Below, piece after piece: positions 1 to 64,000 of a stretch of 64,000 nt of DNA. Within the stretch, counting starts at the first letter, position 1. Every line of letters begins with the position of its first letter. This DNA comes from Pantoea alfalfae (GTDB lineage: Bacteria; Pseudomonadota; Gammaproteobacteria; Enterobacterales; Enterobacteriaceae). The notes beneath the pieces are model-generated. The model made no database searches and was not told the DNA's origin. It saw only the letters and a program-made list of their open reading frames with translations. The stretch spans positions 3,100,001-3,164,000 of the forward strand of contig NZ_CP082292.1 in assembly GCF_019880205.1 (NCBI RefSeq), read 5' to 3'. Both the position numbers and the translations under genes were made by a program.

Positions 1-1
1 G

Positions 2-97
2 CCAACCTTTGAGTTTTTGGTGGGTGATCCGCGTAAGGCTTATCGTATTGCGCGCAGCGATGTGCGGACTAAACGGCGCGAGGATGCTTTTGTCTGA
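2..97 (+). CDS. C-terminal end of an unidentified protein (5' truncated by window)
   Basis: An open frame enters from the left edge and stops at a TGA at 95-97, giving the last 31 residues of a protein that ends RREDAFV. The tail is charged (several Arg, Lys and Asp) and shows no membrane segment. I do not recognise the family from so short a piece. It converges with the two small minus-strand membrane ORFs and osmC. Confidence 0.4.
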   Translation, partial: PTFEFLVGDPRKAYRIARSDVRTKRREDAFV

Positions 98-103
98 GGG
101 CGA

Positions 104-208
104 TTATCGCCACGGCAGCCATGAGGCTGTGAGCAGAAAATGAACCGCTTCCAGTACGATAATTACCATCACTAAGATGCCCAGCGAGTGGCGACTCATC
201 CACTTCAT
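104..208 (-). CDS. Putative 34-aa small membrane protein (second of a tandem pair)
   Basis: The ATG at 208 opens a 34-codon frame (MKWMSRHSLG...ASWLPWR). Most of it is one hydrophobic segment rich in Ile, Val and Leu (about residues 9-29), with basic residues before it and a short W-P-W-R tail. It starts only 4 nt after the TGA of another tiny membrane ORF on the same strand, so the two could be translationally coupled. The Shine-Dalgarno match is weak, which fits coupling. I do not recognise the family. It is supported only by its composition and arrangement. Confidence 0.4.
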   Translation of the reverse strand: MKWMSRHSLGILVMVIIVLEAVHFLLTASWLPWR

Positions 209-212
209 CGGC

Positions 213-320
213 TCAGGCCCAGATCATCGCAGCCCAGCGGATCAGCAGCAGCGCGCCGCAAATGCACAGCAGAACCAACACCATCTTCCAGTACTTTTTG
301 GCCGCCCGGTATCTTGTCAC
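213..320 (-). CDS. Putative 35-aa small membrane protein (first of a tandem pair)
   Basis: A GTG at 320 follows a GAGGGG Shine-Dalgarno sequence with 8 nt spacing and opens a 35-aa frame. It has a basic N-terminus (residues 1-12 include RYRAAKKYWK), then a single hydrophobic helix at about residues 13-34. A longer frame reaching further upstream exists but has no better ribosome site and would add a low-complexity N-terminus, so I prefer the GTG. It lies downstream of osmC, beyond a stem-loop at 349-368, and just before the 34-aa ORF. The family is unknown. It could be a small regulatory membrane protein or a type I-like peptide, and nothing seen decides between these. Confidence 0.45.
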   Translation of the reverse strand: MTRYRAAKKYWKMVLVLLCICGALLLIRWAAMIWA

Positions 321-348
321 CTCGGTTTCCCCTCTGTCAGAAAGCGAA

Positions 349-368
349 GATGCGCCAGAAGGCGCATC
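349..368 (-). terminator. Stem-loop downstream of osmC
   Basis: A perfect 8-bp stem GATGCGCC/GGCGCATC with a 4-nt loop lies between osmC and the small-protein pair. On the minus strand it is followed by TTCGCTTT, so it is at best a weak intrinsic terminator or an mRNA-end stabilising hairpin. Confidence 0.4.
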
Positions 369-441
369 TGTTCCGGTCAGCAACAGGACCGGGAGGCATA
401 GCATAACGTCGGGGCCACCAAAAGGCGACCCGTTGCCGGCA

Positions 442-870
442 TCAATTGTTCAGGGTGTAATCCAGCGTAATTTCCGCGTTCAGTACCTGAGAAACCGGGC
501 AGCCCGCTTTGGCTTTGTTGATGATTTCGTCGAAGGCCGACTCATCAATGCCAGGCAGAGAAATCGTGCTGGTCAGCGCCACTTTAGTGATGGCAAAGCC
601 GTCGCCTTTTTTATCCAGTGACACGTCAGCCGTGGTATCAATGCTTTCCGGCGTATGACCTGCATTGCCCAGCATCAGCGACAGTGCCATAGAGAAACAG
701 GCCGCATGCGCTGCACCAATCAGCTCTTCCGGGTTGGTGCCTTTGCCGCCTTCAAAACGGGTATTAAAGCCATAAGGCTGCTGGCTCAGCACGCCGCTCT
801 CGGTGCTAACGGTGCCTTTGCCTTTGATATTGCCTTCCCAGTGCGCCGAACCTTTCTTATGAATAGTCAT
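442..870 (-). CDS. osmC: Peroxiredoxin OsmC
   Basis: A 142-aa protein almost collinear with E. coli OsmC (MTIHKKGSAHWEG... to ...ITLDY). OsmC is a cytoplasmic thiol peroxidase that prefers organic hydroperoxides and is induced by osmotic and stationary-phase stress. The two family cysteines are present: one in the AAHAACFSM segment and one in KAGCPVSQ. I chose the ATG at 870 because AGGAGG lies just upstream and the family begins MTIHKKG; a longer frame to 918 adds 16 unlike residues. It stands alone, with the lactate operon upstream on the same strand. Confidence 0.95.
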   Translation of the reverse strand: MTIHKKGSAHWEGNIKGKGTVSTESGVLSQQPYGFNTRFEGGKGTNPEELIGAAHAACFSMALSLMLGNAGHTPESIDTTADVSLDKKGDGFAITKVALTSTISLPGIDESAFDEIINKAKAGCPVSQVLNAEITLDYTLNN

Positions 871-927
871 GTCATTCCTCCTGTGGGTAAAGAAGCTAAG
901 TATAGACAACACATTCATTTTCGCAGG

Positions 928-2115
928 CTAACTCACGGCGCGAGGACGTGACACGGTGCTTGTTGGTGTCAGCAGCGCCTCCGCCTGCACCAGCGAATCG
1001 CGGGTAATTTCACTTATCGATTTTGCGCCGGTCAGCGTCATGGCCACGCGCATCTCTTTCTCAATCAGGTTCAGCAGGTTTTCCACGCCACGCTGTCCGT
1101 GAGTCGCCAGCGCATAGATAAACGCCCGTCCCAGCAGCACGCTGTCTGCGCCCAGCGCAATCATCCGTACTACATCCAGTCCGTTACGAATGCCGCTGTC
1201 CGCCAGAATAGTGATGTCACCTTTGACCGCATCGGCAATCGCTGGCAGCGCACGGGCTGAGGAGAGTACGCCATCCAGCTGGCGTCCACCGTGATTCGAG
1301 ACCACGATGCCATCAGCGCCAAAACGCACCGCATCCCGTGCATCTTCCGGATCGAGAATGCCCTTGATCACCATCGGCCCGTCCCAGAACTCGCGGATCC
1401 ACTCCAGATCTTTCCAACTGATGGAAGGATCAAAGTTGTTCGCCAGCCAGCCAATATAATCTTCCAGCCCGGTCGGCTTGCCGAGATAGGCGGAGATGTT
1501 TCCCAGATCGTGCGGACGGCCCTGCAGACCCACATCCAGCGCCCACTGTGGATGGGTGACCGCCTGCCAGTAACGACGCAGCGCCGCGTGATTGCCGCTC
1601 ATCCCGGAGTGCGCATCGCGATAGCGCGCACCCGGCGTCGGCATATCCACGGTAAACACCAGCGTTGAGCAACCGGCGGCTTTGGCCCGCTCCAGCGCAT
1701 TGCGCATAAAGCCGCGGTCACGCAGCACATAAAGCTGGAACCACATCGGACGGTTGATCTGCGGAGCTACCTCTTCAATCGGGCAGACCGAAACCGTCGA
1801 CAGGGTAAACGGAATGCCTTTCAGGGCGGCCGCGCGCGCCGCCTGCACTTCGCCGCGACGGGCATACATGCCACACAGGCCGACCGGTGCCAGCGCAACC
1901 GGCATCGACAGGGTTTCATTAAATAATTTCGTTTCGAGGCTCAGTTCCGACATGTTCTTCAGAATGCGCTGGCGCAGCGCCACGTCAGAAAGGTCCTCCA
2001 CGTTGCGACGCAGGGTGTGCTCGGCGTAAGCACCGCCATCAAGATAGTGAAACAGGAATGGCGGCAGGATACGTTGCGCGGCGGCGCGATAGTCACTGGC
2101 AGCTGAGATAATCAT
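928..2115 (-). CDS. lldD: L-lactate dehydrogenase, FMN-dependent, quinone-linked
   Basis: A 395-aa alpha-hydroxy-acid oxidase family flavoprotein that oxidises L-lactate to pyruvate at the inner membrane and feeds electrons to quinone. The N-terminus ([14 protein letters not shown]) and the active-site stretch [10 protein letters not shown], with the catalytic His, match LldD. The C-terminal half carries the FMN phosphate-binding pattern around DSGIRNG and [12 protein letters not shown]. The ATG overlaps the stop of lldR (TGATG), so it is the last gene of a translationally coupled lldP-lldR-lldD operon. Regulation is expected through LldR at the operators upstream of lldP. Confidence 0.96.
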
Positions 2116-2888
2116 CAGTCAGATTCCTTTGGGTTGCGTGTGTCGTTATCCGGTAAGCGGGTGATGCGCGCCTGGCGCGCTTCATCTTCATGGAGGCTTT
2201 TCAGGGTGGTGTGGACAAAGCCCAGATGCTGCATCGCCGCCTGACGGGCCGCGTCGGCGTCGCCCGCGAGGATCGCATCCAGCAGCGCCTGATGCTGTTC
2301 CGTCAGGCGGGCGAAAATATCTGGCTGGGTATACATGCGCTGACGACTCTGCATCACCGACGACTGCAGCAGCTCGAAAAAGCCGCGCATGGTCTGCAGC
2401 AGCACTACATTGTGCGACGCCTCGGCAATCGCCAGATGGAAGCGCACATCTGCCTGGGCAGCGAGGTCGGGATCGTCACTCTCTTTCAGCTTCAGGGTGG
2501 CGTCAAAGGCGTACTGCAGCTTCTCTTTGTCGGCGTCAGTAGCCCGCAATGCCGCATGCCAGGCGGTGCTGGCCTCAATGGCATGGCGCGCTTCCAGAAT
2601 GTCGTAGCGGTAGTCGGGATCGTCGCGCAGCAGCTGCCGAATCGGTTCGACGATGCGCTGTTCCGACCAGGGTGCCAGCTGCTGACGAATCCAGGTGCCG
2701 CCGCCGCGCCGGCTAATCAGCATGCCGCTGCTGATTAGCTGCTGTATCGCTTCACGCAGCGAAGATCGCGAGACGCCGAGTTCAGCAGAGAGCTGGCGCT
2801 CGGCGGGCAGACGCATGCCCGGCTCAAGCTGATGTTCGGTGATATAGGTCCGCAGGCGTGTCACCAGCGGATCGGCAGTGTTGCTCAT
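2115..2888 (-). CDS. lldR: GntR/FadR-family regulator of lactate utilisation LldR
   Basis: A 257-aa regulator with an N-terminal winged helix-turn-helix (about residues 10-75, including [21 protein letters not shown]) and a C-terminal FCD ligand-binding domain (about 95-225). LldR represses, and with L-lactate activates, the lldPRD operon. Here it sits between the permease and dehydrogenase genes, overlapping lldP by 4 nt and lldD by 1 nt. Its likely targets are two TTGGTC-N-GACCAA palindromes upstream of lldP. Length and gene order match the E. coli orthologue. Confidence 0.93.
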
Positions 2889-4540
2889 GGGATCATCCAG
2901 GGGAAGACATAGGCCTGAAGCGTGGTAATCACACCCACCATACAGGTGAAAATCAGGCTGTGTTTAACCGTAAACCGGAACAGGTCGGACTCTTTCCCCA
3001 CCAGCCCGACCGCTGCACAGGCGATAGCGATCGACTGCGGCGAGATCATCTTACCCGTCACGCCACCGGTGGTGTTGGCCGCCACCAGCAGAATATCGGA
3101 AACGCCGATCTGTTGGGCGGTGGTGGCCTGTAACGCGGCGAAAAGCGCATTTGATGAGGTATCTGATCCTGTCAGGAAGACGCCCAGCCAGCCCAGAAAC
3201 GGCGAGAAGAAGGTAAATGCGTGACCGGTATGCGCCAGCGCCAGGGCAAGCGTGGCAGAGAGGCCGGAGTAGTTGGAGATAAACGCAAAGGCCAGTACCA
3301 TCCCGATGGAATAGATCGGCAGCGCCAGCTCTTTCAGCGTTTCTCCAAAGGTCTGCAGCGCCGCCTTTGGCTTCATACGCAGGAACAGCATCGCCATAAT
3401 CGCCGCAATTAAAATCGCGGTGCCGGTCGCAGAGACCAGATCCAGCTTATAGATCGCCGGATAAGGGGTCGCACTGCTGACCACCGGCGGCATCCGCGCC
3501 ACCAGTTCATGCAGCATCGGCACCGGCATAGCCAGCACCCACTCATAGAGCGCACCGCCTTTGGCGAAAAGCGCTTTAAACGGTGGGATACTCCAGAGCG
3601 TGACGGTAGCGGTGAGAAACAGGAATGGCATCCAGGCGCGGATCACCTGCCCCAGCCGATACTTCTGCGGTGGCAGCAACGGAGCACCCTGTTTCGCCTC
3701 TGCATCGGCAAAGCGGAAGATGCGCACCGGCTTCCAGACCCTCAGGAAAAGCGTCAGCGAAATCAGCGAGGCGAGCGACGAGATAATATCGGGCAGCTCC
3801 GGACCCAGGAAGTTGGAGCTGAGGAACTGGGCAAGGGCAAACGAGCCACCTGCCACGACCACCGCCGGCCAGGTCTCTTTCACGCCGCGCCAGCCATCCA
3901 TGATCGCCATAATCCAGAACAGCACAATCAGGGTGAGCAGCGGCAGCTGGCGTCCGGCCATCTGGCCGATGGCAAAACTGTCGAGCCCGGTTACCTGCCC
4001 CGCCACAATAATCGGGATTCCCATCGCGCCAAAGGCCACCGGCGCGGTATTCACAATCAGGCAGAGCCCGGCGGCGTAGAGCGGATTAAAGCCGAGTCCC
4101 ACCAGCAGCGCGGCGGTAATCGCCACCGGCGCACCAAAGCCCGCAGCCCCCTCCAGAAACGCCCCGAACGAGAAGCCGACAATCAGCATCTGCAGACGCT
4201 GATCGGGCGTAATCGACAGGATAGAGGCACGGATAATGTCGAACTGGCCGGTTTTGACTGAGATCTTGTAGACGAACACCGCGGCGACAATAATCCAGGC
4301 AATCGGCCACAAGCCATAGAGAAAGCCATACACCACGGCGGCCAGCGCCTGTGCAACCGGCATCTGATAGAGAAACAGCGCCACCAGCAGCGCCAGCACC
4401 ACGGTGGTGGTGGCCGCCAGGTAGCCTTTCATCTTCAGCTTAATCAGCGCAAAGAAGAAAAAGAGAATCGGGATCAGTGCGATCAGGCTTGAAAGCCAGA
4501 TATTACCCAGCGGATCGTAGTTTTGTTGCCAGATCTGCAT
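2885..4540 (-). CDS. lldP: L-lactate permease LldP
   Basis: A 551-aa polytopic inner-membrane protein of the lactate permease (LctP) family, importing L-lactate (and glycolate) with protons. The N-terminus [13 protein letters not shown] and the loop [20 protein letters not shown] are family signatures, and about 12-14 hydrophobic segments are visible. It is the first gene of lldPRD and overlaps lldR by 4 nt (ATGA). The ATG at 4540 is preceded by CTGGAGATACTGGC, which supplies GGAG. Two LldR-type operators lie 67 and 191 bp upstream. Confidence 0.96.
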
Positions 4541-4606
4541 GCCAGTATCTCCAGAGGAAAAGGTGACGTGGCACGCAGCCGCAGCGCTGGTGCCATCTGC
4601 CCCGGA

Positions 4607-4619
4607 TTGGTCAGACCAA
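4607..4619. promoter_or_regulatory. LldR operator, promoter-proximal
   Basis: TTGGTCAGACCAA is a perfect palindrome around a central A. FadR/LldR-type GntR regulators bind TGGTC-N-GACCA sites. It lies 67 bp upstream of the lldP start, and a sister site lies 124 bp further away (centre to centre). Confidence 0.8.
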
Positions 4620-4730
4620 ACCGCTGTGTCGGGGCTTATGGCAACAGATAGTTAACGCATTGTTAACCTGTGGCAACAAAAGATGCGCGAATTTTCCCGG
4701 AGTGTGAACCAGAGAAAAATATTGCCGGGA

Positions 4731-4743
4731 TTGGTCGGACCAA
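4731..4743. promoter_or_regulatory. LldR operator, distal
   Basis: TTGGTCGGACCAA is the same palindrome with central G. Two bases separate it from the stop codon of the neighbouring transporter gene. Together with the proximal site it reproduces the two-operator layout described for E. coli lldPRD, where repression by looping has been proposed. Confidence 0.78.
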
Positions 4744-4745
4744 AA

Positions 4746-5915
4746 TCAGGGATTGGTATCCCGAAAGGCGCGCTGATAGCTGTGCGGATGAAAACGCAGA
4801 TTAAGCGCAATCAGCAGCAGCGTGATCGTCGCCTGCAGAATCCAGACGCTGGTGAAATTTCCGGTGAGCGCATGCAGCTGACCGGCGATAAACGGCATGC
4901 TGCCCGCGATAATAAAGCCGACGCCCTGCATAAAAGCCACCAGCCGCGCGCCAGCCTGCGGCTGCTCCAGATGATCCAGCGCCAGCACCAGCGTCAGCGG
5001 AAATGCCCCGCCCAGCCCGAAGCCCGCCATCCCTGCCCAAAGCCACGGTGCCAGTTGTGGCGCAAACAGGAAACCGAGCATGCCGCTGAACTGCATCAAT
5101 AGTGTCAGCAGCAGCAGCGGACGGCGATCGCGGCCCCGCGCCAGCAAGGGCAACAGCAGCGCACCCGTGACCTGACAGCCGATCATCATGCCAAGCAGTG
5201 AACCGCCCGCCTGCGCGCTCCAGCCGAGTTGATGATAAAAATCGGGCAGCCAGGCGACACAGATGGCATATCCGCCGTTCACCAGACCGAAGCTCAACGC
5301 CAGCGTCCAGGCGCGGGTTTTCCGCCACAGCGAAGGCAGAGCGGCGGACTCCGTCCGGGCTGCACGTGGGGTGGTGATAAACAGCCAGAGCAGGATGGCC
5401 AGCACCACCGGCAGCGCCCAGCTGCTCAGTGCGCCCTGCCAGCCAAGCTGCCCATTCAGCCACGGCGAGATCGCCGCGCCAATCCCACCGCCGCCCATCA
5501 GCGCCGCTGCCCACAGTCCGGTCACGCCGGCACTGCGGCCGCCAAATCGCTGACGGATCAATCCCGGCATCGCCATCTGCACGATGCCAATGCCCGCTCC
5601 TCCCGGCACAGTACTCAGCACCAGCCCGCCTCCGTCAGCCACAAACAGCCGACTCACCAGCGCCAGCAACAGCAGCAACAGGCCACCCAGCAGCAGTTTA
5701 CGCACCGTAAAGCGCTGCATCAGCGGGGCGCTGACTAACGCAATGGCACCCATCATCATCATCGGCACCGCAGGCAAGAGCGATGCCGCCAGTGGCGACA
5801 GACCGATGCTCTGCCGCAGCTCGCCGAGTAACGGACTGACCGAGGTCATCAGCGGTCGCATATTGAGCCCGGCCAGCACCAGCGCCGCCAGCAGCAGGTT
5901 GTTCTCTCTCTTCAT
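4746..5915 (-). CDS. MFS transporter, CynX/NimT (YeaN-like) family
   Basis: A 389-aa protein with about 12 hydrophobic segments. The N-terminus LNMRPLMTSVSPLLGELRQ is typical of the CynX/NimT (cyanate/nitroimidazole-type) MFS subfamily, whose members carry small organic anions or drugs. The substrate cannot be read from sequence. It is divergent from a LysR regulator gene, with 87 bp between the two starts, so that regulator probably controls it. The 3' end runs to within 2 bp of the distal LldR operator. Confidence 0.8.
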   Translation of the reverse strand: MKRENNLLLAALVLAGLNMRPLMTSVSPLLGELRQSIGLSPLAASLLPAVPMMMMGAIALVSAPLMQRFTVRKLLLGGLLLLLLALVSRLFVADGGGLVLSTVPGGAGIGIVQMAMPGLIRQRFGGRSAGVTGLWAAALMGGGGIGAAISPWLNGQLGWQGALSSWALPVVLAILLWLFITTPRAARTESAALPSLWRKTRAWTLALSFGLVNGGYAICVAWLPDFYHQLGWSAQAGGSLLGMMIGCQVTGALLLPLLARGRDRRPLLLLTLLMQFSGMLGFLFAPQLAPWLWAGMAGFGLGGAFPLTLVLALDHLEQPQAGARLVAFMQGVGFIIAGSMPFIAGQLHALTGNFTSVWILQATITLLLIALNLRFHPHSYQRAFRDTNP

Positions 5916-5938
5916 ATAAAATCTACGCTATTAAAAGT

Positions 5939-5951
5939 TGCCAGCCTGGCA
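5939..5951. promoter_or_regulatory. Palindrome in the divergent MFS/LysR promoter region
   Basis: TGCCAGCCTGGCA is a perfect 13-bp inverted repeat midway between the divergent starts. A further CTGCCAG half-site occurs about 35 bp to the right. This fits a LysR-type operator for the adjacent regulator, but the assignment is inferred from position alone. Confidence 0.45.
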
Positions 5952-6002
5952 GCAGTCGTTACTATCTGGAAATGAAATATTACTCTGCCAGGTAGTGGAA
6001 AA

Positions 6003-6863
6003 ATGAATCGTCAGCCGATGTTTACTCCGCAACAGCTGCTCAGCTTTGTCGCGGTGTGCGAAACCGCCAGCTTTACCCGCGCCGCCGACCGGGTGCACCT
6101 GTCGCAGTCCACCGTCAGCCAGCAGGTGCGGCGGCTGGAGGAGATGGTCGGCAAAGAGCTGCTGGTCCGCTCCTCGCATCAGGTGCAGATCACCGAGGAG
6201 GGCGAAAAACTTTTAGGCTACGCCCGGCGAATTATTGCCCTGAACGGGGAAGCGCACGATGTGCTGAGTGACCAGTGGCGCGATGGCGTGCTGCGCCTTG
6301 GCGTGCCGGAAGATTTCGCCGCGCCCACGGCCGGTCTGCTGGCGCACTTCAGTCGCGACCATCCGCAGCTGCGGCTGGACGTGATGAGCGGCATGCAGGT
6401 GGAGCTGCGTCGCGCCTGGCAGCGTGAAGAGCTCGACATCATGCTGATTAAACAGCCGTACGGCGAGAGGCCACTGGCATCGCGTCCTGAACCGCTGTTG
6501 TGGCTCGACAGCGCAGAATGGCCCTGCTTTGAGCAGACGCCGGTGCCGCTGGTGCTGTTTCCCCAGTTGGGGCTCTATCGCGATGAGGTCTGTCAGACGC
6601 TTGATGCGCTGGGTCGAAGCTGGCGCATAGGTTACAGCAGCGCCAGCCTGGTCGCGCTGGCCGCCGCCAGTGCACAGGGGCTGGGTCTGACGTTACTGCC
6701 TGCCAGCTGCCGCCTGCCGGCACATCGGGTATTAGGTCCTGAACAGGGTCTGCCGGTGATTGATACCTTTGAACTGGCGTTGTTCTGCCGTCATCCGCAT
6801 GATCCGCTGCAACGTGAACTGGCAGCGTCACTGGCGGCGTTTGGCAAGCTGCGCTGGCAGTGA
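6003..6863 (+). CDS. LysR-family transcriptional regulator
   Basis: A 286-aa protein with a typical LysR winged helix-turn-helix at residues 6-65 (FTPQQLLSFVAVCETASFTRAADRV..SQSTVSQQVRRLE) and an effector-binding domain from about residue 92. It is divergent from the CynX-type MFS gene and precedes the Tat-exported amidohydrolase gene in the same direction. It could therefore regulate both a transporter and an enzyme acting on one substrate. The effector is unknown. The start at 6003 has no strong Shine-Dalgarno; the second Met (M6) is an alternative. Confidence 0.88.
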   Translation: MNRQPMFTPQQLLSFVAVCETASFTRAADRVHLSQSTVSQQVRRLEEMVGKELLVRSSHQVQITEEGEKLLGYARRIIALNGEAHDVLSDQWRDGVLRLGVPEDFAAPTAGLLAHFSRDHPQLRLDVMSGMQVELRRAWQREELDIMLIKQPYGERPLASRPEPLLWLDSAEWPCFEQTPVPLVLFPQLGLYRDEVCQTLDALGRSWRIGYSSASLVALAAASAQGLGLTLLPASCRLPAHRVLGPEQGLPVIDTFELALFCRHPHDPLQRELAASLAAFGKLRWQ

Positions 6864-6953
6864 GATAGCGAATAGCCATCAGTGGAAAATAACGCAGCAG
6901 AGTGAAGCGTCGTTTGTCAGATTAAAGCCTTGTTCTCTTTGCAGGAGCCTCTG

Positions 6954-8342
6954 ATGCCTATTTCCTCTTCGCCGAGTCGCCGTGATTTCCTGGGGCAAAG
7001 CGTTCGCTGGACCGCTGCAGGCGGCTTGCTGGCCGCCGGTCTCGGTCAGGTCAGTGCCGCCATTCCCCCATCGTTGTCCGCCATCAATCCCGACCAGGCC
7101 GCCACTCTGCCCCGGCAGGATCACTATCTGCTGCGCAATGTGCGACTGGAAGAGGGCTTTATCCGCGAAGATGACGACGTCGTCGCGACCCGGACCGGTC
7201 TTTATGACATCAGCGTGCGCGACGGCAAAATTGACCAGCTGACCTCTGCGGGCCAGGGTAACAGCACGCTGCCGTCGTGGGATGCGCAGGAGGCGCTGCT
7301 GCTGCCCGCTACGCAGGACATGCATATCCATCTCGATAAAACCTTCTACGGCGGTCCGTGGCAGGCTCCACGTCCACGTCAGGGCAAAACCATCATGGAT
7401 ATGATTGCGCGCGAGCAGGTACTGATTCCGCAGCTGCTGCCGCACTCGCAGGCCCGCGCCGAAGGATTGATCGCCCTGCTGCATGCCAAAGGCACCACCC
7501 GCGCGCGTAGCCATTGCAATATCGACCCGGTCAGTGGCCTGAAAAGTCTGGAACATCTGCAGGCGGCATTAGCCCGTCATCCCGCCTTTGCGTGCGAGAT
7601 CGTTGCCTTCCCGCAGCACGGTCTGCTGCACTCGCAGGTCGATGGCTTGATGCGTGAGGCGATGCAGCACGGCGTTGAGTATGTCGGCGGACTGGATCCT
7701 ACTAACGTGGATGGCGCGATGGAGAAGTCGCTGGATGCCATGTTTCAGATTGCGCTCGACTATCAGCGCGGCGTGGATATTCATCTGCATGAAACCTCAC
7801 CGGCTGGCGTGGCGGCGATTCAGTATATGGTTGACACCGTTGCGAAGACTCCGGCGCTGAAAGGCAAAGTGACGCTGAGCCACGGTTTTGCGCTGGCGAC
7901 GCTCACCGGCAGTGCGCTGGATAAAATGATTGAAGGGCTGGCGGAGCAGCAGTTCAGCGTCGCTTCCACCTTGCCGATTGGCAAGCTCGCTATGCCAGTT
8001 CCACAGTTGCAGGCGGCGGGAATTAAAGTGATGACCGGCACCGACAGCGTGATCGATCACTGGTCTCCGTTTGGCACCGGCAGCATGCTGGAAAAAGCGA
8101 ATCTCTATGCACAGCTCTATCGCGGTTCAGATGAGTTCTCGCTGTCGCGGGCGCTGGCCATCGCCACAGACGATCGGCTGCCGCTCTCTGCTCAGGGCGA
8201 ACGTCAGTGGCCTGCGCCGGGCGATGAAGCGAGCATGATGCTGGTAGCAGCGAGCTGTTCTGCCGAAGCCGTGGCACGCATGTCACCGGTAGTCGCGACC
8301 TTCTCGCGCGGTAAACCGGTATTTGCGCTGGCATCGACCTGA
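6954..8342 (+). CDS. Tat-exported amidohydrolase, cytosine-deaminase-like
   Basis: A 462-aa metal-dependent hydrolase. Residues 1-36 form a twin-arginine signal (SPSRRDFLG, then a hydrophobic stretch ending VSAA). The metal and catalytic residues of the cytosine deaminase branch are visible: H124 and H126 (DMHIHLDK), H277, H279 and E280 (IHLHET), H310 (LSHGF) and D364 (TGTDS). GCAGGAG 7 nt before the ATG supports this start over the in-frame ATG 24 nt upstream. Proteins of this kind deaminate or hydrolyse ring amides; the substrate is unknown. A periplasmic location is unusual for deaminases of this group. It lies 90 bp downstream of the LysR gene. Confidence 0.8.
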   Translation: MPISSSPSRRDFLGQSVRWTAAGGLLAAGLGQVSAAIPPSLSAINPDQAATLPRQDHYLLRNVRLEEGFIREDDDVVATRTGLYDISVRDGKIDQLTSAGQGNSTLPSWDAQEALLLPATQDMHIHLDKTFYGGPWQAPRPRQGKTIMDMIAREQVLIPQLLPHSQARAEGLIALLHAKGTTRARSHCNIDPVSGLKSLEHLQAALARHPAFACEIVAFPQHGLLHSQVDGLMREAMQHGVEYVGGLDPTNVDGAMEKSLDAMFQIALDYQRGVDIHLHETSPAGVAAIQYMVDTVAKTPALKGKVTLSHGFALATLTGSALDKMIEGLAEQQFSVASTLPIGKLAMPVPQLQAAGIKVMTGTDSVIDHWSPFGTGSMLEKANLYAQLYRGSDEFSLSRALAIATDDRLPLSAQGERQWPAPGDEASMMLVAASCSAEAVARMSPVVATFSRGKPVFALAST

Positions 8343-8360
8343 AACAGCAGGGCTGCGGAC

Positions 8361-8590
8361 AAAAACGCCGGGAGCGTTTTTGAACAACGCAACGCGTTGG
8401 CCCGGAAGGGCGCATCTCAGGGATGAGATGCGTACTAAAAACGCCGGGAGCGTTTTTGAACAACGCAACGCGTTGGCCCGGGAGGGCGCATCTCAGGGAT
8501 GAGATGCGTACTAAAAACGCCGGGAGCGTTTTTGAACAACGCAACGCGTTGGCCCGGCTACGGGCGCACCTCAGGGATGAGGTGCGTAAT
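8361..8590. repeat. Three tandem copies of a 76-bp palindromic repeat
   Basis: Units run 8361-8436, 8437-8512 and 8513-8590 and are nearly identical. Each contains the inverted repeat AAAAACGC/GCGTTTTT, the motif CAACGCAACGCGTTG and a third hairpin GCATCTCA/TGAGATGC. In the last unit this is a CACCTCA/TGAGGTG variant with both arms changed, so pairing is kept. Single copies of the same core occur at 24913-24990 (inverted) and 39405-39483, inside larger elements. This is a dispersed intergenic repeat. Long minus-strand reading frames across it are artefacts of the repetition. Confidence 0.9.
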
Positions 8591-8715
8591 CGCCCGCGCT
8601 GAGCCTTCTCAGCAAATGCGGAGAGATCGAGCCGGCTCCGGCCCGGTTACAGACGATCACCTTACCTAAAGCGCCGGGAGCCAGTACCCGCCCCACAACG
8701 CAAACCCACTCCCCC

Positions 8716-8748
8716 AAAAACAACAGAGCCTCCACAAGGGAGGCTCTG
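8716..8748 (-). terminator. Intrinsic terminator of the small TTG-start gene
   Basis: The hairpin CAGAGCCTCC/GGGAGGCTCTG with a 4-nt loop is followed on the minus strand by GTTGTTTTTG. It lies 24 bp beyond the stop of the 72-aa gene. Confidence 0.8.
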
Positions 8749-8771
8749 CATTTACCTGAGCGGAGTGCGGG

Positions 8772-8990
8772 TTACGCGCTTTTGGCCCATTGATTATTCG
8801 ACATTAGTTCCATTGCCAGCGCGTATAAGCGACGATCTTCCTGATCACAGGGCTCATCTTCCGCATAACAGCCGATCATGGATGCGATTTTATCCGCAGA
8901 TAAACTCTCTCCATGAACATGCAGTGTCAGTACGGCGCGGCCTACTATTTTAAGCACATTTTCATGTGGTCCCTGGATGCTATTACTCAA
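8772..8990 (-). CDS. 72-aa protein, possible YmgB/AriR-type connector or biofilm regulator
   Basis: The frame begins at TTG (8990), with GAGGG 8 nt upstream. No in-frame ATG or GTG precedes it after the last stop. The sequence is acidic, soluble and mostly helical. The stretch ENVLKIVGRAVLTL...GESLSADKIASMI resembles the core of the small YmgB/AriR/YcgZ family, which act as two-component connectors and biofilm or acid-resistance regulators in E. coli. That similarity is by eye and moderate. It has its own terminator and an AT-rich upstream region, as expected of a stress-regulated single gene. Confidence 0.6.
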   Translation of the reverse strand: MSNSIQGPHENVLKIVGRAVLTLHVHGESLSADKIASMIGCYAEDEPCDQEDRRLYALAMELMSNNQWAKSA

Positions 8991-9403
8991 TGCAAATACC
9001 CTCTACCGGTCGTTGTACCAGGAATATGGCGCGATAAATATAAAGCAATTAGATCAGGATTTTTATCGGCACTAGTGGTGATATTTTTTAATGATTAATT
9101 CTATTACTGGAGTCATAGTTAAGGATTTGTCTGATTAACAATGAAATATTTTTTTAAAAACGGTCACTTATAAAATAATCATTGGTATTAACCGATCGTC
9201 AATCCGGAACACCTTCGTTAAGCCGGCATTAATCTATAAAAATAAACCACCTTTTTTCAGTAAACTTCAGCTTATTCCTAAGCGTACCGGCAGATATAGT
9301 TGCATACTGCTAACCATCGAGGTTCCCGTTGCTGTCAGGCGTGCTTTCTGCCAGACTTGCCCCGCAATAATGCCCTACACTTTCAGCCTCAGAGGCCGCG
9401 CCC
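8991..9403. other. AT-rich intergenic region between the 72-aa gene and dbpA
   Basis: I see no convincing gene in these 413 bp. The part from about 9030 to 9260 is markedly AT-rich with A and T runs, unlike its surroundings. That suits the promoter of the minus-strand small gene and possibly H-NS-type binding. No RNA gene or clear promoter for dbpA was recognised. Confidence 0.4.
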
Positions 9404-10786
9404 GTGACCGCTTTTTCTACCCTCAATTCGCTTCCCGATAGCCAGCTCGATAACCTGCGCGAGATGGGCTACACCAGCATGACGCCCGTGCAGGCCGCTA
9501 CGCTGCCCGCCATTCTGCAGGGACGCGACGTGCGCGCGCAGGCGAAAACCGGCAGCGGTAAAACGGCTGCCTTTGGTATTGGTTTACTGCACCATATCGA
9601 CAGCACCCGCTTTCAGACGCAGGCACTGATCCTCTGTCCGACCCGTGAACTGGCGGATCAGGTAGGCAATGTCCTGCGCCAGCTGGCGCGCTTCACCCGC
9701 AACATCAAAGTCCTCACCCTGTGTGGCGGACAGCCGATGAGCGCACAGCGTGATTCACTGGTGCATCCACCGCATATCGTGGTTGGCACGCCGGGTCGTA
9801 TCCTCGACCACATCAATCGTGAGAACCTCAAGCTCGACCAGCTCAACACGCTGGTACTGGATGAGGCGGATCGGATGCTGGAGATGGGTTTCCTCAATGA
9901 TATGGAAACCATCATTGAAGCGACGCCTGCCTCGCGCCAGACGCTGCTCTTCTCCGCCACCTGGCCCGACGGCATCACAGCCATCAGCACCCGCTTCCAG
10001 CGTGATGCGCTGAGCGTCGTCACTGAAGATGTCAGTGAACTCCCGTCAATCGACCAGCAGTTCTTTGAAGCCAGTCACAATGAAAAACTGGGTCTGCTCA
10101 TCGCACTGCTCGGCGATCGTCAGCCTTCATCCTGCGTGGTCTTCTGCAACACTAAACGTGAATGTGACGATGTCGCCGCGGCGCTTAACGCGCGTGATAT
10201 CAGTGCTCTGCCACTGCATGGTGATCTTGAGCAGCGCGATCGCGAACGTGTGCTGATCCGCTTCGCGAACGGCAGCGGTCGCGTGCTGGTCGCTACCGAT
10301 GTCGCTGCGCGCGGACTCGACATCAAATCGCTGGCGATGGTAGTCAACTATCAGCTCGCATGGGATCCTGAAGTCCATCTCCACCGCATCGGTCGTACGG
10401 CGCGGGCAGGCGAACATGGCGTTGCCGTCAGCCTGGTCGCGGCTGATGAAATGGCGCGCGCGCACGCGCTGGAAGATTTTCTGCAGCAGAAGCTGCCGTG
10501 GGTCTCGGCCAGCACGCTAAAAAAGGGCAGCAGCAAGCCACTGCCTGCCGCCATGATGACGCTATGCATTGATGGTGGCCGTAAAGCCAAGATACGTCCG
10601 GGAGATATTCTGGGTGCACTGACCGGTGAAGCAGGTTATCGCGCTGAGCAGATCGGGAAAATTGTTCTGACCCCGACCCATGCCTACGTAGCGATTGAGG
10701 CAAATCAGGCTAAAGCGGCACTGGTGAAACTTAAGCAGGGCAAAATCAAAGGTAAAACCTGTCGGGCGATTCTGCTGAAAGACTAA
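9404..10786 (+). CDS. dbpA: ATP-dependent RNA helicase DbpA
   Basis: A 460-aa DEAD-box protein that remodels 23S rRNA around hairpin 92 during 50S subunit assembly. The helicase motifs appear in order: the Q-motif region, AKTGSGKT (Walker A), PTRELA, TPGR, DEAD (LDEADRMLEMGF), SAT, VATDVAARGLD and HRIGRTARAG. The C-terminal RNA-binding domain includes MTLCIDGGRKAKIRPGDILGALTGEAG, the segment that gives DbpA its rRNA specificity. The start is a GTG at 9404 and gives MTAFSTLNSLP, as in E. coli. A bidirectional terminator follows. Confidence 0.96.
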   Translation: MTAFSTLNSLPDSQLDNLREMGYTSMTPVQAATLPAILQGRDVRAQAKTGSGKTAAFGIGLLHHIDSTRFQTQALILCPTRELADQVGNVLRQLARFTRNIKVLTLCGGQPMSAQRDSLVHPPHIVVGTPGRILDHINRENLKLDQLNTLVLDEADRMLEMGFLNDMETIIEATPASRQTLLFSATWPDGITAISTRFQRDALSVVTEDVSELPSIDQQFFEASHNEKLGLLIALLGDRQPSSCVVFCNTKRECDDVAAALNARDISALPLHGDLEQRDRERVLIRFANGSGRVLVATDVAARGLDIKSLAMVVNYQLAWDPEVHLHRIGRTARAGEHGVAVSLVAADEMARAHALEDFLQQKLPWVSASTLKKGSSKPLPAAMMTLCIDGGRKAKIRPGDILGALTGEAGYRAEQIGKIVLTPTHAYVAIEANQAKAALVKLKQGKIKGKTCRAILLKD

Positions 10787-10790
10787 GAAA

Positions 10791-10820
10791 AAAGGGCGAG
10801 GTTATGACCTCGCCCTTTTT
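10791..10820. terminator. Bidirectional terminator between dbpA and the ygiW-like gene
   Basis: GGGCGAGGT/ACCTCGCCC is a 9-bp stem with a TATG loop, with A residues before and T residues after it. It can serve both converging genes. Confidence 0.88.
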
Positions 10821-10821
10821 G

Positions 10822-11214
10822 TTATGGCTCTTCGATGCGGGACACATGCAGCGTGGTTTTATCCCCTTTGCCCTGTACCTTACCACTGACGCGCACTTTG
10901 TCTTCAGCGGTGTAGGTTTTACCATCAAAGGTTTTCTTTGGGGCGATAATGGGTAACGTGCCGGTGTTGTCACGGAACTGATACCGCTCGCCCTGCTCTT
11001 TCTTCAAAATGTAACCTTCCAGCGTCACATACCCGCCCTGACGGAAATCGCGGATCTGATCGATGTGGGTCTGACCGGTATCTTCCGAACCTTTATAGCC
11101 GGCATCCTGCTTGTGTTGCGGCGGCGGCGTATCACCAGCTTTGTATCCGCCCTCTTCAGCTGAAACGCCCGCGCTCATCATCACCAGCAACGACGCTAAA
11201 ATCACTTTTTTCAT
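10822..11214 (-). CDS. YgiW/YdeI-type periplasmic OB-fold (BOF) stress protein
   Basis: A 130-aa protein with a Sec signal peptide (MKKVILASLLVMMSAGVSA, cleavage near residue 19). The mature OB-fold domain includes the family stretch IRDFRQGGYVTLEGYILKK and a C-terminal DKVRVSGKVQGK. The BOF family (YgiW, YdeI, VisP) contributes to resistance against peroxide, cadmium and antimicrobial peptides; the exact role here is unknown. I chose the ATG at 11214 because AAGGAG precedes it and the signal peptide then starts normally; the longer frame to 11244 lacks both. It converges with dbpA. Confidence 0.85.
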   Translation of the reverse strand: MKKVILASLLVMMSAGVSAEEGGYKAGDTPPPQHKQDAGYKGSEDTGQTHIDQIRDFRQGGYVTLEGYILKKEQGERYQFRDNTGTLPIIAPKKTFDGKTYTAEDKVRVSGKVQGKGDKTTLHVSRIEEP

Positions 11215-11308
11215 TTCACACTCCTTTATTGGAAAGGTGTCCATGTTGAACCTTCAGGGTTAAGCCTGGCACAATAATTGGCATCCGTTTTATTTCACCC
11301 TTCTCTTC

Positions 11309-11335
11309 TCACCTTTTTCCGTTTGCTGCCGATAA
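11309..11335 (+). promoter_or_regulatory. Sigma-28 (FliA) promoter candidate for cheV
   Basis: The -10 element GCCGATAA matches the FliA consensus exactly and lies 46 bp upstream of cheV. With 11-bp spacing the -35 is TCACCTTT, 5 of 8 matches to TAAAGTTT. The gene function supports it. Confidence 0.65.
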
Positions 11336-11381
11336 CCTGTTCACACCCTATTTCACCAGCTGCGTTAATGCAGAGGCAACC

Positions 11382-12344
11382 ATGGATAATTTTCAAAAAG
11401 AGATCGATGAAAGAGCGAACCTCGCGTTATCGAACAAGTTTGAGCTGCTGCTGTTTCGCTTAGGTTCCGATCAGCTGAAAGGCAAGTCTGAACTGTTTGG
11501 CATTAACGTCTTCAAGCTGCGTGAAATTGTACCGATGCCGACCATCACTAAAGCCGCGGGCATGCGTTCGCCGTTGCTGGGTATGGCGAGTATTCGTGGT
11601 CAGTTCATTCCGGTGATCGACCTGCCAGCGGTAGCGGGCTGTGTACCTGAAACCGGTCTTAACCTGCTGCTGGTGACCGAGTATGCCCGTAACACCCAGG
11701 CGTTTGCCGTGGAGTCAGTAGAGAACATCGTGCGCCTCGACTGGAGCCAGGTGCATACCGCCGAAGCCGGTATCGGTGGCCGCAATATTACCAGCATCGC
11801 CTGCCTGGACAGCGACAAGCAGAGCAACGAGCTGGCGATGGTGCTGGACGTTGAGCAGATTCTGTATGACATCATCCCTTCAGTGCGCGGCGTTGAACCG
11901 GAAGCGGCCAGACCGCGTGCCTTCAACTATCGCCCTGGTGCGGTCGCCATTGTGGCAGAAGATTCCAAAGTGGCGCGTCAGCTGCTGGAACAGGGCCTGA
12001 AGAGCATGGGCATTCCGGCGCTGATGTTTAACACCGGACTGGAAGCCTGGGAAAAAATTAAGCTGATGAGCCAGGAAGCACAGGCTGCAGGCGAGTCGAT
12101 TCACGACAAAATTGCGCTGGTCCTGACCGATCTGGAGATGCCAGAGATGGATGGCTTTACGCTGACCCGCAACATCAAGCGGGACCCGATTCTCAAGGTT
12201 CTGCCGGTCGTCATTCACTCCTCACTCTCTGGCAGCGCCAACGAAGATCATGTGCGCAAAGTGGGTGCCGACGGTTATGTGGCGAAGTTTGAACTGAATG
12301 AGCTGTCAGACGTGATTTTCAACGTTCTCGACACTGCCCGCTAA
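11382..12344 (+). CDS. cheV: Chemotaxis coupling protein CheV
   Basis: A 320-aa protein with an N-terminal CheW-like domain (about residues 20-160) joined to a receiver domain (about 188-315). The receiver carries the phospho-acceptor Asp in LVLTDLEMPEMDG, the switch region VIHSSL and the Lys in GADGYVAKF. CheV links chemoreceptors to CheA and adjusts signalling through phosphorylation. It is encoded away from other che genes but 0.5 kb before a chemoreceptor gene, and a FliA-type promoter precedes it. E. coli K-12 lacks CheV, while Salmonella and Pantoea relatives have it. Confidence 0.95.
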   Translation: MDNFQKEIDERANLALSNKFELLLFRLGSDQLKGKSELFGINVFKLREIVPMPTITKAAGMRSPLLGMASIRGQFIPVIDLPAVAGCVPETGLNLLLVTEYARNTQAFAVESVENIVRLDWSQVHTAEAGIGGRNITSIACLDSDKQSNELAMVLDVEQILYDIIPSVRGVEPEAARPRAFNYRPGAVAIVAEDSKVARQLLEQGLKSMGIPALMFNTGLEAWEKIKLMSQEAQAAGESIHDKIALVLTDLEMPEMDGFTLTRNIKRDPILKVLPVVIHSSLSGSANEDHVRKVGADGYVAKFELNELSDVIFNVLDTAR

Positions 12345-12424
12345 ACAAATCCGGGCCGCAAAGAATGCCCGGTATGTTTTTACTTTTTAGCCAGCAAAAT
12401 AGCTGGCCTGACCAGGAACCGACT

Positions 12425-12574
12425 ATGCACATTGAAACTTTACCTGTTACACCGGCACCTGCTACCCCTGCTCCTCAGAAAGCGCTGCGTGGCCGTTTAC
12501 GCCAGCTGGCCTGGATTACCGCCGTCACGTTAAGTGTCGCATTCTGGACAGGCCTCTACTTCTTAGTTTTCTGA
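12425..12574 (+). CDS. 49-aa small single-pass membrane protein
   Basis: The ATG at 12425 opens a 49-aa frame. It has a Pro/Ala/Thr-rich N-terminus (residues 6-18), a basic stretch (LRGRLRQ) and one transmembrane helix (about 30-48). It starts 80 bp after cheV and ends before a strong terminator, so it is probably transcribed with cheV. An upstream in-frame ATG at 12365 would add 20 unlike residues; the one at 12425 is preceded by CAGGAACC. It loosely recalls YmiA-type small membrane proteins, but I do not claim the family. Confidence 0.6.
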   Translation: MHIETLPVTPAPATPAPQKALRGRLRQLAWITAVTLSVAFWTGLYFLVF

Positions 12575-12597
12575 ATCCGGTCATGCTTGTCTGGATC

Positions 12598-12633
12598 GGG
12601 CCGTCAGCACTCCTGCTGACGGCCCTTTTTTTT
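12598..12633 (+). terminator. Strong intrinsic terminator after the cheV/small-protein unit
   Basis: GGGCCGTCAGCA/TGCTGACGGCCC is a 12-bp perfect stem with a CTCC loop, followed by eight T residues. Confidence 0.93.
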
Positions 12634-12724
12634 GCCTGCGTTTCCCCCCTTTGTTTATTTGTTAACCTTTTCTGAAGCTTTTCAGTGACTATTTATTCAC
12701 GTACCGTTATTACTTAAAAATTAT

Positions 12725-12751
12725 TAAAGGTACATGTTCGTATTCCGATAA
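12725..12751 (+). promoter_or_regulatory. Sigma-28 (FliA) promoter of the chemoreceptor gene
   Basis: TAAAGGTA, 11 bp, then TCCGATAA. This matches the FliA consensus TAAAGTTT-N11-GCCGATAA at 6/8 and 7/8 positions with exact spacing. It lies 127 bp upstream of the chemoreceptor start. The rest of the 303-bp gap between the preceding small gene and the receptor holds only the terminator and untranslated leader. Confidence 0.8.
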
Positions 12752-12877
12752 CTGTATGCGCGAGATCACCTTTTTGCCTGCGGCTGTGACCACAGACATC
12801 AGCAAGGCACTGCGCACAACAGCAGAGAACCTGAGCGTTGCTAACAAATTGATTAATAATAAAACGGGGAAGAGAAC

Positions 12878-14455
12878 ATGTTCAGTATCAAGAATATGAA
12901 GGTGGGAATGCGGCTCGCAGCAGCCTTCGGTATTATTGTGACCTTACTGATAGTGATTGGCGTAACATCCATTACCAGAATTAACAGTATTAATACCGCG
13001 ATCTCATCGATCGTTGACGATCGCTATGTAAAAGTACGACTGGCATTTGATGTGCGCGATGGCGTCAACGATCAGATCAAATACCTGCGCGGCATGGTGA
13101 TCGACACAACACGCCCGGAAATGAATGTGAAGCGTTATGGTCAGCTTGATGAAGCGACGCAACGCACTAACATCGCGATGAAAAAGATTGAGGATATCCA
13201 GGTCACACCCGTAGGTAAGAAAAAGATCGCCGGTCTGCTGGCCTCTTCTCAGGCGTTTGAGAAGGTTAAAGCTGAGTTGATCACCCTGATTAAAGCAGGC
13301 GATTTTGATGCTGCCAGCACCTATGTCCTGAAATCGATGACCGCTACACAGAATAAGTTTCTTCAGGATGCGGTGAATTTTGCCAACTCACAGGATTCCC
13401 AGCTGCGCAGTGAAGGCCAGGGTATTGTGGAAAATGGACAGTCAGCCATCACCATCACCCTGATTTTCTCCGCGCTGGCCATTCTGGCCGCGATTATGCT
13501 GGGCTACTTCCTGACCCGCTCTATTGTCCGTCCACTGGTTGCAGCGGTTGACGTTGCTGAACGTGTTGCCGCGGGCGATCTGAGTACCCAGATGCAGGTA
13601 ACCTCGCGTGATGAAACCGGCGTCCTGATGCAGGCGCTGCAGCGCATGAACGATAACCTGCTGTCGATTGTGACTGAAGTACGCACCGGCTCCGACACTA
13701 TCGCGGTCGCCTCTAATCAGATCTCCAGCGGTAACCTTGACCTCTCAACCCGCACTGAGCAACAGGCCAGTTCGCTGGAAGAGACCGCCTCTGCCATGGA
13801 GCAGATGACGTCGACCGTGAAACACAATGCCGACAATGCGCGTGAAGCTAATCACCTGGTATCGACGACGTCCAGCGTAGCGCGTGAAGGTGGCGTGGTC
13901 ATGGAGAAAGTGATCGAGAAGATGGAAGCGATCGCGCTCTCCTCACGCAAAATTGTCGATATCATCAGCGTCATCGACTCCATCGCCTTCCAGACCAATA
14001 TTCTGTCACTGAATGCCGCCGTTGAAGCTGCGCGTGCGGGTGAACAGGGTCGCGGCTTTGCGGTGGTTGCGAGTGAAGTGCGTAATCTGGCACAGCGCTC
14101 AGCCTCCGCGGCCAAAGAGATTAAGGTCCTGATTGAAGATTCGGTCGCTAAAGTCGATGAAGGCAGCAAACTGGTAACCCATGCGGGTTCGACCATCGGT
14201 GAGGTGGTGAACAGCGTGCAGAGCGTGGCGAATATCATGAGCGAAATCACCATTGCCAGCAGCGAGCAGAGCAGCGGTATCAATGAGATCAATCAGGCGA
14301 TTACCCAGATGGAAGCGGTAACGCAGCAGAACGCCGCGCTGGTTCAGGAAGCGTCAGCCGCTTCACAGGCACTGCAGGATCAGGCTGAGCGTATGGCACA
14401 GGCAATGAGCGTGTTTAATACCGGCAAGCTCGCACTGCAACCCGTGCTTCGCTGA
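12878..14455 (+). CDS. Methyl-accepting chemotaxis protein
   Basis: A 525-aa inner-membrane chemoreceptor. It has TM1 at about residues 11-33, a periplasmic four-helix-bundle sensor (about 34-190), TM2 (about 191-212) and a HAMP domain (RSIVRPLVAAVDVAERVAAGDL...). The cytoplasmic coiled coil carries the invariant tip around IAFQTNILSLNAAVEAARAG and glutamine/glutamate-rich methylation helices. The C-terminus is ...LALQPVLR and lacks the NWETF-type CheR/CheB tether found on high-abundance receptors. The ligand is unknown. A good FliA promoter precedes it. Confidence 0.94.
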   Translation: MFSIKNMKVGMRLAAAFGIIVTLLIVIGVTSITRINSINTAISSIVDDRYVKVRLAFDVRDGVNDQIKYLRGMVIDTTRPEMNVKRYGQLDEATQRTNIAMKKIEDIQVTPVGKKKIAGLLASSQAFEKVKAELITLIKAGDFDAASTYVLKSMTATQNKFLQDAVNFANSQDSQLRSEGQGIVENGQSAITITLIFSALAILAAIMLGYFLTRSIVRPLVAAVDVAERVAAGDLSTQMQVTSRDETGVLMQALQRMNDNLLSIVTEVRTGSDTIAVASNQISSGNLDLSTRTEQQASSLEETASAMEQMTSTVKHNADNAREANHLVSTTSSVAREGGVVMEKVIEKMEAIALSSRKIVDIISVIDSIAFQTNILSLNAAVEAARAGEQGRGFAVVASEVRNLAQRSASAAKEIKVLIEDSVAKVDEGSKLVTHAGSTIGEVVNSVQSVANIMSEITIASSEQSSGINEINQAITQMEAVTQQNAALVQEASAASQALQDQAERMAQAMSVFNTGKLALQPVLR

Positions 14456-14466
14456 TTCCCTTTAAT

Positions 14467-14488
14467 GGCCTGCTCCGGCGGGCCTTTT
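14467..14488 (+). terminator. Terminator of the chemoreceptor gene
   Basis: GGCCTGC/GCGGGCC forms a 7-bp stem with one G-T pair, followed by TTTT, 12 bp after the stop codon. Confidence 0.75.
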
Positions 14489-14611
14489 CAGATCGGTGAC
14501 AGTAAACGAACAGGTTACAGATGGTTGACCAAAAAGTTGCGCAGGGAAGCTAAGGTATTCCGGGGGTTATAGAAGAAAGGATTAGGGATTGCGGATGGAA
14601 ACAGCAGAAAC

Positions 14612-14638
14612 AAAAAAGGCTGCCAGAGGCAGCCTTTT
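14612..14638 (-). terminator. Terminator of the csp-ymcF unit
   Basis: AAGGCTGCC/GGCAGCCTT is followed on the minus strand by TTTTTTG, about 45 bp beyond the YmcF-like stop codon. No terminator is seen between the two genes, so they are probably one transcript. Confidence 0.85.
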
Positions 14639-14681
14639 ATTACTGTAAATGCAACAACGCTATAAAGCTCACTAGCCTTTA

Positions 14682-14846
14682 TCAGAGAGCGCGAAGCTGG
14701 CTCTGAATTGCAATCCTCGCCGCGTTCACCTGAACAACGACAGATTTGCAGAAAATGCATTTCGCTCCATGCGGGTTGGCTCTTGTAACATCAAAATGTG
14801 ATGTACGAAACTGTGAGCCATTACAGTGAGGACATTTAAAAGTAAT
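14682..14846 (-). CDS. YmcF/YnfQ-like cold-shock zinc-ribbon small protein, ATT start
   Basis: A 54-residue frame read from ATT (14846) gives ITFKCPHCNGSQF...GAKCIFCKS... to ...LRAL. Two CxxC pairs form a zinc ribbon, and the core matches E. coli YmcF (RCPCCHGSQ, GAKCIFCKS). No ATG, GTG or TTG is available upstream in frame. AAGGA sits 6 nt before the ATT, and I recall that E. coli YmcF/YnfQ were reported to start at AUU. CTG at 14852 is the alternative. The gene begins three codons after the csp stop and in the same frame. Its function is unknown; the family is cold-induced. Confidence 0.8.
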   Translation of the reverse strand: MTFKCPHCNGSQFRTSHFDVTRANPHGAKCIFCKSVVVQVNAARIAIQSQLRAL

Positions 14847-14855
14847 TTTCAGTCC

Positions 14856-15068
14856 TTAGAGACCAACAACGTTCGCAGCAGCTGGGCCTTTGGCGCCATT
14901 TTCTACTGTGAATTCAACTTGCTGACCTTCGTCTAATGAACGGAAATCGGTGCCCTGGATTGCAGAGAAATGTACGAATACATCTTTGCTGCCGTCTGCA
15001 GGAGAGATGAAACCGAAGCCTTTCTCTGCGTTAAACCATTTAACGGTACCGCGAATTTTGTTAGACAT
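14856..15068 (-). CDS. CspA-family cold-shock protein
   Basis: A 70-aa single OB-fold (cold-shock domain) protein with RNP1 KGFGFI and RNP2 VFVHF, binding single-stranded RNA/DNA as an RNA chaperone. The sequence ([23 protein letters not shown]) is closest by eye to the CspG/CspB/CspA group. The downstream YmcF-like gene and long leader also fit a cold-inducible member rather than constitutive CspC/CspE. AAGGA precedes the ATG. Downstream in the same frame, after its TAA, lie GGA CTG AAA and then the YmcF-like frame. Confidence 0.92.
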
Positions 15069-15368
15069 GCTTAAATCCTTAATATATCGAGCCTTCCGGC
15101 ATAATGGCCTGAGAACAGATTTTAATCAGAACGTAAGAGAAGACTCAAAAAGAAGGGATGTCTCGCGACAAACTTAGAGATGAGAACTGCTTTGGTTACT
15201 TACTTTGATAGTGTCTGTTAATCAAACCGACAATTCATTAGGCCACACTTCACCAGGCGACGCAAGCCGTAATTAAAATTAAACTCAAATAGCGTTGCCC
15301 GAAAGCCGCACAGCGACGTTGCTATGTTACAGCCTGCTCTGCCCCACACTGCGGCCTGAAAGAAAAGA
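15069..15368 (-). promoter_or_regulatory. Leader and promoter region of the cold-shock gene
   Basis: This 300-bp region holds no gene. A long untranslated leader of about 150 nt is likely, as in other cold-induced csp genes. Position 15214-15224, read on the minus strand, is TGATTAACAGA. It matches 8 of 11 bases of the E. coli cspA cold box TGACGTACAGA. The rest of the region separates csp from the end of ivy. Confidence 0.5.
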
Positions 15369-15791
15369 TCACTCTGCTACGTCACCCTCCAGCCGCCTGA
15401 ACAGCACGTTTCGCATCTTTGCCTCATCTGCTGGAGTGAGATTAAGCCAGGTCAGCGTCTGACGATCTCTTTTCTGATCGTAGTCAGAGTAAACACCATG
15501 AATCTCCCCTTTCTCCGGAGAGTAAAGGAGAGCAATAGATTGTGCCGGACAGTTGTGCGGCTTACAGCCGGAGAGTAGCTGCCAGGTTTCACCCTGGAGG
15601 GTAACTGTACTGGCCGGTGTACGGGTTCCGCCCTGCTTAACCCAGGCAGGGAAATCATGTCCGGCGATAAGCTGGTGATACGCCTGGCTGGTCTTTTTAT
15701 TCATTATGAAATCAGAAAGATAAGTCTGATTTTCAGCATTTACTAACATTGGCATGCCAGCTAATACTGCTACCAGTAAACCTTTATTCAT
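15369..15791 (-). CDS. ivy: Inhibitor of vertebrate lysozyme (Ivy)
   Basis: A 140-aa periplasmic protein with a signal peptide (MNKGLLVAVLAGMPMLVNA, cleaved near residue 19). The diagnostic loop GCKPHNC (family CKPHDC) inserts into the active site of C-type lysozymes. The following segments AQSIALLYSP and EIHGVYSDY also match the Ivy fold. It protects peptidoglycan from host or environmental lysozyme and may control endogenous lytic transglycosylases. It stands alone between csp and the prophage-derived block, and only 158 bp separate it from the tailspike stop. Confidence 0.93.
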   Translation of the reverse strand: MNKGLLVAVLAGMPMLVNAENQTYLSDFIMNKKTSQAYHQLIAGHDFPAWVKQGGTRTPASTVTLQGETWQLLSGCKPHNCPAQSIALLYSPEKGEIHGVYSDYDQKRDRQTLTWLNLTPADEAKMRNVLFRRLEGDVAE

Positions 15792-15904
15792 CGCGCGTCC
15801 CTCTTACCCGCTGAGTTTTGCCTGTGTTAAACAGGACATTATCGGCTTTGCCACTGTTTGTCAGGCGGGGAACACTTGTCATTGAAGCTTCAGAGAGGCA
15901 AATC

Positions 15905-15934
15905 AAAAAAAAGGGCGAGGCCGGAGCCTCGCCC
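15905..15934 (-). terminator. Terminator downstream of the tailspike gene
   Basis: GGGCGAGGC/GCCTCGCCC is a 9-bp stem with a CGGA loop, followed on the minus strand by eight T residues. It lies 15 bp after the tailspike stop and marks the end of the phage-derived transcript. Confidence 0.9.
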
Positions 15935-15949
15935 AAAACATGCCGAACA

Positions 15950-17704
15950 TCAATCGTAGTAAGGAACCTTGCGGTCAACGCCGTTGATATTGATCAGCAC
16001 AAAACCGGTTGGCGCGGTTTTATTGGTCGGTGTACCCGCCGCAGTAGCGAGCGTAACGACCCCTTTTTCATTGGCACCGATGCCCGCCAGGCCATTGTGC
16101 ATGCCGAAGCGTGCAGCGGGTTTCAGAGTGCCAACTTTAGTAATGTCCGTCACCACCGACATATCGGACTGGAACAACGAGCAGGAGCCGGTATCGAAGC
16201 GGGTCGGACCGGTGGTCTTCAGGTTGAACATGGTCTCGCCACTGCTGGCTTTCAGCTTGACCCATACCGCTGCATAGGTGGTTCCTACCCGGCTATAACG
16301 GATGTCCAGCACGGAAGGCTGCCCCATGTGGTAAGCATCCGCCCAGACCGTTTCCAGCCGCTGCAGGTTGATCAGCGTTTTACCGGTAGCAGGCATATTT
16401 ACGGGTGAAGCGGCGGTGCCGGACGGCGTAGTGGCATCTGCTTTCCCGATCAACTCCATCACCCATTGCTGGTTAGGCGCCGGGAAAAAGAGCTGCCCCA
16501 GCCGATACCAGTTATCGGTATCGGTGTTGTTCACCACTTTATAGCCGCTGTAATAGCCGGCACGCAGCGAACCCGTCATGAACGTGCCGAAGTTCTCATC
16601 CCGACGATAGCCATATTCAAAGGTCGATAACCACTTACTTCCGGCCAGATCATTGGTAATTTTCGCCCCCGCCTGCAGGTTAATCTGACGCATCACCACG
16701 CGGGCATTGTTAAGATTGAATGGTGCGGCACAATCCTCAATGTTGAGCGTATCAATGGTCCACCCACCATCCGACAGGTCTCCCGGGTTGGTCGTGTGCT
16801 CAATCCAGACGTTTCGCATGATACCCTGCGTGACGCGCGGCATGTAGAGTGTGGCGTCGCCATAGCCCGACTGGAAGTTGGCATTACACAGCTCAATGGC
16901 GGTTGAGTGGTCCCAGTTCCCCTTCGGTGTGTTTGACCAGCCGATATCAAACACCCTTGAATAGGTCGAGGAGCTGTAAATCTGATCGAACTTACTGTCG
17001 AGCGTATCTTGTAGCTTAAAGACGGTTCCACCGGTACTTTGCGCCTTGAAGCAGAAGATATTGACGATCTGGCCGCCGACAATCGTATTTTCGAAGAACG
17101 GCTGCACGTTGCTGCACTGTTCAGGCGTAACGGTGACTTTTTGAGTGGTGTCGACAGTCCCGGCATTAGCTTGTCCGTGCCAGCAGATGCCTTTGATGAC
17201 GATTTTGCGTGCATTAACCTTAAACACCGCACTCGCGCTTTTATCAGAGACAATGGTGGTGCGCGGTGACGATCCGAGTTCGATATCATCACCTGCCAGA
17301 CCAAAAAACGGCAACTCTGTATCGCTGATATCAATGGGTGAAATCAGGAAGCGGCCCCCCGGAAAACGCACCGGCATCGCTTTCGCATAGGCGTTATAGG
17401 ACTGCGTCCATGCCAGCATCCGCTTAAAGGCTTCAGTGTCATCGGTCACGCCATCCCCTCTCGCGCCAAAGTGCAGAACATTCACTTCAGTAGGGTCGTT
17501 GATGGTGCGCTTCCAGTAGAAACCATTACCCACTGCCACCGTACCGCCATCATCTTTCAGCGTAGTAGTGGAGAGAAAACCGACAAAGTCAGCACCGCCA
17601 CGGAAGCTGGAGTCTTTGTCGTAATAGCGTTTCAGGCTCGCGACTTCACCTGATTTTGGCGGGACCGTGGTACGCAGTTCAGCAAAAGAGTTAACTTCGA
17701 TCAT
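15950..17704 (-). CDS. Phage tailspike, right-handed beta-helix (putative polysaccharide depolymerase)
   Basis: A 584-aa protein. Residues 1-70 form a short head (FAELRTTVPPKSGEVASLKRY, GFYWKRT). The motif VLHFGARGDGVTDDTEAF at about 76-93 is the classic entry to pectate-lyase-like beta-helices in tailspikes and EPS-degrading enzymes. Repetitive beta-rich sequence follows to about residue 350, then a C-terminal beta domain. AGGAGG precedes the ATG. It follows the o-spanin gene by 47 bp on the same strand. Such proteins bind and cut capsule, EPS or O-antigen. There is no signal peptide, so release would need lysis. Substrate unknown. Confidence 0.85.
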   Translation of the reverse strand: MIEVNSFAELRTTVPPKSGEVASLKRYYDKDSSFRGGADFVGFLSTTTLKDDGGTVAVGNGFYWKRTINDPTEVNVLHFGARGDGVTDDTEAFKRMLAWTQSYNAYAKAMPVRFPGGRFLISPIDISDTELPFFGLAGDDIELGSSPRTTIVSDKSASAVFKVNARKIVIKGICWHGQANAGTVDTTQKVTVTPEQCSNVQPFFENTIVGGQIVNIFCFKAQSTGGTVFKLQDTLDSKFDQIYSSSTYSRVFDIGWSNTPKGNWDHSTAIELCNANFQSGYGDATLYMPRVTQGIMRNVWIEHTTNPGDLSDGGWTIDTLNIEDCAAPFNLNNARVVMRQINLQAGAKITNDLAGSKWLSTFEYGYRRDENFGTFMTGSLRAGYYSGYKVVNNTDTDNWYRLGQLFFPAPNQQWVMELIGKADATTPSGTAASPVNMPATGKTLINLQRLETVWADAYHMGQPSVLDIRYSRVGTTYAAVWVKLKASSGETMFNLKTTGPTRFDTGSCSLFQSDMSVVTDITKVGTLKPAARFGMHNGLAGIGANEKGVVTLATAAGTPTNKTAPTGFVLININGVDRKVPYYD

Positions 17705-17751
17705 AGAATCCTCCTCAGGATCAATGTGATATCGCGCTGATTGTCAGCGCA

Positions 17752-17988
17752 CTACTTAGCCGCAGCCGGATGGCCGCAAAGGGTGTCCCACATATCGTTG
17801 TGGGTATTGATGGCGCGCACTGTCCTGACGTCCATTTTTTGCGCGTCATCGCCGTAGGTATAAAGAGGGGAAAAAAGTACGCAGGCAGAGTCGGTGATCG
17901 CCACCGGCTCAGGGTTTGTGGTATTTCGACTGCTGCAGCTTGTCGCGAGCAGCAGCGTCATCAAGGCTGTGGTTATCGGTCGCCACAC
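17752..17988 (-). CDS. o-spanin, Rz1-like outer-membrane lipoprotein
   Basis: A GTG at 17988, preceded by AGGAGG with 6 nt spacing, opens a 78-aa frame. It starts 80 nt inside the i-spanin gene in another phase, as Rz1 genes do. The N-terminus (RPITTALMTLLLATSC) is a lipoprotein signal with Cys18 as the acylated residue. The mature part has ACVLFSPLY, then RAINTHNDMWDTLC, the Cys...HN..W..C pattern of phage o-spanins. It would pair with the i-spanin across the periplasm to fuse or disrupt the outer membrane during lysis. The longer frame starting at 18159 has no good ribosome site. Confidence 0.85.
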   Translation of the reverse strand: MWRPITTALMTLLLATSCSSRNTTNPEPVAITDSACVLFSPLYTYGDDAQKMDVRTVRAINTHNDMWDTLCGHPAAAK

Positions 17989-18202
17989 GGTTAGCCTCCT
18001 CGCGGTTATGTTGTTGTTGCTGCGCCACCGCGCTGACGCGGGACGCCTCCTGTTGTGCGTTATCGACGTCAGATCGCGCTTTTTGCTGCACTTTGCCGAT
18101 TTTCCTGCCGCCGAAATAAGTGGCGCCCAGTGCAGCAATAACGCCTGCCAGTGCAGCAAGCCAGTGCCAGCTGCCGCCCAGTAAGGTGGTAATCAGAGTC
18201 AT
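17909..18202 (-). CDS. i-spanin, Rz-like inner-membrane protein
   Basis: A 97-aa protein with an N-terminal transmembrane helix (about residues 13-34, HWLAALAGVIAALGATYFGG). A basic, Gln/Ala/Asp-rich helical region (about 38-95) is likely to form a periplasmic coiled coil. AAGGAG precedes the ATG, which overlaps the holin stop by 4 nt. The o-spanin gene starts inside it in another frame. This nested pair directly downstream of holin and endolysin is the standard Rz/Rz1 layout. Confidence 0.87.
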   Translation of the reverse strand: MTLITTLLGGSWHWLAALAGVIAALGATYFGGRKIGKVQQKARSDVDNAQQEASRVSAVAQQQQHNREEANRVATDNHSLDDAAARDKLQQSKYHKP

Positions 18203-18546
18203 GGTTTCGCTCCTTCAGCCTGCTCCTTCGCGTTGAGCAGGTTTTTCTGACGAACAAACTGTGCAATCACCCCCATCGCCACCATGAATGCGCCCACCAG
18301 CCCCAGGTAGTCGTGCGGCAGAATCGTTTTCACGTCCTCCGGCAGTACGCTCCAGGCATCAACGGCAGCAGAAGGAAACGACTGCGCCCAGGCGCTGAGC
18401 ATCGAACCCAGTGACGCGAGCCAGACGGACCAGGTTTTGAAGAGGAGCCGGGCATGAGAGACAAACTGCAGGGTAGTGAAGCGCTGTAAGAGCAGCAGGA
18501 TGACGATCGCCGCCAGAACGGCAACGAGAAACATAAGCCATCTCAT
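18199..18546 (-). CDS. Putative phage holin
   Basis: A 115-aa protein with an N-terminal hydrophobic helix (residues 3-21), an amphipathic middle (WSVWLASLGSMLSAWAQSFPSA), and a second helix (about 82-100, GLVGAFMVAMGVIAQFV) with a charged C-terminus. This arrangement recalls holins found next to T4-type lysozymes in enterobacterial prophages. It overlaps endolysin and i-spanin genes by 4 nt each (ATGA), a tightly coupled lysis operon. The role would be timed permeabilisation of the inner membrane to release the endolysin, which has no signal peptide. Confidence 0.8.
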   Translation of the reverse strand: MRWLMFLVAVLAAIVILLLLQRFTTLQFVSHARLLFKTWSVWLASLGSMLSAWAQSFPSAAVDAWSVLPEDVKTILPHDYLGLVGAFMVAMGVIAQFVRQKNLLNAKEQAEGAKP

Positions 18547-19010
18547 AGCAGCCCCCTGTAAACCGCATAGGTTCCGCTGCGCATCATCTCCGCATGACGT
18601 CGGGCGCGGCCCGGTGTCTGGCGGGCCCAGAGGCTGTTCATCATCGCGTCAGCCGCTTCATTGAACTGTTCAGCCGCGATGGCGGTAAGCATGTTTTTAA
18701 ACTGCATAACGCCTTCGACGCCCAATTGATACGTCATGCTCAGCAACACATCCGTTCGGGCGTCATTACACTTCGCCAGCGCATTACGCAGCAGATCCCT
18801 GCCCTGCATCTCCTGAACTTTGTTTTCAAGAATGCACTGCTTCCAGACGTCCCCGACGCGCCGCGGCACGCGGAAAGTGTAATTACTCAGTGATGCCCCC
18901 TTAGGTCCGATGCGGATACCGCCTGCCACCGTGGGAAAGCCCAGCGTGTCGAGGTAAGGCGTGTCGACATACCCCTCTTCAAAATTCAGCACTGCAATTA
19001 TCTGGCTCAT
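18543..19010 (-). CDS. Phage endolysin, T4-type lysozyme (GH24)
   Basis: A 155-aa muramidase-like protein. The catalytic triad spacing of T4 lysozyme (Glu-8-Asp-5-Thr) is reproduced by E12, D21 and T27 in the N-terminal FEEGYVDTPYLDTLGFPT. The C-terminal half (MTYQLGVEGVMQFKNML, WARQTPGRARRHAEMMRSGTY) matches the T4 lysozyme helical lobe. No signal or SAR anchor is visible, so it depends on the holin. AAGGAG precedes the ATG. It is the first gene of the lysis cassette. Confidence 0.92.
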   Translation of the reverse strand: MSQIIAVLNFEEGYVDTPYLDTLGFPTVAGGIRIGPKGASLSNYTFRVPRRVGDVWKQCILENKVQEMQGRDLLRNALAKCNDARTDVLLSMTYQLGVEGVMQFKNMLTAIAAEQFNEAADAMMNSLWARQTPGRARRHAEMMRSGTYAVYRGLL

Positions 19011-19214
19011 AACGACTCCTTAATGACGGGTTAAAGCAATTCACCATTGTGAAAAGAAATACATAACGCCTGCTGATCATTACCCGTTCAGGCGCAGCAA
19101 GAGGCCTTACTGACCCTGCAGCAAAACTGAACAGTAATTCAGCACATTGCGTCCAGTGAGAGCTGGAGATAACGAAGAGTTAGCCGGAACGGAAAAGCAT
19201 GCTGTCTTCGCGCT

Positions 19215-19493
19215 TCAGCTCACGACGTAGAGATGAACGTGGGGAAGACAGCAATTGTCGAAACTGGGTGTTTCCTGACTAGTGACGCGGGGTGCGGTGA
19301 TTGCGCGATCAACGCGCGGGGCGACCTGACGCTGGCAGATTTGCTCTGCACGTCTCAGGACAGGGGGTTCAGTTGGAAAGTTAAGGGCCTGGTCGATGCT
19401 CTGAGTCAGGCTGCTGAGAGGTTGGCGCCGCCGATGGCGACGAGTACGTGCGTTGCCCACAAAAACGCTTTTGCCATAGTGAATTATCGCCAT
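19215..19493 (-). CDS. 92-aa arginine-rich protein of unknown function, phage-associated
   Basis: The ATG at 19493 is preceded by AGGAGG with 5 nt spacing, about as good a ribosome site as any in the window, so I take it as a real gene. The N-terminus (MAIIHYGKSVFVGNARTRRHRRR) is strongly basic. The remainder is polar with several Pro and Cys and no membrane helix. I do not recognise it. It lies 204 bp upstream of the endolysin on the same strand and downstream of the repressor. An early or late regulator or a decayed structural gene are both possible. Confidence 0.5.
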   Translation of the reverse strand: MAIIHYGKSVFVGNARTRRHRRRQPLSSLTQSIDQALNFPTEPPVLRRAEQICQRQVAPRVDRAITAPRVTSQETPSFDNCCLPHVHLYVVS

Positions 19494-19916
19494 AACTCCT
19501 CCTGTGAATGAGTCTTTGGCGATGGGGTGGCAGGCGCGAGCTTTCGGTGATCCGAACGGGCCCGAATGACGTGTATCGCGCTCGCACGCTCGCCGCCCGG
19601 CTGCGTTAGCAGCCAGGTGGAAAGTAAGCGAGGGGGAAATAAACGGCATCTGACGACGCTGCATTTTGCGCATCCACCCCATCCCAAAGTTCACTGACTT
19701 TTGGGTGGTATGATTCGCGCTTGTGCAGCGCCTCAATTGTTTAAGAGCGGCTCATCCGTGAAAGAACTGGTTCGTTCATCCATATCCAAATTATTAACAG
19801 GTTCTTATGCTTTATCAAACACTGTTGGTTAATTTTTTATTTACCGCTGGTTAAATTTATGAATTTATGTCGATTATTTTTTTGCAGCCCGTCTGAGAAA
19901 GGCAGCAAAAGCGGCC
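19494..19916. other. Non-coding region between repressor and 92-aa ORF, with palindromes
   Basis: No gene is supported in these 423 bp. A 23-bp imperfect palindrome at 19683-19705 (arms CCCAAAGTTCA and TGACTTTTGGG, 9 of 11 pairs) lies 190 bp upstream of the 92-aa ORF and could be an operator. The left part of the repressor-proximal half is AT-rich and has GGTTAA twice, 22 bp apart (19827-19832 and 19849-19854). Half-site TTAAC/GTTAA also occurs at the repressor start. No tRNA or integrase remnant is visible. Confidence 0.4.
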
Positions 19917-20648
19917 TTAGCCGAGGATTTGATAGTGACGCGCCTGACTCATGATCACTTTTGCCAGGACCTTCAGGCTGGTGACGTCATCATGATTGAG
20001 ATACCAGGTTTCATAGCGTTTATTGTCTGAAATCACAGCAATTTTCTTATGCTGCAGCTGCAGGCGCTTGAGATAGAGTTGCTCATCGAGGGTAAAAATG
20101 TAGATGCCATCACCGTCGAACATCCGCACGCTGATATCCACAAACAGCTGATCGCGCGGTGCAAAGGTGTCAGCCATAGAGTCGCTATTGATGGCAATTA
20201 ACCGGATGTTCTCCGCCGGACGCCCATTGAACAGCACCCGCGCCTCATCCAGACCATATTCGATCGCCTGGATGGTCTCCACAAACTCATCACGCGCGGG
20301 CAGTCCCGCAGCACTTCGCTGCCCGATATCGAGGCTATCAACCCGAAACACATTCTTATGGCCGGTGAACGTGCTCAGCGTTACCGGGTCAGCGGGTTGA
20401 TCCATACCGTATTGCAGCCACTCTACCCTGACTCCCAGCAACTGGCTGAGCGCCAGTAAATTGCCGCCATCAGGCACTGACTGCGCGTTAAACCACTTCC
20501 ACACTCCCGGCGTTGAAATCTTGCAGCCTTGCTGCTGCAGGGCTCTGGCAACCTGTTTGTTTCGTCCATGTCCGGCAATGCCGGCACTCTCACAGGCCGC
20601 TATCAGCCTGGTGGTGAAAGCTTGTCTTGTACTTTCTTTTTTAACCAT
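19917..20648 (-). CDS. LexA/CI-like phage repressor (S24 peptidase)
   Basis: A 243-aa two-domain repressor. The N-terminal helix-turn-helix region (about residues 12-80) includes GVWKWFNAQSVPDGGNLLALSQLLGV. The C-terminal S24 autoprotease domain has Ser157 (NSDSM) and Lys194 (LYLKRL). Their 37-residue spacing equals that of LexA Ser119-Lys156, and Ala114-Gly115 is a plausible cleavage bond. RecA-stimulated self-cleavage on DNA damage is therefore expected. The start lies inside an inverted repeat, suggesting autoregulation. No divergent cro-like gene or integrase accompanies it, so the immunity region is incomplete. Confidence 0.88.
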   Translation of the reverse strand: MVKKESTRQAFTTRLIAACESAGIAGHGRNKQVARALQQQGCKISTPGVWKWFNAQSVPDGGNLLALSQLLGVRVEWLQYGMDQPADPVTLSTFTGHKNVFRVDSLDIGQRSAAGLPARDEFVETIQAIEYGLDEARVLFNGRPAENIRLIAINSDSMADTFAPRDQLFVDISVRMFDGDGIYIFTLDEQLYLKRLQLQHKKIAVISDNKRYETWYLNHDDVTSLKVLAKVIMSQARHYQILG

Positions 20649-20655
20649 TAGTTAA
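20641..20655. promoter_or_regulatory. Candidate repressor operator over the repressor start
   Basis: TTAACCATTAGTTAA contains TTAAC and GTTAA inverted arms separated by 5 bp and covers the repressor start codon. The same half-site is repeated beyond the 3' end of the gene. Assignment as an operator is inference from symmetry and position. Confidence 0.4.
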
Positions 20656-20956
20656 TAATCAGCCATAGAAGAGATACTGGATGTTATTTTCATTATTGCT
20701 ACCAGTTCATTTTATATTACCGCTCGTTTACTACCTAACCGCTTTATCAAGCATTTCTAATTATCATTATCCGCTTCGGTCTGCATCTGAACAAAAAATA
20801 TTGCCTCAGGCCGCATACAGCCCCGGCTTTCAGGAATGTTCCGTAAGAAATTGCGTAAAATTCAGCCAGCTTAACGGGCGACGGTGGCGGGATCGGAATG
20901 AAATTTAATCAGACAGGGAGAAAACTCTACCTTTCACTGGATCGAAAAATCGGGCT
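20656..20956. other. Intergenic region between prophage repressor and proA
   Basis: I see nothing coding with support here. A plus-strand frame at 20681-20908 has no ribosome site and an unlikely composition. E. coli carries tRNA-Thr (thrW, an integration site) next to proA, but no tRNA can be read here. Confidence 0.4.
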
Positions 20957-20991
20957 AAAAAAAACGGGAGTCTCTGAAAGACTCCCGTTTT
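20957..20991 (-). terminator. Terminator of proBA
   Basis: AAACGGGAGTCT/AGACTCCCGTTT forms a 12-bp stem, followed on the minus strand by a run of T residues. It lies 18 bp beyond the proA stop. Confidence 0.92.
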
Positions 20992-21008
20992 GTTAAAAAT
21001 TATCGTCG

Positions 21009-22262
21009 TTATGACCTGAGTGTGTCGTCGCCCCAGGCAATCCATTTATAGGTGGTCAGCGCCTCTAATCCCATTGGCCCGCGTGCATGCAGTTTCTGGG
21101 TACTGACCGCCACTTCCGCACCCAGGCCAAACTGCCCACCATCGGTAAAGCGGGTGCTGGCGTTAACATAGACCGCGGAAGAGTCGACCTGACGGACAAA
21201 GCGCGCGGCGTTGCGGGTGTCGCGGGTCAGGATGGCATCCGAGTGCTGCGTGCCGTGCGTGCGGATGTGATCGATCGCCTCATCCATATCCGCCACTAAT
21301 TTGACGTTAAGATCCAGCGACAGCCACTCATCATTGTACTGCTGTGGATTGACCTGTCTGACAGCCGCCGGACCCTGCTGCAGCTGCGCCAGCACGTTAC
21401 TGTCCGCATGCAGCGCAATCCCTTCCTGCGCCATACGCGCGCTGAAGGCGGGCAGGAAGCGTTCGGCCATCGCCTGATTCACCAGCAGCGTTTCCAGCGA
21501 ATTACAGGCGCTGGGACGCTGTTTTTTGGCGTTAACGATCAAATCAAGAGCCGGTTCAATCTCCATCGTCTCATCAATGTAGATGTGACAGACGCCGATG
21601 CCGCCGGTAATCACCGGAATAGTGGAGTTTTCCCGGCACAGCTTGTGCAGCCCGGCTCCGCCACGCGGGATGAGCATATCGACGTAGCGATCCAGCTTCA
21701 GCAGCTGATTCACCAGCTCGCGATCCGGATTTTCAATCGCCTGTACGATAGCTGCCGGTAAACCGTGCTGCTGCAGCGCGTTCTGAATGACCCGGACGGT
21801 GGCCGCATTGGTGCGCCAGGTCTCTTTGCCACCGCGCAGTATGGCGGCGTTACCGGTTTTCAGGCACAGGCTGGCGACGTCCACCGTAACATTGGGACGC
21901 GCCTCGTAGATCACGGCCACCACCCCCAGCGGCACGCGACGGCGTTCAATGCGCAGACCGCTGTCGAGCTGACCGCCGTCGATTAACTGTCCCACCGGAT
22001 CGGCCAACTGACAGACCTGGCGCACATCGCTGGCGATGCTGCTGAGGCGTTGCGGGTTGAGTGTCAGCCGATCTAACAATGCGGCGCTCATGCCGTTCTG
22101 ACGCGCATCAGCTAAATCCAGCTCATTGGCTGCCAGAATGTCTGCGCTTTCCGCCTCAAGGCGATCGGCAATGGTCATCAGAACCTGATTCTTCTCAGCC
22201 GTCGACAAATCGGCCACGGTGTAAGCTGCGGCACGCGCCGCTTTTCCCATCTCTTCTAGCAT
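21009..22262 (-). CDS. proA: Gamma-glutamyl phosphate reductase ProA
   Basis: A 417-aa enzyme of the aldehyde dehydrogenase superfamily. It reduces gamma-glutamyl phosphate to glutamate semialdehyde with NADPH, the second step of proline synthesis. Recognisable segments are [30 protein letters not shown], the catalytic Cys in [15 protein letters not shown] and [20 protein letters not shown]. It follows proB by 10 bp in one operon and ends at a strong terminator. Length and sequence match E. coli ProA (417 aa). Confidence 0.97.
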
Positions 22263-22272
22263 TGTCCGCTCC

Positions 22273-23376
22273 TTAACTGACGATCATGTCGTCGCGGTGA
22301 ACGGCCACCGGGCCATATTCGTATCCCAGAATTTCGCTGATCTGCTGGCTGTGATGACCGGCAATCATGCGCATCGCGTCGCTGTTGTAGCGAGAAACAC
22401 CGTGAGCAATATCCCGGCCCTGCAGGCTGCGGATGCGGATCACTTCACCGCGCGAGAAATTCCCCTGAATAGCGCGAATGCCCTTGGGCAGCAACGAACT
22501 GCCGCGTTCAATGATGGCAGCCAGCGCACCGTCATCGACGGTGAGTTCGCCTGCCGGTGGCGCACCGAAGATCCAGCGTTTACGGTTCTCCAGCGGCGAT
22601 TGCTGCGCATGAAAGCGCGTTCCAACCGGCTTGCCGTCAATCACATCACTGATCACACCGCTGCGACTGCCCGAGGCGATAATCACGTCTATTCCTGCCC
22701 GGCAGGCAACATCCGCCGCCTGAAGCTTGGTCGACATGCCGCCGGTGCCCAGGCCGGACACGCTGTCACCCGCGAGCGCGCGTAACGCATCATCAATCAC
22801 ATGGACATCGCTGATCAGCTCAGCTTCTGGATTGTTACGCGGATCGGCAGTAAACAGTCCCTGCTGATCGGTCAGCAGCAGCAGCTTGTCGGCACCGCCA
22901 AGCATCGCTGCCAGCGCCGAAAGATTGTCGTTGTCGCCCACTTTGATTTCGGCAGTCGCAACCGCATCGTTCTCGTTAATCACCGGCACAATGTGGTTAT
23001 CCAGCAACGCGCGCAGCGTGTCGCGGGCATTAAGGAAACGTTCGCGATCTTCCATGTCAGCACGGGTCAGCAGCATCTGACCAATATGGATGCCGTAGAT
23101 AGAGAATAACTGTTCCCACAGCTGAATCAGACGGCTCTGCCCCACCGCAGCCAGCAGCTGCTTTGAGGCGATGGTCGGTGGCAGTTCGGGGTAGCCCAGA
23201 TGTTCGCGTCCTGCGGCCATTGCGCCAGACGTAACAATCACAATGCGGTGGCCGGCTGCGTGCTGCTGCGCGCACTGACGAACCAGTTCCACCATGTGCG
23301 CCCGATTTAACCGGCGAGAGCCGCCGGTAAGAACGCTGGTACCCAACTTGACCACTAAGGTCTGACTGCCACTCAT
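22273..23376 (-). CDS. proB: Glutamate 5-kinase ProB
   Basis: A 367-aa enzyme with an N-terminal amino-acid kinase domain ([32 protein letters not shown]) and a C-terminal PUA domain (from about residue 275). It phosphorylates glutamate to start proline synthesis and is feedback-inhibited by proline in the family. It is the first gene of proBA. It is divergent from phoE, with 238 bp between the starts, as in E. coli. Confidence 0.97.
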
Positions 23377-23521
23377 ATTTCCTGCCGTAGTGAAAAATTT
23401 TTACGAAAGGACGTTTTAACAGGAGTCGATACGGAAGCCAACAGCCAGCGGGGGAAAAGCACGAATTTACGCGGACAAGGCAGTAGACCAAAAGTTCAGC
23501 ATTAACAAGAAATCCGGAAAA

Positions 23522-23539
23522 GTGTCATAAAAAGTTCAT
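23522..23539 (+). promoter_or_regulatory. Pho box (PhoB-binding site) upstream of phoE
   Basis: GTGTCATAAAAAGTTCAT matches 14 of 18 positions of the Pho box form CTGTCATAAAACTGTCAT. It lies 76 bp upstream of phoE, as expected for phosphate-starvation induction. Confidence 0.7.
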
Positions 23540-23614
23540 CACGGACGGGTAAAAAGTCGGTGTTTTACAAAAACTTTCATTTTTTTACGGCGTTCACATT
23601 GGGATTGATAGCAA

Positions 23615-24727
23615 ATGAAGAAAAGCACACTGGCCATGATCGTCTCCACGCTGACGCTGGCTTCTGCCGCGCACGCTGCCGAAATCTATAACAAAGACGG
23701 CAATAAACTGGATTTATATGGCAAAGTTAAAGCTGAGCACTACATCAGCGATAATGCCAGCACAGACGGTGACAAGTCTTATACCCGTATCGGCTTTAAA
23801 GGCCAGACGCAGATTAATGACCTGATGACCGGCTACGGTCAGTGGGAATATCAGTACAACGTTAATAACTCTGAAGGCAGCGACGCCAATAACGGCAACA
23901 AAACCCGCCTTGGTTTTGCTGGCCTGAAATTCTCGCAGTATGGTTCGGTGGATTATGGCCGTAACTATGGCGTGCTGTATGACGTTGAAGCCTGGACAGA
24001 CGTGTTCCCGGAATTCGGTGGTGATGGCACGGCACGCTCTGATAACTTTATGACCCAGCGCGCCACCGGCGTCGCGACTTACCGCAATAACAACTTCTTT
24101 GGTCTGGTCGATGGCCTGAAATTTGCACTGCAGTATCAGGGCAAGAACGACGCCACCAGCGCCAACAGCCGCACCGATATTAACCGCCAGAACGGCGACG
24201 GCTATGGTGCTTCACTGGGCTACGCGCTGGGTGATAGCGGCGTGAGCCTGATGGGTGCCATCACCTCATCTGATCGCACCAACCAGCAGCAGGCGCGCGC
24301 CTATGGCGGCGGTGACCGTGCAGATTCCTGGGGCGCAGGCGTGAAGTATGATGCCAACAGCGTTTACCTGGCGGCGATTTACACCGATACCCGCAACATG
24401 ACGCCCATCAGCGGCACCAACCGTAATACCGGCGCTGCCGTCGCGGGCGCAGCCAACAAAGCGCAGAATATCGAACTGGTGGCGCAGTATCAGTTTGATT
24501 TCGGCCTGCGTCCTTCTATTGGTTATGTGCAGACTAAAGGCAAGGATATCGAAAACGGTATCGGCGATGCGGATCTGGTGAAATATATCGATGTGGGTGC
24601 AACCTACTACTTCAACAAAAACATGTCCGCCTTCGTGGATTACAAAATCAACCAGCTGGATGATGACAACGCGCTGTCGATCAACAACGACGACATTGTG
24701 GCGATGGGTGTGACTTACCAGTTCTGA
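23615..24727 (+). CDS. phoE: Outer-membrane phosphoporin PhoE
   Basis: A 370-aa general porin precursor. The signal peptide ends at AHA (about residue 21) and the mature protein begins [18 protein letters not shown]. The constriction-loop motif PEFGGD, the segments [12 protein letters not shown] and [15 protein letters not shown], and the C-terminal Phe (TYQF) define a trimeric 16-strand porin. Similarity to PhoE, the position next to proB and the Pho box favour PhoE over OmpC/OmpF. Expected role: uptake of anions and phosphate compounds when phosphate is scarce. Confidence 0.92.
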
Positions 24728-24775
24728 TGTCAGGCTCATGCCGCATAGCATGAGCGACAGAATTTGTGAGCATCG

Positions 24776-24806
24776 AAAAGGGCGAGTTTTTCAACTCGCC
24801 CTTTTG
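24776..24806 (+). terminator. Terminator of phoE
   Basis: AAAAGGGCGAGTT/AACTCGCCCTTTT is a 13-bp stem with a TTTC loop and a T run, 48 bp after the stop. Confidence 0.92.
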
Positions 24807-24851
24807 TTATTTCAACCATCTGGCCCGGTTTGCTGTGAGATCGAGCCCGCT

Positions 24852-25033
24852 CAGGTAATCGGGTCAGAACGGAAAGGCGATTACGCCAATCCATGGCCGC
24901 TCGGCCCGCGCGATTACGCACCTCATCCCTGAGGTGCGCCCGTTGCCGGGCCAACGCTCTGCGTTGTTCAAAAACGCTCCCGGCGTTTTTGTCCCTGCCG
25001 CGGGACGCTTTCCTTTTCTGACCCGATTACCTG
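24852..25033. repeat. MITE-like palindromic repeat element, inverted copy
   Basis: The element is bounded by perfect 17-bp inverted repeats, CAGGTAATCGGGTCAGA at 24852-24868 and its complement at 25017-25033. It encloses the 78-bp core repeat at 24913-24990 in inverted orientation. Measured from GGGTCAGA to TCTGACCC it is 164 bp, the same as the copy at 39371-39534. It has no coding capacity. It fills most of the 408-bp gap between phoE and crl; a weak hairpin at about 25094-25121 is the only other structure. Confidence 0.8.
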
Positions 25034-25135
25034 CGCGTTGAGCTTATTCGTTGCTGCCAGATTCACCCTGATTGAGAGTTGTCAGCAGTTTGTGGGCGAG
25101 CGTTTTAACTCACCCTTTTATCGCTAAACACCCTA

Positions 25136-25537
25136 TCAGGCGCTCAGCTTCACCGGTTTCTCATCGAAATCACTGGCCGGGATAAGGTCCAGATCTAACT
25201 CCTTCAGCATCGCCTTCAGGCGGGTATGGAAATTCCGTAAGGTCTCTTCCACGCGCGCCATGTTCTCTTTGCCCTTGATGGTTGCCACCGACCAGTCACC
25301 CTCTTTATCGAACAGACCGATATGGTAGACATAGGTAAAGTGGTCAGCCTGCGCTTCCAGCTCCATCCACCAGCCCCAGAACTCACGAAGTTCCGGTGCC
25401 GGTTTCACATTGACGCAGGCAGCCAGACAGTCGAAGAAGAACCGGGTTTCGTCACATTTCCCATCGCGAATATAAGGCCCAAGCTCGGTAAAACGCTTAA
25501 GCAGGCGACTGCGGGGATGACCACTTGGTAACGTCAT
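25136..25537 (-). CDS. crl: Sigma-S assembly factor Crl
   Basis: A 133-aa protein that binds RpoS and promotes holoenzyme formation, boosting curli and stationary-phase genes. The family residues are present: [14 protein letters not shown], the FFFDCLA segment, [12 protein letters not shown] and [12 protein letters not shown]. It lies between phoE and frsA, as in E. coli. It is a single-gene unit. Confidence 0.95.
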
Positions 25538-25668
25538 GCTGATTCTCCATAGGTTTTGACCGCTATACAGCCCTGATTTCCGGGCGGCCTGATTACGTCA
25601 TAAGCCTTTATAGGGCAGCCCGGAAGAATTCCGCTACTAGTTGTAGCAAATACTGTAAATTTTGCCAG

Positions 25669-26916
25669 TTACCTTTTTAAACGCTTCTCCAGCCAGTCGC
25701 AAATCTCATTCAGCGCTTTATCGAAGCTGGCCATCATCGGCTTCACCGGAATCAGCAACGCTTTGCCGTCAGACGACGAGTTAGCGATCAGCTTGCTCTC
25801 CTCTTCCGGGCTGAAGAGATCGTTCTGCCAGTAGCCCGACAGCATCGGCGTCGGCGTCCGGCGGCCCAGCAATCCCTGAGTTTTAAGCGAATAGCGATTG
25901 AGTTCGGTGCGCAGCGCGCTGTCGGAAGCGGTCGCCATGCCTAACCGGCTGGCCAGCATATCCATGTACATATCCGGGATCTCATCCTGCAACGCCGTCT
26001 GCGTCAGCAGCGCATGCACAATCGGGCCAAGACAGGCGACGCCGCGCAGCCGCTGCGATTCCAGATAGGCCAGCCGCACCGCCACGTTCGCGCCAAAGCG
26101 ATAGCCAAACGCCGCCACGCGGGTGTGGTCAACCCAGGGCACATTTTTCAGATCGCGGAGCACCTGCTGATGCAGAAAACTGGTGTCCTGATTCAGCGTC
26201 CATTTCACCGAGTTACCCACCGACGGCACATCAATGGTCAGCATCGCAATGCCGCGCGGGGCGAGATAGTCATGGAACAGACGGTAATGATCGCTCTGTA
26301 ACGAGTCGAGCGCGCCGCAGAACAGCACGGTGGGATAAGGCGCTTCAACATCCGGCGGTATGTGCAGAAAGCCGCTGACCGGGCTGCCGCCCGTGATGGC
26401 AAACGTCAGGGACTTCAGTTCGCCTGGCAACCGCTGAGTGGCCTCTTCATAGGCGCGGTTGGCCAGCGTCTGTGCCTGGTCAGCCAGCTCATCGCCTTTT
26501 ATATAGGGATAAGCGGCAACGCTATAAAGGTGCGCCGCGTGCAGCCAGTAGTCGCCCGCCTCACTGTCTTCGGTCGCCTCCAGCGCCTTCTGCTGCCAGA
26601 TGCCTGCCTGTCTGCACCATTCAAAATGCCAGTTGCCGCCGCGGAAACCAATCACCGTGTCGAGCAGCATCTCATCAGTATGTTCAACGTTGCTGATGGC
26701 GATACGCGCCAGCACTTCACTGATCTCCTGCGGCGTCAGGCCGCGCCATGTCCACATCAGCTTATTCAGCATGCGATACCAGCCACGCTGGCTATCACCG
26801 TCCAGGGCTGAGTGGACATCCGGGGTAGCGTGATGCTGGCGGCGAACCAGGGAAGAGGTTTCAGGATGCTTAAAGCGCGGCTTGAATAGCTCCTCGCTGA
26901 GATTTTTGCTCGACAT
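25669..26916 (-). CDS. frsA: Alpha/beta-hydrolase FrsA (YafA)
   Basis: A 415-aa protein that begins [21 protein letters not shown], closely matching E. coli FrsA. FrsA binds unphosphorylated EIIA-Glc and has been linked to the respiration/fermentation balance; its enzymatic activity is disputed. The C-terminal alpha/beta-hydrolase fold shows [15 protein letters not shown] and [20 protein letters not shown], where the nucleophile elbow lacks a Ser as in the family. CAGGAG before the ATG at 26916 selects this start over the upstream frame to 26967. Confidence 0.94.
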
Positions 26917-27031
26917 ACTCACTTCTCCTGCAACAAAACGGCGATGGCTAAGTGTACTGTACGCCAATTCGGGGTGCGAGGCTCAGAAAGCACAACGCCC
27001 GGAAAACCGGGCGTTGTCTGATGTGTATCAA

Positions 27032-27490
27032 TCAGTTTTTTACAATCGGCGGGATGTAGACCACACCCATATCCCACGGCTGCTCAATCCAGGTATCCTG
27101 CGGAATATCGACGATATAATCATCAACCAGTGAGCGACCAGCCGGTTTCGCGAAAATGGTGCAGAAACGCGCTTTCGGGTACATCTCGCGGATCGCCTGA
27201 GCGGTGCCGCCGGTGTCTACCAGGTCATCGATCACGATAAAGCCTTCACCGTCGCCTTCTGCGCGCTTCAGCACTTTCATTTCGCGCTGATGATCGTGGT
27301 CATAGCTGGAGATGCAGACGGTATCAACGTAGCGGATACCCAGTTCACGTGCCAGCAGCGAAGCCGGTACCAGACCGCCGCGGCTCACCGCGATAATGCC
27401 TGTCCACTGCTCAACAGGCAGCAGGCGCTGGGCCAGTTTACGGGCATGAATCTGAAGCATGTCCCAGGTAACGACGTATTTTTCGCTCAT
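27032..27490 (-). CDS. gpt: Xanthine-guanine phosphoribosyltransferase Gpt
   Basis: A 152-aa type I phosphoribosyltransferase, the same length as E. coli Gpt. It starts [20 protein letters not shown] and carries the PRPP-binding motif [14 protein letters not shown]. It salvages guanine and xanthine to GMP and XMP at the inner face of the membrane. The longer frame to 27574 adds an unrelated N-terminus, so 27490 is preferred. A TATAAT-like -10 occurs on the minus strand at 27555-27560. Confidence 0.95.
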
Positions 27491-27744
27491 AGAATAGAAA
27501 TCCCAGCCAACCGAAGTGGCGTAAAAATGTGCAACGGGGAAAAGGTTGCGCGAGATTATAAGGAGTTGACGCACTAAAAACCAGCATCCGCGCGCTGGTT
27601 GCGGCTTTTTAGCGCGTCTGAGAGCGCACCCGGTAAAAAACAGTGATATTCTCAGGCCTGGCTCGTCAGATTCTCTGACGGCGATTTTTCACTGGAAACT
27701 CGCGATGTCCGGCCTCGCCGGTACACTGACACAGGAGACCTGTC

Positions 27745-29202
27745 GTGTCTGAATTGTCTCAACTCTCTCCACAGCCACTGTGGGATATTTTCGCTAAGAT
27801 CTGCTCGATTCCCCATCCCTCTTTTCACGAAGAAGCGCTGGCGAACTACATCACCGGCTGGGCTAAAGAGCAGGGCTTCTGGTGTGAGCGCGATCAGGTC
27901 GGCAACATCCTGATTCGTAAGCCCGCCACCGCAGGTATGGAAAACCGTACTCCGGTTGCGCTGCAGGCGCATCTGGACATGGTGCCGCAGAAAAATAACG
28001 ACACCGTTCATGACTTCACCAAAGATCCGATTCAGCCCTGGATTGACGGCGAGTGGGTAAAAGCGCGCGGCACCACGCTGGGCGCGGACAACGGCATCGG
28101 TATGGCTTCTGCGCTGGCGGTACTGGCTGACAACAGCCTGACGCATGGCCCGCTGGAAGTGCTGCTGACCATGACCGAAGAGACCGGCATGGATGGCGCT
28201 TTCGGTCTGCAACCCAACTGGCTGCAGGCTGAAATCCTGATCAACACCGACTCCGAAGAAGAAGGTGAGATCTACATGGGTTGTGCAGGCGGTATCGACT
28301 TCGTCTCTACCCTGCCGCTGACCCGTGAAACTGTGCCTGCTGAGTTCCAGACCCTGAAGCTGACGCTGAAAGGACTGCGTGGCGGTCACTCCGGCGCTGA
28401 TATTCATATGGGCCTCGGCAACGCCAACAAACTGCTGGCGCGCTTCCTGGCGGCACACGCGGCTGATCTGGATCTGCGTCTGCTGGCGTTCAGCGGCGGT
28501 ACGCTGCGCAACGCAATTCCGCGTGAAGCCTTTGCCACCGTGGCGGTCGAGAGCCACAAAGCGGATGCGCTGAAATCCGCGGCGGCGCACTTCCTGAGCG
28601 CCATCAAAAACGAGCACGGCATTAAAGAGCCAAACATCGCTCTGGTCACCGAGCCGCTGGCGCATCAGGGTGATGCCCTGAGCACTGACAGCCGCGATCG
28701 CTTCCTGAACCTGCTGAACAGCACGCCAAACGGCGTGATCCGCAATTCAGACGTGGCGAAAGGCGTGGTCGAAACCTCACTGAATATCGGTGTGGTGACG
28801 ATGGAAAACGATCACGCAGAGATCAACTGCCTGATCCGTTCGCTGATCGATACCGGCCGCGATTATGTGGTGCAGATGCTGACCTCGCTGGGCCAACTGG
28901 CTGGCGCGCAGACCAAAGCGAAAGGCGGCTACCCAGGCTGGCAGCCGGATGCGGACTCCGCCATCATGGCGCTGACCCGTCAGACCTATATCGCGCTGTT
29001 TGATAAGACCCCGAACATTCAGGTGATTCACGCCGGTCTGGAGTGTGGTCTGTTCAAAAAGCCTTATCCGGATATGGATATGGTCTCGATTGGGCCGACC
29101 ATCACCGGGCCGCACTCGCCGGATGAGCAGGTTCACATCGAAAGCGTTGGTCTTTACTGGAAACTGCTGACCACCCTGCTGAATGTGGTGCCAGAAAAGT
29201 AA
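27745..29202 (+). CDS. pepD: Aminoacyl-histidine dipeptidase PepD
   Basis: A 485-aa M20-family metallopeptidase that cleaves Xaa-His dipeptides, including carnosine, in the cytosol. The GTG start (27745) gives MSELSQLSPQPLWDIFAKI, as in E. coli. Zinc ligands lie in LQAHLDMVPQK, GADNGIGMAS, MTEETGMDG and NTDSEEEGEIYMG, and the C-terminus has GPTITGPHSPDEQV. It is divergent from gpt and is followed by its own terminator. Confidence 0.96.
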   Translation: MSELSQLSPQPLWDIFAKICSIPHPSFHEEALANYITGWAKEQGFWCERDQVGNILIRKPATAGMENRTPVALQAHLDMVPQKNNDTVHDFTKDPIQPWIDGEWVKARGTTLGADNGIGMASALAVLADNSLTHGPLEVLLTMTEETGMDGAFGLQPNWLQAEILINTDSEEEGEIYMGCAGGIDFVSTLPLTRETVPAEFQTLKLTLKGLRGGHSGADIHMGLGNANKLLARFLAAHAADLDLRLLAFSGGTLRNAIPREAFATVAVESHKADALKSAAAHFLSAIKNEHGIKEPNIALVTEPLAHQGDALSTDSRDRFLNLLNSTPNGVIRNSDVAKGVVETSLNIGVVTMENDHAEINCLIRSLIDTGRDYVVQMLTSLGQLAGAQTKAKGGYPGWQPDADSAIMALTRQTYIALFDKTPNIQVIHAGLECGLFKKPYPDMDMVSIGPTITGPHSPDEQVHIESVGLYWKLLTTLLNVVPEK

Positions 29203-29221
29203 TTCTGTCACAAAAAAAGTC

Positions 29222-29247
29222 AACCAGGCTCCGGCCTGGTTTTTTTA
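29222..29247 (+). terminator. Terminator of pepD
   Basis: AACCAGGC/GCCTGGTT with a TCCG loop, followed by six T residues, 19 bp after the stop. Confidence 0.92.
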
Positions 29248-29462
29248 TGCCTGTCATTCACGCCCAGCATAATCCGCTGCCTTTTCCGCGCTTTACCCCG
29301 CAATTCCGCCACGTTCCCGCGGTTCGCTGGTCACAGCCGCCATTATGTCCGGATGTCTGGATGGCTAATAAGATTTCGTGCTAGCTTATGCGCTTTCGGC
29401 TGTTGCCGCGCCTGAATGTTCAGGAAAAAATGCGGCCAGTGTTTCTTCAGGAGAGTAATGAC

Positions 29463-30968
29463 ATGCCAGGGTTAAACTGCCTTGAGATGCGTAACATCTC
29501 CATCGCTTTTGGCGGGTTTGCCGCGCTATCGTCGGTGGATTTCCGCGGTGACGGCCATTCGGTCCATGCGCTGACCGGCGCGAACGGCGCGGGGAAGTCA
29601 ACGCTGATGGCGATCCTGTCCGGCGCGCACAGCCACTACAGCGGCGAGATCCTGCTGGATGGTGAGCCGGTCTCCATCCGCACGCCGCGTGATGCAAAAC
29701 AGCTGGGTATCCATCTGGTTCAGCAGGAAGTGGATGTCGCCCTGGTGCCGCAGCTCAGCGTGGCGGAAAACATTCTGCTGGATCGGCTGGCAGAGCCAGG
29801 CCACCGCTATCGCTGGGGCGAGATCCGCCGTCAGGCACAGGCCTTGCTGACGCAGCTCGACGTGGTACTGGACGTCAACCGACTGGTGGAGCGCTGCACC
29901 CTGGCGGAAAAACAGCAAATTCTGCTGGCGCGGGCGCTGTCGCACCACTGCCGCTTCCTGATTCTGGATGAACCCACCGCCCCGCTGGATCAGCACGAAA
30001 GCGAGCGGCTGTTTGCCGTGGTGCGTCGTCTGCAGGCCAGTGGGATCGGCGTAGTGTTTATCTCTCACCGCATCCATGAACTAAAAGCCATCTGCGACCA
30101 GCTGACGGTGCTGCGTGATGGCCGCCTGATTGAAACCGGCCCGATGGCGGCGCTGAGCGGCGAACAGATCGTGGAGAAGATGCTGGGCCATCAGCTCACC
30201 GATATCTTCCCGGCCCGCCGTGCACAGCAGGCACAACCACTGCTGCTGGCGGTGGAAGGCCTTCACGATGAACAGCTGCTGCAGGATATCTCGCTAAGGC
30301 TGCACAAAGGCGAAATTCTGGGCATCGCCGGTCTGGCCGGTGCGGGCAAAACCGAACTCTGCAAAGCCCTGTTTGGTGCCAGCAAAAGCCGCGTCAGTCG
30401 CGGGGAACTGCATGGTCAGCCGTGGCAGCCCCGCTCGCCGTACGACTCCGTCAGTCGCCGCATGGCGCTGGTGCCGGAAGAACGGCGCAAAGAGGGGATC
30501 TTTATTGATGAGTCGGTCGCGATGAACCTCAGCGTCAGCGCGGACGACAGCTTTTCGCGCTGGAGCCTGTTCGGGCATCGTCAGGCGTGGCGCTGGGCTG
30601 AGCAGGTTATCCAGCAGTTGCAGGTACGCACCACTGGCCCGGCACAGACACTGCGGCGTCTCTCCGGCGGCAACCAGCAGAAAGTGGCCATTGGCAAATG
30701 GCTGCGCAACAACGCTGATGTGCTGATTTTTGATGAGCCGACCAAAGGCGTGGATATCAAAGCCAAAACCGAGCTGTTCACCCTGATCGATAACCTGGCG
30801 CGCGAAGGGAAAGGCATTATCTACGCGTCGGGGGAATTTTCTGAACTGGTCGGCTTATGCGACCGGATTTGCGTGCTCTGGGATGGACGCATTGTGGCCG
30901 AGCTGGCTGCACGCGACGTGACCGAAGAGACGCTTTTGCTCTATTCCACCGGAGGAACCCCTGCGTGA
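29463..30968 (+). CDS. Sugar ABC transporter, duplicated ATP-binding subunit
   Basis: A 501-aa protein of the RbsA/AraG/MglA type with two nucleotide-binding domains. The first half has Walker A GANGAGKST and Walker B ILDEPTAPLD. The second half has GLAGAGKTE, signature LSGGNQQKVAIGKW and IFDEPTKGVD. In the first half the signature is degenerate (CTLAEKQQILLARAL), typical of this subfamily. GGAG before the ATG at 29463 selects it over the earlier start at 29388. It overlaps the permease gene by 4 nt. It powers import of an unidentified monosaccharide-like substrate. Confidence 0.9.
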   Translation: MPGLNCLEMRNISIAFGGFAALSSVDFRGDGHSVHALTGANGAGKSTLMAILSGAHSHYSGEILLDGEPVSIRTPRDAKQLGIHLVQQEVDVALVPQLSVAENILLDRLAEPGHRYRWGEIRRQAQALLTQLDVVLDVNRLVERCTLAEKQQILLARALSHHCRFLILDEPTAPLDQHESERLFAVVRRLQASGIGVVFISHRIHELKAICDQLTVLRDGRLIETGPMAALSGEQIVEKMLGHQLTDIFPARRAQQAQPLLLAVEGLHDEQLLQDISLRLHKGEILGIAGLAGAGKTELCKALFGASKSRVSRGELHGQPWQPRSPYDSVSRRMALVPEERRKEGIFIDESVAMNLSVSADDSFSRWSLFGHRQAWRWAEQVIQQLQVRTTGPAQTLRRLSGGNQQKVAIGKWLRNNADVLIFDEPTKGVDIKAKTELFTLIDNLAREGKGIIYASGEFSELVGLCDRICVLWDGRIVAELAARDVTEETLLLYSTGGTPA

Positions 30969-31966
30969 GCAGTAAAGAAACCCGCCTGAACCTGACCCCC
31001 TCGCCGTGGCGTCACCAGTTGTTCGACTTTCTCTATAAATGGGGCATGTTGCTTACGGTGGTGCTCCTGATCGCTGCCTTTGGCCTGGCCTCCGACAGCT
31101 TCCTTGAACCCAACAACATCATCAACATTCTGCGCTCGATTGCGATTGTTACGGTGATTGCGATCGGCGTGTCCATCTCCCTGACGGTTGGCGGCTTTGA
31201 TCTGTCGGTCGGCTCGACCGCCTCGCTCGCCAATGCCTTAGTGATTTCGCTGTTTGTCTGGTACGGCTTCGGCACGACCACCGCCATCCTGCTCACCCTG
31301 GCGCTCTGCACCCTGGTCGGGCTGTTTAACGCCTTCCTGATTGTGATCCTGCGCATTCCCGACATGCTGGCGACGCTGGCAACCCTGTTTGTGATTCAGG
31401 GTGTGGCAATGACCTACAGCTTTGGCGGGTCGATCACCGAGAATATGGTGCTGCCGAGCGGTGATATGGCGGAAGGCACCATTCCAGCGACGTTTGGCCT
31501 GCTCGGCCAGGTGCCGACCATCGTCATCATTATGCTGGTGGTGACCGTCGCCGCACAGCTGGCGCTGTCGCTGACTAAACATGGTCGCCGGATGTATGCG
31601 CTGGGCGGTAATCCGGAAGCGGCGCGCCTCTCCGGCATCCGCACCACCCGCTACCGGGTGCTGGCTTATGTGATTGCCTCTCTGCTGGCCGGTCTGGGCG
31701 GCATCCTGCTCGCCTCGCGTATCGGTTCATCGCAGGTCAACGCCGGAAGCGGCTATCTGATGGATGCGGTCGCGGCGGCGTGGATTGGCTTCTCGCTGGC
31801 CGGCTCCGGCAAGCCCAACGCGCTGGGCACGCTGGTTGGCGCGGTCATCCTCGGCGTGCTGCAGAACGGCCTGGTCATGCTCTCTGTGCCCTATTACGCC
31901 ATGGACATTATTAAAGGGCTGGTGCTGGCGTTAGCACTGGCGATCACCTATATCCAGCGCCGCTGA
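30965..31966 (+). CDS. Sugar ABC transporter permease (RbsC-like)
   Basis: A 333-aa inner-membrane permease of the BPD_transp_2 family with 8-10 hydrophobic segments. Signatures include IAIGVSISLTVGGFDLSVGSTASLANAL and ALGGNPEAARLSGI, which contact the ATPase. The GTG start overlaps the ATPase stop (GTGA), and GGAGG lies upstream. The longer frame from 30857 is an overlap artefact. The substrate is defined by the binding protein encoded next. Confidence 0.9.
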   Translation: MSSKETRLNLTPSPWRHQLFDFLYKWGMLLTVVLLIAAFGLASDSFLEPNNIINILRSIAIVTVIAIGVSISLTVGGFDLSVGSTASLANALVISLFVWYGFGTTTAILLTLALCTLVGLFNAFLIVILRIPDMLATLATLFVIQGVAMTYSFGGSITENMVLPSGDMAEGTIPATFGLLGQVPTIVIIMLVVTVAAQLALSLTKHGRRMYALGGNPEAARLSGIRTTRYRVLAYVIASLLAGLGGILLASRIGSSQVNAGSGYLMDAVAAAWIGFSLAGSGKPNALGTLVGAVILGVLQNGLVMLSVPYYAMDIIKGLVLALALAITYIQRR

Positions 31967-31991
31967 GGCGCGTTTACCGGAGTTGATAACA

Positions 31992-33059
31992 ATGCAAAAA
32001 ATAACACTCTCGCTGCTGGCCCTGAGCCTGCTGAACGCCAGCGCCGCCTTCGCAGACATCGTCACCCCGGTGCCTGCGGCAATCGCCAGCCATGACGGCC
32101 CGATTCGCATTGCGGTGATCCGCAATCTCGGCTCCGATGACAACACCACCCAGTTTGTTGCCGGTGCCATTCAGCAGGGTCGCCAGCTGGGCTTTAAAGT
32201 CAGCACCTTTCTCAGCAACGGCGACGATGCGCGCTTCCAGGATTTCGTAAATCAGGCGATCAGCCAGAAATATGACGGCATCGTGCTGTCGCACGGTAAA
32301 GCGCCTTACGCCAGCGGACTGGTGAAGCGTATTGCCGATGCCGGTATCAAACTATCCGTGTTTGATACCCCGGTGGATAATCCGATTCCGGGCGTCACCG
32401 TCACGGCGCAGGATGATGCTTCACTGGCACAGCTGTCGCTCGGCCAGCTTATTCACGATTTCAACGGCAAGGCGAATATCGTCAAGCTGTGGGTCGCCGG
32501 TTTCCCGCCGATGGAGCGCCGTCAGGTGGTGTATGAAAAACTGCTGAAAGAGAATCCGGGCATTCATCAGCTGGAGTCGATTGGCGCAGTGTCGACGGAT
32601 GTTCAGGGCGATACGGCCAACAAGATTGGTGCGATTCTGGCGAAATACCCGAAAGGCAAAATCGACGCGATCTGGGGTGCGTGGGATGCCTTCAGCCAGG
32701 GCGCTTACAAAGCGCTACAGGAGAATGGCCGTACTGAGATCAAGCTCTACAGCATTGATGTCTCGAACCAGGATTTGCAGCTGATGCGCGAGAAAAACAG
32801 CCCGTGGGTGCAGACGGTGGCGGTCGATCCTAAAACCATCGGCGCGGTGAATATGCGTCTGGTCGCGAAGAAGATTGCCGGTGAAGAGACACCAGCGACT
32901 TACCAGTTTAAAGCCGCGTCAATCTCTCAGCAGCAGCTCAACAGTCAGCCTGGCGCGGTGAACGTTGCATCGCTGAACAGGATTATTCCGGGCTGGGGCA
33001 GCAATGAGGATTTCGTTGCCCCGTGGTTTGCGACTCTGGCGGCGAAATATAAGAAGTAA
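31992..33059 (+). CDS. Sugar ABC transporter, periplasmic binding protein
   Basis: A 355-aa protein with a Sec signal peptide (residues 1-21, ending AAFA) and a type I periplasmic binding fold of the Peripla_BP_4/RbsB class (IRIAVIRNLGSDDNTTQFVA; QKYDGIVLSHG; GIKLSVFDTPVDN; IDAIWGAWDAFSQGAYKA). GGAG precedes the ATG at 31992. It closes a three-gene operon (ATPase, permease, binding protein). No regulator or catabolic enzyme is adjacent, so the sugar cannot be named. It ends in a convergent hairpin shared with dinB. Confidence 0.88.
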   Translation: MQKITLSLLALSLLNASAAFADIVTPVPAAIASHDGPIRIAVIRNLGSDDNTTQFVAGAIQQGRQLGFKVSTFLSNGDDARFQDFVNQAISQKYDGIVLSHGKAPYASGLVKRIADAGIKLSVFDTPVDNPIPGVTVTAQDDASLAQLSLGQLIHDFNGKANIVKLWVAGFPPMERRQVVYEKLLKENPGIHQLESIGAVSTDVQGDTANKIGAILAKYPKGKIDAIWGAWDAFSQGAYKALQENGRTEIKLYSIDVSNQDLQLMREKNSPWVQTVAVDPKTIGAVNMRLVAKKIAGEETPATYQFKAASISQQQLNSQPGAVNVASLNRIIPGWGSNEDFVAPWFATLAAKYKK

Positions 33060-33066
33060 TCGGAGG

Positions 33067-33092
33067 TCAGCCTCATCGGGCGGTGAGGCTGA
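33067..33092. terminator. Convergent hairpin between the ABC operon and dinB
   Basis: TCAGCCTCA/TGAGGCTGA is a 9-bp stem with an 8-nt loop in the 36-bp gap between converging genes. The T run is poor on both strands. Confidence 0.6.
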
Positions 33093-33095
33093 TCG

Positions 33096-34151
33096 TTACA
33101 GACCCAGCAGCAGCTGACGCTCCAGCTGGGGATCCACCATGGTGACATGCAGTCCCACCAGCCGCACGCCACGCCCGGCACGACGCTCATCCCAGGTTTT
33201 CCGGGCGATGGCAATCATGTCCTCTTTATTCAGTACCGGCCAGATATGCTCCTGGGTCGTCTGCTGGAAATCGCTGAATTTCAGTTTCACGCCCTGCCGC
33301 GCCACCTGTTTGTCAGGTCGTATCTGCGTCAGCCGGCGATCCAGTTCAGCATAGAGAAAGTCGATAATCTCCAGGCAGGCGTCCCAGTCGCTGATATCTT
33401 CTGCCAGCGTGCGTTCCACCCCCAGCGATTTACGCTCGCGCTCGACGATAACTTCGCGATCGTCAATGCCGTTACTGCGCTCCCACAGCACCCGGCCAAA
33501 CTTTCCAAAGCGCTTCAGCAGCAGCGCTAAATCTGCCTTCTGCACGTCGCCACAGGTGACCAGCCCCATCTCCTCCAGCTTTTTGGCCGAGACCTTGCCG
33601 ACGCCTGGAATTTTCGCCAGCGGCAGGGGCAGCAGAAAACCGGCCATCTCTGGCGGGGTAATCACATACTGTCCGTCCGGCTTATTCAGATCCGAGGCGA
33701 TCTTTGCCAGAAACTTAATCGGCGCGATACCCGCTGACGCGGTAAGCCCGGTTTCACGGTAGATGGTGGCGCGGATCGCCTGCGCCATTAGCGTGGCGGA
33801 GCCGTGACAGTGCGGACTGTCGGTGACATCCAGATAGGCTTCATCGAGGGAGAGCGGTTCGATCAGCGGCGTGTAGCGGGTAAAGATATCGCGAATTTGT
33901 GCGGAGGCTTCTTTATAGGCGTCGAAACGGCCTGGCAGCAGACGCAGATGCGGACATAACTTAAGTGCCATGCCGGTTGGCATGGCACTGCGCACGCCAA
34001 ATTTGCGGGCCGGATAGTTAGCGGTGCTGATCACGCCGCGGCGTTCGCGGCTGCCACCAATAGCGATCGGGATATCGCGCAGCTGGGGATTATCACGCAT
34101 CTCCACCGCGGCATAGAAGCAGTCCATATCGACATGAATGATTTTACGCAT
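33096..34151 (-). CDS. dinB: DNA polymerase IV DinB
   Basis: A 351-aa Y-family translesion polymerase, equal in length to E. coli Pol IV. The catalytic acidic residues lie in [17 protein letters not shown] and [10 protein letters not shown]. The helix-hairpin-helix [15 protein letters not shown] and the C-terminal beta-clamp-binding end QLLLGL are present. GGAGGGGG just upstream of the ATG at 34151 fixes the start. A LexA box lies 14 bp upstream, so SOS induction is expected. Confidence 0.96.
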
Positions 34152-34164
34152 ACCCCCTCCGGCA

Positions 34165-34180
34165 CTGGATAAGTATACAG
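34165..34180 (-). promoter_or_regulatory. LexA (SOS) box of dinB
   Basis: Read on the minus strand, CTGTATACTTATCCAG has the CTG-N10-CAG form and is close to the E. coli dinB SOS box. It lies 14 bp upstream of the dinB start. Confidence 0.85.
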
Positions 34181-34218
34181 TTGGCAGGGGTAACTGCAAT
34201 ATTTGTCGCGCCCACAAT

Positions 34219-34245
34219 TAAAGTTTACAAATTTGTGGCCGAATA
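34219..34245 (+). promoter_or_regulatory. Sigma-28 (FliA) promoter candidate upstream of yafK
   Basis: TAAAGTTT is an exact match to the FliA -35, followed by 11 bp and GCCGAATA (6 of 8 to GCCGATAA). It points towards yafK/dpaA, whose start is 150 bp away. No flagellar gene is nearby in the window. Confidence 0.5.
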
Positions 34246-34395
34246 TCTTTCAGTAAATCGCGAATCTGGCTGTCGGCGTCTTGCTAAAAAAACAGACAAT
34301 GTTTAATGTTGCGCTGCGGTAGCGGACAGTTCCGATAATGCAAACAAAGACGCACATTTTGCGTCATGTTCTCTTCACCTCAAGGTATACACAGC

Positions 34396-35139
34396 ATGGG
34401 CAAAATCGCACTCCTGTTTGCGATGATTTTACTGCCAGCCCTCAGCATGGCAATGACACCCGAACCCGTCTCAGCGGCACCGGTCAGCAAAGAATTAAAG
34501 AAGCAGTTACTCGGTACCCCGGTCTATATCCAGATTTTCAAGGAAGAACGCACGCTCGAACTCTACGGCAAAATCGGTAATGAATTCCGCCTGCTGGATA
34601 CCTATCGCATCTGTAACTTTTCTGGCGGCCTCGGCCCGAAACGTCGTGAAGGCGATTTCAAAAGCCCGGAAGGTTTTTACAACGTGAAGCTGAATCAGCT
34701 GAAGCCGGACAGCCGGTTTTATCGCGCGATTAATATTGGCTTTCCGAATCAGTACGATCGTAATCAGGGCTATAGCGGCAACTACCTGATGATTCATGGC
34801 GACTGTAAGTCGATTGGCTGCTATGCCATGACCAACGCCTATATGGATGAGATTTTTACTTATGTGAACGCGGCGCTGCGTAACGGCCAGCAGGATGTCA
34901 GCATCAGCATCTATCCGTTCCGCATGACCGACAGCAACATGCAGCGTCACCGCTACTCCAGCGATGCCAGTTTCTGGCAACAGTTGCAGCCGGGCTATGC
35001 GTACTTTGCGAAATATCACCAGCCGCCGATGGTCAATGTCGCCAGCGGGAAATATGTGATGAACAGCAGCCCGGCACCGGTGTTAGCCAGTCCCGAAGCC
35101 GCTTCACGTTCATTCCTGGCGCTCTCCAAGGCAGAATAA
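34396..35139 (+). CDS. dpaA: YafK/DpaA, peptidoglycan-lipoprotein amidase (L,D-transpeptidase fold)
   Basis: A 247-aa periplasmic protein with a signal peptide ([19 protein letters not shown]) and a YkuD-type catalytic domain. The motif [16 protein letters not shown] holds the active-site His and Cys. The E. coli orthologue (YafK, LdtF, DpaA) was reported to release Braun lipoprotein from peptidoglycan. I chose the ATG at 34396 for its normal signal peptide; the frame to 34366 adds MFSSPQGIHS. The 3' end overlaps the converging yafJ gene by 30 bp. A FliA-like promoter lies upstream. Confidence 0.9.
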
Positions 35140-35877
35140 CGCCCATTCACCTGGCGCAATCCGTTGCCAGGTTTCATTGGCCGTCAGTGGCTGCGTAGCA
35201 ATCACCGTCACCACGTCATGCGGCGTGGTGTGCTGCTGAAAATCAACCTCCACATCCTGATCCAGTAACTGCGCCCGGCCAAACGGTGCCCGGCGGGTTA
35301 TCCAGAACAGGTTGGTGGAGCAGAAGGCCATCAGATAGCGGCCATCTGACAGCAGCATGTTAAACACGCCCTTCTGCCGTAACGAACCGGCCAGCTCTCC
35401 GATAAAACGAAACACCGCAGGCCAGTTGCCCGGCGTGCGTGGATAGCGTGTCGCCAGCTGATGCAGGATCCAGCAGAACGCCTTCTCACTGTCCGTTTCG
35501 CCCACGGGCCGGAATGTACCGGTCTCCAGTTGACGATAGCCTTTAAGCTGACCGTTGTGCGCGTAGGTCCAGTTTCGGCCCCACAGCTCGCGGGTAAATG
35601 GGTGGGTGTTTTCCAGCGACACCTGACCACGATTCGCCTGGCGGATGTGCGCCACCACCGAATGTGATTTGATCGGATACTCCTGCACCAGACGCGCAAT
35701 CGGCGAGTTAAAGCTCGGCAGCGGATCTTTAAACGTACGACAACCTTTATCTTCGTAAAAGGTAATGCCCCAGCCATCTTTGTGAGGCCCGGTTCCACCG
35801 CCCCGCTGAACCAGTCCGGTAAAGCTGAAACAGATATCCGTGGGAACATTGGCGCTCATCCCGAGCAATTCGCACAT
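35110..35877 (-). CDS. yafJ: Class II glutamine amidotransferase-like protein YafJ
   Basis: A 255-aa Ntn-type glutamine amidotransferase domain with the nucleophile Cys2 ([12 protein letters not shown]) exposed after Met removal. Family segments are [24 protein letters not shown] and [22 protein letters not shown]. There is no synthase domain, so the physiological acceptor is unknown. The ATG at 35877 is chosen because Cys must follow Met; the longer frame begins MVA. It converges with dpaA, sharing 30 bp of 3' coding sequence. Confidence 0.9.
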
Positions 35878-35928
35878 AGCCACCACCTCTGATTTTGCGG
35901 CCTCCCGTCAGGCAGGAGGCCAGCGCAG

Positions 35929-36507
35929 TTATTTCACCATCTCTTTTTCGATCAGCAGCATCAGGATGTGGATCACTTTAATGTGGATCTCCTGGATGCG
36001 ATCGGCATAACCAAAGTGCGGCACGCGGATTTCAATATCGGCACTGCCTGCCATCTTACCGCCATCTTTACCGGTCAGGGTGATCACTTTCATCCCCTGC
36101 GCACGCGCAGCTTCAATCGCTTTAATAATATTGGCAGAGTTGCCGGAGGTTGAGAGGCCCAGCAACACATCGCCTGGTCGTCCTACCGCTTCCACATAGC
36201 GCGAAAAGACATAGTCATAACCAAAGTCATTACTGACGCAGGAGAGATGGCTGACATCAGAGATAGCAATCGCCGGATAGCCAGGACGATTTTCACGGTA
36301 GCGACCGGTCAGCTCTTCGGCGAAATGCATCGCATCACAATGTGAACCGCCGTTACCGCAGGAAAGCACCTTGCCGCCCGCCTTGAAACTGTCAGCCAGC
36401 AGCACCGCAGCACGTTGAATCGCATGAATATTGGCGTCATCGCTGAGGAATTTAGTCAGCGTATCAGCAGCTTCATTAAGCTCAGAGCGGATGATGTCCT
36501 GGTACAT
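35929..36507 (-). CDS. gmhA: Sedoheptulose-7-phosphate isomerase GmhA (LpcA)
   Basis: A 192-aa SIS-domain enzyme that converts sedoheptulose 7-phosphate to D-glycero-D-manno-heptose 7-phosphate, the first step of LPS inner-core heptose synthesis. Motifs are [23 protein letters not shown] and [13 protein letters not shown]. Length equals E. coli GmhA. It stands alone between yafJ and fadE, as in E. coli. Confidence 0.96.
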
Positions 36508-36723
36508 AGGGATGTCCTTTTTTAGGAGAGGTTAATCGCAGCAAGTTTAACGGAATGGCCGGTCAGCGCAAAGCGTCATGCCATGTCCGGCCAGATAGTG
36601 GCGGCGATGATCATTGCCACAGTTGATGCAAAAATGGGCTAAAAACGGTTTTTGTGAGGCAGGTTGTAATTGCGATGTAAACAAATTGATAAATCCCTTC
36701 AACTACTCTAAACCTCTCTACAT

Positions 36724-36740
36724 AACAGGTCAGACCTCTT
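36724..36740. promoter_or_regulatory. FadR operator upstream of fadE
   Basis: AACAGGTCAGACCTCTT closely follows the FadR site pattern AnCTGGTCnGACnTGTT, with the GGTCAGACC core intact. It lies 20 bp upstream of fadE, where FadR without acyl-CoA would block transcription. Confidence 0.82.
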
Positions 36741-36760
36741 ACTACTTGGAGCGGTTCATT

Positions 36761-39211
36761 ATGATGGTTGTTTCGATACTTGCCACTGTGGCGCTGATTG
36801 GCGCCCTGTTCTATCACCGCCTGTCGTTGCGGCTCAGCAGCGCCATCCTGTTGCTGTGGACTGCGGCGATGGCTGTTGCTCATCTCTGGACGCCGTGGCT
36901 GCTGTTGCCGCTGGCGATCATCCTGCTGCCATTTAACCTGCCGTCACTGCGCCGCAGCCTGTTTTCAAAGCCGATCTTTCAGCGCTTCCAGAAGGTGATG
37001 CCGCCGATGTCACGCACCGAGAAAGAAGCGATTGATGCGGGCACCACCTGGTGGGAAGGCGATCTGTTCCAGGGCAAACCGGACTGGCAGAAGCTGCACA
37101 ACTATCCACAGCCGCGCCTGACTGCCGAAGAGCAGGCTTTCCTCGATGGCCCGGTTGAAGAAGCGTGCCGCATGGCTAACGATTTCCAGATTACCCATGA
37201 GCTGGCCGATATGCCGCCGGAACTCTGGGCTTATCTGAAAGAGCACCGCTTCTTCGCGATGATCATTAAGAAAGAGTATGGCGGACTCGATTTCTCCGCC
37301 TATGCACAGGCCTGCGTGTTGCAAAAACTGTCAGGCGTTTCCGGGATTCTGGCGATTACCGTGGGCGTGCCTAACTCACTGGGTCCGGGCGAACTGCTGC
37401 AGCACTACGGCACCGAAGATCAGAAAAATCACTATTTACCGCGGCTGGCACGCGGCGATGAGATCCCCTGCTTTGCGCTGACCAGCCCGGAAGCGGGTTC
37501 AGATGCCGGTGCGATCCCCGATACCGGCGTCGTCTGCATGGGCGAATGGAAGGGTCAGCAGGTGCTGGGCATGCGCCTGACCTGGAACAAGCGCTACATT
37601 ACGCTGGCGCCAATCGCCACCGTGCTGGGCCTGGCATTCAAGCTTTCCGACCCGGAGCATCTGCTCAGCGACAATGAGAATCCTGGCATTACCTGTGCGC
37701 TGATTCCAACGAATACCCCCGGCGTGGAAATTGGCCATCGCCACTTCCCGCTTAACGTACCGTTCCAGAACGGGCCGACGCGCGGCAACAATATCTTTGT
37801 ACCGATTGACTATATTATCGGCGGGCCGGAAATGGCCGGCCAGGGCTGGCGGATGCTGGTGGAATGTCTGTCAGTAGGCCGCGGTATTACGCTGCCATCG
37901 AACTCAACCGGCAGCCTGAAAAGTGTGGCGCTGGCGACAGGTGCCTATGCCCATATCCGCCGTCAGTTCCGGGTTTCAATCGGTAAGATGGAAGGGATTG
38001 AAGAGCCGCTGGCGCGCATCGCCGGTAACGCTTACGTGATGGATGCGGCGGCCACGCTGATTACCGCCGGGATTATGCAGGGTGAAAAACCGGCAGTGCT
38101 GTCGGCGATTGTGAAATATCACTGCACCCATCGCGGTCAGCGCGCCATTATCGACGCCATGGATATTGCGGGCGGTAAAGGCATCATGCTCGGCAACAGC
38201 AACTTCCTGGCCCGTGCCTATCAGGGCGCACCGATCGCTATCACGGTGGAAGGCGCTAACATTCTGACCCGCAGCATGATTATCTTCGGACAGGGCGCGA
38301 TTCGCTGCCATCCTTATGTGCTGCAGGAGATGGCGGCCGCAGCCAGCAACGATGTTAATGCGTTTGACGGGGCGCTGTTCAGCCATATCGGGCACGTGGG
38401 CAGCAGCACTATGCGCAGCCTGTGGCTGGGCTTAACCGCAGGGCGCACCAGCGCCAGTCCGACCCGGGATGGCACCCGCCGTTATTACCAGCACCTGAAC
38501 CGCATCAGTGCCAATCTGGCGTTGCTCTCTGATGTGTCGATGGTGGTACTGGGCGGCAGCCTGAAACGCCGCGAGCGTATTTCGGCGCGTCTGGGCGATG
38601 TGCTGAGCCAGCTCTATCTTGCCTCTGCGACGCTGAAACGCTATGACGATGAAGGCCGCAACGAAGCCGATCTGCCGCTGGTTCACTGGGGCGTGCAGGA
38701 TGCGCTGCATCAGGCGGAAGTGGCTATCGACGATTTGCTGCGTAACTTCCCGAACCGTCTGGTGGCGGGTGCATTGCGGATGACCATTTTTGCTGGCGGT
38801 CATCACTGCCCTGCGCCATCTGATCGCCTGGATCATCAGCTGGCGAAAATGCTGCAACAGCCGTCGGCTACCCGCAGCCGTCTGGGCCGTGGCATGTATC
38901 TGACGCCGAGTGAGCACAACCCTGCCGGTCAGCTGGAACAGGCGCTGCAGGATGTGATGGCGGCAGAAGTGATCCATGACAGGCTGTGTAAACAGACGAA
39001 ACAGCACCTCTCCTTTACCCGGCTGGACGCGCTGGCGAAGCGTGCGCTGGAGCAGGGCTGGATTGATGCTAAAGAGGCTGACGTGTTGAAGCGTGCTGAA
39101 GCCAGTCGTCTGCGTTCGATTAACGTCGATGAGTTTGAGCCGGAGGCACTGGCCGTACCGGTGCCAGAGAAAGCCCCTCAGCCTGCGTCACGGGCAAGTG
39201 AGGCGGCATAA
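36761..39211 (+). CDS. fadE: Acyl-CoA dehydrogenase FadE
   Basis: An 816-aa flavoenzyme catalysing the first step of fatty-acid beta-oxidation. It has an N-terminal hydrophobic region (residues 1-50, [20 protein letters not shown]), then the acyl-CoA dehydrogenase fold with [30 protein letters not shown] and [23 protein letters not shown]. The C-terminal DUF1974 extension is typical of FadE. The ATG at 36761 after TTGGAGCGG matches E. coli; the frame upstream to 36614 is not expected to be translated. It is preceded by a FadR operator. Confidence 0.96.
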
Positions 39212-39370
39212 GATTCAGGGCCGATGTGATATCAGCATCGGGTACTGAACTTAAAGCGATGGGAGTCAGCACTGTTTTCAGAGGTCGACGCCTCGTCGGC
39301 CAAAAAGAGCTGACAATGACAAATCCAGGTGAATCTGACCACAATCGATTAGCTTAAGGCGCAGGGAGCA

Positions 39371-39534
39371 GGGTCAGAAGAGGAAAGCGTCCCGTGCCAC
39401 GGACAAAAACGCCGGGAGCGTTTTTGAACAACGCAAAGCGTTGGCCCGTTTACGGGCGCACCTCAGGGATGAGGTGCGTAATTGCGCGGGACGAGCGAGC
39501 CAGGGATGGCTTTAGCGACTTTCCGATCTGACCC
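39371..39534. repeat. MITE-like palindromic repeat element, direct copy
   Basis: A 164-bp element bounded by GGGTCAGA (39371-39378) and TCTGACCC (39527-39534). The internal inverted repeat extends to about 20 bp (GGAAAG near both ends). It encloses the core repeat at 39405-39483, with AAAAACGC/GCGTTTTT and CACCTCA/TGAGGTG hairpins. It is the same length as, and opposite in orientation to, the copy after phoE. It occupies most of the 395-bp gap between fadE and mtnK; the remaining sequence holds no gene that I can support. Confidence 0.8.
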
Positions 39535-39581
39535 TGTTACCGGCGCGGTCACACTCTTACAGCCAGCCTTTGATTTACCTG

Positions 39582-39608
39582 AAAGCCGACATCATGTCGG
39601 CTTTTTTT
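39582..39608 (+). terminator. Terminator between fadE region and mtnK
   Basis: AGCCGAC/GTCGGCT with a 5-nt loop is followed on the plus strand by seven T residues. It may end a long fadE transcript or an unannotated RNA. On the minus strand it directly follows the mtnK stop, but only three T residues follow the stem there. Confidence 0.75.
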
Positions 39609-40806
39609 ATCCCGCCTGACGGATGCGGGCAATCAGCGCATCCACATCTTCGACGTGATCGGCTGCCAGAATCAGCGTACGTCCCAGGTTAATCGCATTG
39701 CGGATGCAGTCGGTACGCATTGCCGGATCGGCAATCAGCTTCATATCCGCCACGTGAGACATCCCCACCGTGCGGCGAATCAGTTCGGTGCCGCAGTAAC
39801 CGATGGTATCGGCCCACACTTTACGCAGAAATGCTTGCGAATAGCCTGGATAAGCCAGCGCCTCATCGCGGGTCTTCTCTGCCGCCAGCGCCAGGAAGCC
39901 TGACGCAAAGGTCGTCCAGAGGGTGTGAACATCGCTGAGACGCTGCTCGCGTGCATCGGCGGCCTCACGCGGAGGCAGCAGACCCGGCAGGCCGCAGTAG
40001 TTAATCAGCAGGTTGCCGATGGCGGTGCCGACATCAAAACCGATAGGGCCAAAATAGCCAAATTCTGCATCAATCGCTTTCAGGCTGCCGTCCGCAACGA
40101 AAATCGAGCCGCTGTGAATATCGCCATGCAGCAGCGCTTCAGCATGGGCAAAGAAGCGATGTTTAAGGCCGCCCACCGCAATGCGCAACGCATCGTCATC
40201 ACGCAGGCTGGCGACCAGGGGCTCAAGCGCAGCGGGATAGCTGTTGCGCTCATGGTTGGTGTAAGGATCGTTAAAGAAAAGATCTTCGGTGATTTCACAC
40301 ATTTCCGGATTAATGAAACGCGCCACTTCCGCCTTTTTTTGATGCGGATGCAGGATGAAGTCGGAAGTATGGAACAGGGTCTGCGCCAGATAGTCGCCTA
40401 ACTGCTGCGCCGCTTGCGGGTAATACGCGCCTTTCACCAGCTCGCCGCGCCAGATGCGATGGCTGGAGAGATCTTCCATCACCATCACTGCCAGCTCCGC
40501 ATCATAATGGGTGATCTTCACCGTATGCTGCGGACAATATTTGTAGTGTTCGACCAGGGTCTGCGCTTCCAGCCGCGCCCGATCCAGCGTCAGTGGCCAG
40601 GACTCCCCTACGCAGCGCACATAGGGCAGCGCCTGCTTGACCACCACCCGACTGTTGCCCTGATCGTCATAAATTTTAAACACCAGGTTAAGGTTGCCAT
40701 CACCAATCTCTTCTGCGCTGCTCAGCGCGGCAGGATTGTCCACGCCGCCAAATTGTCGGGCATATTCCACAGCATCAGCAGCAGTAAAGGTACGGTATTG
40801 CGACAT
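39607..40806 (-). CDS. mtnK: S-methyl-5-thioribose kinase MtnK
   Basis: A 399-aa kinase of the aminoglycoside-phosphotransferase-like fold that phosphorylates methylthioribose to MTR-1-phosphate in methionine salvage. Recognisable parts are [11 protein letters not shown] (nucleotide loop), [10 protein letters not shown], the catalytic loop [12 protein letters not shown] and [16 protein letters not shown]. It is divergent from mtnA with a MetJ operator between them, so methionine/SAM repression of both is expected. Confidence 0.94.
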
Positions 40807-40849
40807 TGCCTGTTCCTTATCATTCGAAGGGGGTCACTCAGGGATAATA

Positions 40850-40873
40850 AGCCGTTCAGACGTCTATACATCC
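40850..40873. promoter_or_regulatory. MetJ operator between mtnK and mtnA
   Basis: Three adjacent 8-bp met boxes are AGCCGTTC, AGACGTCT and ATACATCC, with 5/8, 8/8 and 5/8 matches to AGACGTCT. MetJ binds tandem boxes cooperatively with SAM. They lie midway between the divergent mtnK and mtnA starts. Confidence 0.8.
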
Positions 40874-40927
40874 GTTCAGCATGTTGGCACAATACGCATC
40901 ATTAACGCAACATGGATTTCACCCACA

Positions 40928-41950
40928 ATGCAGACACTTCAAACCACCAGTTTACAGATTCGTGACAATCAGCTCTGGATTCTGGATCAGCAGGCGCTGC
41001 CGCAGCAGAAGAACTGGCTGCCCGCGCACAGCGTGCCTCAGCTGATTGAACATATTCACGCGCTGCGGGTGCGCGGTGCACCGCTGATCGGCCTCTCCGC
41101 CTCGCTGCTGCTGGCGCTGCTGGCAGAACAGGGACTGACGCGCGCTGAACTGGCGCAGGCACTGGAGACCCTGCGTGCCGCCCGCCCTACTGCGGTCAAT
41201 CTGATGAACAACCTGGATCGGATGAAAGTGGCCTTGGCACAGCCAGACTTTACCCCCGCGCTGGCTGAAGAAGCCTGGCGGCTGGTGCAGGAGGATAAGC
41301 TGCTGTGTGATGCCATCGCTGACGCGGGCTGCACGCTGGTGAAACCCCATAGCCAGTTGCTGACCCACTGCAATACCGGCGGGCTGGCCACCGCTGGCGT
41401 CGGTACGGCGCTGGGCGTGATTGCCCGCGCCCATCAGCAGGGGCTGATTAAGAATGTCTGGGTGGATGAAACCCGCCCGCTGTTACAGGGCGGCCGGTTA
41501 ACCGCCTGGGAGCTGGGCGAACTGGCGGTTCCTTACACGCTGATCACCGATTCCATGGCCGCCAGCCTGATGGCCCGTGGAGAAGTGGATGCGGTGTGGG
41601 TCGGCGCTGACCGCATTGCCGCCAACGGCGATGTGGCGAATAAAATCGGCACCTACAGCCTGGCGGTGCTGGCGCATTATCATCAGATTCCGTTTTACGT
41701 AGCGGCCCCACACACTACGCTGGATCGCAGCTGTCCTGATGGCGCAGCGATTCCCATTGAGCAGCGCGCCGCCAGCGAAGTGACGGGCGTAGCCGGCAGT
41801 TTTGGCAGCGTGCAGTGGGCACCGGAAGCGGCAAAGGTTTACAATCCGGCGTTTGATGTTACGCCCGCCGCCCTGATCAGCGGCTGGGTGCTGGATACCG
41901 GCGTGGTCACGCCTGACCAGGTACAGAACGGCATCTTCCAGCCGCAGTAA
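40928..41950 (+). CDS. mtnA: Methylthioribose-1-phosphate isomerase MtnA
   Basis: A 340-aa aldose-ketose isomerase of the eIF2B-like fold that converts MTR-1-P to methylthioribulose-1-P. Signatures are [26 protein letters not shown] with the active-site Cys, and [21 protein letters not shown] with the catalytic Asp. The ATG at 40928 gives the family N-terminus [10 protein letters not shown]; the frame opening at 40694 runs through the divergent promoter and is not used. It is followed by mtnD on the opposite strand. Confidence 0.95.
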
Positions 41951-42006
41951 CGGTCTGCAAGGCGTTTACCGTGAGCGGCAAACGCCTTGCGAAAACGACG
42001 GGCTGA

Positions 42007-42549
42007 TTACGCCAGACGCGGATAGGCATCCGCAATCTTATCGCCGGTAAAGTTCGCTACCCAGCCTTCCTGATTATCGAAAATACGGATAGCCGTGAAG
42101 TGCGGTGACGATCCCATATCAAACCAGTGCGGCGTGCCCGCGGGCACCGAGATCAGATCATTTTTCTCGCACAGGATCTGCAGGATCTCACCATCCAGAT
42201 GCAAGCAGAACAGCCCGGCCCCCTCGACAAAGAAACGCACCTCATCTTCACCGTGCGTATGCTCATTGAGAAACTTCTCGCGCAGCACGGTTTTCTGCGG
42301 ATTGTCGGCACGCATGCTGATCACGTCCCAGCTCTGATAGCCCTTCTCCGCCACCAGCCGATCAATCGCATGCTGATAGGCGTTGATCACCGTTTCGGCA
42401 TCCGGGTTCTCACCCAAATCGCGATCGGCTTCCCAGCGCTCAAAACGGACACCTTTAGCATTCAGGCGGTCACGAATCGCTTCCGCGTCAGTGCTGTGCC
42501 ACACCGGCTGGCTGGCTTCGCGGTCGGTAAAAATAGTCAGTGCGCTCAT
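42007..42549 (-). CDS. mtnD: Acireductone dioxygenase MtnD
   Basis: A 180-aa cupin that oxidises 1,2-dihydroxy-5-(methylthio)pentene-3-one to the keto acid precursor of methionine (Fe form) or to a CO-producing off-pathway product (Ni form). The metal ligands are in [15 protein letters not shown] (two His and Glu) and the later His in GTPHWFDMG. It is the last gene of mtnBCD, separated from mtnC by 1 bp. Confidence 0.94.
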
Positions 42550-42550
42550 C

Positions 42551-43234
42551 CTAAATCGACTCCGGGTTAATCTGGGTAAAATCAGTCACCTGACGATGGC
42601 GGCTCTCGTCGTCCGCTTCGCCACGCAGTAATTGCATTGTCTGCCAGCCCGCCTCTGCGGCGGCATCCAGCTCCTGATGAATATCGGAGAGAAACAGCAG
42701 CTGCGCCGCTGGCCGACCAATTTCAGCGGCGATGGCGCGATAAGCCGCGACTTCGCGTTTGGCACCCACGTGCGTATCAAAATAGCCGCTGAACAGGCCA
42801 GTAATATCACCTTCGTCGCTGTAGCCAAATAACAATTTCTGCGCCGCAACCGAGCCGGAGGAATATACATAAAGTTCAATGCGCTGCGCCTTCCAGTGGC
42901 GCAGCGCAGGCAGGACGTCGGGATAGAGATGACCGGTAAAACTGCCGTTCACGTAGCCGTCACGCCAGATCATCCCCTGCAGCGCTTTCAGGCCGGTGGA
43001 TTTGCGATCCTGGTCCATAAAGCTCAGCAGAATGTCCGTCACCCCGTTCAGATCGGCCTGCGGCTGATCGGCCTCTTCACGCACCGACTGCAGCGCCGCT
43101 GCCACCTCGGGCTGGTGCGCATTGTTACGCACGAAGTCCGGCAGGTGCTGGCGGGCATAGGGAAACAGGATGTTATGTACAAAGCGGATATCGCTGGTGG
43201 TGCCTTCGATATCAGTAACAATGGCGCGAATCAT
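42551..43234 (-). CDS. mtnC: Enolase-phosphatase MtnC
   Basis: A 227-aa HAD-family enzyme that enolises and dephosphorylates 2,3-diketo-5-methylthiopentyl-1-P to the acireductone. The HAD motifs are [12 protein letters not shown] (motif I), [18 protein letters not shown] (motif II) and [18 protein letters not shown] (motif IV). Its ATG overlaps the mtnB stop by 4 nt. Confidence 0.94.
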
Positions 43235-43845
43235 GCTTTCTCCAGCAGGCGACGTTGACGTTCACATTCGAATAAAAATTCCAGACCTTCCAGATGACGG
43301 CGGGCTTCGCTGACATCCTGGCCCCAGCAGGTTAAGCCGTGGCCGCGCAGCAGAAAGCCATAACGCAGCGGAAAGCGGGCAGCGTAATCTTCAATTTCTG
43401 ACGCCAGCGCCGTAATGTCCTGGCTGTTGTCGAAAACGGGAATCGCCAGGGTATCCAGGTGGGTGTGCTGGCCGCTTAACGATTTTTGCATCTCATAGCC
43501 ATGCAGCAGCAGCGCCGCACCCTGCTCCACCCGCGACAGTACGGTCGAATTGACCGTGTGGGTGTGCAGCACCGCGCCCGCCTCCGGAAAGAGGCGATAG
43601 ATCATCGTGTGCAGCCCGGTTTCTGCCGACGGCTTACGGCCAGAGAGCGACTGGCTGGTGGCGATATCGACCTCGATAAAGTCATCCCGCGTCAGCGTGC
43701 CTTTATCTTTGCCCGATTCACTCAGCAGGCAGACATGTTCATCACGGCGCACGGACATATTCCCGCCGGTGGCCGGTGCCCAGCCTTTCGCCCCAATCCA
43801 GTGACAGGCGGCGACCAGTTGATCTAACGGAAGACTCTGCGACAT
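43231..43845 (-). CDS. mtnB: Methylthioribulose-1-phosphate dehydratase MtnB
   Basis: A 204-aa class II aldolase-like zinc enzyme that dehydrates MTRu-1-P. Zinc ligands are in [10 protein letters not shown] and [11 protein letters not shown], and [10 protein letters not shown] is the phosphate-binding loop. It is first of mtnBCD. The promoter region it shares with mtnE holds MetJ boxes and an ERIC element. Confidence 0.93.
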
Positions 43846-43959
43846 AAAGGTTCCTTGCGGTGAAATATAATTCCGGATAAGTACGGGTAGCCAACGCCGC
43901 CGACGCGCAGCTCATGACGCATGTAAATGCTAAATGGACCGTGTGTAACATGGCGCATG

Positions 43960-44086
43960 TAAATGCGAAATGATCCGCATCTCAGCGAGGCAGCAAGTGC
44001 GCGCATCCCCGTGAGCTGACACTTGTCAGTGACCGGGGTAAGCAAACGAAGCTAACGAAGCTGAGGTGTGGAGCATGACGCATTTA
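43960..44086. repeat. ERIC element (127 bp)
   Basis: The element runs from TAAATGCG to CGCATTTA, 127 bp, the standard ERIC length. The central inverted repeat CATCCCCGTGAGCTGACA...GTCAGTGACCGGGGT and the flanking GAGGCAGCAAGTG align by eye with the ERIC consensus, although it is diverged. A partial copy of its left end (GCATGTAAATGC-AAATG-CC) sits about 38 bp further left at 43919-43940. The element fills the mtnB/mtnE divergent promoter region and abuts the MetJ boxes. Confidence 0.85.
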
Positions 44087-44101
44087 GCCGTCTAAGCGTC
44101 T
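44086..44101. promoter_or_regulatory. MetJ operator between mtnB and mtnE
   Basis: AGCCGTCT and AAGCGTCT are adjacent met boxes with 7/8 and 6/8 matches to AGACGTCT, 86 bp upstream of mtnE. They directly adjoin the right end of the ERIC element. Confidence 0.75.
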
Positions 44102-44186
44102 TGATTGCCAAATACTACCATCCTGTTTATAGTGGCACAAACACCGGGTGACACCGCATCAATCTTCGCGCTTAAGGCCTGACACC

Positions 44187-45347
44187 ATGACGCAGCACAA
44201 CCTGATCCCCGAGAGTAAACTCCCTCTGCTCGGCACCACGATTTTCAGCCAGATGAGTGCGCTGGCGCAGCAGCACAACGCCATCAATCTCTCACAGGGC
44301 TTTCCCGATTTCAGCGGCCCGGACTATCTGCAGCAGCGACTGGCGTATCACGTCAGCCAGGGCGCGAATCAGTATGCGCCGATGACCGGTGCGCTGCCGT
44401 TGCGTGAGGCGATTGCAGAGAAAACCGCGCGACTTTATGACTATCGTCCGGATGTTGAGGCGGAAATCACGGTGACGGCGGGCGCAACAGAAGCGCTTTA
44501 TGCGACGATTACCGCGCTGGTGCGGCCAGGCGATGAGGTGATCTGCTTTGATCCCAGCTACGACAGCTATGCCCCTGCGGTGGAGCTGTCGGGCGGCGTG
44601 ATGAAACGCATTACGCTGCAACCGCCCGCTTTTCGGGTGGACTGGCAGGCGTTTGCTGCGCTACTGAGTGACAAAACCCGGCTGGTGATCCTGAATACGC
44701 CGCACAATCCTTCGGCCACCGTCTGGCAGCAGCAGGATTTCGCCGCGCTGTGGCAGGCAATTGCTCAGCACCCAATCTATGTGCTGAGCGACGAAGTGTA
44801 TGAGCACATCTGCTTCGATGAGACGGGCCACGCCAGCGTGCTGGCCCATCCTGAACTGCGGCAGCGCGCCATTGCGGTATCGTCGTTTGGCAAGACGTTC
44901 CACATGACCGGCTGGAAAGTGGGTTACTGCATTGCCCCTGCGGCAATCAGCGCCGAACTGCGCAAGGTGCATCAGTACCTGACCTTCTCGGTGAATACCC
45001 CGGCGCAGCTGGCGATCGCCGATATGCTGCGTGAGCATCCGGAACACTATCTTGAGCTGCCGGCGTTCTATCGCGATCGCCGCGATCGACTGGCGACGGC
45101 ACTGAGCAACAGCCGCTTTAAGGTGCTGCCCTGCGAAGGCACCTACTTTTTGCTGGTCGATTACAGCGCCATCTCCGATCTGGATGATGTCAGTTTCTGC
45201 CAGTGGCTGACCCGCGAAGTGGGCATCGCCGCGATTCCCCTGTCGGTGTTCTGCGCCGATGCTTTCCCCTATAAACTGATCCGCCTCTGTTTTGCCAAAC
45301 AGCCGGCGACATTAGATGCCGCCGCGGAGCGCTTATGTCAGCTTTAA
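44187..45347 (+). CDS. mtnE: Methionine aminotransferase MtnE (YbdL)
   Basis: A 386-aa PLP-dependent class I aminotransferase, the length of E. coli YbdL. It transaminates 2-keto-4-methylthiobutyrate to methionine, preferentially with glutamine as donor. The PLP lysine is in SSFGKTFHMTGWKVGY, and NTPHNPSATVW and LSDEVYEHICFD are also conserved. The ATG at 44187 gives the expected N-terminus; a GTG at 44148 would extend it by 13 residues. It overlaps the omega-amidase gene by 13 bp. Confidence 0.93.
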   Translation: MTQHNLIPESKLPLLGTTIFSQMSALAQQHNAINLSQGFPDFSGPDYLQQRLAYHVSQGANQYAPMTGALPLREAIAEKTARLYDYRPDVEAEITVTAGATEALYATITALVRPGDEVICFDPSYDSYAPAVELSGGVMKRITLQPPAFRVDWQAFAALLSDKTRLVILNTPHNPSATVWQQQDFAALWQAIAQHPIYVLSDEVYEHICFDETGHASVLAHPELRQRAIAVSSFGKTFHMTGWKVGYCIAPAAISAELRKVHQYLTFSVNTPAQLAIADMLREHPEHYLELPAFYRDRRDRLATALSNSRFKVLPCEGTYFLLVDYSAISDLDDVSFCQWLTREVGIAAIPLSVFCADAFPYKLIRLCFAKQPATLDAAAERLCQL

Positions 45348-46102
45348 AAATTACCGTTTTGCAGGAGACGCTGAGCTGGATGGATGGCGAGGCCAACCTG
45401 CGCCATTTTGACGCGCAGCTGGCCGGATTCACCGGACGCGATCTGATTCTGCTGCCAGAGATGTTTACTACCGGCTTCGCGATGGAGGCGGCAAAGAGCT
45501 CCCTGCCAGAGGCGCAGGTGGTTGAATGGCTGCATCAGCATGCCCGTCGCACCGATGCGCTGATCGGCGGCAGCGCGGCAATCCAGACCGAAAACGGCGC
45601 GGTAAATCGTTTCCTGCTGGTCGAGCCGGACGGCACGCTGCATCAGTATGACAAGCGTCACCTGTTCCGCATGGCGGACGAGCATCATCACTATCTGCCT
45701 GGTGAGCAGCGTCAGGTCTTTGAGTGGCGCGGCTGGCGCATCCTGCCGCAAATCTGTTACGACCTGCGCTTCCCGGTCTTCTCGCGCAACCGCAACGATT
45801 ACGATCTGGCGCTCTATGTCGCCAACTGGCCTGCGCCACGCGCGCTGCACTGGCAGGCGCTGCTGTTAGCGCGGGCGATTGAAAATCAGGCGTATGTGGC
45901 AGGCTGTAACCGCGTCGGCAGTGACGGCAATCAGCATCACTATAGTGGCGACAGCCAGATTATTTCGCCGCAGGGCGAGATCCTTAGCGCAGCCGAGCCG
46001 CATCAGCGCGCCCGACTGGATGCTGAGCTGTCGCTGGACGCACTTAATGCTTACCGCGAGCGTTTTCCGGCCTGGCAGGATGCGGATCGTTTTTCGCTGT
46101 AA
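45335..46102 (+). CDS. yafV: Omega-amidase (2-oxoglutaramate amidase) YafV
   Basis: A 255-aa nitrilase-superfamily amidase with the Glu-Lys-Cys triad E42 (LLPEMFT), K107 (YDKRHLF) and C141 (QICYDLRF). It hydrolyses 2-oxoglutaramate, the keto acid left when glutamine donates its amino group, and so pulls the MtnE reaction forward. The overlap with mtnE supports this coupling. Confidence 0.92.
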   Translation: MSALKITVLQETLSWMDGEANLRHFDAQLAGFTGRDLILLPEMFTTGFAMEAAKSSLPEAQVVEWLHQHARRTDALIGGSAAIQTENGAVNRFLLVEPDGTLHQYDKRHLFRMADEHHHYLPGEQRQVFEWRGWRILPQICYDLRFPVFSRNRNDYDLALYVANWPAPRALHWQALLLARAIENQAYVAGCNRVGSDGNQHHYSGDSQIISPQGEILSAAEPHQRARLDAELSLDALNAYRERFPAWQDADRFSL

Positions 46103-46125
46103 ATCGCAGGCGCGGCCATCAGCCT

Positions 46126-46461
46126 TTAACTGCCGCGATAAGTTGACCACGACCAGGGCGAAATCAGAAACGGCAGGTGAAAGTGGCTGCCCGCCTCGGC
46201 AATGACAAAATCGATCTGCGCGCTGACGTAGAGCGCATCCCGACCGGCGACGGCAAAATAGTCGCCAATTTCCGCCGTTAAACGGTAATGACCCGGCGTA
46301 AGCGGCTCAGGCGTCAGATCTTTCAGACGTCCGTCGCTGTCCGTTTCACCCTGAGAAATCGGAAACCACCCTTCCGGGCTGTTCTGCTCCAGTGAAATCG
46401 CCACGCCGCTGGCCGGTTTGCCCAGCGCCGTGTCAAGAATATGGGTCGTCACGGTACTCAT
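46126..46461 (-). CDS. uraH: 5-hydroxyisourate hydrolase
   Basis: A 111-aa transthyretin-related protein with the diagnostic C-terminus YRGS, the N-terminal VTTHILDTALGKPASGV and the internal HYRLTAEIGDYFA. It hydrolyses 5-hydroxyisourate to OHCU in urate breakdown (HpxT in Klebsiella). No signal peptide is seen, so it is cytoplasmic. It overlaps uraD by 4 nt and is the last gene of the long transporter-enzyme operon. Confidence 0.95.
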   Translation of the reverse strand: MSTVTTHILDTALGKPASGVAISLEQNSPEGWFPISQGETDSDGRLKDLTPEPLTPGHYRLTAEIGDYFAVAGRDALYVSAQIDFVIAEAGSHFHLPFLISPWSWSTYRGS

Positions 46462-46952
46462 TGCATCGTCTCCTTCAGGCGTAACAGAGTAATTTCACGC
46501 AGCTGGTCCAGCGCCTCCTGCTGCTCGGTAACCTCACTATTCTGCAACCGGCGCTGCAACTCTGCCAGCATCTGCTCGCCGCTGCGCCCTCTGGCGCGTA
46601 TCAGGAACACCCGGCCAAAACGCGCTTCATATGCCTGATTGCCCTGCTGCATCGCCTGTTGCAGAGCGTGATCGGCCTGCTGCATTGCAGACTGCTCGCC
46701 GCGCGACAACGCGGCTTCTTTATCTGCACCGTTTGCGCGTTCACCGATGCGCGGATGTGCCGACAGTGCGGCCTCCAGTTCAGGCTGCTGCCACTGACGC
46801 GCCAGCGCATCGGCAGTTGCCAGTAATGCATCGGTGGTGGCAAAAGGCCGGGCCGCCACCAGCGCCTGTTGCCAGTGCGGGAGCGCCACACAGTGCCGGA
46901 TGGCCGCCTGCGCTTCGACAGCGGAAAGCTGATTAAATGCGGCTAATTCCAT
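46458..46952 (-). CDS. uraD: OHCU decarboxylase
   Basis: A 164-aa all-helical protein of the OHCU decarboxylase family, converting OHCU to S-allantoin (HpxQ in Klebsiella). Family segments include ALVAARPF, LSAHPRIGERA with the catalytic His and QAYEARFGRVFLIRARGRS. It ends against uraH and follows the amidohydrolase gene by 2 bp. Presence of uraH and uraD without a urate oxidase in the window is notable. Confidence 0.94.
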   Translation of the reverse strand: MELAAFNQLSAVEAQAAIRHCVALPHWQQALVAARPFATTDALLATADALARQWQQPELEAALSAHPRIGERANGADKEAALSRGEQSAMQQADHALQQAMQQGNQAYEARFGRVFLIRARGRSGEQMLAELQRRLQNSEVTEQQEALDQLREITLLRLKETMQ

Positions 46953-46954
46953 GT

Positions 46955-48208
46955 TCAGCTCCGTCCGGCAATCAGCGAGACCGCCTGTAAATAAGCCTGC
47001 AGCGCAGGTGCCACATCTTCCACCGCCACCGACTCCGCCGGATGATGGCTGATGCCGCGATGGTTACGCACAAATAACATGCCGACCGGCCAGCGTTCAG
47101 CGATGGCGATAGCGTCGTGCCCGGCGCCGCTCGGCAGCGACAGGCTGCGACCCTGCACCGTTTCAACCGCATGGCTCAGCGCCTGTTGCAGCGCAGAGTC
47201 ACAGGCGGTGGCACCGATGCGATAATATTCGTTCGACTCGAAGCGAAGTCCACGGCGAAGCGCAATCGCCTCGGCCTGGGTTAACAGGCTGGAGAGTAGC
47301 GTCTCCAGCGGATTATCCAGCGGACCACGCACGTCCAGCGACAGTGATATCTCACCCGGAATGACATTGACCGCCCCCGGCGCGCAGTTAATCGTGCCGA
47401 CGGTGGCGACCAGCTGCGGGTCCTGCTCACGCGTCGTCTGCTCGATAAACACCATCCACTCGGCAGCGGCGGCCAGCGCATCTTTGCGATGGGTCATCGG
47501 CACGGTGCCCGCATGGCCCGCTTCTCCGGTAAAACGGCAGTTGAGCCGGCGCGCACCGTTGATCGCCGTAACCACGCCCAGCGCCAGATCCTCCTGCTCC
47601 AGGCAGGGGCCCTGCTCGATGTGCAGCTCAAGATACCCGACGATATCGTCAACCCGCCGTGCCGCAGAGGCGATTCTGTCGCTATCGAGCCCGACATCGG
47701 CCATCGCCTGCGCTACGGTGATGCCGTTGCCGTCAGGATGGGTCACCCAGCTTTGCGGCCAGCTGCCAGTAATGCCACGACTGCCGAGCAGCGTAATGCC
47801 AAAACGGGTGCCCTCTTCGTCGCCGAAACCAATCACCTCAATCGCCAGCGGCAGGCGGCACTGATGTTCGTTAAGCCACTGCACGGTTTCAATGGCGCTG
47901 AGTACGCCCAGCATTCCGTCGTAGCGACCGGCGTTGCGCACCGTGTCGAGATGCGAGCCAAGCAGCAGCGCAGGCGCACCCGCTTCTGCCGCCTCGTAGC
48001 GCCCGCAGATATTGCCGACCGCATCCTGCCACACCTGCATTCCCGCCGCCTGCATCCATTCACCGACACAGGCGTTGGCGCGCAGATGTTCTGGCGAGAG
48101 GTAGACGCGGGTCAGCCCCTCAGCCGTTTCGCTGATCGCCGCCAGCGCATCGCAGCGCGCCATAACGCGCTGTGCAGCGGCCTGGGCTTCGCTGGCGCTC
48201 ATCATCAT
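46955..48208 (-). CDS. hpxK: Allantoate amidohydrolase (HpxK/AllC type)
   Basis: A 417-aa M20/M28-type binuclear metal amidase. Metal-binding segments are LLLGSHLDTVRNAGRYDGMLG, GFGDEEGTRFG and LELHIEQGPCLEQ; the C-terminus has LPSGAGHDAIAIAERWPVGMLFV. It releases ammonia from allantoate to give ureidoglycine, the substrate of the neighbouring aminotransferase. The start at 48208 overlaps that gene's stop (ATGA); the longer frame to 48358 is antisense-free read-through of pucG and not used. Confidence 0.92.
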   Translation of the reverse strand: MMMSASEAQAAAQRVMARCDALAAISETAEGLTRVYLSPEHLRANACVGEWMQAAGMQVWQDAVGNICGRYEAAEAGAPALLLGSHLDTVRNAGRYDGMLGVLSAIETVQWLNEHQCRLPLAIEVIGFGDEEGTRFGITLLGSRGITGSWPQSWVTHPDGNGITVAQAMADVGLDSDRIASAARRVDDIVGYLELHIEQGPCLEQEDLALGVVTAINGARRLNCRFTGEAGHAGTVPMTHRKDALAAAAEWMVFIEQTTREQDPQLVATVGTINCAPGAVNVIPGEISLSLDVRGPLDNPLETLLSSLLTQAEAIALRRGLRFESNEYYRIGATACDSALQQALSHAVETVQGRSLSLPSGAGHDAIAIAERWPVGMLFVRNHRGISHHPAESVAVEDVAPALQAYLQAVSLIAGRS

Positions 48209-49440
48209 GCGTGGCTCCCGTAGTGATCCCAGGCGGCCTGCGCGGCGGCACCCTGTGGCGTGCGATAGCCGACATAGGTCAGCACCGTTTCCAGCGCGGA
48301 CAGCGTCTGCATCACGCAGTCTTTGCGCGCGTTGTAGCCCATGGTGCCGATGCGCCACACCTTGCCATGCAGCGGGCCAAACGAGGTGCCAATCTCAATG
48401 CCGAAATCTTCCAGCATCAGTTTGCGCACCTGATCGCCATTCACGCCAGACGGGATCATCACGCCCAGCACGTTGTTCATTTTGTTTTTCAGGTCGCCGA
48501 AGGTCTTCAGCCCCATCCCCTGAATGCCTTTCAGCATCGCTTCACCGTGCAGTTTGTGACGGGCGATGCCGTTATCCAGCCCCTCCTGCAGGATCAGACG
48601 GGCGCACTCGCGCGCGCCAAACAGCGCACTGGTGGCTTCGGTATGATGGTTGAGCCGCTCCGGGCCCCAGTAATCCATGATCATGCCGAGATCAAAATAG
48701 TTGGAGTAGATCATCTCCTCTTCGCCATCCTGATGTGCTTCGGTGCGGATCCCCTGCTCTACGCATTTGCGTTTGCGGATCACGGCTTCCATCTCTGCGC
48801 TCAGGGTGATCGGCGAGGTACCCGATGGGCCGCCCAGGCATTTCTGCATCCCCGCCGAGACGGCATCCAGTCCCCAGGCGTCCGTTTCCAGCGCGTTACC
48901 CGCCAGCGACGCGGTAGCATCGGTGTAGAACAGCACGTCATACTGTTTGCAGATTGCGCCTAACTGCGCCAGCGGCTGCAGCATGGTGGTCGAGGTGTCA
49001 CCCTGCACGGTCAGCAGCAGGCGCGGTCGCACTTTTTTAATCGCATCTTCGATCTGGTCCGGGGTAAAGACTTCACCCCACGGCACTTCAATGGTGTGGA
49101 CTTCCGCACGACAGCGGCGGGCAATTTCGCACAGCAGATGACCGAAGCGGCCAAACACCGGCACCAGCACTTTGTCGCCAGGCCGGATCGATGACAGCAG
49201 AATGGCTTCGATACCGGCGCGGGAGGTGCCGTCAATCAGCAGCGTCCAGCGGTTCTCTGTGCGAAACACGCCGCGATAGAGCGCCATCACTTCATTCATG
49301 TAGTGGGTCATCGCGGGATCGTACTGCCCCAGCAGCTGACTCGACATGGCGCGCAGCACGCGGGGATCCGCGTTGATCGGCCCAGGTCCCATCAGCAGAC
49401 GCTGTGGCGGATTGAGTTGCGGGTAGTGATTGATATCCAT
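48205..49440 (-). CDS. pucG: (S)-ureidoglycine-glyoxylate aminotransferase (PucG/HpxJ)
   Basis: A 411-aa class V PLP aminotransferase. The N-terminal LLMGPGPINADPRVL, DGTSRAGIEA, the TDATAS region and SAGMQKCLGGPSG with the PLP lysine match PucG/HpxJ. It transfers nitrogen from ureidoglycine to glyoxylate, yielding oxalurate and glycine. That output explains why oxalurate/oxamate genes (hpxWXYZ) are nearby. It is 20 bp downstream of the ABC ATPase gene in the same operon. Confidence 0.92.
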   Translation of the reverse strand: MDINHYPQLNPPQRLLMGPGPINADPRVLRAMSSQLLGQYDPAMTHYMNEVMALYRGVFRTENRWTLLIDGTSRAGIEAILLSSIRPGDKVLVPVFGRFGHLLCEIARRCRAEVHTIEVPWGEVFTPDQIEDAIKKVRPRLLLTVQGDTSTTMLQPLAQLGAICKQYDVLFYTDATASLAGNALETDAWGLDAVSAGMQKCLGGPSGTSPITLSAEMEAVIRKRKCVEQGIRTEAHQDGEEEMIYSNYFDLGMIMDYWGPERLNHHTEATSALFGARECARLILQEGLDNGIARHKLHGEAMLKGIQGMGLKTFGDLKNKMNNVLGVMIPSGVNGDQVRKLMLEDFGIEIGTSFGPLHGKVWRIGTMGYNARKDCVMQTLSALETVLTYVGYRTPQGAAAQAAWDHYGSHA

Positions 49441-49460
49441 CTTCCTTTCCTTTTTCAGAA

Positions 49461-50192
49461 TCAGAGGCGAACCGAAGAGATAAACTGCTTAAGTTCCGGC
49501 GTCTGCGGCTGGGCGAACAGCGTTTTACTGTCGCCCTGCTCCCAGACACGCCCCTGATGCATAAAGACCACACGATCGCCCACGTCGCGGGCGAAGTTCA
49601 TTTCATGAGTGACGAGGATCAGCGTCATTCCCTCTGCCGCCAGCTGCTCAAGAACTTTGAGCACTTCGCCCACCAGTTCGGGATCGAGCGCGGAGGTGAT
49701 CTCATCACAGAGTAAAACTTTCGGCGTCATCGCCAGCGCACGGGCAATCGCCACGCGCTGCTGCTGACCGCCGGAGAGGCTGGCAGGATAGTAGTTAAGG
49801 CGTTCGCCCAGCCCGACCTTCTCCAGCATCTGCGCAGCCAGCGCCCGGCACTCGGCCTCGCTTTTCTTCAGCACACGGCGTGGCGCCAGCATGACGTTCT
49901 CCAGCGCCGTCATGTGCGGGAACAGGTTGAAGCTCTGAAACACCATCCCGACCGAGCGGCTGATTTCACGCGCCTGCGAATCGCGGTCGGTGATCGTCAT
50001 CCCGCCGAGCTTGATGCTGCCCTCCTGATAGCCTTCCAGACCGTTCATGCAGCGCAGCAGCGTGCTTTTACCCGATCCGCTGCGACCGATGATCGAGATC
50101 ACTTCGCCCATGTCGATATCCAGATCCACGCCTTTCAACACATGGTTGTCGCCGTAATATTTTTGCACCTGATTAATGGTGATGAGCGGCAT
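49461..50192 (-). CDS. ABC transporter ATP-binding protein (polar amino acid type)
   Basis: A 243-aa GlnQ-like ATPase with Walker A GRSGSGKST, signature LSGGQQQRVAIARAL, Walker B LLCDEITSALDPE and switch His in LVTHEMNFA. Together with two permeases and a binding protein it forms an importer of the glutamine/histidine class. The hpx context suggests allantoin, allantoate or a related ureide as substrate, matching Klebsiella hpxI. It overlaps the preceding permease gene by 20 bp. Confidence 0.9.
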   Translation of the reverse strand: MPLITINQVQKYYGDNHVLKGVDLDIDMGEVISIIGRSGSGKSTLLRCMNGLEGYQEGSIKLGGMTITDRDSQAREISRSVGMVFQSFNLFPHMTALENVMLAPRRVLKKSEAECRALAAQMLEKVGLGERLNYYPASLSGGQQQRVAIARALAMTPKVLLCDEITSALDPELVGEVLKVLEQLAAEGMTLILVTHEMNFARDVGDRVVFMHQGRVWEQGDSKTLFAQPQTPELKQFISSVRL

Positions 50193-50832
50193 TGAATTTT
50201 TTCTCCAGATACTGGCTGTAGCGAGACAGCGGATAACACATCAGGAAGTAGCCCAGCGCCACCAGCCCAAAGACTTTAAACGGCTGATAGGTCACGTTGT
50301 TCAGAATGGTGCCGGCTTTAGTCAGCTCGATGAAGCCGATAATTGACGCCAGCGCGGTGCCCTTAATCACCTGGACCGCGAATCCTACGGTCGGGGCGAT
50401 ACCGATGCGGATCGCCTGCGGTGCCACTACCCGCCATAGCGTCTGACCGAAGGTCAGGCCGAGGCAGCGCGACGCTTCCCACTGCCCTTTCGGCAGGGCG
50501 CGGATGCTGCCGTACCAGATGTCGACCAGAAAGGCGCTGGTGTAAAAGGTCAGCGCCAGCGAGGCGGCGGTCCAGGGCGCGACATCAATACCAAACAGGC
50601 CGACGCCAAAAAACGCCAGGAACAGCTGCATCAATAGCGGCGTGCCCTGAAACAGCGCGGTGTAACCGCGTACCGCGCGTGTCAGCCACTTACGCTGCAG
50701 CAGTCGCAGAAACAGCAGCGGCAGCGTCACCAGCGTGCCGCCGACAAAGGCCACCAGCGACAGCAACAGAGTCCAGCGCGCCGCCAGCAGCAGATTGCGC
50801 AGGATGTCCCAGTCGGTAAAGGTCGTCATCAT
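50173..50832 (-). CDS. ABC transporter permease (polar amino acid type), second
   Basis: A 219-aa HisM/GlnP-family permease with about 5 transmembrane helices and the coupling motif ALPKGQWEASRCLGLTFGQTLW. The ATG at 50832 overlaps the stop of the first permease (ATGA), which argues against the longer frame beginning at 50853. It likely heterodimerises with the first permease. Confidence 0.88.
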   Translation of the reverse strand: MMTTFTDWDILRNLLLAARWTLLLSLVAFVGGTLVTLPLLFLRLLQRKWLTRAVRGYTALFQGTPLLMQLFLAFFGVGLFGIDVAPWTAASLALTFYTSAFLVDIWYGSIRALPKGQWEASRCLGLTFGQTLWRVVAPQAIRIGIAPTVGFAVQVIKGTALASIIGFIELTKAGTILNNVTYQPFKVFGLVALGYFLMCYPLSRYSQYLEKKFNAAHHH

Positions 50833-51497
50833 GATGCCTGCACTCCAAACCATTTACGGCCAATCGCCAGCAGCAGATGGCGCATCGCAATCGACAACGC
50901 CAGGTAGATCAGCGTGGTCACCAGATAGACCTCAAAACTTAAGAAGGTGCGCGACTGAATCAGGTTGGCTGCGAAGGTCAGCTCCTCATAGGAGACCTGC
51001 GACACCACCGACGAGCCCAGCATGACGATGATGCACTGACTCACCAGCGCCGGATAAATGCGCTGCAGCGCAGGCGGCAGCACGACCCGCAGAAAGGTCT
51101 GGCTGCGGGTTAATCCCAGCACCCGTCCCGCTTCCCACTGCCCTTTGGGCGTCACCTGGATCCCGGCGCGGATGATCTCGGTGCTGTAGGCGCCAAGATT
51201 GATCAGCATCGCCAGCAGCGCCGCCTCACCCGCAGTGAGTTTCAGCCCCAGCGCAGGCAGACCAAAAACAATAAAGAACAGTTGCACCACAAACGGCGTA
51301 TTGCGGATCAGCTCGACATAGATGCCCCACAGACGGCTCATCCAGCTCGGTTTGCCGCTGCGCAGCGCGGCGCCCGCAATGCCCAGCGCCACGCCACCGG
51401 TGGTCGCCAGCACCGTCAGCTGGATGGTGACCCACAGACCGGAGAGCAGCTCCGGCCAGTAGGGCCACAGGGCGGGAAAGTTAAGTTGCCCGATCAT
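50829..51497 (-). CDS. ABC transporter permease (polar amino acid type), first
   Basis: A 222-aa HisM/GlnP-family inner-membrane permease with about 5 helices. The EAA-type loop VTPKGQWEAGRVLGLTRSQTFLRVVLP contacts the ATPase. It follows the binding-protein gene by 10 bp. Confidence 0.88.
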   Translation of the reverse strand: MIGQLNFPALWPYWPELLSGLWVTIQLTVLATTGGVALGIAGAALRSGKPSWMSRLWGIYVELIRNTPFVVQLFFIVFGLPALGLKLTAGEAALLAMLINLGAYSTEIIRAGIQVTPKGQWEAGRVLGLTRSQTFLRVVLPPALQRIYPALVSQCIIVMLGSSVVSQVSYEELTFAANLIQSRTFLSFEVYLVTTLIYLALSIAMRHLLLAIGRKWFGVQAS

Positions 51498-51507
51498 GAA
51501 TCCGTCC

Positions 51508-52293
51508 TCAGGCGCCGAGGTTCGCAGGCAGCGGTGCTTTCAGCCACTCTTCAGAGAGTTTATTCAGCGTGCCATCTTTAATGCCCTGCTCAATCAGTTC
51601 ATTCACTTTCGCTTTCAGCGCAGGCTCATCTTTCTTCAGGCCGATAAAGCAGGGTGAATCTTTCAGCATAAACTGCGCGACGGGCGCTTTGGCCGGATTC
51701 TGGCGCGCAATGGCGGCGACGACCAGGTTGCCGGTCGCAACATACTGCACCTGACCGGAGAGATACGCAGACAAGGTGGTGTTGTTGTCTTCATAGCGTT
51801 TCACCTGCGCATCTTTCGGGGCCACTTCGCTGAGCACCATGTCCTCTACCGCACCGCGCGTGACGCCAATCGACTTGCCGCTCAGAGCCGACGCCGCTTT
51901 AATTTCATCGCCTTTCGGACCGAAGACGCCCAGAAAGAACGGCGCATAGGCGCGGGTAAAGTCGATCACCTTTTCACGCTCGGGGTTTTTACCCATGCTG
52001 GAGATAACCAGATCGACCTTGTCGGTTTGCAGATAAGGCACGCGGTTGGCACTGCTGACCGGCACCAGCTGCAACTTAAGTTTCATCTGCTTTGCCAGAT
52101 ATTTCGCCGTGTCGATGTCATATCCCTGCGGCTGCAGGTCAGTGCCGACCGAGCCAAACGGCGGGAAATCCTGCGGCACGGCGACGCGGATGACGCCGCG
52201 CTTCTGGATATCCTGCAATTGATCGGCCAGCGCACTGCCCGTTTGTGCCATCAGTAATGCCGCTGTCGCAACCGCCATCAAAACTTTTTTCAT
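51508..52293 (-). CDS. ABC transporter substrate-binding protein (SBP_bac_3)
   Basis: A 261-aa periplasmic protein with signal peptide (MKKVLMAVATAALLMAQTGSALA, about residue 23) and a type II binding fold (IRVAVPQDFPPFGSV, GYDIDTAKYLAKQM, MGKNPEREKVIDFTRAY). It is first gene of the transporter-enzyme operon. A sigma-54 promoter ends 53 bp upstream of the start and an NtrC-type site lies further up. The start at 52293 gives a normal signal peptide; the frame to 52350 runs through the promoter. Confidence 0.9.
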   Translation of the reverse strand: MKKVLMAVATAALLMAQTGSALADQLQDIQKRGVIRVAVPQDFPPFGSVGTDLQPQGYDIDTAKYLAKQMKLKLQLVPVSSANRVPYLQTDKVDLVISSMGKNPEREKVIDFTRAYAPFFLGVFGPKGDEIKAASALSGKSIGVTRGAVEDMVLSEVAPKDAQVKRYEDNNTTLSAYLSGQVQYVATGNLVVAAIARQNPAKAPVAQFMLKDSPCFIGLKKDEPALKAKVNELIEQGIKDGTLNKLSEEWLKAPLPANLGA

Positions 52294-52345
52294 TATGCAC
52301 CCCGGTGAGATTAACGTGAAACAAAAGATTCTTTGACAAGCAATC

Positions 52346-52362
52346 TGCAACTAATGTGCCAA
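52346..52362 (-). promoter_or_regulatory. Sigma-54 promoter of the ureide transporter-enzyme operon
   Basis: Read on the minus strand, TTGGCACATTAGTTGCA matches YTGGCACG-N4-TTGCW with one mismatch and the required 10 bp between GG and GC. Transcription would start about 45 nt before the binding-protein start codon. Confidence 0.88.
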
Positions 52363-52466
52363 CCCGGGCGGCAACAGAAAAAGGGTTAAGCGACAGAGAG
52401 TTCTACGGAAATAGGGCGTAATCGGGGCAATCACGCCGCGGAAGGGGTGTTCTGAAATGGGGCAAA

Positions 52467-52481
52467 GCACCAAAACGGTGC
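52467..52481. promoter_or_regulatory. NtrC-type enhancer site
   Basis: GCACCAAAACGGTGC is a perfect GCACC-N5-GGTGC inverted repeat, the form bound by NtrC. It lies about 138 bp upstream of the predicted sigma-54 start site, a normal enhancer distance, and 3 bp beyond the RpiR gene stop. Confidence 0.8.
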
Positions 52482-52484
52482 CTG

Positions 52485-53324
52485 TTAACGGTGCTCCAGC
52501 TCGTCAAACTGCTGGTAAAGGTCGGCGATCTGATGAATCCGCTGGCGTCCCTGTGCCAGCATTTCATGCAGCAGCGCATTGGCGATCAGGTTAACCAGGC
52601 TCATGGCGGCACTGTAACTGTCGAAGGCGGAAACGCTGTCGAGCGGCGTACAGAGCTGCCAGCGTGCCAGCGCAATCACCGTCTGCGCCTGTGGCTCACA
52701 CAGCGCCAGCAGCGGGATGCCAGCCGTCTGCAGCTGCTGCATCAGTGGGCGAATGATGCGCGGACGACGACGAAACGCCATCACAATGACCATATCGTCC
52801 GGCGTGATATCCACCAGCTCCTCAGCCAGCGTCTGGCCCGGCTGCGGCAGAATATGCACCTGCGAACGCGCCTGTACCAGCTGCTGTCGCAGATGCAGCG
52901 CTACCGGATAGGCGTTGCGCATGCCGATGATAAAGAGACGTTTAGCCTGCGCCAGCTGCTGAATCACCTCGTTAAAGTGCCGGGCATCCAGGCTGTTTAC
53001 CCACTGCGTCAGATTAGCCATCTCCTGCTTGTAATGACGTGCCAGCAGCGTATTGCCCTGCACCGCATCCCGGTTATCGGTCAGCGGCATGCCGCTCTGG
53101 CGCAGGATGCGAAGCTCATCACGCATATCCTTGTACTTCTCATAGCCCAGACGCTTAAACAGTCGACTGACTGTGGCTTTCGACACGCCACTGAGCCGCG
53201 CCAGCTCGGCGCTGTTGTAGCTGATCAGATCATCGAAGTGGTCAAACACGAAGTCGGCAATACGCTGCTCCTGCGGAGAGAGCTGGGCATAGTGACTTCT
53301 GAGTCGTTCATCAAGCTGTTTCAT
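52485..53324 (-). CDS. RpiR-family transcriptional regulator
   Basis: A 279-aa regulator with an N-terminal RpiR-type helix-turn-helix (about residues 1-77, LSPQEQRIADFVFDHFDDL...LARLSGVSKATVSRLFKRLGY) and a C-terminal SIS domain (about 125-260) that usually senses a phosphosugar or related ligand. It lies between the ureide operon and divergent hpxW, so it probably regulates one or both. The ATG at 53324 fits the family start; the upstream frame to 53363 adds MLASAETKVTGRL. Ligand unknown. Confidence 0.85.
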   Translation of the reverse strand: MKQLDERLRSHYAQLSPQEQRIADFVFDHFDDLISYNSAELARLSGVSKATVSRLFKRLGYEKYKDMRDELRILRQSGMPLTDNRDAVQGNTLLARHYKQEMANLTQWVNSLDARHFNEVIQQLAQAKRLFIIGMRNAYPVALHLRQQLVQARSQVHILPQPGQTLAEELVDITPDDMVIVMAFRRRPRIIRPLMQQLQTAGIPLLALCEPQAQTVIALARWQLCTPLDSVSAFDSYSAAMSLVNLIANALLHEMLAQGRQRIHQIADLYQQFDELEHR

Positions 53325-53408
53325 AAGGCGTCCTGTAACTTTTGTTTCAGCAGAAGCTAGCACAATTTACGCCAGGTTAACCGGTGCATCGTCAGCGGAG
53401 CATGAAAA

Positions 53409-53425
53409 CTGGAACAGCTCTTGCT
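53409..53425 (+). promoter_or_regulatory. Sigma-54 promoter of hpxWXYZ
   Basis: CTGGAACAGCTCTTGCT fits YTGGCACG-N4-TTGCW with two mismatches and the exact GG-N10-GC spacing. It ends 37 bp upstream of the hpxW ATG. Confidence 0.72.
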
Positions 53426-53462
53426 TTGTTATGGGTTCTGTCACCCAAAGAACGAGAAAAAG

Positions 53463-55049
53463 ATGATTCAAAGCAATATGGCCCCGCAGGGGATGGCGGT
53501 AACGCCACACCATCTGGCGAGTGAAAGTGCGCTCGCGGTGCTGCGTGATGGCGGTAATGCCATTGAAGCGATGGTAGCCGCTGCCGCGACTATCGCTGTG
53601 GTCTATCCGCACATGAACGGACTGGGCGGCGATGGCTTCTGGCTGATTCTGCCGCCCGGCGGCGGCCCTGTCGCTATCGACGCCAGCGGTGCCGCCGGTT
53701 CGCTGGCTCACCGCGATTTTTACGCCGATCACCCGAAGATCCCCCATCGTGGGCCGAAAGCGGCGCTGACGGTGGCCGGTACGGTCAGCGGCTGGCAGGA
53801 GGCCCTGACGCTCTCTGCGGAGATGGGCACCCCGCCACTGCCGCTGGCCCGTCTGCTGCGGGATGCGATTCGCTACGCCGCCGACGGCATTCCGGTGAGC
53901 GCCTCACAGACCGCCGCGACCACGAACTTCCGCAGTGAGTTGCAGCATCAGCCCGGCTTTAGTGCCCATTTTATGCCCGACGGCGATGTGCCGCAGCCGG
54001 GCAGCCGTTTTACCCAGCCCGCGCTAGCGAATACCCTGAGCCAGCTCACCGAAGAGGGACTCGACAGCTTTTATCGCGGTCCGCTGGCTCACCATATGGC
54101 CGACGAGATGGCGACGCTGGGCATGCCGGTGACGCTGTCCGATCTGCAGCAGCATCGCGCCCGTCGCACGACTCCGCTGCATCTCGCCCACAGCGAAGGC
54201 GACATCTGGAATATCGCTCCGCCGACCCAGGGCGTCGTGTCGCTGGCGATCCTCGGCATCACCGATCGCCTGGAGATGGCCGAGGCTGACGACGCACAGA
54301 CGGTGCACCGCATCGTTGAAGCCACCAAAAAAGCCTTTGCCCTGCGCGACAAACACATCACCGATCCGCGTCACGTCACCGAAGATTTGCAGGCGCTGCT
54401 GGAAAGCGATCACCTCGCCACGCTCGCCAGCCAGATCGCCGATGGCGAGGCCGCCGCCTGGGGCAGCGGACGCGGACCGGGCGATACGGTCTGGATGGGC
54501 GTAATGGAAAGCAGCGGTCTGGCTGTCTCTTTTATTCAGAGCATCTATCACGAGTTTGGCAGTGGTGTGGTGCTGCCCGGCACGGGCGTTACCTGGCAGA
54601 ACCGGGGCGCGGCGTTCAGCCTCGACCCTGAGCATCTGCTGGCCCTTGCGCCCGGCAAGCAGCCATTTCATACCCTGAATCCCGCCGCCGCACGGCTGAA
54701 AGATGGCCGGACAATGGTGTATGGCGCGATGGGCGGCGATGGACAGCCGCAGACCCAGGCGGCGATTTTCACCCGCCATGTGATTCAGGGCCTGCCGCTG
54801 CAACAGGCGGTCAGTGCGCCGCGCTGGCTGCTGGGCCGTACCTGGGGGCAATCGTCAGACTCGCTGAAACTGGAAGGCCGCTTTGACGATGAAACGGTAT
54901 TGATGCTGCGTCTGTGGGGCCATGAGGTGGAAATGCTGCCGGATTTCAGCGAATCCGTGGGCCATGCGGGCGCGATTGTGCGCCACAGCAACGGCATGTT
55001 CGAGGGCGCAAGCGATCCGCGCAGTAACGGCAGCGCCGCCGGTTTTTAA
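53463..55049 (+). CDS. hpxW: Oxamate amidohydrolase HpxW (gamma-glutamyltransferase family)
   Basis: A 528-aa Ntn hydrolase of the gamma-glutamyltransferase family without a signal peptide, hence cytoplasmic. Family parts include GGNAIEAMVAAAATIAVVYPH, MNGLGGDGFWL and APPTQGVVSLAIL. GPGDTVWMGVME contains the likely processing and catalytic Thr, and GAMGGDGQPQTQA is C-terminal. In Klebsiella HpxW converts oxamate to oxalate and ammonia. The gene starts a four-gene hpxWXYZ operon with its own sigma-54 promoter. The ATG at 53463 follows GAGAAAAAG. Confidence 0.88.
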   Translation: MIQSNMAPQGMAVTPHHLASESALAVLRDGGNAIEAMVAAAATIAVVYPHMNGLGGDGFWLILPPGGGPVAIDASGAAGSLAHRDFYADHPKIPHRGPKAALTVAGTVSGWQEALTLSAEMGTPPLPLARLLRDAIRYAADGIPVSASQTAATTNFRSELQHQPGFSAHFMPDGDVPQPGSRFTQPALANTLSQLTEEGLDSFYRGPLAHHMADEMATLGMPVTLSDLQQHRARRTTPLHLAHSEGDIWNIAPPTQGVVSLAILGITDRLEMAEADDAQTVHRIVEATKKAFALRDKHITDPRHVTEDLQALLESDHLATLASQIADGEAAAWGSGRGPGDTVWMGVMESSGLAVSFIQSIYHEFGSGVVLPGTGVTWQNRGAAFSLDPEHLLALAPGKQPFHTLNPAAARLKDGRTMVYGAMGGDGQPQTQAAIFTRHVIQGLPLQQAVSAPRWLLGRTWGQSSDSLKLEGRFDDETVLMLRLWGHEVEMLPDFSESVGHAGAIVRHSNGMFEGASDPRSNGSAAGF

Positions 55050-55061
55050 CAGGAGCGAATC

Positions 55062-55244
55062 ATGAATCAACACGAGTGGGCCAGCTACATCGGCCATATG
55101 GAGCAGATCCTGCAACTGGAACTGGATGACGCCCGCCGCGCTGAACTGCTGATCCAGCTGTCGCGTATCGCGGTGATGGCTGCGCCGCTGATGGCGTTTC
55201 CGCTGGATGATCGACTGGAAGTGGCAGGAGTATACCAGGCATGA
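55062..55244 (+). CDS. hpxX: Oxalurate catabolism protein HpxX (AtzG/GatC-like)
   Basis: A 60-aa helical protein (MNQHEWASYIGHMEQILQLEL...) of the small AtzG/HpxX family, which resembles GatC and accompanies AtzE-type amidases as a stabilising partner. AGGAG precedes the ATG, and the stop overlaps hpxY by 4 nt (ATGA), supporting complex formation with HpxY. Confidence 0.88.
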   Translation: MNQHEWASYIGHMEQILQLELDDARRAELLIQLSRIAVMAAPLMAFPLDDRLEVAGVYQA

Positions 55245-56638
55245 GATTAGGTGACGTTTCAATTCAGACGCTGCAACAGGCTATCCAGCAGGGTGAGATC
55301 AGCGCACTGGAAGTGGCGAAGCGCACGCTGCAGGCAGTTGAGCAGCATAATCCGGCGCTGAATGCCTGGACGGAGGTCACCGGGCCGCGCATGTTAAAAG
55401 AGGCCAGCGCCATTGATGCGCAGCGGCAGCGTGGCGAAAAGCTGCCCCCGCTGGCGGGCATCCCGTATGCGGTGAAAAACCTGTTTGATGTGGCGGGTCA
55501 CAGCACGCTGGCCGGTGCCAGCCTGTTCCGCGATCGCCCTGCGGCACAGGCCGATGCGTTTGCCGTCGGAAAACTGCGGCATGCTGGCGCGCTGCTGTCG
55601 GGCATGCTGAACATGGATGCCTACGCGTATGGTTTTACCACCGAAAACAGCCATTATGGTGCGACCCACAATCCGCGCGATCTCAGCCGCGTGGCGGGCG
55701 GTTCGTCAGGCGGTTCGGCCGCCGCGGTAGCCGCCGGGCTGGTCCACTTTTCGCTCGGCACCGACACCAACGGTTCGATTCGGGTGCCCGCGTCGCTGTG
55801 CGGTATTTTTGGTCTTAAGCCGACCTTTGGCCGGTTATCTCGCAGCGGCAGTCATCCGTTTGTTGCCAGCCTCGATCACATCGGGCCGCTGGCGCGGCGG
55901 GTTGAAGACCTGGCGCTGGTATATGATCTGTTACAGGGCGCAGACCACACCGATACGTTTCAGGCCGATCGTCCGGTGGCCGCGACGCTGCCGGGGCTGT
56001 CACTGGGCAGCGAAGGATTACGCTGCGGCGTGCTGGGTGGCTTTTTTGCCCGCTGGTGCGATGAGGATGCCCGCGCTGCCGTCGCGGTGGTTGCGGCAGC
56101 GCTTGAAGCCCAGGAAGAGGTGCTGATGCCGGACGCAGAGGTGGCCCGCTCGGCGGCGTTTATCATGACCGCCGCAGAAGGTGGCAATCACTATCTCCCT
56201 GCCCTGCGTCAGATACCGGAGCAGTTTGAACCAAACTCCCGTGAGCGTCTGCTGGCGGGTGCCATGATGCCAGGTGCCTGGTACGTGCAGGCGCAGCGCT
56301 TCCGTCGTCATTTCCAGCAGCAGGTGTTACCGCTGTTTGATCGCTTCGATGTGCTGATCGCGCCGGCGACGCCCTGCAGCGCGATCACTATCGGTCAGCA
56401 GACCCTGACGATTCAGGGCGAATCGCTGCCTGCTAAGGCGAGCATGGGGATGCTGACGCAGCCGATCTCCTTCCTGGGATTACCGGTCTGTACCGTGCCG
56501 CTGGCGACCCGAAGTGGTCTGCCGATTGGATTACAGCTTATCGCCCGTCCGTTTAACGAAGAGGCGGTGTTACGTGCCGCCTGGACACTGGAACAATGCG
56601 GCATCACGATGCCGCAAATCAATATGGCAGGAGCCTGA
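55241..56638 (+). CDS. hpxY: AtzE-family amidase HpxY
   Basis: A 465-aa amidase-signature enzyme with the Ser-cisSer-Lys triad: Lys in YAVKNLFDVAG, the Ser pair in VAGGSSGGSAAAVAAG, and FGLKPTFGRLSR. In Klebsiella it belongs to oxalurate breakdown together with HpxX and HpxZ, probably forming oxamate. It overlaps both neighbours, which implies one translation-coupled operon. Confidence 0.88.
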   Translation: MRLGDVSIQTLQQAIQQGEISALEVAKRTLQAVEQHNPALNAWTEVTGPRMLKEASAIDAQRQRGEKLPPLAGIPYAVKNLFDVAGHSTLAGASLFRDRPAAQADAFAVGKLRHAGALLSGMLNMDAYAYGFTTENSHYGATHNPRDLSRVAGGSSGGSAAAVAAGLVHFSLGTDTNGSIRVPASLCGIFGLKPTFGRLSRSGSHPFVASLDHIGPLARRVEDLALVYDLLQGADHTDTFQADRPVAATLPGLSLGSEGLRCGVLGGFFARWCDEDARAAVAVVAAALEAQEEVLMPDAEVARSAAFIMTAAEGGNHYLPALRQIPEQFEPNSRERLLAGAMMPGAWYVQAQRFRRHFQQQVLPLFDRFDVLIAPATPCSAITIGQQTLTIQGESLPAKASMGMLTQPISFLGLPVCTVPLATRSGLPIGLQLIARPFNEEAVLRAAWTLEQCGITMPQINMAGA

Positions 56639-57018
56639 TGAACAGAGAGATTAATTTACCGCAGGTGCTTACCGAGGTGACGGCGCAGTTTTATCGCTAC
56701 GAGCAGGCGCTGGTCAGCAATGATGTGGCCGAACTGGATGCCCTGTTCTGGCACGACCCGCGAACCGTGCGCCTTGGCGCGGGTGAGAACCTGTATGGCA
56801 TTGATGAGATTCGGGCCTTCCGTGCCGCGCGTCCGTCAGCCGGGCTGAACCGGACGCTGCGCAACACCGTGATTACCACTTTTGGTGAGAATTATGCGGT
56901 CTGCAGCACTGAATTTACCCGCACCGGTAGCGATAAAATTGGCCGTCAGCAGCAGACCTGGGTGCGAATGCCCCACGGCTGGTGCATCGTGGCGGCGCAG
57001 GTCAGTCTGATGAGCTGA
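56638..57018 (+). CDS. hpxZ: Oxalurate catabolism protein HpxZ (DUF3225)
   Basis: A 126-aa protein of the SnoaL/NTF2-like fold found beside AtzE-type amidases (FYRYEQALVSNDVAELDALFWHD, RLGAGENLYGIDEIRAFRAAR). Its ATG overlaps the hpxY stop by one base. The precise biochemical role is not established to my knowledge. Confidence 0.86.
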   Translation: MNREINLPQVLTEVTAQFYRYEQALVSNDVAELDALFWHDPRTVRLGAGENLYGIDEIRAFRAARPSAGLNRTLRNTVITTFGENYAVCSTEFTRTGSDKIGRQQQTWVRMPHGWCIVAAQVSLMS

Positions 57019-57023
57019 CACTG

Positions 57024-57061
57024 TCCGGCGCTTCGCCCGCTCAACAGGGGCAAGCGCCGGA
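57024..57061. terminator. Hairpin between converging hpxZ and allantoinase genes
   Basis: TCCGGCGCTT/AAGCGCCGGA forms a 10-bp stem with further GCCC/GGGC pairing inside. It lies in the 49-bp convergent gap. No T run follows, so it is a probable mRNA end structure rather than a classical terminator. Confidence 0.55.
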
Positions 57062-57067
57062 ACCGGC

Positions 57068-58021
57068 TTACGGTGCCGGGTGCGTGGTGATCCAGTGGTC
57101 GGCGATCTGCTGGCGGGTACAGATCCAGACATCGTCATGCTGCTGGATGTGATCAAGGAAGTTCTGCAGCGCGCGGAATTTGCCAGGACGGCCCAGCAGG
57201 CGACAATGCATGCCGATCGACATCATCTTCGGCGCGGTTTCACCCTCTTCATACAGCACATCGAACGTATCACGCAGATAGGTAAAGAACTGTTCGGCGG
57301 TGTTAAACCCCTGCGGCGAGGCAAAGCGCATGTCGTTGCACTCCAGGGTATAGGGGATAATCAGGTGCGGTTTCACCGTGCCATCCTGACAGGTGACCTG
57401 GGTCCAGAACGGCAGATCGTCGCCGTAGTAGTCGCTGTCGTAGCTGAAACCGCCCTGCTCCACCACCAGCCGACGGGTGTTCGGGCTGTCGCGGCCGGTG
57501 TACCAGCCGGTCGGCGCTTTACCAAACAGATCCACCAGCACATCGACCGCCTGCTGCATATGCTGACGTTCAGTTTTTGCATCCATACCCTGATAGTGGA
57601 TCCAGCGCCAGCCGTGGCTGACCACATCGTAATCCGCCTGTTTAATCGCCTCAACGACTTCCGGATGACGTGCCAGCGCCATCGCCACGCCAAACACGGT
57701 TAATGGCAGACCGCGTTTCTGAAATTCATTGTGGATGCGCCAGAATCCGGCGCGGGAGCCGTACTCATACAGCGACTCCATCGACATGTGCCGATCGGTA
57801 TAGCTCGCTGCACCGATGATATCGGAGAGAAACTGCTCCGAGCCGGCATCGCCATGCAGCACGCTGTTTTCAGCGCCTTCTTCGTAGTTCAGAACAAACT
57901 GCACCGCCACACGGCTGTTGTTGGGCCAGGCGGCGTGTGGCGGATTAGCGCCATAACCGATTAAATCGCGCGGATAGTTTTTGTTAAAGCTGTACTCTTT
58001 CTTCTCTGCAGCGTCAGTCAT
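57068..58021 (-). CDS. puuE: Allantoinase, PuuE/HpxB type (polysaccharide deacetylase fold)
   Basis: A 317-aa NodB-fold hydrolase that opens allantoin to allantoate without the classical amidohydrolase metal centre. PuuE hallmarks are RDLIGYGANPPHAAWPNNSRVAVQFVLNYEEGAE, DYDVVSHGWRWIHYQ and GWYTGRDSPNTRRLVVE. The ATG at 58021 follows AAGGAAG; a GTG just before it is less likely. It is last of the hpxSAB operon, 34 bp after the racemase gene. Confidence 0.93.
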   Translation of the reverse strand: MTDAAEKKEYSFNKNYPRDLIGYGANPPHAAWPNNSRVAVQFVLNYEEGAENSVLHGDAGSEQFLSDIIGAASYTDRHMSMESLYEYGSRAGFWRIHNEFQKRGLPLTVFGVAMALARHPEVVEAIKQADYDVVSHGWRWIHYQGMDAKTERQHMQQAVDVLVDLFGKAPTGWYTGRDSPNTRRLVVEQGGFSYDSDYYGDDLPFWTQVTCQDGTVKPHLIIPYTLECNDMRFASPQGFNTAEQFFTYLRDTFDVLYEEGETAPKMMSIGMHCRLLGRPGKFRALQNFLDHIQQHDDVWICTRQQIADHWITTHPAP

Positions 58022-58055
58022 CACTGGCTTCCTTTCTGGATTCGGGAAAGTTCCG

Positions 58056-58787
58056 TTAGTTTAGATGCTGAAACGCACCTGAGAGAGGTTTCTGCAAAGG
58101 CCAGGCCAGATCGCCATGTTTGCTGGTGCCAAAGCCAAGCGCCACCAGCGATTCGACCATTTTTACTGCTGCACTGACACCATCGATCACTGGCAGGCCC
58201 AGTTCCTGGGTCAGTGAAGCAGCCAGCGTCGCCATTCCGCCACAGCCCAGCACAATCGCCCCGCTGCCATCTTCCCGCTTCGCCTGAATGCAGCGCTGCC
58301 GCACTTTTTCCTGCGCCAGGCCGCTGCCATCCTCCAGTGCCAGTACTGGCAGATCGATGGCATGCAGCGCGGCACAGTGATGGGTAAAGCCATACTGCTG
58401 CAGCAGATGACGCGCAATCACCAGGGTGCGCGGCAGCGTGGTGACAATAGAGAAACGCGTCGCCAGCAGCGTGGCGGTGTGCATCGCCGCTTCCGCAATG
58501 CCAATCACCGGTCCGCTGGCCAGCTCACGTGCTGCCAGTAAACCCGGATCGCCAAAGCAGGCGATGACGTGACCGCTGACGCCCTGTTCCCTGCCGAGCC
58601 TGATCTGCTCCAGCACACCGATGGCGGCGATCGCCTCATCGAAGTGGCCTTCAATGGAGGGCACACCCTGCGACGGCGAAACCGCCAGAATTTCGGTACC
58701 CGGCGCGGCGACGGCACGGGCGGCCTGGCCGATGGTTTCGGTCATCGCCAGGCTGGTGTTGGGGTTAATCACCTGAATCAGACTCAT
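58056..58787 (-). CDS. hpxA: Allantoin racemase HpxA (Asp/Glu/hydantoin racemase family)
   Basis: A 243-aa racemase with the two catalytic Cys, one in VIACFGDPG and one in VLGCGGMA, and the N-terminal signature IQVINPNTSLAMT. It interconverts R- and S-allantoin so that both reach allantoinase. It overlaps hpxS by 4 nt. Confidence 0.92.
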   Translation of the reverse strand: MSLIQVINPNTSLAMTETIGQAARAVAAPGTEILAVSPSQGVPSIEGHFDEAIAAIGVLEQIRLGREQGVSGHVIACFGDPGLLAARELASGPVIGIAEAAMHTATLLATRFSIVTTLPRTLVIARHLLQQYGFTHHCAALHAIDLPVLALEDGSGLAQEKVRQRCIQAKREDGSGAIVLGCGGMATLAASLTQELGLPVIDGVSAAVKMVESLVALGFGTSKHGDLAWPLQKPLSGAFQHLN

Positions 58788-59506
58788 GAGGCAGCTCCAG
58801 AGTTTGCGGCAAACAGTCGGGAGAAATCGGGCAGGGTTTCCCCGCTGCGCTCAAAGTGCAGGCTGGAGACGATATGCTCAAAGTGATGTTGTAGCGCCTG
58901 CGTCAGCGGTTCCTGCGCGCGCGCGCGCAGTAACTTCAGCAGATTGTCGTGATCGTCACAGCGGCAGCCGCGCTGCCAGGGCGCGCCATAGGCGGCGATC
59001 ACCAGCGAGGAGCGCTGCGTCAGGCTGGTCACCATGCCGGTAAGCACCTGATTGCCGGAGATCGCCTGCAGCTGGATATGAAATGCCGCAGAGAGCCGGA
59101 TCGCTGCCGGACCATCCTGATCGGCAAGCGCCTGGTTCTCCTGCTCGATGAGCTGCTCCAGCGCCACCAGATGGGGAGGCTGCAGATGCGCCAGTACCGC
59201 GGGCAGATTAGCGCACTCCATTAAACTGCGGGTTGAGAAGATGTCCCGCGCCTCTTCAACTCCGGGTGTCGCCACCTGCGCACCACGTTTGGGCGTCAGC
59301 GTCACCATCTGCACCGCCGCGAGGCGTTGCAGCACTTTACGGATGCCGGTGCGGCTTACACCAAAGACCCCGGAAAGGGCCTCTTCCGGCAATTTGCTGC
59401 CCGGCGGTAGCTGATGTTCAACAATGGCGTTCATTAACGCCTGATAGATCCCTTCATCCTTATCCTGCAGCCTGGTGGCGTCTCGCTGGCCTGTTTTACT
59501 CGTCAT
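58784..59506 (-). CDS. hpxS: GntR-family regulator HpxS
   Basis: A 240-aa GntR/FCD regulator with an N-terminal winged helix (about residues 17-85, LPPGSKLPEEALSGVFGVSRTGIRKVLQRLA) and an FCD effector domain. It heads hpxSAB and is divergent from the NCS1 permease gene. GTATAC-centred palindromes lie in the shared promoter region and are probably its operators, with allantoin or a derivative as possible effector. Confidence 0.88.
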   Translation of the reverse strand: MTSKTGQRDATRLQDKDEGIYQALMNAIVEHQLPPGSKLPEEALSGVFGVSRTGIRKVLQRLAAVQMVTLTPKRGAQVATPGVEEARDIFSTRSLMECANLPAVLAHLQPPHLVALEQLIEQENQALADQDGPAAIRLSAAFHIQLQAISGNQVLTGMVTSLTQRSSLVIAAYGAPWQRGCRCDDHDNLLKLLRARAQEPLTQALQHHFEHIVSSLHFERSGETLPDFSRLFAANSGAAS

Positions 59507-59540
59507 TACCTGCTCCGGTCACTCGCTGTGTGCTACATAT

Positions 59541-59548
59541 CGTATACG
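59541..59548. promoter_or_regulatory. Candidate HpxS operator 1
   Basis: CGTATACG is a perfect 8-bp palindrome 35 bp upstream of hpxS. Its centre lies 22 bp, two helical turns, from a second GTATAC palindrome. FCD-type GntR regulators commonly bind such GTATAC-centred sites. Confidence 0.6.
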
Positions 59549-59561
59549 TGAAAATTAAATA

Positions 59562-59571
59562 TTGTATACAA
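59562..59571. promoter_or_regulatory. Candidate HpxS operator 2
   Basis: TTGTATACAA is a perfect 10-bp palindrome between hpxS and the permease gene, 10 bp before a sigma-54-like element. An exact 13-bp copy (ATTGTATACAAGA) recurs inside the permease gene. Confidence 0.65.
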
Positions 59572-59581
59572 GAAAAGAGAT

Positions 59582-59598
59582 CTGGCCTGAATCCTGCA
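59582..59598 (+). promoter_or_regulatory. Weak sigma-54 promoter candidate for the permease gene
   Basis: CTGGCCTGAATCCTGCA keeps the GG-N10-GC spacing but has three mismatches to the sigma-54 consensus. It lies 53 bp before the permease ATG. It is supported mainly by the two better sigma-54 promoters in the same locus. Confidence 0.45.
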
Positions 59599-59650
59599 AT
59601 ACCGTCCTACCAGATTATTCATTCCACTTTCAGGTACAGGAGCAGGTTTC

Positions 59651-61159
59651 ATGCCAAATCAATCAACGGTGGCCAGCACGGCCTCTGAAGCCAGTGCCCA
59701 TTACAGCCCACGGCTCTGTAACGACGACCTGGCACCGACACGCGATCAGAACTGGTCGTGGTACAACATTTTCTCTTTCTGGATGTCCGATGTGCACAGT
59801 ATGGGCGGCTATGTGGTGGCCGCCAGTTTCTTCACGCTGGGACTAGCCAGCTGGCAGGTGTTGCTTTGCCTGCTCGCCGGGATCTGCATCGTGCAGATCT
59901 GTGCGAATCTGGTGGCGAAACCGAGCCAGATGGCGGGCGTGCCTTATGCGGTGATTTGCCGTCAGGCGTTTGGCGTATTTGGTGCCAATATTCCAGCAGT
60001 CATTCGCGGGCTAATCGCCTTCGCCTGGTATGGCATCCAGACTTATCTGGCGGCGAACGCCCTGATGCTGGTGCTGCTGAAGTTCGTGCCTTCTCTGACG
60101 TCGATGACCGTGCCGCACTGGCTGGGCCTGTCGCTGCTGGGCTGGTGCTGTTTCGGGGTGATGTGGTTACTGCAGGCGATGGTGTTCTGGCACGGCATGA
60201 ACGCCATTAAACGGTTTATCGATGTCGCTGGACCAGCGGTTTATGTGGTGATGGTCGCGCTGGCGGGCTGGATTGTATACAAGACCGGCTTTGACGGGAT
60301 CTCCTTTACCCTGGCAAGCAAATCGCTGACCGCGGGCGAGCAAACGTGGCAGATGATTACGGCCACGGCGTTGGTGGTCTCCTACTTCTCCGGGCCGCTG
60401 CTGAACTTCGGTGACTTTTCACGCTACGGCAAGAACATGTCAGAGATTCGCCGCGGCAACCGCTGGGGCCTGCCGTTTAACTTCCTGCTGTTCTCTGTGG
60501 TGACGGTGGTGATTGTGTCAGGCACGCAGTCGCTGTTTGGCAAAATAATTACCGATCCCATCGAAACCGTGAGCATGGTTGGCAACGATCTGGCCGTTGC
60601 GATCGGTCTGCTGACCATGATTACTGCCACTATCGGCATCAATATCGTGGCGAATTTCGTTTCACCCGCTTTTGACTTCTCCAACTGTTCACCGCAGAAA
60701 ATCAGCTTCCGTACTGGTGGCATGATCGCTGCCGTTGGCTCGGTGCTGTTAACACCATGGAACCTGTTCCAGTCGCCTGAGCTGATTCACTACACGCTGG
60801 ATGTGCTGGGATCGTTTATCGGGCCGCTGTTCGGGATTCTGCTGACCGATTTCTATCTGATTAAACGTGGACATATTTCGGTCGACGATCTGTTTAACGA
60901 CACACCTGCAGGCCGTTACTGGTATCGCGGTGGCTTTAACCCTAAAGCGATTGGCGCGCTGCTGCCGTCGGTGGCAATTTGCCTGGTGATTAGCTTTATC
61001 CCTTCCCTGCATCAGGTAGCGAACTTCAGCTGGTTTATTGGTGCCGGTCTGGCGGCAGGCTGCTATCGCTTTATCGCCCGTGAAGATCGCGAGGCGGAGG
61101 ATGTGACCCGCTGGCATAGCGAGGGAATGGCGCAGAAGAAGCAAGCCGCGGCTGAATAG
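59651..61159 (+). CDS. NCS1-family permease, probable allantoin transporter
   Basis: A 502-aa NCS1 (purine/cytosine/allantoin) transporter with about 12 transmembrane segments. Family motifs are RDQNWSWYNIFSFWMSDVHS, QMAGVPYAVICRQAFGVFGANIPA and GDFSRYGKNM, and the C-terminus is long and charged. Position next to hpxSAB suggests allantoin as substrate. CAGGAGCAGG precedes the ATG. The gene contains an internal perfect copy of the candidate HpxS operator. Confidence 0.9.
   Translation: MPNQSTVASTASEASAHYSPRLCNDDLAPTRDQNWSWYNIFSFWMSDVHSMGGYVVAASFFTLGLASWQVLLCLLAGICIVQICANLVAKPSQMAGVPYAVICRQAFGVFGANIPAVIRGLIAFAWYGIQTYLAANALMLVLLKFVPSLTSMTVPHWLGLSLLGWCCFGVMWLLQAMVFWHGMNAIKRFIDVAGPAVYVVMVALAGWIVYKTGFDGISFTLASKSLTAGEQTWQMITATALVVSYFSGPLLNFGDFSRYGKNMSEIRRGNRWGLPFNFLLFSVVTVVIVSGTQSLFGKIITDPIETVSMVGNDLAVAIGLLTMITATIGINIVANFVSPAFDFSNCSPQKISFRTGGMIAAVGSVLLTPWNLFQSPELIHYTLDVLGSFIGPLFGILLTDFYLIKRGHISVDDLFNDTPAGRYWYRGGFNPKAIGALLPSVAICLVISFIPSLHQVANFSWFIGAGLAAGCYRFIAREDREAEDVTRWHSEGMAQKKQAAAE
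60273..60282. promoter_or_regulatory. Intragenic copy of the candidate HpxS operator
   Basis: TTGTATACAA lies inside the permease coding sequence (encoding Ile-Val-Tyr-Lys). The surrounding 13 bp are identical to those of the intergenic site 711 bp upstream. It could be chance or a second operator for looping. Confidence 0.4.
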
Positions 61160-61170
61160 CAGACAGCAAA

Positions 61171-61200
61171 AAGCCGATTCATTTCTGAATCGGCTTTTTT
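61171..61200 (+). terminator. Terminator of the permease gene
   Basis: AAGCCGATTCA/TGAATCGGCTT with a TTTC loop, followed by six T residues. Confidence 0.92.
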
Positions 61201-61208
61201 AAAGAGAT

Positions 61209-61285
61209 TGGCGGAACGGACGGGGCTCGAACCCGCGACCCCCTGCGTGACAGGCAGGTATTCTAACCAACTGAACTACCGCTCC
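61209..61285 (-). tRNA. aspV: tRNA-Asp (anticodon GTC)
   Basis: The 77-nt minus-strand sequence from GGAGCGGTAG to GTTCCGCCA folds as a cloverleaf. The acceptor stem is GGAGCGG/CCGTTCC, the anticodon loop is CTGTCAC within CCTGC/GCAGG, the T arm is GCGGGTTCGAGCCCCGT and the CCA end is encoded. It is almost identical to E. coli tRNA-Asp, and the place beside dnaQ is that of E. coli aspV. No island is attached to its 3' side other than the hpx locus beyond the permease terminator. Confidence 0.97.
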
Positions 61286-61419
61286 GCGCTTTGTTCCCCG
61301 TCGGGAACGAGGCGCATAGTAATGGCAGCCTGTTACGGCGTCAATGCTTTTTCCGACCGAACAGATCGTTTGCTGTTTTTTTCAGCTTGCCGCTGATTTT
61401 CTCAACAAAATCACGCAAT

Positions 61420-62151
61420 TCAGCCGCGCCACAGACAGCTGCCGCCTTTTTTCATCACCAGATCCAGACGGGATTCATGAGCAACCACCTCTTCTTCGCT
61501 GGCCGTGACCACACGCAGTGCAGAAGCGGGACGCACGATGCGCTGGATGCTCTCTCCCTGAGCCTGTCGGGCGCTTTCACTCTCCGATAAAAAGGAGAGA
61601 GAGGTCTGCCCGCCGGTCATGGTCAGGAACACTTCTGCCAGAATCTCGGCATCGAGCAGTGCGCCGTGCAGGGTTCGTTTGGTGTTGTCTATTTCGTAAC
61701 GTGAGCAGAGCGCATCAAGGCTGTTACGCTTGCCGGGAAACATTCGACGCGCCAGTGCCAGGCTGTCGGTAATTTTGCAGAAGGTTTCGGTTTTCTCAAT
61801 GCCGCGATTCAGCTTTGAAAATTCGTAATCCATAAAGCCGATATCAAACGGCGCGTTATGGATGACTAATTCGGCACCGCGAATATAGTCGAGAAACTCA
61901 TCGGCGATTTCGCTGAACGCGGGCTTGTCGGCCAGAAACTCATCCGCAATCCCATGTACACCAAAAGCTTCAGGATCGACCAGCCGATCGGGCTTGAGAT
62001 ACATATGGAAATTGTTGCCGGTCAGGCGACGGTTAATCACCTCTACCGCACCAATCTCAATGATGCGGTGCCCCTCATAATGTACCCCGATCATATTCAT
62101 GCCGGTGGTTTCAGTATCGAGAACGATCTGGCGGTTATTTGCAGTGCTCAT
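61420..62151 (-). CDS. dnaQ: DNA polymerase III epsilon subunit DnaQ (proofreading exonuclease)
   Basis: A 243-aa 3'-5' exonuclease. ExoI ([10 protein letters not shown]), ExoII ([16 protein letters not shown]) and ExoIII ([16 protein letters not shown]) motifs carry the DEDDh active site. The C-terminal tail, with a Gln-rich linker region and final WRG, binds the alpha subunit. It is divergent from rnhA with overlapping promoters, as in E. coli. Confidence 0.97.
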
Positions 62152-62202
62152 AAGACCCGTTTTATGTCAGACTTGGCGCTTTTGAGAGGAAGTCTACCAG
62201 AG

Positions 62203-62670
62203 ATGCGCAAACAGGTAGAAATATTCACCGATGGATCCTGTCTTGGAAATCCCGGTCCCGGCGGTTACGGGGCGATTTTACGCTACGGTCAGCATGAGAA
62301 AACCTTTAGCGCGGGCTATTACCTTACCACTAACAACCGGATGGAGCTGATGGCGGCGATTGTCTCGCTTGAAGCGCTGACCCAGCCGTGCGATGTGGTG
62401 CTCAGCACCGACAGTCAGTATGTGCGTCAGGGGATCACCAGCTGGATCCATAACTGGAAAAAGCGTGGCTGGAAAACCGCCGATAAAAAGCCGGTGAAGA
62501 ATGTCGATCTCTGGCAGCGTCTCGACTTAGCCCTCAGTACCCATAAGATTCAGTGGGAGTGGGTTAAAGGCCATGCCGGACACCCGGAAAACGAGCGCTG
62601 CGATGTGCTGGCCCGCAGCGCGGCGGAAAATCCTGCTTTTGAGGATATCGGCTATAAAGCCGAGTCCTGA
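62203..62670 (+). CDS. rnhA: Ribonuclease HI
   Basis: A 155-aa enzyme, same length as E. coli RNase HI, with the catalytic residues in [16 protein letters not shown] (Asp), [10 protein letters not shown] (Glu) and [10 protein letters not shown] (Asp). It removes RNA from RNA-DNA hybrids. The ATG at 62203 gives [11 protein letters not shown]; the earlier open frame runs back into dnaQ. Its 3' end overlaps the converging yafS by 19 bp. Confidence 0.97.
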
Positions 62671-63389
62671 TCCTCTGCTTTCCGGAACTGACGTGTGGCA
62701 TTGACCGTCTGACGAATCTTGCTGGTACTCAGGCTCTTCTTTGCCCGGGTCGGCAGCAGCGGGAAGGTTCGCTTGCGCGCCACCACAATATTCAGACACC
62801 CCAGCGCCGGTAAGTGGGCGCTGATCAGTTTCCCGCCCTGCTGATGCCATGGCAGCACCTGAAATCGGGTGCGGTAGACCACCTCATAATTCAATAGTCC
62901 CAGCCAGTCGAGCAATCGCATCTGGCTGAACATCCGCCCGCTCCAGGGGGCTTTACGAGTTAATCCCGGTACCATTTTACTGACACCGAGCAGGCTGAAA
63001 GGATTGAAGCCGCTGATGATCATCCAGCCATCGTCGATTAATACCCTGTCTACTTCGCGTAACACCCGGTGAGGATCCTGACTCCAGGCAAGCGTATGGG
63101 CAAGCAGACAGGCATCAATCGATTTCGACTCAAACGGCAATTGCATCGGGTCAGCCCGCACCTGTAATAGCTCGCCTTCGCTGCCCACATTGACCTGATG
63201 TGAAATAGCACAGTTTTCGGTGTTGATTTCTGCGCTGAGGTTGCCAAGCTTAAGCATATGAAAGCCATAAAGCTTTCCGAGATAAGGCTGAAGCTGCTGC
63301 GTTAGCGCGTCGCGGAAATAATCTCCCCACGGCATGTTACGCCAGGACAGCGGTGCGTTCAGAACCTGGCGTGATTTAGCGGGCTTCAT
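62652..63389 (-). CDS. yafS: SAM-dependent methyltransferase YafS
   Basis: A 245-aa class I methyltransferase-like protein (Methyltransf_11 type). The N-terminal part is [21 protein letters not shown], the acidic-loop region is [21 protein letters not shown], and then [20 protein letters not shown] follows. The glycine-rich motif I is poorly conserved, as in YafS orthologues. The substrate is unknown. It is divergent from gloB. Confidence 0.9.
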
Positions 63390-63431
63390 GCTTTACGCTC
63401 TTCCTTTTCCTACGACCTGCGAGAGGTGATG

Positions 63432-64000
63432 ATGAATCTTACCAGTATTCCTGCGTTGCAGGACAACTACATCTGGACGCTGAATGATGATGAGGGTAAA
63501 TGCCTGATCGTTGATCCCGGCGAAGCTCAGCCAGTGTTAGAAAAAATGGCGTCAAACGGCTGGCAGCCAGTCGCCATTCTGTTGACTCACCACCATAACG
63601 ACCATACGGGCGGCGTGAAAACATTATGTGAGCACTTCCCTGACCTTGAGGTTTACGGCCCTCGGGAAACCGAAGCGAAAGGGGCCAGGACGATAGTCAG
63701 CGAAGGCGATAAAGTCACCGTACTGGGCCTGACCTTCAGAGTGATCCATACTCCTGGTCACACTTTAGGACATATCTCATATTACAGCTCGCCTTATCTT
63801 TTCTGTGGCGACACTCTCTTTTCAGGCGGGTGCGGACGCCTTTTTGAAGGCACTCCAGAGCAGATGTATGATTCCTTTCAAAAGCTTAACCAGCTACCAG
63901 GTGAGACTTTAGTCTGCTGTGCGCATGAATATACTTTATCCAATCTGAAGTTTGCTGCGGCTATTCTGCCCCATGACCCGCAAATAACGGCCGAATACCA
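63432..64000 (+). CDS. gloB: Hydroxyacylglutathione hydrolase GloB (glyoxalase II), 3' truncated by window
   Basis: The first 189 codons of glyoxalase II, which hydrolyses S-lactoylglutathione to lactate. The metallo-beta-lactamase motif [12 protein letters not shown], then [11 protein letters not shown] and [18 protein letters not shown] supply the dinuclear metal ligands, and [10 protein letters not shown] binds substrate. GAGAGG precedes the ATG at 63432 (an ATG one codon earlier also exists). The frame runs open to the window edge. Confidence 0.95.

Follow-up and report, generated by a model that had tools for sequence, protein, structure and literature searches.

A probable two-input control region, NtrC/sigma-54 and HpxU, in the purine/ureide (hpx) gene cluster of Pantoea alfalfae

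The purine/ureide (hpx) cluster of Pantoea alfalfae probably has a control region with two inputs, nitrogen shortage acting through NtrC and sigma-54 and allantoate acting through the RpiR-type repressor HpxU. We judge this region, found in a window of 64,000 nucleotides (the whole stretch of DNA that was analyzed), to be real, conserved and conventionally nitrogen regulated, with a second, ureide-specific layer. The sites themselves, their conservation, the gene families and the presence of genes for NtrC and RpoN were established directly.

In our model sigma-54 RNA polymerase would stand at two divergent promoters, that of hpxF on the minus strand and that of hpxW on the plus strand. When nitrogen is short, phosphorylated NtrC would occupy the tandem sites where hpxU ends and, by means of a DNA loop of about 140 bp, open the promoter of hpxF. 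The repressor HpxU would bind just downstream of the hpxF start as well as in its own leader and would be released by allantoate, to which the Klebsiella protein reportedly responds. Expression of the genes would thus require both a shortage of nitrogen and the presence of a ureide. We infer the binding of NtrC and HpxU, as well as the dependence on nitrogen, allantoate, rpoN and ntrC, from the sequence.

A preceding sequence-only reading had proposed that the ureide transporter operon and hpxWXYZ form a nitrogen-starvation regulon. This stands as far as the conserved cis-elements, the encoded NtrC and RpoN and the induction of hpxWXYZ in Klebsiella oxytoca are concerned; control of hpxW by NtrC did not find the same support. 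The proposal was also incomplete: it omitted HpxU and its conserved operators, which turn the region into a two-input switch, and the NtrC element which it described is one of a tandem pair.

Conservation was analyzed over 81 loci, comprising the window and 80 named relatives kept from 222 relatives found. For a genome-wide test we used 394 genomes of the order, 22 of which encode HpxU at E <= 1e-60. The sigma-54 sites and the NtrC-type block described below are convincing because they are conserved among relatives and not because they are rare in one genome.

Cluster layout and the divergent sigma-54 elements

The minus-strand operon begins with hpxF (51508–52293), coding for a solute-binding protein. 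It continues with the two permeases and the ATPase of an ABC transporter (49461–51497; presumably hpxG, H and I) and with genes for an aminotransferase, an allantoate amidohydrolase and uraD-like and transthyretin-like proteins (46126–49440); the names hpxF to hpxK for this operon are presumed. On the plus strand follow hpxW (53463–55049), whose gamma-glutamyltransferase-like product matches PF01019 and scores 334 against TIGR00066, below the cut-off of 358, an ORF of 60 aa (55062–55244) placed as hpxX by its position relative to a K. pneumoniae record, hpxY (55241–56638) for an AtzE-family amidohydrolase and hpxZ (56596–57018), which scores above the cut-off of NF033625.

Between the two sigma-54 sites lies hpxU (52485–53324, minus strand), encoding a regulator of the RpiR/MurR family of 279 aa with HTH_6 and SIS domains. 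Its identity is 97–98% to the proteins of the four Pantoea loci nearest to it and 76% to the counterpart of K. pneumoniae ATCC 13883, and the locus label hpxU was found in a K. pneumoniae record. HpxU is, on these identities, the RpiR-family orthologue of Klebsiella HpxU, and the cluster is a Klebsiella-type hpx cluster. The genome encodes NtrC (810 bits, cut-off 559) and RpoN (532 bits, cut-off 277). A search of the window for a further enhancer-binding protein yielded only a receiver-domain match.

Both sigma-54 sites read as had been described, with the GG-N10-GC spacing. The site before hpxF (52362–52346, minus strand) reads TTGGCACATTAGTTGCA and contains the −24/−12 element TGGCACATTAGTTGCA (52346–52361), with a predicted start at about 52335. 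The site before hpxW (53409–53425, plus strand) reads CTGGAACAGCTCTTGCT, the element itself being TGGAACAGCTCTTGCT (53410–53425) and the predicted start about 53436. The two promoters had been called back-to-back; they are indeed divergent, but the term is loose since they are about 1 kb apart with hpxU between them.

Within this one genome the elements exceed chance only barely. The hpxF element is the sole exact match to TGGCAC-N5-TTGCW in the window, and the 4.75-Mb genome contains 11 such matches in all; with up to one mismatch the pattern has 262 genomic sites vs 141 for the reversed pattern. The hpxW element deviates at one position, as do three other sites in the window, so that by itself and in this genome only it is at about chance level.

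Among the relatives the picture is clear on both sides. A site with at most one mismatch is present between hpxU and the downstream operon in 81/81 loci. In 77 of them TGGCA(C/T)-N5-TTGC(A/T) is found within 330 bp past the hpxU stop codon, with the spacer ATTAG in 75/77, and upstream of this element the information drops to mostly 0.1–0.4 bits per position. The four remaining loci (L066, L095, L108 and L126) have their site 285–505 bp past the stop codon, two as the exact 16-mer, one with exact boxes and another spacer and one with a single mismatch. Likewise, in a Pectobacterium-like genus the site is located 347–563 bp past the stop in 25/25 genomes. On the divergent strand TGG(A/T)A(C/T)-N5-TTGC(A/T) occurs in 81/81 loci, at distances from the start of hpxU that run from 61 bp to 200 bp or more, and the flanks beyond a few letters are unconserved. 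Alignment of the intergenic regions of relatives, which had been suggested as a check, has thus shown both −24/−12 sites and the NtrC-type block described below to be kept.

Nearly invariant −24/−12 elements amid unconserved flanks in many genera speak against another reading of the promoters, in which sigma-70 would read both of them, HpxU (perhaps with NAC) would be the true regulator and the −24/−12 words would be fortuitous. It has a precedent in Klebsiella, where sigma-70 with NAC drives hpxSAB, and a sigma-70-like match (9 of 12) does lie near the hpxF start; this match, however, is at chance level (one vs a mean of 0.5 in shuffles). We consider this reading very improbable and treat both sites as predicted sigma-54 promoters.

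The hpxF element also follows HpxU from genome to genome. The exact 16-mer TGGCACATTAGTTGCW is present in 17/394 genomes: in 13/22 of those with HpxU, always just downstream of hpxU by coordinates, and anywhere in 4/372 of those without. Four of the nine HpxU genomes lacking it carry TGGCACAGTAGTTGCA or TGGCACATTCGTTGCA at this place, the same element with another spacer, and two have the one-mismatch form TGGCATGCTCCTTGCT further out. For locus L155 no sigma-54 site with up to two mismatches was detected in the 420 nt downstream and 330 nt upstream that were scanned, and none was seen at two distant HpxU homologues (55% and 43% identical); these absences speak against the model. For hpxW, a one-mismatch site is present in five of these nine genomes and a two-mismatch site in L154; scanning the corresponding stretches of L155, L156 and L157 with up to two mismatches gave none.

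We also considered the spacer ATTAG as a hidden second element. It was not treated as special, because glnA-type promoters have few spacers as well and because the hpxF spacer varies in wider relatives (AGTAG, ATTCG and several other forms). For the glnA-type pattern, which fixed some flanking letters, the spacer was AGAAT in 13, AGATT in 11, AAAAT in 3 and another sequence in 4 of 31 matches, from the 29 of 49 genomes that matched the pattern, the other 20 being uncounted.

The NtrC-type block and the proposed activation of hpxF and hpxW

Three base pairs past the hpxU stop codon lies the palindrome GCACC-N5-GGTGC (site 1, 52467–52481), which reads GCACCAAAACGGTGC at exactly the position reported for it. 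Its centre is 139 bp from the predicted hpxF start, in agreement with the distance of about 138 bp given before. It is joined by a second NtrC-type site (site 2, 52449–52463; minus strand GCCCCATTTCAGAAC), a weak one in this window. Across the genome there are 26 exact copies of the palindrome vs 6 of the reversed pattern. With up to one mismatch the window holds two instances vs 5.3 expected in shuffles, so that the palindrome, like the hpxW site, is near chance in this genome alone, which counts against the model.

When the loci are anchored on the right half of the palindrome, about 34 bp are conserved and conservation then falls to near zero. GCACC-N5-GGTGC is positioned 3–4 bp past the hpxU stop codon in most loci, with a similar second site 18 bp further, and in 59/81 loci this block is the joint best match to TGCACC-N5-GGTGCA of the whole locus. 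Site 1 is best preserved in Pantoea and Erwinia, its left half being changed in Klebsiella and Enterobacter. At site 2 the right half is good in Klebsiella and Enterobacter, and the site is good in the Pectobacterium-like genus. The half-decayed site 1 of Klebsiella and Enterobacter and the weak site 2 of the window are further points against the model.

From the centre of the block to the predicted hpxF start we measured 128–520 bp (median 141) and to the predicted hpxW start 935–1179 bp (median 962; 961 in the window), each in 80/81 loci with L114 left out. The distances to hpxF agree with the position usual for NtrC sites, about 100–200 bp or more upstream of the promoter. The block is still there in the Pectobacterium-like genus, where the hpxF site is 347–563 bp past the hpxU stop codon; a distance to hpxF that varies while the block stays fits an enhancer.

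The location directly behind the hpxU stop codon invites a different reading, namely that GCACC-N5-GGTGC is an RNA hairpin terminating hpxU and that hpxF is activated from elsewhere. A hairpin would agree with a right half that is nearly fixed and a left half that changes, since 45/67 departures of the left half from GCACC are A-to-G or C-to-T and keep G-U pairs (81 anchored rows, a few misanchored ones included). The repeat, however, is without a T run, and a terminator scan of 52250–53480 found none. Moreover, a second site of the same kind belongs to the block, conservation ceases after this second site, and in some relatives (e.g., L082, as judged by eye) terminator-like hairpins with T runs appear further downstream. 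We regard a terminator as unlikely and continue with the reading of the block as an NtrC-type enhancer.

Which enhancer serves hpxW is less evident. The sequence-only reading had found no NtrC site for hpxW, and indeed no conserved one turned up in the 430 bp ahead of the hpxW element in the 81 loci scored, a further point against the model; the nearest good NtrC-type site lies some 960 bp upstream and is the one assigned to hpxF. Scoring was done with a matrix made from the block sites themselves and against 702 control segments. The best scores upstream of hpxW are slightly raised (median 6.8 vs 5.3 in the control, lower quartile 6.5 vs 3.6), and 4/81 loci exceed the 95th percentile of the control (9.9), at different places. 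The slight excess arises largely because words recur inside the conserved coding sequence of hpxU. Synonymous conservation in hpxU peaks at codons 35–42, where a weak palindrome of the form GCGCCGAGCTGGCGC sits, some 200 bp ahead of the hpxW element.

Possibly hpxW has its own enhancer-binding protein or uses such a weak NtrC site within hpxU, leaving the hpxF enhancer unused, and we give this somewhat less than an even chance. The palindrome with two mismatches is found in the same place in 43/79 hpxU genes and falls within the stretch of highest synonymous conservation, and the raised medians point in the same direction. On the other hand, the recurrence of these words is due to the conserved protein sequence, and the few loci that stand out from the control do so at differing places.

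Most simply, hpxW would draw on the tandem sites some 960 bp upstream of it, a distance over which NtrC is able to act. One NtrC enhancer might then serve two divergent sigma-54 promoters, hpxF at about 140 bp and hpxW at about 960 bp. The longer of the two loops would enclose hpxU, and HpxU, when bound between the enhancer and the hpxW promoter, could quench this loop. We put forward this arrangement tentatively and consider it rather doubtful as a whole. If true, it would be a naturally occurring bacterial enhancer that acts in both directions and comes with its own quencher; repression from a protein-bound site located between an enhancer and its promoter is the subject of work on synthetic bacterial enhancers (PMC4740811). 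The distance between enhancer and hpxW would in that case represent a natural instance of long-range sigma-54 activation across a gene.

We had also taken the four loci L066, L095, L108 and L126 and the Pectobacterium-like genus as cases in which the block is kept without an hpxF promoter. This argument was withdrawn: the promoter is present further downstream in 4/4 of the loci and 25/25 of the genomes, and these cases are thus no evidence that the block serves hpxW.

Putative HpxU operators

Two further sites accompany the promoters. AGAATCTTTTGTTTCA (52317–52332, minus strand) spans roughly +4 to +19 relative to the predicted start of hpxF, and TGTAACTTTTGTTTCA (53334–53349, plus strand) is situated in the hpxU leader, roughly at −102 to −87 relative to the predicted start of hpxW. 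We take both to be HpxU-type operators, going by the work on Klebsiella. They are the only exact matches in the genome to their shared pattern, with four others at one mismatch. Among the 81 loci AAGAATCTTTTGTTTCA is conserved after the hpxF element, and TGTAAC-N4-GTTT(C/T)A is found in the hpxU leader of 78/81.

The published HpxU operator is said to be TGAA-N8-TTCA, and each of the two sites in the window is one letter off this consensus. Exact copies occur within 330 bp upstream of hpxU in 15/81 loci, mostly right beside the −24 box of hpxW, and there is none in these 330 bp of the window. At L149 and L152 the operators of the hpxU leader and the hpxF leader deviate alike from the rest (TGAAACTATCGTTTCA; AGAATC(C/T)ATCGTTTCA), a matched deviation which would be expected if one protein reads both operators.

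Some loci have a deviating structure. L155 (G286:C52:26500-30600) has kept HpxU-type operators on both sides, and a sigma-54 site with up to two mismatches was found on neither side of hpxU, possibly a natural loss of nitrogen control. At L154, L155 and 6/80 named loci no transporter genes hpxF–I were detected in the stretch that separates hpxU from the aminotransferase gene, and the latter is there the first gene past hpxU; at L154 a sigma-54 element and an operator directly precede it. In L114 (Candidatus Pantoea persica, 6001–6839) hpxU is interrupted, the first open frame having 32 codons, and the operator in the hpxU leader has one letter changed.

Related systems and significance

Part of the system is already known: in Klebsiella the induction of hpxWXYZ under nitrogen limitation with suspected NtrC and sigma-54 has been reported, and HpxU has been published (Guzman et al. 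2013, Int Microbiol 16:165, as cited in PMC10810197). In K. oxytoca M5a1 HpxAB, HpxO and HpxWXYZ were highly upregulated under nitrogen-fixing conditions, in a comparison with one nitrogen-replete replicate, and the authors, judging by promoter sequences, suspect control by NtrC and sigma-54 ("data not shown"; PMC8381380). The window resembles M5a1 in having hpxWXYZ with suspected NtrC/sigma-54 control; for M5a1 the sites themselves were not displayed. Among the literature matches listed, in a search outside of which most subscription journals lie, no account of sigma-54 sites in the hpx cluster went further than the statement in this paper. The main text of a study of nitrogen starvation in Pantoea eucalypti makes no mention of these genes and neither supports nor refutes the model (PMC10532344). 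The part examined of PMC3560190 treats the structure of the hpxW operon and the confusion of hpxW with ggt and contains nothing on regulation.

The window shares the gene order, the gene families and the HpxU orthologue with the hpxF–K/hpxU/hpxWXYZ region of Klebsiella, and sigma-54 elements, NtrC block and operators with the K. pneumoniae locus L099. It differs in that a perfect site 1 is paired with a weak site 2, opposite to the situation in Klebsiella, in that TGAA-N8-TTCA is missing beside the −24 box of hpxW and in that the same stretch also carries linked racemase, puuE and GntR genes.

As in NtrC/sigma-54 promoters of the glnA type, a −24/−12 element is combined with an NtrC palindrome upstream. 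This genome has such a pair near ntrC, presumably that of glnA, going by its position. The hpx region, in contrast to the glnA type, adds a specific repressor with conserved operators, and two divergent promoters lie downstream of its enhancer, one of them far closer than the other.

If the model is true, the allantoate/oxalurate branch of purine degradation in Pantoea, Erwinia and relatives would stand under the nitrogen-stress system and a pathway-specific repressor. The predicted start sites and operators are open to direct testing.

Two minor observations were made. In the window (59530–59575) two TAT(C/T)GTATAC words are located between a gene of the GntR family and an NCS1 permease gene; possibly they are operators of the GntR regulator. 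A segment of the Serratia symbiotica plasmid NZ_CP098501.1 (43549–44599) is about 74% identical to part of the hpxU–hpxF region (77% of the query).
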